From Prosthecobacter sp. (lineage in GTDB: Bacteria; Verrucomicrobiota; Verrucomicrobiia; Verrucomicrobiales; Verrucomicrobiaceae): a DNA stretch of 33,349 nt. The stretch lies in the NCBI RefSeq assembly GCF_029946185.1, contig NZ_JAQSEA010000167.1:1-33349 (forward strand), in the 5' to 3' direction. The notes under the pieces are model-generated. The model saw only the letters and a list, made by a program, of their open reading frames with translations, was not told the DNA's origin and searched no databases. Made by a program: the position numbers and the translations under genes. Within the stretch, counting starts at the first letter, position 1. Every line of letters begins with the position of its first letter. Below are positions 1 through 33,349 of this stretch, in pieces.

Positions 1-185
1 CGCTAGGGCTCGGCAACCCTTCGCTGTGGTGCAGAAGGCCGTTGGCCTTCGAGACGAGGAAGATCAGTCCGAGATAAGCATGATCTCCATGACATCGCGC
101 AGTGAGCAAAGCCAACTTGTGGGTAAAGGTCAGCCCTTCGCGACCGCACTCCATATTGGAAACGCCGCGGCGGCAGCAAAGTTGT
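1..185. other. Left-edge non-coding stretch with a short perfect hairpin
   Basis: I see no convincing gene in this stretch. It contains a perfect inverted repeat: GAAGGCC at 34-40 and GGCCTTC at 44-50 around a 3-base loop. The open frames crossing it have no recognisable domain and read like translated repeat DNA. It may be the remains of a dispersed intergenic repeat or the edge of a neighbouring gene's untranslated region; the window ends before this can be decided. Confidence 0.3.
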
Positions 186-237
186 CCAGTTGCGCTGCAA
201 CTGGAACCTTCCAAACCGGTTGCGGCGCAACCGGTTT
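186..237 (-). terminator. Twin hairpins closing the efflux operon
   Basis: Two consecutive perfect hairpins lie at and just beyond the stop codon of the RND pump gene. The first has an 11-bp stem (213-223 with 227-237, loop GGC) and overlaps the TAA stop. The second has an 8-bp stem (186-193 with 197-204, 3-base loop). Both stems share a GTTGC/GCAAC core. No long U-tract follows either, so they are a probable but not classical intrinsic terminator for the minus-strand operon. They also show that no outer-membrane factor gene directly follows the pump gene. Confidence 0.55.
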
Positions 238-3200
238 ACTTTGCTTCCGCCTTCTGCGCTGCGGGGGCATTCAATGGCTTCACGCGGAAGAGGCGCAGAA
301 TGACGACGAAGTAGAGGGGCACGAAGAAGAGGCCGAGGAGGGTGGTGGTGATGGCTCCGCCGACGATGCCGGTGCCGATGGCGTTCTGGCTGCCGGAACC
401 CGCGCCGGTGTTGATCGCCAGGGGCAGCACTCCGAGACCGAAGGCGATGGAGGTCATGAGGATGGGGCGCAGGCGCTGGCGGACGGCGTGCAGCGCGGCG
501 TCGATGAGCGTGGAACCTTGATCAAAATGCTCTTTGGCAAACTCCACGACGAGGATCGCGTTCTTGGCGGAGAGGCCGATGATGGTGATGAGGCCAATTT
601 GGAAATAGATGTCATTGGGCATGCCGCGCCATTGCGTGGCAGCAACGACACCCAGCGCGCCGAGCGGCATGTCCATCATGACGGAGAACGGGATGGCCCA
701 GCTTTCATAGAGCGCAGCGAGGCAAAGGAAGACCATGAGCAGCGCGATGATGTAAACGGATGAAGCCTTGGAGCCGGAGGCTTGCTCTTCATACGACAGC
801 CCAGCCCAGGCGACGCCAATGCCCGACGGCAGTGACTTCGCCATCTGCAGGATCTCGTGAATGGCCTCACCGGAGCTGTGCCCCGGCGCGGGTTCACCGA
901 GGATGGAAAGCGACGGCGCACCATTGAAGCGTTCGAGCTTCGGGGAGCCCATTTTCCAGGTGGCGCTGGAGAAGGCGGAGAACGGCACCATGCCGCCTTG
1001 AGTATTGCGCACATACCAGCGGTTGATGTCCTCCGGTAGCATGCGGAAGGGGGCGTCTCCCTGCATCATGACACGCTTCACGCGGTTCTTGTCGATGAAA
1101 TCATTGATGTAGGTGGAGCCGAGGATGGTGCTGAGGGAGGCATTGATGTCTGCGAGGGAGAGCCCCAGCGCGCTGGCTTTTTCCTGATCGATTTCGATCT
1201 GATAAGCGGAGGTGTCCGCAAGTCCATTGGGGCGCACGGAGGAAAGGAGTGGGTTTTTAGCGGCCATGCCGAGAAGCTGCCCCTGGGCATCCATGAGTGC
1301 CTCATGGCCGAGCCCGCCGAGATCGACGAGGCGCATGTCGAAGCCTGTGGCGGTGCCGAGTTCCAGCACAGCGGGTGGCGCGAAAGCGAAGGCGAGGGCT
1401 TCTTTGAACTGACCAAACTTGCCCAAGGCCCGCATCTGAATGGCCTTCACCTTTTGCTCGGGCAGTTTGCGTTCCGCCCAAGGCTTGAGTTTGACGAACA
1501 TGAGCACCTGATTCTGCGCATTGCCGCTGAAACTGAAACCCAGAACGCCGAAACCGCCTTCGACCACGTCCTTTTCCTCCTCGAAGAAATGCTTCTCCAT
1601 TTTCTTCAGCACTTCATCCGACTGGTCCCGCGTAGAACCCGGAGGGAGCTGCGCCATGGCGAATAGCACTCCGGTGTCTTCATCCGGCAGGAAGCCGGTG
1701 GGCGCGCGCCCGAAGAGATAAACGACGGCGACGCCGATGGCAATGTAAGGGATGAGCGCGAGCACGTAGTGCTTGAGGAACACGCCAACCGCGCTGGTAT
1801 AACGATCCGCCGTCCGCTCGAAAGCACGATTGAACCAGCCGAAGGGGCCACGTTTGTTGATGCCGTGGTCCTTGGGCACCGGCTTCAGCAAGGTGGCGCA
1901 GAGTGCCGGAGTGAGAATCAGCGCGACCAGCACGGAGAGCGCCACCGAACTGACGATGATGAGCGAGAACTGCCGGTAGATGACGCCGCTGGACCCGGTG
2001 AAGAAGGCCATGGGCACAAAGGCCGCGCTGAGCACCAGCCCGATGCCGACGAGCGCACCACTGATCTGATCCATGGATTTGCGCGTGGCTTCCTTCGGCG
2101 AGAGGCCTTCCTCCTGCATCACACGCTCGACGTTTTCAACGACGACGATGGCGTCATCCACCAGCAGGCCGATGGCGAGCACCAGTCCAAAAAGCGTGAG
2201 CGTATTGATGGAATACCCTGCCGCCGACATGATGCCAAAAGTACCGAGCAAAACGACGGGCACGGCGATGGTGGGGATCAACGTGGCACGCCAGCTTTGC
2301 AGGAAGACGAACATCACCAAGAAGACGAGGATCACAGCCTCAATCAGCGTTTTCACCACCTCCTCCACCGAGATGCGCACAAACTGCGTGGTGTCGTAGG
2401 GGTAGATGGCCTTCACGCCCGGTGGGAAGAACTGCGAGAGCTCTTCCACCTTCTTCTTCACGAGGTCCACCGTTTCCAGCGCATTGGAACCCAGAGCGGG
2501 CCGGATGGCCATGCCGCTGGCTGGCAGGCCATTGTAACGCGCCATGACGTTGTACGATTCACTGCCGAGTTCCGTCCGCGCGACATCACGCAGGAAGACG
2601 CGTGAGCCATCCTGGCCGACGCGTAGAAGAATGGCACCAAACTGCTCCGGCGTCTGCAGACGGCTCTGCGCCATGACCGTGGCATTCAGAAGCTGGCCTT
2701 CCGCAGCGGGCAGCGCCCCCAAGGCACCGGCGGAGATCTGCGCATTTTGCGCGCGCACGGCGGCGATGACATCGTTCGTGGAAAGCTGATACTTCGTCAG
2801 CTTGTCGGGATTAAGCCAGATGCGCATGGCATACTGCGTGCCGAAAGCCTGAATCTCACCCACCCCCTGCAAGCGGCTGATGGGGTCCTTCATCACGCTG
2901 GCATTGTAATCGGCGAGGTCGGTGTTGGACATGCTACCATCCGTCGAGATAAGGCCGACCACGATGAGGAAGTTGCGCACCGATTTGTTCACCTGCACGC
3001 CCTGCTGCTGCACTTCCAGCGGCAGCGATGGAATGGCGAGCGCGACCTTGTTCTGCACCTGCACCTGCGCGGTGTCGGCATTGGCTTCCCCATCAAAGGT
3101 GACGGTGATTGTTGCGGTGCCGTCCGACGTACTGGCGGACTCAATGTAACGCAGGTGGTCAATGCCATTGAGCTTCTGCTCAATGACCTGCGTCACCGTG

Positions 3201-3376
3201 TCTTCCAGCGTCTTTGCGGAAGCACCGGGATAGCTCGCGATGATGGCAATGGTGGGCGGCGCAATGCTGGGATACTGGGCGATGGGCAGCCTCTCGATGG
3301 AGAGAGCCCCCGCCAGCATGATGATGATGGCAATGACCCATGCGAAGACGGGCCGATCGATGAAGAAACGTGACAT
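236..3376 (-). CDS. RND family multidrug efflux pump, inner-membrane permease (AcrB/MexB type, HAE-1)
   Basis: This is a proton-driven inner-membrane pump that exports hydrophobic compounds across the envelope as a trimer, working with a periplasmic adaptor and an outer-membrane channel. The 1046-aa length matches AcrB (about 1049). Typical HAE-1 signatures are present: the N-terminus [18 protein letters not shown], the TM4 proton-relay aspartates D407 and D408 in [17 protein letters not shown], and the TM10 lysine segment [16 protein letters not shown]. The two large periplasmic loops lie between TM1-TM2 and TM7-TM8. The gene starts 6 bases after the stop of the adaptor gene, so the two form one operon. 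The last residues (about 1030-1046) are a short charged tail. Substrates cannot be read from the sequence. Family assignment is very secure; a specific name such as acrB or mexB is not justified. Confidence 0.96.
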
Positions 3377-3382
3377 CGTGGA

Positions 3383-4549
3383 TTACTTGGAATCGGCAGG
3401 GGGTGGAGCAGGAGCATCCGCGACGACTTTGACCTGAGCACCGGGACGAATCTTCTGGAGGTTGTTGATGATGAGCTGGTCGCCTGCTTTCAGTCCGGAG
3501 GTGACCAGCCATTGATTGCCGACAGCACGCGGTGTCTCCAGCACACGCAGTTCGACTTTGCTTTCCGCACCCACGACCAGCGCAGTCGGCTCGCCCTTTG
3601 AATTGCGGGTGACGGCGAACTGCGGCACGAGGATGGCATTGGGCGTCGTGCCCTCCTCCAGCCGTGCACGAACAAACATGCCGGGCAGCAGGTCGCCACG
3701 TGGATTCGGGAACACGGCGCGCACGGTGACGGAATTGGTCAGCGTATTCACCGTGACGTCAGACACTTCCAGCGTGCCATCCTCTGGATAGATGTCGCCG
3801 TTTTCATGGACGAGCTTCACACTGGGCTGGCCTGAGGCGTCCGCCTTGAGCCGGCCGCTGGCGAGGGCTTTCTTCAGGCGAAGCAGGTCGCTGCTGGGCT
3901 GGTTTACATCCACATAGACGCGGTCGATCTGCTGCACGATTGCCAGCAGGGTCGCTTGGTCCGTGCGCACATAGGCACCTTCCGTCACTTGCGAGAGGCC
4001 GATGCGGCCGGTGATGGGAGCGGTGACCTTGGTGTAGTCGAGATTGATCTTCGCGCTCTTCACCGCCGCCTTGCCGAGCAGCACCTCCGCCAGATTGACG
4101 CGCTGGCTGCCTGAAGCTTCGTCAAAGTCCTGTTTGCTGATCGCATTGGAACTGACCAGCGACTGCATGCGGTTCAGTTTTAACTGAGCGGAATTTAGTC
4201 CGGCTTCAGCGCGGGCCAGCGTGCCTTGGGCGCTGTCGAGTGCCGCCTCATACGATGCGGGGTCGATCTCATAGAGCACCTGTCCTTCCTTCACATCGCT
4301 GCCCTCCTTGAAGAGGCGCTTCAGGACGATGCCATTGACGCGTGCGCGCACCTCGGCCACGCGGAGGGCTGAAATACGACCCGGCAGATCCTGTGTCAGT
4401 GTGACGGGTGCCGTTTTGATGGTGATCACGCCCACTTCCACAGGCGGTGGCGGTCCAGGTGCTGCCGGAGGAGCTCCTCCCGGAGTGCGCTCGCAGCTCG
4501 CGAACAGCAGCGCCAGTGCAATCAAGGGATGTTTTAAAAAGGTAATCAT
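3383..4549 (-). CDS. RND efflux periplasmic adaptor (membrane fusion protein, AcrA/MexA type), lipoprotein
   Basis: The periplasmic adaptor links the RND pump to an outer-membrane channel. The chosen ATG at 4549 gives 388 aa; a TTG two codons upstream is also open but less likely. The N-terminus carries a hydrophobic segment ending in a lipobox-like LLFASC, with the acylated cysteine at about residue 19, so this is an inner-membrane lipoprotein as in AcrA. The order is that of the family: a beta-barrel/lipoyl half (RVAEVRARVNGIVLKRLF), an alpha-hairpin (residues about 90-140), the second lipoyl half (VTAPITGRIGLSQVTEGAYV) and the C-terminal beta-barrel and membrane-proximal domains. It ends with a Pro-rich tail (APAPPPADSK). 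It is the first gene of the operon, with the pump gene 6 bases downstream. No outer-membrane component or local regulator is next to it. Confidence 0.94.
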   Translation of the reverse strand: MITFLKHPLIALALLFASCERTPGGAPPAAPGPPPPVEVGVITIKTAPVTLTQDLPGRISALRVAEVRARVNGIVLKRLFKEGSDVKEGQVLYEIDPASYEAALDSAQGTLARAEAGLNSAQLKLNRMQSLVSSNAISKQDFDEASGSQRVNLAEVLLGKAAVKSAKINLDYTKVTAPITGRIGLSQVTEGAYVRTDQATLLAIVQQIDRVYVDVNQPSSDLLRLKKALASGRLKADASGQPSVKLVHENGDIYPEDGTLEVSDVTVNTLTNSVTVRAVFPNPRGDLLPGMFVRARLEEGTTPNAILVPQFAVTRNSKGEPTALVVGAESKVELRVLETPRAVGNQWLVTSGLKAGDQLIINNLQKIRPGAQVKVVADAPAPPPADSK

Positions 4550-4608
4550 GCTCAAAGGATTCGTTTTTTAGCGCCCGTCCGGACGCAGCTGCTCTCACGC
4601 AGCATACG

Positions 4609-4637
4609 TAAATACAAGCAACCAACGAATCTGCCAA
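4609..4637 (-). promoter_or_regulatory. Candidate sigma70 promoter of the efflux operon
   Basis: Read on the minus strand, TTGGCA (4637-4632) and TATTTA (4614-4609) are separated by exactly 17 bases, a good match to -35/-10 spacing and sequence. Transcription would begin near 4602, leaving a leader of about 50 bases before the adaptor ATG at 4549. I see no clear operator palindrome over it. The rest of the 4550-4742 gap shows no gene. Confidence 0.45.
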
Positions 4638-4742
4638 CTTTCCACTGACCTCAATTCAAGTTCTAGCGGCAGCAGCCACATCGGGACAAGCTGGTTCTAG
4701 CATGCACCGCAGCGTGATCCGCATGTCGCACGATTAAGCCAT

Positions 4743-6845
4743 TCACATCCGCACCACCACACGCGCATCCAGCGCCACGACACCATCCGGCGTAGCCAGC
4801 AGCGGATTGATGTCCAGTTCCACAATGCGCCGCTCGTGCTGCACCAACCGGGCAAATTTCACCAGCGTATCATCCAAAGCCGCCAGATCAACCGCCGGTT
4901 GACCGCGCACTCCATGCAGCACTTTGGCGATTCTCGTCTGCTCCAACCAGCGCCGTGCCAGTGCGTGATTGAGCGGCGGCAGGGCCAGCGCATGATCTTG
5001 CAAGACCTCCACCAAGGTCCCGCCCGCACCGATGAGCAGCACCGGCCCGAACTGCGCGTCCGTGCTCGCGCCGAGGATCAATTCCACCCCCTTCTGCGTG
5101 ATCATACGCTGCACCGTCACCCCTTCAAAAGCAGCCAGCCCATGCAGGTGCGTCACATTGTCCAGGATCAGTCGCCAGGCCTGCTGCACCGCCGCCGCAT
5201 TAAGCAGATTGAGCTGCACGCCACCGCAGTCACTCTTGTGCGTGATCGTGGAGGAGAGCAGCTTCACCACCACTGGATAACCCAGCGCCTCAGCAGCAGC
5301 GATGGCCGCCGCTTCATCATAGGCCGCGCGTGTCTCCACGATGGGAATGCCCGACACCTGCAGCAGTTGCTTGGCTTCCTGCTCCGTCATCAGGGTTCGC
5401 CCGCTCTTGAGCACTGAGTCAATCATATCACCCACCAGCGGCAAAGCTTCGCCATCATCATCTGCATGGGCGCTCTGCGTTTCGCTCAGCCAGATCAGGC
5501 GCAGACGATGTTCCCTCATGCGCACAAAAGCCAGCGCAGCTTCATCGGGGTAATCATAAGTCGGCACCCCTGCCGCATTGAGAATACCGCGTCCTTCCTT
5601 CACACTCTGCGCACCCATCCAACTCGCCAGCAGCGGCTTGTCGATCTCGCCTGCGATCACCGCGACCTCTCGTGCAATGTTCGTGGGATGAGTCATGGCC
5701 TGAGGTGTCAAAATGGCCAGCACACCGTCCACAGCAGCGTCCAAGGCCACGATGCGCAGTGCCTGGGCAAACCGCACCGCATCCGCATCGCCTAAAACAT
5801 CGACAGGATTGTGATGGCTCCAGCACTCAGGGAGCAGCGCGTTCAAATCCGCCATCGTCTGCTCCGATAGTTCCGCCAACTCCCCCTTGCCAAGCACCAG
5901 AGCATCCGTCGCCAATGCGCCTGGACCACCCGCGTTCGTCACAATCGCGAGACGCCGCCCGGTTGGCAGCGGCTGCTTGGCCAGCACCTCCGCCATGTCG
6001 AACAGCTCCTCAATTGTGTCCACCCGCAGCACGCCGCTTTGCCTCAGCGCCGCATCCAGCACGGCATCGCTGCCAGTCAGCGCGCCCGTATGCGAAGCCG
6101 CCACACGCGAGGCCTCCGCCGTACGTCCGACCTTGATCACCACGATGGGCTTTTGCGCCGCCACGGCCCGCGCGGCTGCCAGGAATGCGGCGGCATCATT
6201 CCCCACGGACTCCATGTAAATCACGATGCTGCTCGTATGCGGATCATCACCGAAGTGCCGGATCAGATCACCCCATCCCACATCTGCCATCGCCCCGGTG
6301 GAAACAAACGCGCTGAAGCCTACATTCTGATCATGGCTCCAGTCAAGGATGGCGGTGCACAGCGCCCCGCTCTGGCTCAGAAATGCCACCCTCCCCGGCT
6401 GCGCCACGCTGCTGGCAAAGCTCGCATTTAGCCCCACATGCGGATTCATCAGTCCGAGGCAGTTTGGCCCGATCAGGCGCATCCCATGCCGCTGCGCCGT
6501 CGCCAGCACCTCCGCTTCCAGCTTGGCACCAGCAGCCCCCGATTCTTTGAATCCAGCGGAAATCACCACCACAGCCTTCACACCCGCCACACCAGCCTCC
6601 TCGACCAGCGACGGCACGGTGATTGCCGGTGTCACAATGATCATCAGCTCCGGCACCTCCGGCAACGCCGCAATGCTTGGATAAGCCTTGACTCCGCACA
6701 CCTCTGCACGCTTTGCATTCACCGGAAACACCACCCCTGAAAAGCCGCGCAAGTTGTCCCAGATCGCTCGTCCGACACTCCCTTCCCGTTCCGTAGCTCC
6801 GACGAGAGCAATGCTGCGTGGCTGAAAGAAGGAGGTGAGGGACAT
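4743..6845 (-). CDS. ADP-forming acetate/acyl-CoA synthetase, fused alpha-beta subunits
   Basis: NDP-forming acyl-CoA synthetases interconvert acetyl-CoA (or another acyl-CoA), ADP and phosphate with the free acid, CoA and ATP, through a phosphohistidine. The chosen ATG at 6845 gives 700 aa and starts with MSLTSFFQPRSIALVGAT, the usual family start. The frame is open to 7025, but the extra 60 residues look unrelated. Domains in order: CoA-binding Rossmann domain (about 1-130, with GPNCLGLMNP near 125), succinyl-CoA-synthetase-like flavodoxin fold (about 150-290, with FLSQSGALCTAILDW), the phosphohistidine segment ASHTGALTG (His near 250), a further ligase domain to about 460, and a C-terminal ATP-grasp domain (about 490-700, with FGPVLLIGAGGTLVEVL). 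There is no GNAT domain, so it is not a Pat-type protein acetyltransferase. It is monocistronic here. The preferred acyl substrate is unknown. Confidence 0.9.
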   Translation of the reverse strand: MSLTSFFQPRSIALVGATEREGSVGRAIWDNLRGFSGVVFPVNAKRAEVCGVKAYPSIAALPEVPELMIIVTPAITVPSLVEEAGVAGVKAVVVISAGFKESGAAGAKLEAEVLATAQRHGMRLIGPNCLGLMNPHVGLNASFASSVAQPGRVAFLSQSGALCTAILDWSHDQNVGFSAFVSTGAMADVGWGDLIRHFGDDPHTSSIVIYMESVGNDAAAFLAAARAVAAQKPIVVIKVGRTAEASRVAASHTGALTGSDAVLDAALRQSGVLRVDTIEELFDMAEVLAKQPLPTGRRLAIVTNAGGPGALATDALVLGKGELAELSEQTMADLNALLPECWSHHNPVDVLGDADAVRFAQALRIVALDAAVDGVLAILTPQAMTHPTNIAREVAVIAGEIDKPLLASWMGAQSVKEGRGILNAAGVPTYDYPDEAALAFVRMREHRLRLIWLSETQSAHADDDGEALPLVGDMIDSVLKSGRTLMTEQEAKQLLQVSGIPIVETRAAYDEAAAIAAAEALGYPVVVKLLSSTITHKSDCGGVQLNLLNAAAVQQAWRLILDNVTHLHGLAAFEGVTVQRMITQKGVELILGASTDAQFGPVLLIGAGGTLVEVLQDHALALPPLNHALARRWLEQTRIAKVLHGVRGQPAVDLAALDDTLVKFARLVQHERRIVELDINPLLATPDGVVALDARVVVRM

Positions 6846-7138
6846 GCGGGAACCTACGAAAGGAATCAACGGCGTCTCAACGCATGTTGTGCATTGTTGC
6901 GAACATTCTGTCTCGTCATTGGCAACATCCAGCAGAGGACAGGCGGCCAAAATTTCGCAATCCTTCATGTATGCACGCCCCGTGGTCGATGGCGATGACC
7001 TCGCCATCATCGCACGTTCGAGCATCCATGCCCCGAATCAGCATGATGCCGACACCGCAACCTTCCACCGCGTGCGCGATTTCAGATAGCTGGCACTGAA
7101 GCTGGTGCCGGAGAAGGAGTGAACCAAGCGAACGATCG
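6846..7138. other. Gene-free gap between the acyl-CoA synthetase and a zinc-ribbon gene
   Basis: Both flanking genes are on the minus strand, so this stretch should hold the leader and promoter of the synthetase. Its frame continues open to 7025, but the residues there are Cys-rich without a recognisable domain and unlike the family N-terminus. I see no strong promoter pair, hairpin or additional gene. Confidence 0.4.
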
Positions 7139-7357
7139 CTACGGATCTCTGGCAAATGACTCAAGCCTGCCGCACTTTGGGCAACGGAATGTTTGGACGG
7201 GCAACTGCCGCCCCTCGAGCCTGAGCCCCTGCCACCACCCTTTGACTGGTGCCCCTGGAACCCATACCGGTTGTCGCCGTGCTCCGTGGCGCCAGAAATC
7301 TGGAATGTGGCCGTCCTCCATCGCCACTTCACAGCGCAGGCATTGGGGTGTGTTCAT
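7139..7357 (-). CDS. Small zinc-ribbon protein (DUF6487-like)
   Basis: A 72-aa protein beginning MNTPQCLRCEVAMEDG. Two CxxC knuckles (C6-C9 and CPKC at 59-62) frame a middle rich in Trp and Pro (VWVPGAPVKGWWQGLRL, then LPVQTFRCPKCGRLESFA). This arrangement of N-terminal CxxC, an acidic M-E-x-G turn, W-x-P-G, W-W, and a C-terminal RCPxCG-LE is that of the short DUF6487-type proteins, presumed zinc-binding and of unknown role. The ATG at 7357 is preferred to the one at 7390, because AAGGA lies 8 bases upstream (minus-strand read of 7370-7366) and homology begins there. It lies 116 bases downstream of another Cys-rich small gene on the same strand. The assignment rests on recalled family appearance, not a search. 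Confidence 0.75.
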   Translation of the reverse strand: MNTPQCLRCEVAMEDGHIPDFWRHGARRQPVWVPGAPVKGWWQGLRLEGRQLPVQTFRCPKCGRLESFARDP

Positions 7358-7365
7358 CGATATTA

Positions 7366-7416
7366 TCCTTGGATGGATTGATCCAAGCATTTCACTATTC
7401 GATAAGAAACTTGGAT
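7366..7416 (-). promoter_or_regulatory. Leader with mutually exclusive hairpins over the ribosome binding site
   Basis: In the minus-strand transcript, three heptamers follow one another before the zinc-ribbon gene: ATCCAAG (7416-7410), CTTGGAT (7387-7381) and ATCCAAG (7374-7368). The middle one can pair perfectly with either neighbour. Pairing with the third makes a tight 7-bp hairpin with a 6-base loop that covers part of the AAGGA ribosome binding site. Pairing with the first (22-base loop) leaves that site free. This is the layout of a translational switch, though a DNA operator with repeated half-sites would look the same. The trigger, if any, is unknown. Confidence 0.45.
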
Positions 7417-7473
7417 GTCGAGCGCCTGTTGCAACCGCGCTCAGCAGCCAAACAACCTTCCCCTCACTGCCTT

Positions 7474-7629
7474 TTACTCTTCACACTCATCCGCACAACA
7501 CGCTGTGCAGGCCACGTAGCACTCATCACAAATCACGACATCTCCAAAGAGGGCGGCACCCAGACTGCCGCAGCGTTCGCAGGTAGCTTGCGGTTGCTCA
7601 TTCGCTGCTACGGTTGTCTCGTCACTCAT
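7474..7629 (-). CDS. 51-aa cysteine-rich small protein
   Basis: A short open frame from ATG 7629 to TAA 7474 encodes 51 residues: an acidic, polar N-terminus (MSDETTVAANEQPQ) followed by eight cysteines at 17, 20, 34, 37, 41, 44, 45 and 49. CERC and CDEC form a zinc-ribbon-like pair around GSLGAALFGDVVICDECY, and a second cluster (ACTACCADEC) follows. Such Cys density in an otherwise sensible sequence is hard to explain as chance, so I call it a gene despite its size. Its start codon overlaps the start codon of the divergent gene at 7628 (shared CATG). No clear Shine-Dalgarno is seen. It may be co-transcribed with the zinc-ribbon gene 116 bases downstream. Function is unknown; metal binding is the obvious guess. 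Confidence 0.65.
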   Translation of the reverse strand: MSDETTVAANEQPQATCERCGSLGAALFGDVVICDECYVACTACCADECEE

Positions 7630-8860
7630 GCGTCATCTTCTTCTCTGCCTTCTCTTCACGCAAATCGCCGTTGCACAAAACAGCGATCCGTTTCCCACGC
7701 CGCCGAATCAGAAAGGCCTGCAGGTGCAGATGGTGGATGATGCGCTGGCGCTCGGCATTCATCATGCAGGGATCAATGTGAATCTCACCGCGCTGTTTGA
7801 TCCCAAATCGAAGCCGGAAACCGGCGAGTTCGTCTTCAATCAAAAATACCTCACCTCGCTGGACCGCCAGATCAAACCGCTCTCCGACAAGGGCGTGCTC
7901 GTTTACCTCATCATCATCGCCTATCCGTCCAAGAACGCGGCCATTGATGCCGTCGTGCTGCATCCGGGGCATCGCAAAGATTACAAGTTCAGTGTCGGTG
8001 CGGTGAACACGACGAGCGGCTTTTTGGACGCCGTCATCAGCATGCTGGCCGAACGCTGGAGTGGTGTCCACCCTGACCATGGCCGTACCTGGGGTTGGAT
8101 CATCGGCAACGAGGTGAACTCGCATTTCCTCTGGAACAACATGGGACTCGTGCCGCTGGAAACTGCCGCGAGTGAGTATGAGAAAGCCTTCCGCATCATG
8201 CACAAGGCCATTCGCAAGCATTCGCAGAATGCCCGCACCTACCTCTCCTCCGATCATCATTGGAGCAGCAGCATGCACAATGTGAGCCCGCAGGAAGCCA
8301 CGCCCGGCCGCGAATTTCTGGATACCTTCGCCCGGTTCGTGCGTGAGCGTGGCGACTTCGACTGGCACGTCGCGTGGCACCCCTACCCCGAGGACCTCGG
8401 CAATCCCCGCGCATGGGCGGACAAAACCGTCACGCACGATGACAACACCAACAAGGTCACCTTCAAGAATCTGGAGGTGCTTCCCACGCATCTCGAACGG
8501 CCGGAACTCCTATTCAACGGCAAACCACGCCGCATCATCCTCAGCGAGCAGGGCTTCCACACACTGCTAAAACCTGATGGCGAACAGCTTCAGGCCGCCG
8601 CCTATGCGTATGCCTGGGAGAAGATTCAGAAACTGCCCACGGTGGATGCCTTCATCTACCACCGGCATGTGGATCATGCACATGAAGGCGGCCTGCGGCT
8701 CGGGCTTTGGCGCAATGCGCCGAACTCTGTCGCAGATCCCTACAGCAAGAAACTCATTTACGAGCTTTTCAAGCAGGCAGGCACACCCGCGTGGCGTGCC
8801 GCAGCCGACGCGCTGCTGCCGGTGACGGGCCTGAAAGCGTGGGATCAGCGGGGCGAGTGA
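7628..8860 (+). CDS. DUF5722 family secreted protein, putative (alpha/beta)8 glycoside hydrolase
   Basis: A 410-aa exported protein: the signal peptide is MRHLLLCLLFTQIAVAQ, cleaved near residue 16-17. The rest resembles DUF5722, a family with a glycosidase-like TIM barrel. Clan GH-A hallmarks are visible: the strand-4 Asn-Glu pair in GWIIGNEVNSHFLWNNMG (N161, E162, candidate acid/base), a strand-6-like WHPYPEDL near 250-257, and a strand-7 glutamate in IILSEQGFHT (E307, candidate nucleophile). A His-rich FIYHRHVDHAHEGGLRLGLW follows near the C-terminus, where the barrel's last strand would be. It probably acts on a polysaccharide outside the cytoplasm or in the periplasm. The substrate is not inferable. 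The start overlaps that of the divergent 51-aa gene. An AraC regulator lies 293 bases downstream and could control it, which is inference. Confidence 0.85.
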   Translation: MRHLLLCLLFTQIAVAQNSDPFPTPPNQKGLQVQMVDDALALGIHHAGINVNLTALFDPKSKPETGEFVFNQKYLTSLDRQIKPLSDKGVLVYLIIIAYPSKNAAIDAVVLHPGHRKDYKFSVGAVNTTSGFLDAVISMLAERWSGVHPDHGRTWGWIIGNEVNSHFLWNNMGLVPLETAASEYEKAFRIMHKAIRKHSQNARTYLSSDHHWSSSMHNVSPQEATPGREFLDTFARFVRERGDFDWHVAWHPYPEDLGNPRAWADKTVTHDDNTNKVTFKNLEVLPTHLERPELLFNGKPRRIILSEQGFHTLLKPDGEQLQAAAYAYAWEKIQKLPTVDAFIYHRHVDHAHEGGLRLGLWRNAPNSVADPYSKKLIYELFKQAGTPAWRAAADALLPVTGLKAWDQRGE

Positions 8861-9153
8861 TACGAATGTCGCAGATGAACACACATCTGTGCGGAGCCTT
8901 GGCGCAGCGCCGACAGGTGGCACGCATGCTGCATAATGAAATGGCAACAGCCACAGCCCTGAAGGGCACCCCATCCCCTGACCTTTTGAACATTCATTTG
9001 TACGCAACCACCGAATTTACCGACTAGGCTTCAGCACAGAAGTGAACTTTTACCTGCAGCTTTGATGCGTATGAGTTTTATGAACGTTTTTCATGCGCCG
9101 GGCATCTGTGATAGCAGGCATGAGAAACGGCCTATTGTCCGCAACTACAGTTC
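8861..9153 (+). promoter_or_regulatory. Intergenic region with a weak hairpin and a palindrome before the AraC gene
   Basis: A 6-bp hairpin, CAGATG (8872-8877) with CATCTG (8884-8889), follows the DUF5722 stop by 11 bases and may be a weak terminator without a T-run. Near the other end a 15-base palindrome-like site, ATGAA (9080-9084) and TTCAT (9090-9094), sits about 60 bases before the AraC start and could be an operator. I see no convincing gene; the middle contains GC-rich short inverted repeats such as GGCG/CGCC near 8903. Confidence 0.3.
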
Positions 9154-10023
9154 ATGAAGCCGATCGTTGAAATGCTCTCCCCCCTCGCCGCCGCCGAACC
9201 GGTGGTCTGCGAGGTTGTGCGCGGGCAGGATTTTGGCTGCGTGTGGCATTACCACCCGGAGTGTGAAATCACACTGGTGTTGAAAGGCGGCAGTGAGAGG
9301 CTGGTGGGCAACAATATTTCCCGCCTCGAGCCGGGAGACCTCGTTCTGATGGGTACTAATGTGCCACACGACTACCGCAACCAGCACGCGGTGGGCGCTC
9401 CGCCTGAGGAGGTGGAGGCCATCGTGGTGCAATTCATGCCGCAACTGCCAGGACATGAGGACTGGATGCAGCGCTCAAGCATGATCCCCATACGGAGATT
9501 GTTTCAACGTGCCGAGCAGGGGCTGGAGGTCAGGGGCATCACCCGGCTGACGGCCGCACGCATCGTTCAAGAAATGCTGCATGTGCATGGCATGAAGCGT
9601 GTGATCCTGCTGCTGCAACTGCTCGACCTCCTGTCAAACTCGGAGGAGTTGCAGGAAATTTCATCCGCTGTGCTGCCGCAGCCGCGCCCGGGAGCGTCCG
9701 ACCGCATCACCCTGGCCTGTGAATACATCGCGGCGCATCTGCCGGAGCCCATATATGTGGCGGATCTGGCGGCGATCGTGGGCTTGGGCAAAAGCGCCTT
9801 CAGCCGTCTGTTCAAGAAGAGCACGGGCCGCACCGTGCCGCAGTATGTGAATGAGCTGCGCATCGCGCGTGCATGCCTCCTGCTGGCAGAGACCGACCTG
9901 ACCGTGAGCCAGATCTCCATGGACTGCGGCTTTGTTTCACCAGCGCATTTTCAACGGCAGTTCCGAGAGCACCAGCACTGCGTCCCGCTGGTCTATCGCA
10001 GCCGGGTGGCGCAGCCAGTCTGA
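9154..10023 (+). CDS. AraC family transcriptional regulator with N-terminal cupin sensor
   Basis: A 289-aa one-component regulator. Residues about 30-76 form a cupin-like ligand domain (WHYHPECEITLVLKGG, LEPGDLVLMGTNVPHDYRN), as in AraC regulators of sugar use. Residues about 190-285 carry the double helix-turn-helix: first HTH VADLAAIVGLGKSAFSRLFKKSTG, second HTH VSQISMDCGFVSPAHFQRQFREH, ending PLVYR. The usual FG-x-(S/T)-P turn after the second HTH is altered to HQHCVPLVYR. It lies downstream of the putative glycosidase and upstream of the HAD gene, all on the plus strand, which makes a role in carbohydrate metabolism plausible but unproven. No Shine-Dalgarno is evident. The stop codon is followed after one base by a copy of the dispersed repeat at 10025. 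Confidence 0.92.
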   Translation: MKPIVEMLSPLAAAEPVVCEVVRGQDFGCVWHYHPECEITLVLKGGSERLVGNNISRLEPGDLVLMGTNVPHDYRNQHAVGAPPEEVEAIVVQFMPQLPGHEDWMQRSSMIPIRRLFQRAEQGLEVRGITRLTAARIVQEMLHVHGMKRVILLLQLLDLLSNSEELQEISSAVLPQPRPGASDRITLACEYIAAHLPEPIYVADLAAIVGLGKSAFSRLFKKSTGRTVPQYVNELRIARACLLLAETDLTVSQISMDCGFVSPAHFQRQFREHQHCVPLVYRSRVAQPV

Positions 10024-10024
10024 A

Positions 10025-10109
10025 GCAAAGAGCACAAAGAGCGTCTGCTTTGCACGATTCGGGGTCTGTATGACGGGAGTGATGGTCTCGCGAATGCTTA
10101 GAGCAAGAG
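10025..10109 (+). repeat. Intergenic repeat copy A
   Basis: The first of three related intergenic elements. The 70-base core (10032-10101) begins GCACAAA and ends TGCTTAG and aligns without gaps to 11189-11258 (about 54/70 identical by hand) and 19977-20046 (about 49/70). A stem GCAAAG (10025-10030) with CTTTGC (10048-10053) matches GCGAAG/CTTCGC in copy C, a compensatory change. It starts one base after the AraC stop and ends about 60 bases before the HAD gene. Confidence 0.75.
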
Positions 10110-10115
10110 TCCATA

Positions 10116-10148
10116 GGAGCATGCAGACAGTTCTGCAATCCATGCTCC
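10116..10148 (+). terminator. Long hairpin between the AraC and HAD genes
   Basis: A perfect 8-bp stem GGAGCATG (10116-10123) with CATGCTCC (10141-10148) can be nested with GCAG/CTGC (10123-10126 with 10133-10136). It ends 24 bases before the HAD start codon. There is no T-run, so it could be a terminator, a processing site or a leader structure of the HAD gene. Confidence 0.35.
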
Positions 10149-10172
10149 AAACCCTAACCCCCCTCTAAAGTC

Positions 10173-11084
10173 ATGAATCAAACCAAGGGACTGCTGATCG
10201 ACATGGACGGTGTGATCTACCGTGAAAACCATCTGCTGCCCAAGGCGGCGGAATTCATTCATCACCTCATCGAAACTTCGACGCCCTTCGTCTTTGTCAC
10301 CAACAACTCTGCGCCCACACCTGAAGACTTGGTCGTCAAGCTCAACCATCTGGGCATCACCGGCATCTCAGCGCGGCATTTTTACACCGCCGCCATGAAC
10401 ACCGCCGAGTTTCTGGCGGAGAACCACCCCTGCTGCACCGCCTTTGTCATGGGCGATGCCGGGCTGACGCTGGCACTGCAAAAAGCGGGCATCCCCAATG
10501 ATTCGATCCGGCCCACTTACGTGGTCGTGGGCGAAGGCATGCAGTCCACGGAGAAGCTCGCCAAAGCCCATGAACTGCTGGAGAAAGGTGCGCGGCTCGT
10601 CGCCACCAATCCGGACAACTGGTGCCCGGTGAAGAAGGACGTGACGCGCCCCGGCGCAGGAGCGCTCGCCGCCTATCTGGAAGCCAGCACGGGCCAGCGC
10701 GCCTACTTCCTCGGCAAACCCAATCCGTACATGTTTCAGCGTGCACGACGTCTGCTACAGCGCCACACGGAGGAAGTGATGATGGTGGGAGACACGATGG
10801 AGACGGACATCCGCGGTGCCATTGAAGTGGGCATGCAGGCCTGCCTTGTGCTCACGGGTTCCACGCGCCTCGAAGATCTGGGCAACTACGTGTACCAGCC
10901 CACCTGTGTGCTGGAAGGTGTGGATGAACTGCTGGAGGAACTTCGTGGCGCAGGCACAAGCAGCAGCCGTTTGCAGTTTCTTGCCAACGCCACAGCCAAT
11001 GCGCAAAAGAAACCAGGAGCGAAGCATCCCGACCAGCGCACCGAGATCGCCTATCCACGCCCACGACCCGCGATGACGAAGTGA
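10173..11084 (+). CDS. HAD-IIA family hydrolase (NagD/phosphoglycolate phosphatase-like)
   Basis: A 303-aa cytoplasmic phosphatase of the HAD superfamily with a type IIA cap, which removes phosphate from small organic phosphates. All four motifs are present: motif I LLIDMDGVIY (D10, D12), motif II FVTNNS (about 48-53), the motif III lysine in FLGKPNPYMF (about 180) and motif IV MMVGDTMETDIRGA (about 205). The order and spacing match NagD-like proteins of about 250-270 aa. The last 40 or so residues (QKKPGAKHPDQRTEIAYPRP) are a basic, Pro-rich extension not typical of the family. It may be co-transcribed with the AraC gene, but a repeat and a hairpin intervene. The substrate cannot be told from sequence. 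Confidence 0.9.
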   Translation: MNQTKGLLIDMDGVIYRENHLLPKAAEFIHHLIETSTPFVFVTNNSAPTPEDLVVKLNHLGITGISARHFYTAAMNTAEFLAENHPCCTAFVMGDAGLTLALQKAGIPNDSIRPTYVVVGEGMQSTEKLAKAHELLEKGARLVATNPDNWCPVKKDVTRPGAGALAAYLEASTGQRAYFLGKPNPYMFQRARRLLQRHTEEVMMVGDTMETDIRGAIEVGMQACLVLTGSTRLEDLGNYVYQPTCVLEGVDELLEELRGAGTSSSRLQFLANATANAQKKPGAKHPDQRTEIAYPRPRPAMTK

Positions 11085-11188
11085 GCCGAAGGCTTATGCA
11101 GTGAATGGAATACCAAGAGCACAATGCAACGAATAAGAAGAAAGCGCGGAACTAGATTTCGCCATGCCATCACGCTCATTTTTGACAT

Positions 11189-11265
11189 GCACAAATAACG
11201 TCTTCTTTGCGCGATTCGGCGTCTGCATGATCGGCGGTATGGTCATGCATGTGCTTAGCAAGAGG
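11189..11265 (+). repeat. Intergenic repeat copy B
   Basis: The second copy of the element, core 11189-11258, starting GCACAAA and ending TGCTTAG with exactly the same 64-base spacing between these anchors as in copies A and C. The 5' half of the short stem seen in A and C is absent here. A TTGACA (11182-11187) lies directly before it and may serve as a -35 box, but I see no matching -10. An ATG within the element (11249) is in frame with the PATR gene downstream and should not be taken as its start. Confidence 0.7.
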
Positions 11266-11287
11266 GGTGCTCAACCAAGCTTCGCTT

Positions 11288-14200
11288 ATGCAACACCTCT
11301 TCTTTGCTTGCCGCTCACCTCGATCCTGCTGGCTGTCTGCCGCAGTGTTCCTGCTGCTTTCCATCACCGCTTCAGCGCAGCTGACATGGGACACCAGCAC
11401 TGCCGCCGGCATACAAGAAGGCAGCGGCACGTGGGACACGACCCTGACCAACTGGAATGACGGCACCGTCACCAACGTCGCCTGGAACAACACGACGAAT
11501 GCCAATACCACGGCGGTGTTTGGCCTCAACACGGTCACGACCGGTGGCACGATCACCGTGAGCGGCACCATCAATCTGGGCGGGATGAAATTCACCCCGT
11601 TCTCCGGCGTCCCCACCACCATCGCCCACACCTTCACGGGCGGGACACTGGCGTTTGCGAACAACGCGATCATTGAAACGGGGGAGTTTACCACCACTGG
11701 CAGCACGACCGCTCTGTTTGTGGTCTTGAATTCCGTCCTTACCGGCAACAATTTGACGATTCAACGGACCCCGGGCGGGGCTACCACGTTTCAATACCTG
11801 AGAATAACCGGCACCAACTCGGGTCTTCTCGGCACGCTGACTCTCAAGAGCCTTTCGTCCACGGCGGGCATCTTTCTTCAACTGACAACGCCTGCCGCAA
11901 TCTCCGGCCTCACGAGTGTCGTCGTGGAGTCCGGCAGCGTCCTTGCGATTGGTGGTGTTGGAAGTACGTATGCCGTGCCGATGACGCTGTCCGGCCTTGG
12001 GTCAAGCAGTGGCGCCATCCGCTTGGATGCCAGCGGTCAGATCATCAGCGGAGCGATCACGCTGGCCGCCACCTCGCTGATTAACAGCAATGGGGGGATC
12101 ACCGGCACCACCATCAGCTCAAGCATTGGTGAGTCCGTCGCGTTGTCAGGCTTTCAGCGCAGCGCCGTTCTAGGCGTCAGCACGATGACCTACACCGGTG
12201 CCAGCACTTTCTCAGGCGCGACCACCTTTGGCCGTCTGTCGGTGAACGGAGGCGTGAACATCTTTGATTTCCGTGCAGATGGCGCTCCCGAATCAAACAT
12301 TTTCTACCATAATGTGCCCACTCCAGGCGCCTTGAACATGATCGCTGGCAACACCACGGCCACCGTGTTCAACCTCATTGGCAAGGCGGAAACCCCAAAC
12401 AGCCAGGCCTTTGGCAATCTGGCGGTGAGCGGCACGTCCACGGCTGTCGGCGGTCTGAACGTGATCAATCTCACCTCGGGCGCGGGAGGAAGGATGGATC
12501 TCTCCCTCGGCACCATCACGCGCTCAAATTTCGCCCTGCTCGCGATCAACGCATCCGCGGTGGGAGACGTCACCTCGACCAGCACGGGCTTCATTGGCCC
12601 GTGGGCCACCTACCGCCGCGCGGAGGGGCCGGCAGGCTGGGCACAGGTCGTCGGCGGCAAGGTGACGAATGGTTACGTGGGGGATCTCCTCCATGTGTCC
12701 AATACGGCGATCTCTCTTCTGCCAGGATACACCGCGACCAAGAATCTGAACATCACGGAAGGCTCCATCGGCAACGTCACGGTCACCGGTGCCACGACCG
12801 ATTTGAACACGCTGACCATGAATGATTATTTTCGTGATCGTCTCATTGCTCTGCCCTCAAGCATCCTGCGCCTCGGCATCACCGGCGGTGTGCAGCTCGA
12901 TGGTGATGCCCGCAACCTCACGATCGGACAAGTCGGCTCCGCCGGCACATTGACCGCAGGCGGCGCAGTCATCAATACGCCCGGCCAGTTGATCCTGACG
13001 AACAACAGCACTACCAGCACCATCACGATCAACTCCGTCATCGCCAACAACGGCAGCACCGCCGGTCTCGTGGCCCTGCTGTTCAATGGCACGGCCGGTT
13101 CCAAAACCATTTTGACCGGCACCAACACCTACACCGGCATCACCTCGATTTTGTCCGGTGCGGTCGAGATTCAAAATGCGGCGGCCTTTGGCAACGTGGG
13201 CGGAATCACCGTGCAGGAGGGCGCGGCGCTGCAGCTCAGCAGCGGCATCAATTTCGCCCGCCCGACGACTGTGGGCGGGACCGGCGTCAACGCGGACGGA
13301 GTGATCCGCAGCCTCTCAGGCAGCAACACCATCAGCGGATTGATATCGCTGATCACACCCACACGGATCAATGTGGACTCCGGCATGCTGACACTCTTCC
13401 TGACCAGCGCCGCCACCAACATCATCAGCGGCACGCAGGCGCTGACTCTCGGAGGTGCGGGGAACATGGTGATCAACAGCAGCATCGCCATTGTGACGGG
13501 AACGCTGACCAAGGACGGCACCGGCACGCTGACCCTGGCCGGCACCAATGTGAACACCGGAGCCATCACCATCAACGCGGGCACCTTGAAACTGGGCAGC
13601 ACCACGGCACTGGGAGCCACCACCGCTGTGACCATCGCTGCCGGGGCCACGGTGGATCTCAACGGACAGACCACGGACCGGGCCTTCTCATCCATCAATG
13701 GCACGGGCGTCGGCAGTCTCGGGGCGCTCATCAACAGCAGCGGCACCACCGCGACGGTCACAGGCACAGCCACTCTGGGCTCAGCCACCAACATCGGTGG
13801 AACTGGCAACATCACCATCAGCAACGCCACCGGCCTGGGCGGCAACTTCCTGCTCACCAAGACCGGCAGCGGCACACTCACGGTGATCGATTCCACCACC
13901 ACCAGTGCGCGCAACGGAACCAATCAAATCGATGAAGGCACACTCCGCGTCCAGGCGAACACGGCCATCGCACCCGTAGGCATCGGCTCCTATGCCCTGA
14001 ACGGCGGCACCCTGAGCCTGGGCTTTAACGTCTCCAATACCATGACCAACGTGGTGAACCTCCTGAGCAATAGCACGATCATCGCCGACCGCGCCACCCT
14101 CGGCACCCCCGGCTTCGTCTTTACCCTGAGCACCCTGACCATCGGCGGAAACACGCTGACGGTGAAAGCAGGCGAAACTGTGGACAACGCCGGCACCATG

Positions 14201-17200
14201 GGGCTGACTTTGGGCGCAGTGAGCATCGGCGGTGTCTCCATGCGTCCGGGCAGTCCAATCTTCGATGTGCAAAGCTCAGCGCTTGTGGCCATGACGCTGA
14301 CGCTGGGTGCGTTGAGCGATCAGGCCCTTGCACCGCGCACCCTCACCTTTCAAAACAGCGGCACGCTGGGCAGCACGATCACGCTGGCATCAGCCGCCAC
14401 CAGTTTGGTCGAGGGCACCATCGTGAATCTCGCGAACACAGGCGGTGCTGTTTTGCTCAATCTCACCTCGGCTACTTCCCTTGGGAGCCTGGCGCAGGTG
14501 ACCGTGGCCAGTGGCAACACCCTCACCGCCGGCGTCACCGGCATCGTGCTTGGTTCGCTCACCGGCAGCGGCACGGTGAATGCAAGTACAACGGCCACGC
14601 TGATCATCGGCAACAGCAGCAACAGCACCGCTCTGAGCACCGACTTCAGCGGCGTGCTGAGCAACGGCACCGGCACTCTGGCGCTGACCAAGTCAGGAAC
14701 CGGCACGCTGACACTGAGCGGCAGCACTTCGAACGTTTACAACGGTGCGACCATCGTCACCACCGGCACACTGGTGCTGGCCAAGACGGACGGCGCCACA
14801 GCCGTTGGAAGCCTGGCCGGCAGTTCTCCGGCCGGCCTGATCATCGGCTCCGCGGCCGCCAGCACGGCGGGCAATGCCACGGTGCGGCTGGATGCGGACA
14901 ATCAGATGGCCCTCTTCGCCGGGGATCAGGCGGTGAACATCCTCACCATCAATGCAGGCGGCACGCTGGACATGAACGGGCACACGCTGAATGTCATGAC
15001 GCTCAGCGCCTTCTTCGGTTCCACCGTCAGCGGATCTGGCACGCTGGCGCTCAATCGCACCAGCGGTACGATCGGCTTCGGCGGCGTCAACACCCTCAGC
15101 AGCACTTTCCAGATCACCACGGCGGCCAGTTCTTCCGCCACACGCACGGTCGCTGTCGGTGCCTCGGCGGCCGACCAACTCACCATCAGCGGATCGGTCA
15201 CCCAGGCCACGGGAGTCGCGGGCAACATCACGAAAACACTGCTCGGCACTTTGATTCTCAGCGGTGACAACAGCTACTCTGGCACCACCACGATAGGCTC
15301 CAGCATTCTGAGCGGCGGCATCATCAACATCCGCAGTGCAAACGCACTCGGTTCCACGACGTCAGGCACGGTGGTGAATCTCGGATCAACGCTGCAAATT
15401 CAGGGCGGCATCACGACGGCCGCAGAGGGACTGAGTCTTGGCAGCACCGCAGGCAATCTAAACACGGGGTTCGCAGGCCTCAATGGCATCAACATCCAGA
15501 CCGGTGCATTCGTCAACGTCAGCGGCGTGAACAACTACGCTGGCCTGGTGATTCTCGCCGTGGGCGGCTCTACGATCTCCTCCGACAGCGGCACTTTAAA
15601 CCTGACCAATCCAGGCACCATGAGCGGTGCCTTCGGTCTGACTCTGGCGGGAGCAGGGGATGGCAGCATCTCCAGCGTCATCGGAATCGCCGCCGGGACC
15701 GTGACCAAAAACGGCACCGGCAGCTGGACACTCAAAGGCGTGAACACCAGCACCGGCGGCATCATCATCAATGCTGGCACCTTGAAACTTGGCGATGGCA
15801 CCAGCGGCAGGTGGACCGGCACGTCAGCGCTGACCTTTACCGGCAGCGGCACTTTGGAATACGGCGGAGCCACGACGGCCAGCACGCAGACGCTTGGCGC
15901 ACTCACACTCACCTCCGGCAGCGGTGTCCTCAAAGTGGATGCGCCAGCCTCTGGTACGAACACAGTTTCTTTCACCTCGCTCGTCACAACTGCACTGGGC
16001 ACCGGCCTGAACATTGTCTCACCCACCGGCACCAGCGTAACCATCGCTGGCGCGTCAAACATCGGGGGCATCATCGATGCGCGCCTCTATTACAACGGCG
16101 CTGATTTCGCCGCATCCACTGCCGGGGTCATCGGTGCAGCGTTCACCACCACGGCCACGAGCAGCATGAGCGCAGGCAACGCCACGCCCTATCTGATCAG
16201 TGGTTCCTTTGCTCAAACGAGTTCGGTTACCGTCAATGCGGGTTTGAAATTTACGGGAAGTGATACCCTGACGATCAGCAATGGCACGCTGCTGACGATC
16301 AACAACGGCGCGAATACTGCGGGTGGCATTTTGGTCACCGGCGGTGTGGCTGCCGTGATCGCAGACGAAGGCAGCGCCGCCGGCCTCACCACAGGCGGCA
16401 GCGGCGATCTGGTGATCGGCACCAACGCCGAAGGTGACAGCCTGAGCATTCAGGTTTCGATCACCAGCACCACCACCGGCGGTCTGACCAAGAACGGTGC
16501 TGGCACGCTGACTCTCGTGGTTGCCAACGCCTACACCGGGGCCACCAGCATCAACGCCGGAACGCTGGTGATAGGAAATACCAGCGCGCTGAGCACTTCC
16601 ACAGCCACAGTGCAGGTCGGTGCCGTGCTCGACCTCAATGGCAAGATCATCATCAACACCGCAGTCTTGAACGGAGCGGGCATCAGCAGCACAGGTGCGC
16701 TGGTCAACAACAGCGGCACCGCCGCCTCCATCGGTGCGCTGACCATCGGTCTCGGCAATGGCACGGGCGGCATCGGCGCGAGCATTGGCGGCACAGGCAG
16801 CATCACCTCCACCGGAGTGCTGAGTGGCAACAACATCCTCGTCAAGACCGGCTCAGGCACGCTGACTCTCGGTGACAGCGGCGGCACGGCACTCGCAAGT
16901 GCGCGCACGGCAGCCACTCGCATTGATGAAGGCACATTGCGCATCAGCAATTCCACCTCCGCCCTTGGCACCTCCGCAGCGGCGATCATCCTCAATGGCG
17001 GCACCTTGAGTCTCGGCAGCACGGCTTCGGTGGTGGCCTATCCCGTCTATGTCACGGCAGGTTCCACCATCGTTTCCGATGTTTACGCCGCCGGAGCCGG
17101 GCTCACTCACACACTGGGAGTCCTTGCCATCGGCGCACAGACTCTGACCATCCAAGCAGGAGACAATGTCACCACGGCCGGCACCAATGCGGGCGTCACC

Positions 17201-19948
17201 TTTGGAGCCACCACGCTGCTGGACAGTCCCACGTTTGACGTGCAAAGCCCGACCACGGCGACCAATGGCACAACCACGCTGACCTTGGGCGCTTTAAATG
17301 ATCAGGGCGTGGCCAAGACGCTCACCTTCACGAACTCCGGCGCCTCAAGCATCAACAGTACCGTCATCCTGAGCGCGGCCATGGGGAGCCTGATTGATGG
17401 CACGGTGGTGAACATCAACAGCGGCACCAATGCCGGTGTGACCTTGAGACTGAACAACGCCACGGCACTCGGCACGCTGGCGCAGGTCACGGTGAATGGG
17501 AACAGCGTGCTCAGTCTCGGAGCTGCACAGACGATTGCCTCCCTCTCTGGCAATGGCAGTGTCATCGGGAACTTTGTGCTGACCATTGGCAACGCCAACA
17601 GCGCCACGGCATGGAACAGCGATTTCACCGGCGTGCTGGGGCTCGATGGTGCGGGCACGGGCCTGGCCAAGTCCGGCCTCGGCACACTCACGCTCAGCGG
17701 TGCCAATGCCTATACCGGCGCAACGACGGTAAGCCTGGGCGTTTTGAAACTGAACAGCGCGACCGCCTTGGGTGGCACGAGCGGGGTGACGATCAGCGCC
17801 GGTGGCACTTTGGATTTGAATGGTCAAAGCACTGACCGCAACTTCACCTCGATCGGCGGCAACGGATTCAACAGCGCTGGGGCCATCATCAACAGCAGCG
17901 CCACCACCAGCACGGTCACCGGCACGACGACCCTTGCAGCGGCACCGACGACCATCGGAGGCACCGGCAACATCACTGTCAGCAACGCTGCCGGTTTGGG
18001 AGGCACGACCACGCTGCTGACCAAGTTTGGCACCGGCACTCTGACCTTCATCAGCACCGCAGCCAGCGCACGCACCGGATCGAACCAGATCAATGAAGGG
18101 ACTCTGCGCATGCAGGCGGCGACCGTTCTCGCCACCGTGGGCACTGGCGCCATGGTCTTGAACGGCGGCACCTTGAGCCTCGGTTACGATGCAGGCGGCG
18201 CGCTGACCAATGCGGTGAACATTCTGGCCAGTTCCACCATCATCGCGGATCGCGCCACCGAAGGCGCAGGCGGCTTCAGCTTCGGCCTCGGAGCCGTGAT
18301 CATAGGCGGCAGCACCCTCACCGTGAAAGCAGGCGACAACGTGACCAGCGGCACGATCGGGCTGACACTGACAACCATCACCATCGGCGGACCATCCCTC
18401 GCTCCCGGTAATCCAACCTTCGATGTGAAAAGCACCGCCAGCGCGAACGCGACATTGACTCTGGGAGCTCTGACGGATCAAGCCATCGCACCACGCACCA
18501 TCACTTTCCAAAACAGCGGCACGGGAGCCAGCAGCGTCATCCTTGCCTCAGCGGCCAGCAGCCTGGTGGATGGCACGCAGATCAATCTGGCCAGCACCGG
18601 TGGCGCGATCACGCTGAACCTCAACAACGCCATCGCCATCGGCACATTTGCCCAGGTGACCATGGCCGCAGGCAACACGCTGGCCCTTGGCACCTCACAG
18701 ACGATCAAAGCACTCAACGGCAGCGGCACGGTCCTCGCCACGGCCAATTCGGTTCTCACCATTGGCAACCCGTTGAGCCAAACGGCACCGGATTCCACCT
18801 TCACCGGTGCATTGACTGGTACAAGCCTCTCAGTGGTCAAAGCCGGAACCGGCAAGCTGACCCTCGGCGGCAGCACCGACAACACCTTCTCCGGCTCTTC
18901 GGGGCTCACAGTGAACAGCGGCACGCTCGTGCTCGCGAAAACAGGCGGTGCAGTGGCGGTATCGTCGAAACTGATCATCGGCACAGTCGGGGCAGCCTAC
19001 GGCAGCGCCACGGTGCAGTTGTCGGGAGCCAGCCAGATCGCTACGACAGCCACGGTGAACATGTATGCCCAGAGCTTTCTGGACCTGAACGGGTACAACG
19101 CCATCTTGGGTGCTCTCAACGTGACTCCTGGCGGCACGATTTTCAACAACGCCACGGGGACCACCACCACGCTGACTGTGGGCACAGGAGACACCTCGGG
19201 ACAGCAACTGGGTTCCATCGTGGACAACACCAGCGGCACCGGAACGGTGGCGCTGACGAAGACCGGCTCAGGAGCCTTTGTCCTGGGGGGATATAACACC
19301 TACTCCGGAGCCACCCAGGTGCAGGCCGGATCTCTGCAGGTCGGCCTGACCGGTATGGGCACCACGGGCATGGGTGCGGTCACGGTGGAAAGCGGCGCGA
19401 CACTCTACGGCACGGGCGTCGTGCAGGGCTCCAGCTTCACTGCGGCTAGCGGCTCCACCATTCAGGCGGGTGACGGCAGCGCTCAGGGCAGCTACGGCAC
19501 GCTCACCTTCCAGCCGGGCTCAGGTTCCAGCATCCTCGATCTTCAGGCGGGCAGCACGATCATCCTCGGACTGAACCCAGGCGGCACATCTGACCGGCTC
19601 AACATCGTGGGCACAGGCTCCACCACGCTGCTGTTCAGTGGCAACCTCACCGTCACTGCCGATGCGTTTACGCCCACCGCGCCGACGGTGTTCGATCTCC
19701 TCGATTGGTCGGGGCTAACATCAGCCCCCGTGTTTGACAGCCGCTACAGCTACACTGGCTGGCTCTATGGGAATGGGGATGAAGCCAGCGGCTTCGATCT
19801 TCCTGACATTGCAGGTTCAGGCTACATCTGGGACATCAGCAGTTTCACCACCAACGGCACCATCTCCGTCGTGCTGGTGCCCGAGCCCACCCGCTGTCTG
19901 CTGCTGGGGCTGAGCCTGGGCATTCTGCTGCTCAGGCGCAGGCGGTAG
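11288..19948 (+). CDS. Giant PATR (autotransporter-associated beta-strand repeat) protein with PEP-CTERM sorting tail
   Basis: With the ATG at 11288 this is about 2886 aa, beginning with a signal peptide ending ITASAQ. An in-frame ATG at 11249 falls in a dispersed repeat and would spoil the signal. After it comes the opening typical of these proteins (LTWDTST, GSGTWDTTLTNWNDG). A very long Gly/Thr/Ser/Asn-rich region follows, made of PATR units such as TKDGTGTLTLAGTN, ITINAGTLKLG and YTGATTV, predicted to fold as a beta-helix. I see no cysteine between the signal peptide and the tail. Three copies of a module of about 390 aa are present. The C-terminus VPEPTRCLLLGLSLGILLL followed by four arginines is a PEP-CTERM signal: PEP motif, one membrane helix, basic end. 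No autotransporter barrel is present, so export is Sec plus exosortase-type sorting to the envelope surface. Role unknown; adhesion or matrix is a guess. Confidence 0.9.
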   Translation: MQHLFFACRSPRSCWLSAAVFLLLSITASAQLTWDTSTAAGIQEGSGTWDTTLTNWNDGTVTNVAWNNTTNANTTAVFGLNTVTTGGTITVSGTINLGGMKFTPFSGVPTTIAHTFTGGTLAFANNAIIETGEFTTTGSTTALFVVLNSVLTGNNLTIQRTPGGATTFQYLRITGTNSGLLGTLTLKSLSSTAGIFLQLTTPAAISGLTSVVVESGSVLAIGGVGSTYAVPMTLSGLGSSSGAIRLDASGQIISGAITLAATSLINSNGGITGTTISSSIGESVALSGFQRSAVLGVSTMTYTGASTFSGATTFGRLSVNGGVNIFDFRADGAPESNIFYHNVPTPGALNMIAGNTTATVFNLIGKAETPNSQAFGNLAVSGTSTAVGGLNVINLTSGAGGRMDLSLGTITRSNFALLAINASAVGDVTSTSTGFIGPWATYRRAEGPAGWAQVVGGKVTNGYVGDLLHVSNTAISLLPGYTATKNLNITEGSIGNVTVTGATTDLNTLTMNDYFRDRLIALPSSILRLGITGGVQLDGDARNLTIGQVGSAGTLTAGGAVINTPGQLILTNNSTTSTITINSVIANNGSTAGLVALLFNGTAGSKTILTGTNTYTGITSILSGAVEIQNAAAFGNVGGITVQEGAALQLSSGINFARPTTVGGTGVNADGVIRSLSGSNTISGLISLITPTRINVDSGMLTLFLTSAATNIISGTQALTLGGAGNMVINSSIAIVTGTLTKDGTGTLTLAGTNVNTGAITINAGTLKLGSTTALGATTAVTIAAGATVDLNGQTTDRAFSSINGTGVGSLGALINSSGTTATVTGTATLGSATNIGGTGNITISNATGLGGNFLLTKTGSGTLTVIDSTTTSARNGTNQIDEGTLRVQANTAIAPVGIGSYALNGGTLSLGFNVSNTMTNVVNLLSNSTIIADRATLGTPGFVFTLSTLTIGGNTLTVKAGETVDNAGTMGLTLGAVSIGGVSMRPGSPIFDVQSSALVAMTLTLGALSDQALAPRTLTFQNSGTLGSTITLASAATSLVEGTIVNLANTGGAVLLNLTSATSLGSLAQVTVASGNTLTAGVTGIVLGSLTGSGTVNASTTATLIIGNSSNSTALSTDFSGVLSNGTGTLALTKSGTGTLTLSGSTSNVYNGATIVTTGTLVLAKTDGATAVGSLAGSSPAGLIIGSAAASTAGNATVRLDADNQMALFAGDQAVNILTINAGGTLDMNGHTLNVMTLSAFFGSTVSGSGTLALNRTSGTIGFGGVNTLSSTFQITTAASSSATRTVAVGASAADQLTISGSVTQATGVAGNITKTLLGTLILSGDNSYSGTTTIGSSILSGGIINIRSANALGSTTSGTVVNLGSTLQIQGGITTAAEGLSLGSTAGNLNTGFAGLNGINIQTGAFVNVSGVNNYAGLVILAVGGSTISSDSGTLNLTNPGTMSGAFGLTLAGAGDGSISSVIGIAAGTVTKNGTGSWTLKGVNTSTGGIIINAGTLKLGDGTSGRWTGTSALTFTGSGTLEYGGATTASTQTLGALTLTSGSGVLKVDAPASGTNTVSFTSLVTTALGTGLNIVSPTGTSVTIAGASNIGGIIDARLYYNGADFAASTAGVIGAAFTTTATSSMSAGNATPYLISGSFAQTSSVTVNAGLKFTGSDTLTISNGTLLTINNGANTAGGILVTGGVAAVIADEGSAAGLTTGGSGDLVIGTNAEGDSLSIQVSITSTTTGGLTKNGAGTLTLVVANAYTGATSINAGTLVIGNTSALSTSTATVQVGAVLDLNGKIIINTAVLNGAGISSTGALVNNSGTAASIGALTIGLGNGTGGIGASIGGTGSITSTGVLSGNNILVKTGSGTLTLGDSGGTALASARTAATRIDEGTLRISNSTSALGTSAAAIILNGGTLSLGSTASVVAYPVYVTAGSTIVSDVYAAGAGLTHTLGVLAIGAQTLTIQAGDNVTTAGTNAGVTFGATTLLDSPTFDVQSPTTATNGTTTLTLGALNDQGVAKTLTFTNSGASSINSTVILSAAMGSLIDGTVVNINSGTNAGVTLRLNNATALGTLAQVTVNGNSVLSLGAAQTIASLSGNGSVIGNFVLTIGNANSATAWNSDFTGVLGLDGAGTGLAKSGLGTLTLSGANAYTGATTVSLGVLKLNSATALGGTSGVTISAGGTLDLNGQSTDRNFTSIGGNGFNSAGAIINSSATTSTVTGTTTLAAAPTTIGGTGNITVSNAAGLGGTTTLLTKFGTGTLTFISTAASARTGSNQINEGTLRMQAATVLATVGTGAMVLNGGTLSLGYDAGGALTNAVNILASSTIIADRATEGAGGFSFGLGAVIIGGSTLTVKAGDNVTSGTIGLTLTTITIGGPSLAPGNPTFDVKSTASANATLTLGALTDQAIAPRTITFQNSGTGASSVILASAASSLVDGTQINLASTGGAITLNLNNAIAIGTFAQVTMAAGNTLALGTSQTIKALNGSGTVLATANSVLTIGNPLSQTAPDSTFTGALTGTSLSVVKAGTGKLTLGGSTDNTFSGSSGLTVNSGTLVLAKTGGAVAVSSKLIIGTVGAAYGSATVQLSGASQIATTATVNMYAQSFLDLNGYNAILGALNVTPGGTIFNNATGTTTTLTVGTGDTSGQQLGSIVDNTSGTGTVALTKTGSGAFVLGGYNTYSGATQVQAGSLQVGLTGMGTTGMGAVTVESGATLYGTGVVQGSSFTAASGSTIQAGDGSAQGSYGTLTFQPGSGSSILDLQAGSTIILGLNPGGTSDRLNIVGTGSTTLLFSGNLTVTADAFTPTAPTVFDLLDWSGLTSAPVFDSRYSYTGWLYGNGDEASGFDLPDIAGSGYIWDISSFTTNGTISVVLVPEPTRCLLLGLSLGILLLRRRR
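13500..14690 (+). repeat. Large internal module, copy 1 (PATR protein 1)
   Basis: About 395 codons that open with a TKDGTGTLTLAG unit, pass through LDLNGQTTDRAFSSINGTG, an INSSGTTATVTGT segment, SARNGTNQIDEGTLRVQ, LNGGTLSLG, STIIADRAT, LTVKAGE, FDVQSS, TLTLGALSDQ and LAQVTVASGN, and end at the next TKSGTGTLTLSG. The same ordered signposts recur in copies 2 and 3, which marks a duplicated multi-unit block rather than independent PATR repeats. Confidence 0.8.
16480..17665 (+). repeat. Large internal module, copy 2 (PATR protein 1)
   Basis: This copy carries the ordered signposts LTKNGAGTLTL, LDLNGKIIINTAVLNGAG, SARTAATRIDEGTLRIS, LNGGTLSLGS, STIVSDVYA, LTIQAGDNV, FDVQSP, TLTLGALNDQ and LAQVTVNGN. 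It is the most divergent of the three, for example TTDR is replaced by IINT, and abuts copy 3 directly. Confidence 0.75.
17665..18835 (+). repeat. Large internal module, copy 3 (PATR protein 1)
   Basis: This copy resembles copy 1 most: LAKSGLGTLTLSG, LDLNGQSTDRNFTSIGGNG, SARTGSNQINEGTLRMQ, LNGGTLSLGY, STIIADRAT, LTVKAGDNV, FDVKST, TLTLGALTDQAIAPRTITF and FAQVTMAAGN. What follows both copy 1 and copy 3 is also alike (TLVLAKTDGATAVG and TLVLAKTGGAVAVS), so the duplicated block may extend beyond the marked end. Confidence 0.8.
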
Positions 19949-19966
19949 CGGTCTCCATGACCTATC

Positions 19967-20048
19967 GCGAAGAAGTGCACAAAAAGCGTCTCCTTCGCCT
20001 TATTTGGGGTCCACATAGAGCCTTCCATGGTCCCGTGAATGCTTAGCA
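19967..20048 (+). repeat. Intergenic repeat copy C
   Basis: The third copy of the element (core 19977-20046), lying between the two PATR genes: it starts 18 bases after the stop of the first and ends just before the start of the second. The stem GCGAAG (19967-19972) with CTTCGC (19993-19998) matches copy A with covariation. An in-frame ATG at 20039 lies in the element's conserved TGCTTAG end and is probably not the translation start of the next gene. Confidence 0.7.
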
Positions 20049-20059
20049 TTGAGGAGTTG

Positions 20060-23000
20060 ATGTGTTCCTCCGCCATGCTCAAACCTTTCACTGCTAATCT
20101 CCGGACTCCCGCTGTACAATTCTGTGTGCAATTGATTGCGACCTTTCTGCTGCCCGCTCTTTCCATAGCCGCTTCAAGTCTGACCTGGGATGCCGATGGC
20201 ACTGCAGGAGGGAGCACCGGCGGCACGGGAGACTGGAACACGACTTCCCTGCTCTGGAACAAATCTGGCAGCATGGTCGCATGGATCAATGCCAACAGCG
20301 ACATTGCCATCTTCGGTGGCACGGCGGGCACGGTGACGCTAACGGAATCGGTCACCGCCGGCGGACTGACCTTCAACACCGATGGCTACACCCTCGTCGG
20401 CAATGGCAACACGCTGACCTTTGGCGGCACAATAACTGTCACGAATACAGCTACTCAGGCACTCCTCCAGTCCAATATAACGCTTGCTGCTGGCACGGCA
20501 TTCACTGGCTCGGGTAATATGACCCTTGATACCGCCTACAGCATAAATGGGGCAGGCTTTAACATGAGTAAATCCGGCACAGGAACGCTCAATCTAAAAG
20601 GCACAATCACCGACGTGGGCACTCTGACCCTCAGCGGCGGCACTACCAATCTGTCTGGCAGCTATGTGCGCACAAGCTACTCCACCTCTTACGGATTAAC
20701 CGTATCCAGCGGCACCTTCAATGTGACTGGCACGCTGGGAACCGCCGCCAATCCCACGGGCCAGACGGCTTTCCAGGGTGGCAGCATCACTAATTTCTCC
20801 GGCACGGCATACCTCTCCGGAGCGTCATCCACTCTCAGGATCGGTGAGAACAGCAGCGCCACGGTCAATGTCACTGCAGGAACACTCACCGTGGGAGCGG
20901 CTTCGGGCGGTCTTGTAGTGGGACGCACCTCCACCTCCGGCAACGGATACCTCAACATCTCAGGTGGCACGGTCAATGTGACGAGCAGTTCCAACGTCAT
21001 TCGCATTGGCGCGGGCTACACGAATACAGAGAACAGCGGAGCCAGCATCATGACGATCTCCGGCACCGGCCTGTTCGACAGCAGCACCACCCTAGGGAAC
21101 ATTCAACTCGGCTCAGGTCTTAGTGGGAACACAACCAGTTCAGGCACGATCAATATGGATGGCGGCACCCTGGCCACCAACCGCAACATCATGGGCGGCA
21201 GTGTTGGGACTTCGATTTTCAACTTCAACGGCGGCACCCTCAAGGCCAATGGCACGGCCATGACATTGAGCACTGGTCTGACCACGGTCAATGTGCGCAA
21301 CGGTGGTGCGGTGATCGACACCAACAACTTTGCCGTCACGATTGCCAAAGCACTGACGCATTCCAGCATTGGCGGTGACAACACCACCGATGGCGGCCTG
21401 ACAAAAAACGGCCTCGGTATTCTAACGCTCTCAGGCACTGACGCCAACACCTACACCGGCATCACACTCATTAACGTCGGTGAACTTGATCTTTCAAAGA
21501 CCGCCGGAATCAACGCTATCGCGGGAAGCATCACTATCGGTAATGGCACCACCACGGCCATGCTGAAGCTCCTAGCGAGTGATCAAATCGCAGACACCAG
21601 TGTCATCACTCTCATTGGCAGCGGGATCGATGCCGGCGTATTTCGGCTCAACGGCAAGGCGGAAACCATTGGAGGTCTCATCAGCACCGGCGGTGCAGGC
21701 ATCGTGGAAAACGAAGCCGGCAGCGCTGTGACCAGCACACTCACCGTCAATGTTGACTCCGGTTCCCAGACTTTCAGCGGCACACTGCGCAATGGAGATG
21801 GGACCGGGACAGATGGGACGCTTGCTTTCACCAAAGCAGGCGCGGGCACCCTGACCCTCAGCGGAACGAACACCTACACGGGCGCGACGACAATCAATAT
21901 GGGCACGTTGATCCTCACCGGCACCAGCACCTACGCAGGCAGCATAACGATCAACGGCGGCATGCTCACCTTGGACAGCACCAACACGTTTTCGAACAGC
22001 ACCCTGATCAACGCGGGCACCCTGCTCATCAACACTGCCAACATCTTCTCTGGCAGCATCACAATCACCGCAGGTGGTACGCTGCAATTTGGCACCAGCA
22101 ACGCCATCTCATCCACCCCGGTCCTGAATCTCACCGGAGCCGGTGGCGGCACTTCAGCAACGTTTGCCCTGAGCGGCTATAACTGGACCTCGGGAGCCAT
22201 CAATTTTTACGATGCCACCTCTGGTGCGACGAGCCTTGGCACGATCAACATCGGCAGCGGCGGAGTGCTTACAATGGGTGGCACGCTCACTGTCAACAGC
22301 ACCAACAATCCGTTGGGCGCGCTGATCACCGGCGGCACGCTGGATCTGGGCACGGCGACTCGCACCTTCGCCGTGGGTGACAGCAGCAATGCCGCGCACG
22401 ATCTCACCATTGCGTCAGCCATCACTTCGACCAGCGGTGCCTTCGGCATCACCAAAACAGGCTTGGGCAATCTGCTGCTGAGCGGCAGCGTCAACATCGC
22501 TGGCAACATCACAGTTGCCAGTGGTGTGCTCGAAGTCACCGGCACTTTGAACAATGGAGCCTCAGGGACCTCGGTAGGATCGGTGTCCGCTCCGGGCATG
22601 CTACGGCTGAGCACAGGCGCGGATTACACCACCACGACCCTCGGCATTGGCAACGCCACCAGCTATCAGGGGACACTCGTCGTCAGCGGCGGCACTTTGA
22701 CCCTCACCACCACCAACACCCAGGCCGGCATCACCCTGGGCGCCACAGGCTATGGCGGTATGTTTTTGTCTTCGGGCACCATCAACACCAAGCGCGTGGA
22801 CTCTGGAGATGGCACCACACCGGCATCCATCTCCGTGCTGCAAGTCAGTGGCGGCACGCTCAATACAGCCAACTACATCATGTTCCGCAATGAGCGCTGG
22901 GAGTTCACCGTGACGGGCGGGCAGGTATTGAGAACGGGAGAGTACATCGCGCTGGGATTCCGCAGCGGTGGCAGCGCAATCACAGCCACCACTACGGCGC

Positions 23001-24763
23001 AAGGTGCCATGACGATGGCGGGTGGATTGGTGAACAACGCAGGTTTAAGCATCACCATCGGCCAGCAGAACAACAATCTGGCGCTGGGCACCGCGTATCT
23101 CAATCTCAATGCAGGCACCCTGATCAACAACCAAATCGTTCAATACAATGGCACTGGAGCCGCGATCAATTCCTACATTAATTTCAATGGCGGAACGTTG
23201 CAGGCGTCGGTTAGCACCCCCTCGTTGATTGTCGTCAGCGGCACCGGCGGCACAGGAACACTGACCGCCTACGTCAATGGCGCTTTCGGTACTTTCAACG
23301 GTGGCGCTGTGATCAATACGGCAGGCTTCAATGTCACCATCCCCATCGCCATGAATACTCCCACTGGGAACGGCGTCACCAGCATTGCCATATCCGACGG
23401 TGGCAGCGGCTACTACGGGGCACCGTATGTGGAGATCAGCGGAGGTGGTGGCTCCGGTGCCACGGCCTTCGCCACGGTGGATCTCGATCCCACCAGCCCC
23501 ACCTATGGCAAGCTGCTCAGCATCACCATCAGCAATCCTGGCATCGGCTACACCTCCACGCCCACCATCGCATTGCTCGGCGGCGGTGGTAGCGGAGTGG
23601 TGCTGGGGACGATCAACACCGCAACCAACACCTCCGGAGGCCTCACCAAGAGCGGCCTCGGCACGCTCACGCTTTCCGGCGCGGATGCCAACACCTTCAC
23701 CGGCACATCCAGCGTCAACGCCGGTGCACTGGAGCTGTCGAAAACCGCAGGCGTCAATGCCATCGCAGGCGACATCACCCTCGGCGATGGCACCACGGGA
23801 GCGGTGGTGAAACTCATCAACAGCGACCAGATCGCTGATACCAGCGTCATCACCTTCAACGGCAGCGGTGCCAATGCTGGCATCTTCCGCCTCAACAACA
23901 AGAGCGAAACCATCGGCGGGCTCAGCAGCACAGTCGGCGCGGGCATTGTCGAAAACGAATCCGGCAGTGCCGCCACCAGCACCCTCACCGTCAATGTCGC
24001 TACCGGCTCACAAACCTACAGCGGCACACTCCGCAATGGCGACGGCAGTGGCACTGACGGCACGCTCGCCTTCACCAAAACGGGTGCAGGCACGCAGGTG
24101 CTCACCGGCAGCAACACCTACACTGGCACGACGACAATCAGCGACGGCGCGTTGCAAGCAGGCAGCAGCGGCTCCGGCACCACCGGCACAGGAGCAGTCA
24201 CCGTGCAGACTGGCGGTACCCTGCTTGGCACAGGCTTCATCAAGGGCACCAGTTTCACCGCCAGCAGCGGAGCTATTGTCCAAGCAGGTGATGGCACAAC
24301 TCAAAGCAACTACGGCACGCTCACCTTCGCACCCTTATCCGGCTCCGGCGCGCTGAACTTTCAATCCGGCAGCACGGTCATCCTTGGCATTCATCCCGGC
24401 AGCACCTCCGATCTGCTCAATATCGTGGGCACCGGTACGAATACATTTCTGTTCAACGGCAACCTCACCGTCACAGCAGACGCCTTCACTCCCACCGCGC
24501 CGGAAGTTTTCAATCTGCTCGACTGGTCAGGACTTTCCCTTTCACCCACCTTTGCCAACCGCTTCACCTTCACCAGCTATCTCACCGGCAATGGCGATGA
24601 AGCAAGCGGCCTCGACCTCCCCGACATTTCCGGCTCAGGCTACCTCTGGGACATCAGCAGCTTCACTACCAACGGCACCATCGCCATCGTCGTCCCCGAG
24701 CCCTCACGTCTGCTGCTGCTGGGCTTGGCCTTGGGACTCATGCTCATCAGGCGCAAGCGCTGA
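20060..24763 (+). CDS. PATR protein 2 with PEP-CTERM sorting tail
   Basis: About 1567 aa from the ATG at 20060, chosen because GAGGAG (20051-20056) lies just upstream; 20075 is the alternative and leaves a more compact signal peptide. The signal peptide (VQLIATFLLPALSIAA) is followed by SLTWDADGTAGGSTGGTGDW, the usual opening. Then come PATR units (GLTKNGLGILTLSGTD, NTYTGATTINMGTLILTG) interleaved with stretches of GTLTVGAASGGLVVGR type, and a Gly-rich GSGY segment (codons at 23371-23612). The last 190 or so residues are closely related to those of the upstream PATR protein, including LTVTADAFTPTAP, NGDEASGLDLPDI and YLWDISSFTTNGTI. It ends in VVPEPSRLLLLGLALGLML plus IRRKR, a PEP-CTERM signal. 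The two genes are probably paralogues sharing a sorting and anchoring module. Role unknown. Confidence 0.9.
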   Translation: MCSSAMLKPFTANLRTPAVQFCVQLIATFLLPALSIAASSLTWDADGTAGGSTGGTGDWNTTSLLWNKSGSMVAWINANSDIAIFGGTAGTVTLTESVTAGGLTFNTDGYTLVGNGNTLTFGGTITVTNTATQALLQSNITLAAGTAFTGSGNMTLDTAYSINGAGFNMSKSGTGTLNLKGTITDVGTLTLSGGTTNLSGSYVRTSYSTSYGLTVSSGTFNVTGTLGTAANPTGQTAFQGGSITNFSGTAYLSGASSTLRIGENSSATVNVTAGTLTVGAASGGLVVGRTSTSGNGYLNISGGTVNVTSSSNVIRIGAGYTNTENSGASIMTISGTGLFDSSTTLGNIQLGSGLSGNTTSSGTINMDGGTLATNRNIMGGSVGTSIFNFNGGTLKANGTAMTLSTGLTTVNVRNGGAVIDTNNFAVTIAKALTHSSIGGDNTTDGGLTKNGLGILTLSGTDANTYTGITLINVGELDLSKTAGINAIAGSITIGNGTTTAMLKLLASDQIADTSVITLIGSGIDAGVFRLNGKAETIGGLISTGGAGIVENEAGSAVTSTLTVNVDSGSQTFSGTLRNGDGTGTDGTLAFTKAGAGTLTLSGTNTYTGATTINMGTLILTGTSTYAGSITINGGMLTLDSTNTFSNSTLINAGTLLINTANIFSGSITITAGGTLQFGTSNAISSTPVLNLTGAGGGTSATFALSGYNWTSGAINFYDATSGATSLGTINIGSGGVLTMGGTLTVNSTNNPLGALITGGTLDLGTATRTFAVGDSSNAAHDLTIASAITSTSGAFGITKTGLGNLLLSGSVNIAGNITVASGVLEVTGTLNNGASGTSVGSVSAPGMLRLSTGADYTTTTLGIGNATSYQGTLVVSGGTLTLTTTNTQAGITLGATGYGGMFLSSGTINTKRVDSGDGTTPASISVLQVSGGTLNTANYIMFRNERWEFTVTGGQVLRTGEYIALGFRSGGSAITATTTAQGAMTMAGGLVNNAGLSITIGQQNNNLALGTAYLNLNAGTLINNQIVQYNGTGAAINSYINFNGGTLQASVSTPSLIVVSGTGGTGTLTAYVNGAFGTFNGGAVINTAGFNVTIPIAMNTPTGNGVTSIAISDGGSGYYGAPYVEISGGGGSGATAFATVDLDPTSPTYGKLLSITISNPGIGYTSTPTIALLGGGGSGVVLGTINTATNTSGGLTKSGLGTLTLSGADANTFTGTSSVNAGALELSKTAGVNAIAGDITLGDGTTGAVVKLINSDQIADTSVITFNGSGANAGIFRLNNKSETIGGLSSTVGAGIVENESGSAATSTLTVNVATGSQTYSGTLRNGDGSGTDGTLAFTKTGAGTQVLTGSNTYTGTTTISDGALQAGSSGSGTTGTGAVTVQTGGTLLGTGFIKGTSFTASSGAIVQAGDGTTQSNYGTLTFAPLSGSGALNFQSGSTVILGIHPGSTSDLLNIVGTGTNTFLFNGNLTVTADAFTPTAPEVFNLLDWSGLSLSPTFANRFTFTSYLTGNGDEASGLDLPDISGSGYLWDISSFTTNGTIAIVVPEPSRLLLLGLALGLMLIRRKR
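21392..21900 (+). repeat. Internal duplication, copy 1 (PATR protein 2)
   Basis: About 165 codons: GLTKNGLGILTLSGTDANTY, then LDLSKTAGINAIAGSITIG, SDQIADTSVITL, AGVFRLNGKAETIGG, GAGIVENEAGSAVTSTLTVN, SQTFSGTLRNGDGTGTDG, LAFTKAGAGTLTLSG. Every block recurs in order at 23636-24136, and the DNA is also visibly similar, which points to duplication within the gene. Confidence 0.85.
23636..24136 (+). repeat. Internal duplication, copy 2 (PATR protein 2)
   Basis: Second copy: GLTKSGLGTLTLSGADANTF, LELSKTAGVNAIAGDITLG, SDQIADTSVITF, AGIFRLNNKSETIGG, GAGIVENESGSAATSTLTVN, SQTYSGTLRNGDGSGTDG, LAFTKTGAGTQVLTG. It directly precedes the C-terminal module that is shared with PATR protein 1. Confidence 0.85.
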
Positions 24764-24770
24764 AAACAAA

Positions 24771-24796
24771 TCAGCCGGGCAATTGCGCCCGGCTGA
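24771..24796 (-). terminator. Terminator hairpin between the convergent PATR 2 and peroxidase genes
   Basis: A 10-bp perfect stem, TCAGCCGGGC (24771-24780) with GCCCGGCTGA (24787-24796), and a 6-base loop. On the minus strand the stem is followed by TTTGTTTTC, a good U-tract for the peroxidase transcript. On the plus strand it follows the PATR 2 stop by 7 bases but lacks a U-tract. It probably serves both converging genes. Confidence 0.75.
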
Positions 24797-24821
24797 TGAA
24801 AAGAATGCAAGTCCTGCCCCA

Positions 24822-25844
24822 TTACGCCTTGGGCGTGTCGGCAGTGCTTTCAGGCAGCTTGGGAGCTTTGATGTAATCGGTGGGAAGATCCCCTTTCAAG
24901 GAGTTGAGAAAGATGACAATGGAAGCCACCTCTTCGTCGCTGAGCGTCTTGCCAAGCTGGTACTCAGCCATCCTTTTGACCATGTCCTCAAGGGTTTTGA
25001 CAGAACCGTCGTGGAGATAAGGTCCGGTCTCAGTGATGTTGCGCAGGCTCGGCACTTTGAAGAAAAACTTCTCGCTGTCACTCTTGGTGAAATCCGAACG
25101 CCCGTTGTCCGTCAGCTCCGGCCAGGCTTTCAAGAGACCGAGTTTCTGATACATCATGCCGCCGACACCCACGCCGTTGTGGCAGGTGACACAGCCGGTT
25201 TTGACGAAGATGGAAAAACCCTTTTTCTCCTCGGCGCTGAGGGCTGCCTTGTCGCCTTTGAGATAGACGTCCCACTTGGAAGGAGTGAGAAGTTTGCGCT
25301 CAAACGCCCCCACGGCCTTGCCAAAGTTGTTGTAGTTCACGGGATCGGTCTCGCCAGGAAAGGCTGCCCTGAAAGACTCCACATAATCAGGCATGCTTTT
25401 GAGCACCTTGATGACGAATTCTTCACTGGGTGCCCCCATTTCGACCGGGTTGAGCACGGGGCCTTTGGCCTGCTCTTCCACACTCGGCGCACGGCCATCC
25501 CAGAACTGCGCAACATGCAGGGCTGCATTGTAAACGCTGGGCGAGCTGCGACCGCCGAGCTTGCCTTCATGTCCAGGTGAGAACGGCAGGTTGTCAGTGC
25601 CGTATTTAGCGAGCATGTGGCAGGAGTTGCAGGACATCTTCCCGCCCTTGGAAATGCGGTTTTCAAAATAGAGCAGACGGCCGAGATTGATCTTCGCTTC
25701 CGTCAGTTCGTTCGTGGGAGAGGCGACCTCGGAAGGCAAGGGAGCGAACATCGGCAGGAAGGCTTCAGTCAGATCTGCCTGCGCAAAAGCAGAGACGGTG
25801 CTCAAGCCGACAAAAAGAGCAAGTATGCGTGCGGTAGGGTACAT
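24822..25844 (-). CDS. Di-haem cytochrome c peroxidase (CcpA/MauG family)
   Basis: A 340-aa periplasmic enzyme with a signal peptide (MYPTARILALFVGLSTVSAFAQ), which supports the ATG at 25844 over the longer open frame to 25997. Two covalent haem sites are present: CNSCH at 72-76 in the N-terminal domain and CVTCH at 218-222 in the C-terminal domain. The family segments WDGRAPSVEEQAKGPVLNPVEMG (about 115-137) and KVPSLRNITETGPYLHDGSV (about 263-282) are intact. It should reduce hydrogen peroxide to water with electrons from a soluble cytochrome or quinol pathway. Length and motifs match bacterial cytochrome c peroxidases better than MauG proper. It stands alone on the minus strand, divergent from the beta-helix gene and convergent with PATR 2. 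Cytochrome c maturation genes must be elsewhere. Confidence 0.92.
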   Translation of the reverse strand: MYPTARILALFVGLSTVSAFAQADLTEAFLPMFAPLPSEVASPTNELTEAKINLGRLLYFENRISKGGKMSCNSCHMLAKYGTDNLPFSPGHEGKLGGRSSPSVYNAALHVAQFWDGRAPSVEEQAKGPVLNPVEMGAPSEEFVIKVLKSMPDYVESFRAAFPGETDPVNYNNFGKAVGAFERKLLTPSKWDVYLKGDKAALSAEEKKGFSIFVKTGCVTCHNGVGVGGMMYQKLGLLKAWPELTDNGRSDFTKSDSEKFFFKVPSLRNITETGPYLHDGSVKTLEDMVKRMAEYQLGKTLSDEEVASIVIFLNSLKGDLPTDYIKAPKLPESTADTPKA

Positions 25845-25997
25845 GAGAGTGTTATAGATGGGAAACAGCGAGTCGATACGTGGCGTGGAAGGCGCAGGTT
25901 TCAAGCGATTGCAAAGAGACAGGGACTGAGACGTTTTCTCAACACCACCAACAGCTTCAAATTGACGAAAACCCTGACACGCCGCTAGGCTAAACAA
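25845..25997. promoter_or_regulatory. Divergent promoter region between peroxidase and beta-helix genes
   Basis: This gap of 153 bases must drive both genes. On the plus strand, TTGACG near 25964 is followed after about 18 bases by TAGGCT, only 6 bases before the ATG at 25998. On the minus strand, TATAAC lies 6 bases before the ATG at 25844. If these are -10 boxes, both transcripts would be nearly leaderless. Evidence is weak, and no operator palindrome is obvious. Confidence 0.25.
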
Positions 25998-27359
25998 ATG
26001 CTCTCAAAATCTTTTTTCCTGCTACTGACTGCAGCAAACATGGCGCTGGCGCAATCACCTGTGGGCGATGGCAAGGCGGATGACACGGCGGCGATTCAGC
26101 ACATGTTCGACACTCAGGGCAGTGTACGCCTGCCCAAGGGGATGTATCTCATCACGAAGACCCTCAAGATCGATCTGGCGAAAACCGGTTACGCAGCGCT
26201 GAGCGGTGACGGCACCGTGCGGCTCGTCATGGCGGGATCAGGACCTGCCCTGCATTTCATCGGCACGCATGAAGGCTCGGCAGCACCGGAAACGTTCAAG
26301 CCGGCAGTCTGGGAAAACCAGCGCACGCCCATGGTGGAAGGCATCGAAATCGTGGGTGGGCATGCAGAGGCGGATGGCATCGAGGCCACGGGCACCATGC
26401 AGATCACCCTCAGCCGCGTCGTCATTCGTGAATGCCGCCACGCCGTGCATTTGTCCACGCGCAACCGCAACGTGCTCATCTCCGCCTGCCACTTCTACCA
26501 CAACACCGGCATCGGCGTCTTCTATGACAATGTAAATCTGCACCAGTCCAACATCGTCGGCAGTCACATCAGCTACAACGGCGGTGGCGGTGTCGTTTCC
26601 GTCGGTGGCAACGTGCGCAATCTGCACATCGGGACCTGCGACATCGAGGGCAATCATGCCAAGGACGGCCCGCCCAGTGCCAACGTCATGCTCGACTCAC
26701 GCGGCGGCTCCATCGGAGAGGTGACCATCACAGGCTGCACCCTGCAGCACACTCACAAGTCGCCCGATTCAGCCAACATTCGCATCATTGGCTCCGGCAC
26801 GGATCCATCCCTGCTGCGCCGCGCCGGGCGCGAGCACACCCGCGAAGGCAATGTGACCATCACCGCCAATGTGTTCAGCGATGTGCAGGTGAATGTGGAG
26901 ATCCAGCACTCACGTGGCGTGACCATCACAGGCAACACCTTCTGGGAAGGCTTTCAGCATGACCTCGTCGTGACAGACAGCAGCAACATCGTCGTCACCG
27001 GGAACAACTTTGACCGCAATCCGCGCTACCTCGTGAATGGCAACGACAATGCAGAGAAAAATGGCATCGTCTTTCTGCGCTGCGATGACAGCATGTTGAA
27101 CAACAATGTGATCAGCGGCGTGTGGAAGCAGCGCGCGGCGGTGGACATCGAGACCTGCAACCGGCTGCAGATCTGCCATAACAGCGTGCTGGATTCCGAT
27201 GGCACGGGACTCCGTCTGGAGCAGGTGACCCACAGCATGGTCACTGGAAACATCATCCGCGATGACCGCGAGGAAGAAAAGCGTAGCAAGGAGCTTTCGA
27301 TCAGCATTGTGGGCGGCAAGGACAACGTGATTGAGCAGAATGTGCTCGGCAACAAATAA
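25998..27359 (+). CDS. Secreted right-handed parallel beta-helix protein
   Basis: A 453-aa protein with a signal peptide (MLSKSFFLLLTAANMALAQ). The mature part begins VGDGKADDTAAIQHMFDTQG, the start typical of pectate-lyase-like/GH28-like beta-helix proteins, then VRLPKGMYLITKTLKI. About ten turns of 20-25 residues follow, with N-x-F and I-x-x-N/C ladders (VTITGCTLQHT, VTITANVFSDV, VTITGNTFWEG, IVVTGNNFDRN, LQICHNSVLDS, MVTGNIIRDD). The fold suggests polysaccharide binding or cleavage outside the cytoplasm, but I cannot identify a catalytic set, so no activity is assigned. The gene is 15 bases upstream of the ABC-exporter-like gene and likely co-transcribed. Confidence 0.87.
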   Translation: MLSKSFFLLLTAANMALAQSPVGDGKADDTAAIQHMFDTQGSVRLPKGMYLITKTLKIDLAKTGYAALSGDGTVRLVMAGSGPALHFIGTHEGSAAPETFKPAVWENQRTPMVEGIEIVGGHAEADGIEATGTMQITLSRVVIRECRHAVHLSTRNRNVLISACHFYHNTGIGVFYDNVNLHQSNIVGSHISYNGGGGVVSVGGNVRNLHIGTCDIEGNHAKDGPPSANVMLDSRGGSIGEVTITGCTLQHTHKSPDSANIRIIGSGTDPSLLRRAGREHTREGNVTITANVFSDVQVNVEIQHSRGVTITGNTFWEGFQHDLVVTDSSNIVVTGNNFDRNPRYLVNGNDNAEKNGIVFLRCDDSMLNNNVISGVWKQRAAVDIETCNRLQICHNSVLDSDGTGLRLEQVTHSMVTGNIIRDDREEEKRSKELSISIVGGKDNVIEQNVLGNK

Positions 27360-27374
27360 CATGGACACCGAGGG

Positions 27375-29096
27375 ATGACCACCGCATCCGCCACATGGCT
27401 GCTGGCCCGCACGCACGGGCGCATGCTGAGGCACAAGCTGCGCTTTGGTATGCGCGAAAACAAGCTGCTCAGCCTGACAGTCGGCGCATTCCTTGGGCTG
27501 TACAGCCTTGCGGCTTACCTGCTGGTGGGACGCGGGCTGGAGTTCATCATGAACCTGCCCCTCATCGGCCCGCTGCTCACGGAGCGGCTGGTGTTTCTGC
27601 TGTTCTTTTTCTTCTTTGTGATGCTGGTGATCTCCAATGCCACGATCACCGGCATGAGCCTCTTCCGGCGCAAGGACATGGAGTGGCAGATCGCGCTGCC
27701 ACTGCCATCATGCAGCCTCGTGTTATGGAAGACTCTTGAGGGCATGCTGCTGGCAAGCTGGGGGCTGCTGCTGCTCTGCACGCCCATCCTGCTGGCTCTG
27801 GCGCAGGCCTACAAGGCGGATGCTAAATTCATGCTCGCCGTACTACCCGCATTGCTGGCTCTGGTGACGATCGCCGCCAATGTTTCAACCTGGGTGCTGA
27901 TCGCCCTCGTCCGCTGGTCCAAGCGCTGGATGTGGAAGCCCCTGCTCGCAGTCGTCGTCCTGATGCTGATTCAAACACTGCCCATCTGGCATTCCAGTGT
28001 CGAGTCCCTGAACTCAGGTGACCTGAGTGCGAGCTTGAACCAGATCCTGCGGCACACGGAGATCTGCATGCACCCGCTCTTGCCCAGTTCATGGGTGGCG
28101 GAAACGATTCAGGCCGCCGGACGCGGCACCGTTGAGCGCACCCTGTTCTTCAATCTCGTGCTCTTCGCCAATGCGCTGATGAGCATCCTGATTACCAACT
28201 GGATCGCGGGCACTTTCTATTACGCCGCATGGAACCGTATCATGAGCGCGGCACCAGGAGCCGTCAGCAAGGTCAAAGCCCCCGTGTCACACGCCAAGCC
28301 TGGACGCCTGAGCCATTGGCTACGCCGCGTGTTGGCGCTTGACCGTGCCTCGTATGCGCTGCTCGTAAAGGAAGTACGAACGTTTCTGCGCGAACCCGTG
28401 CAGTGGGGGCAGTCGGCGATCATCTTTGGCCTGCTGCTGATCTATTCAATGAATCTGCGCAAGCTGGGCTACGATCTGCAAAGTCCGTTTTGGGTCACCG
28501 TCGTGAGTCATTTGAACCTGCTGGTCTGCTGCCTCGCACTGTCCACGCTGACGACCCGCTTCATCTACCCGCAGTTCAGCCTGGAGGGGCAGCGGATGTG
28601 GATTCTAGGGCTCTCCCCTTTGCCACTGCACCGGGTACTGGCCTTAAAACTTCGCCTCAGCGCCAGCGTGCTGGCACTCGTCATGGTGACACTGGTCGTG
28701 GTCTCAGGAATCTCTCTCGGCCTACCAGGGCAGCGAATCCTCTATTTCAGTGCTTCCATTCTCATGCTAAGCTATGGCCTGACCTCACTAGCGCTGTCTC
28801 TTGGCGCTCTGGTTCCCAACTTCCGGGAGTCGAATCCCGCACGCATCGTCTCCGGGTTTGGCGGCACGGTCTGTTTGATCGCCAGTTTCGTTTATATTGT
28901 GGGCAGTATGGTCTTGCTGCTGATCCCATCATGGCAGAATCTCAGGCAGGATGCCGTGGCCATGGCGGGGAATAATGGTAAACTCGAACTGGCAGCTTTA
29001 GTTGGACTCGCGGTACTAACCGTGGCTTTTGGAGGGATTCCCTATTTTTTTGCCAAAAAACAGACGAAAAATCTGGAATACTTAAGGCATCTGTAG
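27375..29096 (+). CDS. Polytopic membrane protein, putative ABC exporter permease
   Basis: A 573-aa integral membrane protein with roughly twelve hydrophobic segments (for example about 32-52, 68-92, 150-178, 190-205, 375-397, 425-450, 495-515, 540-560). The order is a cytoplasmic Arg-rich start (LLARTHGRMLRHKLRFGM), a first bundle, a charged loop (about 285-325), and a second bundle that opens RASYALLVKEVRTFLREPVQW. That loop and LGLSPLPLHRVLALKL resemble the putative ABC-exporter permeases in which two halves are fused. No ATPase gene is adjacent, so the partner is elsewhere or the assignment is wrong. A tiny open frame of five codons (ATG 27361 to TGA) overlaps its start codon as ATGA, which could couple translation to the upstream beta-helix gene. 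Confidence 0.7.
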   Translation: MTTASATWLLARTHGRMLRHKLRFGMRENKLLSLTVGAFLGLYSLAAYLLVGRGLEFIMNLPLIGPLLTERLVFLLFFFFFVMLVISNATITGMSLFRRKDMEWQIALPLPSCSLVLWKTLEGMLLASWGLLLLCTPILLALAQAYKADAKFMLAVLPALLALVTIAANVSTWVLIALVRWSKRWMWKPLLAVVVLMLIQTLPIWHSSVESLNSGDLSASLNQILRHTEICMHPLLPSSWVAETIQAAGRGTVERTLFFNLVLFANALMSILITNWIAGTFYYAAWNRIMSAAPGAVSKVKAPVSHAKPGRLSHWLRRVLALDRASYALLVKEVRTFLREPVQWGQSAIIFGLLLIYSMNLRKLGYDLQSPFWVTVVSHLNLLVCCLALSTLTTRFIYPQFSLEGQRMWILGLSPLPLHRVLALKLRLSASVLALVMVTLVVVSGISLGLPGQRILYFSASILMLSYGLTSLALSLGALVPNFRESNPARIVSGFGGTVCLIASFVYIVGSMVLLLIPSWQNLRQDAVAMAGNNGKLELAALVGLAVLTVAFGGIPYFFAKKQTKNLEYLRHL

Positions 29097-29104
29097 TATT
29101 TGGA

Positions 29105-29125
29105 TACTGGAAATAATTTCCAGTA
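29105..29125 (+). promoter_or_regulatory. Perfect 9-bp hairpin immediately before the coiled-coil gene
   Basis: TACTGGAAA (29105-29113) pairs perfectly with TTTCCAGTA (29117-29125) around TAA. It begins 8 bases after the permease stop and ends 5 bases before the next ATG, where a ribosome binding site would be expected and none is seen. It could be a terminator, an mRNA-stabilising structure or a translational control element. Confidence 0.5.
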
Positions 29126-29130
29126 CTCCC

Positions 29131-29817
29131 ATGATCACCCGCAAAGCACCTGCTCTCGCCACTGCCAACGGCCACAATGAGGATAATTTCCTCGTTTTTG
29201 AAGATGCGCCCGAGTTCATGGATGGGCACGCCGTCGCCTCCTCGCTGGAGAATGTCGATTCCAAGGTGAAGGCCGCACAGGAGCAATTGCAGGAACTCCG
29301 TCGGCAGCAGGAAGAAATCGAACGTCAAAAGCAGCATCTCGAAGCCCTGCGCATCAAGCAGGAGCGCTTTGTCGCCGGAAAACGCGATCTCGTCGAAAAA
29401 ATCGGCCGCTCTGCCAGCATGGTCGAGCGTGAACTTTATGACGCGCAGAAGCGAGTCGAAGATCTCGCCGCCATTCACGACGAATTCCGCCGCCATCAGG
29501 AAATTTTAAAATCCCTCCAGCCGGAGAAGTGGCACCGCTCTCAGGTGAGTGAAGAGCTCGACGGCGCTCTGGCCGCCATTGATGACGCTGAAGGCGACTA
29601 CGCCAAAGGCATCCGTCGTCTGCATGCCATGGGCCCTCAGGAAGGCGTTTCCGCCGGAGGTCCTATCAATCTCGACGACGCCAACGCGCCGTTGATGTCT
29701 GCCTTCAATTCCCATGCCGATGATCTGAAGGCCTGGCTGCGCCGTGGCTTTGCCTTCACCCTTCCGCTGATGGGCACCGTGATCGTCGCCATCGTTCTGA
29801 TCCGTCTGATGTTCTAA
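29131..29817 (+). CDS. Coiled-coil protein with C-terminal membrane anchor, function unknown
   Basis: I do not recognise a named family. The 228 residues divide into a short polar N-terminus with an acidic patch (NEDNFLVFEDAPEFMDG), a long heptad-rich region (about 40-135) dense in Glu, Gln, Lys and Arg (QEQLQELRRQQEEIERQKQ), a Gly-containing linker (about 165-200) and one hydrophobic segment near the end (FAFTLPLMGTVIVAIVLIRL). There is no signal peptide, so a tail-anchored inner-membrane protein with the coiled coil in the cytoplasm is most likely. It is 27 bases upstream of another small C-terminally anchored protein, so the two probably form an operon and may interact. Confidence 0.8.
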   Translation: MITRKAPALATANGHNEDNFLVFEDAPEFMDGHAVASSLENVDSKVKAAQEQLQELRRQQEEIERQKQHLEALRIKQERFVAGKRDLVEKIGRSASMVERELYDAQKRVEDLAAIHDEFRRHQEILKSLQPEKWHRSQVSEELDGALAAIDDAEGDYAKGIRRLHAMGPQEGVSAGGPINLDDANAPLMSAFNSHADDLKAWLRRGFAFTLPLMGTVIVAIVLIRLMF

Positions 29818-29844
29818 TTTCGCGAACCCTCACCGCTCATCCCT

Positions 29845-30225
29845 ATGGCTCTGTTTTCTGGCAATCGCAAAGTCCGCTCACGCCGCCCAAAGCCTGTTCA
29901 GGCATTGAAGGAGGAGGCATCGCCCCAGCGCAAATCCCGCAGCCTGACCAAACGTTCAGATGAACTGAATAGTGAGATTCACCGCTTGGAATGCTTCATC
30001 ACAGCAGCGCCGCGTATAGAACGCCAGCGCCGTCTGGCAAACGTGAACATGGTGCCCCCCATGGAACTAGCGTCCCCCGCCCCACGTCATCGCCGCGTCC
30101 CCATCGCCAAACAGCGTGCACGCCGTGGCGAACGCCTGCGCATGTTCACCGAAGGCATGCTTGTCCTCGGCTCCATCGCCGCCGTTGTTGGATGGCTGAA
30201 TCAGTGGTTCCATTTTTGGGGCTGA
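29845..30225 (+). CDS. Small basic protein with C-terminal membrane anchor, function unknown
   Basis: Residues 1-100 of this 126-aa protein are very basic and Pro-rich (NRKVRSRRPKPVQ, PQRKSRSLTKRSDEL) with a short helix (LNSEIHRLECFITAAPRIE). The end carries one membrane segment (MLVLGSIAAVVGWLNQWFHFW). No signal peptide or known domain is visible. Like its upstream neighbour at 29131 it would be held in the membrane by its C-terminus with the body in the cytoplasm; the opposite charge of the two (acidic/heptad versus basic) would suit a complex, which is inference only. Confidence 0.72.
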   Translation: MALFSGNRKVRSRRPKPVQALKEEASPQRKSRSLTKRSDELNSEIHRLECFITAAPRIERQRRLANVNMVPPMELASPAPRHRRVPIAKQRARRGERLRMFTEGMLVLGSIAAVVGWLNQWFHFWG

Positions 30226-30340
30226 GACGCGCCAAATACGCGCCGTGTTGAAAAGACAGGGCAGCGACTGCTCCAGCACACCTGGCTTACCCGCCAGGAA
30301 ATGCCCCCCCCTTCTTTAGAACTGCTTCCCGCGATGAATT

Positions 30341-30366
30341 GAGATCGACACCGCGATCTCAGATCG
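30341..30366 (+). promoter_or_regulatory. Overlapping inverted repeats upstream of the small lipoprotein gene
   Basis: GAGATCG (30341-30347) pairs with CGATCTC (30354-30360), while CGATCT (30354-30359) also pairs with AGATCG (30361-30366). The repeated half-site could be an operator, or alternative hairpins of a leader, about 48 bases before the lipoprotein ATG. A separate 6-bp hairpin, CCTGGC (30281-30286) with GCCAGG (30293-30298), lies upstream and may end the preceding operon. Confidence 0.35.
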
Positions 30367-30413
30367 ATTTTGGATACACGCGCGGGCACGCTGATCAGCG
30401 AAGAAGTGATGTT

Positions 30414-30605
30414 ATGAAATCACATCCTGTCCTTGAAGTCCTTGCTGTAGTCATATCGCTCACAGCCTCCGCCTGCATCTCCATTGATGATAATGACGAC
30501 AGGCCCGTCACCACCACCGTGCGTAGAGAGACTGTTGTACCTGAGACTCTAACCAGTCCCTCCGTGACGCAGACTACAGAAACGACAACGACCCGATCAC
30601 GCTAG
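30414..30605 (+). CDS. Small putative lipoprotein, function unknown
   Basis: A 63-aa protein from the ATG at 30414, chosen because GAAGAAG lies 7 bases upstream and because a signal sequence begins there (MKSHPVLEVLAVVISLTASA, then Cys21). The lipobox TASAC is not ideal at -3 (Ala rather than Leu). After the cysteine comes an acidic patch (ISIDDNDDRP) and a Thr/Val/Glu-rich, low-complexity tail (VTTTVRRETVVPE, TQTTETTTTRSR) that is probably unstructured. It is probably a monocistronic envelope protein, with no domain visible. Confidence 0.6.
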   Translation: MKSHPVLEVLAVVISLTASACISIDDNDDRPVTTTVRRETVVPETLTSPSVTQTTETTTTRSR

Positions 30606-30711
30606 TTTCCTGTCCGCTTGCAACTCCAAGCTGCGGTCAGAGTTTTAGCAGGCGATGAACATATTCCGTCCTTCAAAGAGGAATGTGTGACCATTCCCAT
30701 CTGTGTAAAAT

Positions 30712-30735
30712 AGCCCCGCTGTCTGCAGCGGGGCT
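30712..30735 (-). terminator. Intrinsic terminator of sucD
   Basis: A 10-bp perfect GC-rich stem, AGCCCCGCTG (30712-30721) with CAGCGGGGCT (30726-30735), and a 4-base loop, lying 24 bases past the sucD stop. Read on the minus strand the stem is followed by ATTTTA. On the plus strand there is no U-tract. The remainder of 30606-30759 shows no gene. Confidence 0.8.
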
Positions 30736-30759
30736 TGGCATAGCTCACTCAGCCTTGGC

Positions 30760-31668
30760 TTAGGCTTTGCCCCAGAGCTTCAGCAGCGTAACTGCCATGT
30801 CAGCGGGTGAATCGGAAACAGCGATGCCACACTCGGCAAGGATCTTCTTCTTCGCCGCAGCAGTGTCATCTGCACCACCGATAATGGCACCGGCATGACC
30901 CATGCGGCGTCCGGGAGGAGCGGTCGCTCCAGCGATGAAGGCAGCGATCGGCTTCTTGCAGTTGTCCTTGGCCCAGAGACCCGCTTCGACTTCGGCGTTA
31001 CCACCGATTTCGCCGATCATGATGATGGCTTCTGTCTCTGGATCGTCGTTGAACATTTTGAGCACGTCGAGGTGGTTGGTGCCGTTCACCGGATCCCCCC
31101 CAATGCCAACGCAGGTGCTCTGACCATACCCACGCGTCGTGAGCTGCCACACGGCTTCATATGTGAGCGTGCCGGAACGGCTGACGACGCCGACGTTGCC
31201 GCGCTTGTGAATGTACCCTGGAGCAATGCCGATACGGCAGCCGCCATGCGATTTGTCGCCGAAGCCGGGAGTCACGAGACCGGGGCAGTTCGGGCCAATG
31301 AGGCGTGTCTTGCTGCCTTTCATGGCGGCTTTGACCCGGATCATGTCATTGACTGGAATGCCTTCGGTGATGGCGACGACGAGGTCGAGCCCGGCGTCCA
31401 CGCCTTCAAGGATGGCGTCGGCAGCAAACGGAGGTGGCACGAAGATCACGCTCACGGTGGCTCCGGTTTCACGGGCGGCTTCAGAGACAGTGTTAAACAC
31501 CGGTACTTTTTTGCCGCTGTGTTCGAAAATCTGACCGCCTTTGCCCGGCGTCACGCCAGCCACTAGCTGTGTGCCGTAGTCGATGGAAGCCTTCGCGTGA
31601 CGTGAACCGAAATCTCCGGTGATACCTTGAACAAGAATGCGGGTGTCGGTTTCAACAAGAATGGCCAT
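30760..31668 (-). CDS. sucD: Succinate-CoA ligase (ADP/GDP-forming), alpha subunit
   Basis: The alpha subunit of the TCA-cycle enzyme that converts succinyl-CoA to succinate with formation of ATP or GTP. It binds CoA and carries the phosphohistidine. The 302-aa sequence is canonical: CoA-binding start [16 protein letters not shown], then [61 protein letters not shown] and [13 protein letters not shown] with the active-site His near 258. It is slightly longer than the E. coli protein (289). Unusually no sucC is adjacent: the next upstream gene is dgkA. A strong promoter (31716-31743) and a terminator (30712-30735) bracket the gene, so it is probably transcribed alone. Confidence 0.96.
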
Positions 31669-31715
31669 CGGGTGTGATTCGGTAAAAGTTTGGGGGGGGA
31701 GCGTGAACGCGCCGC

Positions 31716-31743
31716 ATCATAGAAGTGTGCTTCGCTGCGTCAA
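31716..31743 (-). promoter_or_regulatory. Sigma70-type promoter of sucD
   Basis: On the minus strand TTGACG (31743-31738) and TATGAT (31721-31716) are separated by 16 bases, each one mismatch from consensus. The start point would be near 31709, giving a leader of about 40 bases that includes a run of eight C. The promoter begins within 20 bases of the dgkA stop codon, which argues that sucD is not simply a downstream member of that operon. Confidence 0.6.
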
Positions 31744-31761
31744 GGCGGCGGCGGAATATTC

Positions 31762-32130
31762 TCAAAGCAAGCGCCAGAGTTTCGGCAAAAAGACCACCAA
31801 TCCCACACCCAGTGCCGTCAGAGCGGCCATCAGCACCGCCGCAGCCGCAGTATCCTTCACCCTGCGAATGGGCTCCTCACGCTCCTTGCTCACGCGATCC
31901 GCCAGCACTTCGAGCGCTGTGTTCAGCAGTTCCGCCACCCATACCAGCCCCATGGCCAGCAGCACCACACACCACTCCCAGGCCGCCAGTTGCAGCCAGA
32001 GGCCAAGCCCGCCCACCAGCACGGTGGCGACGAGATGGACCTGCAGATTGCGCTGTGTTTTCAGCGCCCATGCCACTCCCGCCAGCGCAGGGCCAAAGCT
32101 GCGGAGCACCGATGCAAGCCAGCGCGTCAT
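31762..32130 (-). CDS. dgkA: Diacylglycerol/undecaprenol kinase family protein (DgkA type)
   Basis: A 122-aa integral membrane kinase, the same length as E. coli DgkA, which phosphorylates diacylglycerol or undecaprenol at the inner membrane. Three membrane segments are visible (about 32-50, 52-68 and 95-115). The catalytic signature AELLNTALEVLADRV (E67, N70, E73, D78) and the following KDTAAAAVLMAAL (K92, D93) are intact. The N-terminal amphipathic stretch MTRWLASVLRSFGPALAGVAWALK with RNLQVHL resembles undecaprenol-type enzymes. Its start is 14 bases after the stop of the upstream secreted protein gene, so the two are likely one operon. Which lipid is used cannot be told. Confidence 0.88.
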   Translation of the reverse strand: MTRWLASVLRSFGPALAGVAWALKTQRNLQVHLVATVLVGGLGLWLQLAAWEWCVVLLAMGLVWVAELLNTALEVLADRVSKEREEPIRRVKDTAAAAVLMAALTALGVGLVVFLPKLWRLL

Positions 32131-32144
32131 GAGAGGAGGGCCGG

Positions 32145-33233
32145 CTATTGCACACCGACGGTTTTTTCCGTCGGCTCCTCCGTGGGTTCAGAGACTGATT
32201 TAATCAGATCGCGGAACTCCCTAAGCCAATTCATGGCGTCTGGATGACTTGGGTAGGCCTGAATAACCTTCAGCATGTCAGCCAGCGCCACGACCGGAGT
32301 GACGTTGTTTTCCACGAGGTAGTTGTTCTTTTCCCACAGCATGCGCGGCCCGGTATCTTTGCTGTATTCAGCGTACTCAGTCTCGCTCATGATGGCTTTG
32401 CGCATGGCCACCTCGGCATTGATGCGGGCATCCCACTGCGCTGGCAGTTCCGTCGGTTTCTCCGCCAGGTAGTAGGGGAAAACGATGTTGGAGTAAATAC
32501 CCCTCACGCCCAGCGGCTGGTATTCCCATTCCTTACGCTTCAGGAAATCTTCCAGCGAGTAAGCCTTGGCAAACTCAGAAGTTGCCACGGACTGCCGCAG
32601 GGTGCCCAGAATGTCTCCCGCAGGCGCATTTCCTCCACCGCCGCCACCTCCGCCGCCACCTACGCCGCCGCCTCCGCCCTTGCGTCCACCTTTCGCATCC
32701 TTGTCCACCACTGCACCCGAGGCAGAGTGGGAGGTGGCTCCTTGAACGGCGGTAATCGCTTTCGCCAAAAACGCCTGCACAGATGCCACAATCGGAGCCA
32801 TTTTACTGGGTTCGTCGATCTCCTGCGCCTGAATCGTCAGCACGAGGTACTCAAGCTGCAGGGACAGTGCCCGCTTGAAATCTTCGTCCTTTAGGCGGAC
32901 CTCATTTCTAGTCCGCCAGTCCATGAAATCTGTCTGCTTCAGGTTTTTACGGTCGAAATGCTCCAGTTTGTAGCATTCCAGATACAGCGCCAGGGCAGCC
33001 GCCGGACTGGCCATTCCTTCACGAAACTTCGCCATGGCCACACCAAAGACGGAGCCCCTGCCCTTGCCAATCTGAGCCTCCACCTTCTCCAGCTCTTTGA
33101 GAATATGCTCCGTTTGAGCCGGAGTGAGAATCACCTTACTCTCGGGTTTCTCGGGTTCAGCAGCAGGAGTTTGTGCGCTGGCAGGATAGGCCAGCACCAC
33201 GGCCAGCAGAGGCAGGAGTTGAGTCAATTTCAT
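32145..33233 (-). CDS. Secreted protein of unknown function with Gly-rich linker
   Basis: The ATG at 33233 starts a 362-aa protein with a clear signal peptide (MKLTQLLPLLAVVLAYPASA, then QTPAAEP). The frame is open further to 33344, but the added residues would bury the signal. Residues 35-165 look helical (LTPAQTEHILKELEKVEAQI, LALYLECYKLEHFDRKNL, LSLQLEYLVLTIQAQEI). Residues about 181-201 form an almost pure Gly linker (KGGRKGGGGG then more Gly). Residues 205-345 are a second helical part with YPSHPDAMNWLREFRDLI. The acidic tail is TEEPTEKTVGVQ. I do not recognise a family; two periplasmic helical domains joined by a flexible linker is all I can support. It is transcribed ahead of dgkA. Confidence 0.82.
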   Translation of the reverse strand: MKLTQLLPLLAVVLAYPASAQTPAAEPEKPESKVILTPAQTEHILKELEKVEAQIGKGRGSVFGVAMAKFREGMASPAAALALYLECYKLEHFDRKNLKQTDFMDWRTRNEVRLKDEDFKRALSLQLEYLVLTIQAQEIDEPSKMAPIVASVQAFLAKAITAVQGATSHSASGAVVDKDAKGGRKGGGGGVGGGGGGGGGGNAPAGDILGTLRQSVATSEFAKAYSLEDFLKRKEWEYQPLGVRGIYSNIVFPYYLAEKPTELPAQWDARINAEVAMRKAIMSETEYAEYSKDTGPRMLWEKNNYLVENNVTPVVALADMLKVIQAYPSHPDAMNWLREFRDLIKSVSEPTEEPTEKTVGVQ

Positions 33234-33349
33234 GGTCGGAAAAATAAACACGGCAAAACGCGGGTGGATGCAGGAAAAATCTTTATCCGCGAAAATCTTT
33301 CCACTCAACGTTTCATCCCCACACAAACTTGGACTTGGATGCACAAAGT

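Follow-up and report, generated by a model that had tools for sequence, protein, structure and literature searches.

Probable control of a small group of giant surface-protein genes by a conserved two-part promoter-like module in Prosthecobacter-like bacteria

The window analysed here, a stretch of 33,349 nucleotides that makes up contig C167 of a Prosthecobacter genome (G000; 6.19 Mb in 317 contigs), carries on its forward strand a gene for an AraC-family regulator, a gene for a HAD-type hydrolase and two genes for very large PATR/PEP-CTERM-type proteins, the last three each preceded by a copy of one intergenic element. The 70-nucleotide cores of these copies (A, B and C, at 10032, 11189 and 19977) align without a gap and have 54 (A/B), 49 (A/C) and 43 (B/C) of 70 positions identical, against only 34-37 for the next-best ungapped 70-mers on both strands of the window. 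Their anchors, GCACAAA at the start and TGCTTAG at the end, are as the original prediction had described them, and so is the gene context, copy A leading to the HAD gene and copies B and C to PATR genes. The features, in order, are:

9154..10023, forward: AraC-family regulator with a cupin-type N-terminus and HTH_18 (Pfam HTH_18, 1.2e-21; Cupin_2)
10031..10046, forward: copy A, half-site 1, AGCACAAAGAGCGTCT
10051..10067, forward: copy A, half-site 2, TGCACGATTCGGGGTCT
10083..10099, forward: copy A, putative promoter-core block (GG-N10-GC), TGGTCTCGCGAATGCTT; TGG-N9-TGCT in 38 of 39 places
10173..11084, forward: HAD-IIA family hydrolase, the gene after copy A (TIGR01460 over cut-off)
11188..11203, forward: copy B, half-site 1, TGCACAAATAACGTCT
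11208..11224, forward: copy B, half-site 2, TGCGCGATTCGGCGTCT
11240..11256, forward: copy B, putative promoter-core block, TGGTCATGCATGTGCTT
11249..19948, forward: giant PATR/PEP-CTERM-type protein (TIGR02601, 7 stretches; C-terminus VPEP...RRRR by eye)
19976..19991, forward: copy C, half-site 1, TGCACAAAAAGCGTCT
19996..20012, forward: copy C, half-site 2, degenerate, CGCCTTATTTGGGGTCC
20028..20044, forward: copy C, putative promoter-core block, TGGTCCCGTGAATGCTT
20039..24763, forward: second PATR/PEP-CTERM protein (TIGR02601 and TIGR02595 over cut-off)

BLAST with copy A located a fourth copy in the same genome, and a fifth came from sequence-only models, built from four copies and later from 21. 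With the 21-copy model, 39 places are recovered at E <= 6.7e-6 from 14 of the 48 genomes of the Prosthecobacter-like genus, one to five copies in each element-bearing genome, and its weaker matches begin after a gap, at E 0.0017. These weaker matches were not taken as members: 12 of the 13 loci inspected overlap an open reading frame (ORF) of at least 150 residues (weak evidence in GC-rich DNA), and L078 (G001, E 0.0017) has TGG-N9-TGC but lies inside a 466-residue ORF on the opposite strand. The remaining match, L079:1438-1482 (G056:C127), is a possible partial copy: it is intergenic and holds the 5′ block only, with no 3′ core, and an ORF with a signal-peptide-like stretch lies about 100 nt downstream. 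Beyond the genus, an order-wide scan of 141 genomes yielded three matches (E 0.003-0.0095), all from among the 13 inspected loci and each overlapping an ORF, and a scan of 387 genomes of the phylum, with few candidates scored per genome and the other genus members there element-less, returned the window's own genome only. A degenerate pattern, narrower than the model, matched 13 stretches in the genomes of 84,980 species, all from Verrucomicrobia MAGs and four of them, from two MAGs, under the name Prosthecobacter; it matched no viral contig. Convincing family members outside the Prosthecobacter-like genus were thus not found in these scans. According to the original prediction, scattered matches or a lack of conservation would have made the element a decaying repeat; the regulatory reading survives the genome scans.

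Across the 38 core-bearing copies, two tandem half-sites, TGCACAAATAGCGTCT and TGCGCGATTTGGGGTCT, with starts 20 bp apart, occupy columns 1-37; their consensus is TGCRC-N5-GSGTCT followed by TGCRC-N6-GGGTCT at a spacing of 20-21 bp. Counted from the first base, TGG lies at 52 bp in 25 of these copies and at 53 bp in 13, with a gap of 15 or 16 bp between half-site 2 and TGG. The motif TGG-N9-TGC, required for anchoring a copy, is present in 38 of the 39 places and is followed by T in 38 of 38. The one place that fails it, G021b (L054:183-229, G021:C70), has the AraC gene and the half-sites and lacks the promoter core, its sequence leaving the family 182 nt before the contig end through a rearrangement or an assembly effect. 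As a direct repeat the two halves match at 9.66 of 16 positions, compared with a mean of 3.84 and a maximum of 8.95 in column-order shuffles (n=2000); an imperfect inverted-repeat reading reaches 5.26 of 9, and the direct reading also gives 5.26 of 9 and extends to 16. Half-sites show no covariation with each other within copies, and GTC(T) is repeated every 21 bp, at columns 13, 34 and 55. NtrC dyads were found in one of 38 copies and were dropped.

Conservation follows this anatomy. Between paralogous groups (602 pairs) the two half-sites reach identities of 0.77 and 0.71, the core 0.64 and the left half of the spacer 0.44; the right half of the spacer, the upstream flank and the downstream flank have 0.34, 0.27 and 0.31, where shuffled sequences give 0.25-0.31. 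Within orthologous groups the half-sites stand out in five of five (0.68-0.90) and the core in groups B-E (0.66-0.85). In group A, where the flank coincides with the end of the AraC gene, the core, at 0.75, does not exceed this flank, at 0.74-0.77.

A gene of one of three kinds follows on the same strand, starting within 420 nt, at 37 of the 39 places: a PATR gene at 22, a HAD gene at 7 and a small HTH ORF at 8, the places without a recognised downstream gene being G017a and G021b. When the 39 places are grouped by downstream gene, synteny and sequence likeness, group A (the HAD slot) comprises eight, seven before a HAD gene plus G021b; groups B (seven), C (six) and E (four), together with one place each in G011, G044, G015, G057 and G043, have giant proteins downstream; and group D comprises nine, with an HTH ORF of 69-70 residues after eight and none at G017a. 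All 22 giant proteins score over the cut-off for TIGR02601, many of the frames being cut at the fetched end, and the one at 11249..19948 gave no match to PEP-CTERM families. The HAD gene is found (E <= 1e-60) in 7 of 48 genomes, the same seven that hold a complete copy A; at G042:C8:22672-23575 (L110) it appears as two overlapping frames, by frameshift or assembly error. The ORF that follows eight of the nine D copies, on the reverse strand at L063:2363-2572 (G000:C103) in the window's own genome, encodes a conserved 69-residue protein with a transposase-like HTH (PF01527), and its eight sequences differ at 115, 75 and 463 sites in codon positions 1, 2 and 3, so that it looks selected as a protein. 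PATR repeats are very numerous and occur in 48 of 48 genomes (per-genome counts being lower bounds), and exosortase likewise in 48 at E <= 1e-5, 45 over the cut-off; since PATR repeats are ubiquitous and the element is confined to 39 places, the module tags only a fraction of PATR genes.

Thirteen of the 14 element-bearing genomes, the window's own among the thirteen, have an orthologue of the AraC-family regulator (60-92% identity, tblastn) within about 40 bp on the 5′ side of an element. The exception is G017, whose single D-type copy is on a 6.7 kb contig with no AraC gene there. In G011, G015, G043, G044 and G057 the AraC gene precedes the PATR gene, and the HAD gene was not found in these five. 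In each of the 12 orthologues compared, the DNA-binding part (residues 186-285) is better kept than residues 1-180, with domain boundaries of our own choosing, most clearly in G044 (91 against 71%), with 73 against 72% in G015. This gene linkage and the operator-like layout of the half-sites make the product of the neighbouring gene the best candidate binder. The region upstream of the AraC gene itself (up to 400 nt, 13 loci) has a best half-site score of 8.8, against 23-28 in 12 real first half-sites, and thus gives no sign of autoregulation.

Taken together, the three stretches are probably copies of one control switch, a regulator docking site at a fixed distance from a promoter, which probably governs a limited group of genes for giant surface proteins in Prosthecobacter-like bacteria. 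The molecular reading that we favour, and consider probable, is an AraC-bound tandem operator joined to a promoter core and controlling a small PATR regulon. Each copy would be a compact promoter module, the 5′ 37 bp forming a tandem operator whose two direct half-sites would both be bound by a dimer of the AraC-family regulator (9154-10023), and the 3′ part, fixed 52-53 bp from the first base, serving as a promoter core, TGG-N9-TGCT, for which a sigma-54-type GG-N10-GC seems the best reading. Transcription would start near 10109, 11266 and 20054. Whatever the sign of this regulation and the signal behind it, the regulator would act on the HAD gene and the two PATR genes of the window and, in trans, on the small HTH gene and one further PATR gene elsewhere in the genome. 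Protein-binding sites co-regulating surface-protein genes were among the possibilities originally put forward, and conservation, spacing and downstream genes support them. It had also been suggested that ATGs inside two copies could mislead gene callers into over-long starts: those in copies B and C do yield the ORF starts 11249 and 20039, which overlap the conserved TGC and would therefore sit upstream of transcription, and that the frames are over-long can be presumed from this arrangement. The likely true start of the giant protein is ATG 11288, which is equidistant with an ATG in the orthologues of G012, G039 and G042, and that of the second PATR protein is likely ATG 20075.

As to the sigma factor, the invariant letters of the core occupy the key positions of a sigma-54 promoter, GG-N10-GC at -24/-12, in 38 of 39 places, and no conserved sigma-70-type -10/-35 hexamer is seen in the column profile of the module; judging from such letters, we lean towards a sigma-54-type -24/-12 element. 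The extended sigma-54 consensus is TGGCACG-N4-TTGCW. The cores agree with it at 7-9 of 12 positions, CAC being absent, and the 59 TGG-N9-TGC sites of the window at 6-9, with one at 11; as the other sites score alike, the consensus beyond TGG/TGC is not enriched in the core. By eye, G046d and G046e have a Shine-Dalgarno-like stretch at or before the start that the sigma-54 core predicts. Elsewhere in the window's own genome, upstream of rtcR (L067, about 2727), there is a possible canonical sigma-54 promoter, TGGCACGCCACTAGCAT, beside RtcR and followed by what looks, by eye, like tRNA sequence. This possible rtc promoter reads TGGCACG; it was not found at the place searched in G012 and G023, though the G023 frame may not be a clean rtcR.

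The genomes are equipped for sigma-54 transcription, with rpoN in 43 of 48 and in 13 of the 14 element-bearing ones (G002 gave no match) and sigma-54 activators in 48 of 48, the window's own genome having five PF00158 proteins. G018, G019, G037, G038 and G054 each have a second rpoN match, and on that contig a sigma-54 activator match is no more than about 3 kb away. Among 21 genomes sampled, with a subset of matches fetched, activator type a occurs in all but G015 and G039 and type b in all but G015 and G057. An activator with a receiver and GSFTGA, encoded at L064:1063-2541 (forward strand, G000:C200), has no HTH match at E <= 0.1 in the window's own genome, where this was tested, and its type is present in 19 of the 21 genomes. 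Transcription by sigma-54 needs an AAA+ activator, and AraC proteins are not AAA+ activators, so an AraC operator combined with a sigma-54 core fits no textbook class. We know of no AraC/XylS regulator working with a sigma-54 promoter in this way, and a limited literature search, largely at title level, did not show one. The full combination, in which an AraC/XylS-family regulator would serve a sigma-54-type promoter from a promoter-proximal operator in rigid phase, possibly together with the G000:C200 ATPase that lacks its own DNA-binding domain, is put forward as a tentative proposal, possible but less likely than not.

If the operator is kept and the sigma factor exchanged, TGG-N9-TGCT would be contacted by a different sigma factor or by some second protein, a possible though rather unlikely reading that overlaps the favoured one in everything save the core. 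It shares the AraC linkage, it suits the weak sigma-54 consensus outside TGG/TGC, and the 21-bp phase of GTC(T) means that part of TGG could be a third half-site; the lack of a conserved sigma-70 hexamer of the usual kind and the coincidence of the invariant bases with the sigma-54 key positions speak against it.

That an NtrC-type activator binds the 5′ block as the enhancer of a classical sigma-54 promoter was the first reading of that block, for which the candidate activators were narrowed to types a and b. It was demoted once the AraC linkage emerged; we now regard it as unlikely. PrsR is proposed to act likewise on proteobacterial PEP-CTERM genes, and GG-N10-GC in 38 of 39 places, rpoN and the five PF00158 proteins all agree with such a scheme. 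Its best candidate would be the orphan response regulator of G000:C52 (type b), which has a receiver, GAFTGA and a Fis HTH and is present in 12 of the 14 element-bearing genomes; for the other two, G015 and G057 (81 and 78% complete), one of three and one of two activator matches were fetched. However, types a and b also occur in seven of seven element-less genomes sampled, no activator gene lies beside the elements examined whereas the AraC gene does, the half-site layout is AraC-like, and the close, rigid spacing (half-sites at about -78 to -42) departs from the 32-92 nt spacer of Proteobacteria. A tree of activator b from 12 element-bearing and 7 element-less genomes of the 48 required 6 changes for the element, and 364 of 500 shuffles needed no more.

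A decaying mobile or interspersed repeat would account for one to five copies per element-bearing genome, a patchy distribution and the lack of a recognised downstream gene at G017a and G021b, but is highly improbable given that 37 of 39 places lie before three gene kinds in the same orientation, that many of these positions are orthologous, that the blocks are conserved while the flanks are at background level, and that no viral contig matches the pattern; the small non-coding repeat of the original prediction falls with it, as a PATR, HAD or small-HTH gene follows on the same strand at those 37 places. A structured RNA leader or riboswitch, the former also among the original suggestions, can practically be discounted. 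The flanking stem with a compensating change that had been pointed out in copies A and C is indeed there, but in no other of the 38 copies. Fold z-scores are -1.70 to +1.23 (eight strands: four copies, both strands), the consensus fold of 21 sequences has -1.29 kcal/mol with 0 of 8 pairs compensated, and Rfam at its gathering scores matches nothing in the window.

On the control of PATR genes in this genus we found nothing in print, and a search with most subscription journals outside its scope likewise gave nothing on this element or on Prosthecobacter with RpoN or PEP-CTERM; the accessible text of a 2025 sigma-54 survey (PMC12316311) contains neither “PEP-CTERM” nor “autotransporter”. A shared promoter box, found in the 2006 analysis only in Proteobacteria, here has a counterpart in a testable regulon of a few PATR genes with a likely regulator, and the module points to corrected start codons for two very large proteins.

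The favoured module can be set beside three known systems. Its operator half resembles the AraC/XylS operators of XylS/Pm, MekR and MtlR, in that the promoter is preceded by two bipartite half-sites in direct orientation, each about 15-17 bp long and set at an interval of roughly 21 bp; in the available text, the XylS operator is given as TGCA-N6-GGNTA-N6-TGCA-N6-GGNTA, Rob and SoxS sites as GCAC-N7-..., and the MtlR operator as also of tandem plan (PMC4514859). The module has, in addition, an AraC-family gene next door. Unlike those systems, it has a core that looks sigma-54-like rather than -35/-10, and its binding by AraC is a prediction. Its promoter half is similar to that of pepA in Aquincola tertiaricarbonis, a PEP-CTERM gene whose control by RpoN was shown experimentally and which, in the text available, has a mapped start and the -24/-12 motifs TGGCAC and CTGCTT; pepA differs from the core here in its canonical CAC and in a Haft-type enhancer said to lie upstream (PMC9850573).

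As a whole, the module is similar in working to the two-motif sigma-54 element that precedes 99 of 167 proteobacterial PEP-CTERM genes and that, among the species studied, is common to Proteobacteria only (Haft et al., 2006; PMC1569441). Both are two-part cis elements before PEP-CTERM-type surface genes, with a GG/GC core and an upstream protein site, and both also precede a few other genes (PMC1569441). In contrast, motif 1 of the proteobacterial box ends in TTTACA, a sequence that none of the 38 core-bearing copies has in the 140 nt before the core, and the spacer of that box is 32-92 nt, as against 15 or 16 bp from half-site 2 to TGG (PMC1569441). The table in the accessible part of that article lists no PrsK or PrsR for Verrucomicrobium spinosum (PMC1569441), and none of the five activators of the window's own genome passes the cut-off for PrsR (TIGR02915), the best scoring 408.2 against 502.6 bits. 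With no TTTACA, no PrsR in its own genome and a rigid spacing, the module is therefore not a member of the proteobacterial PEP-CTERM box, though alike in working. The regulon proposed here suggests that PEP-CTERM-type genes came under dedicated control on more than one occasion.
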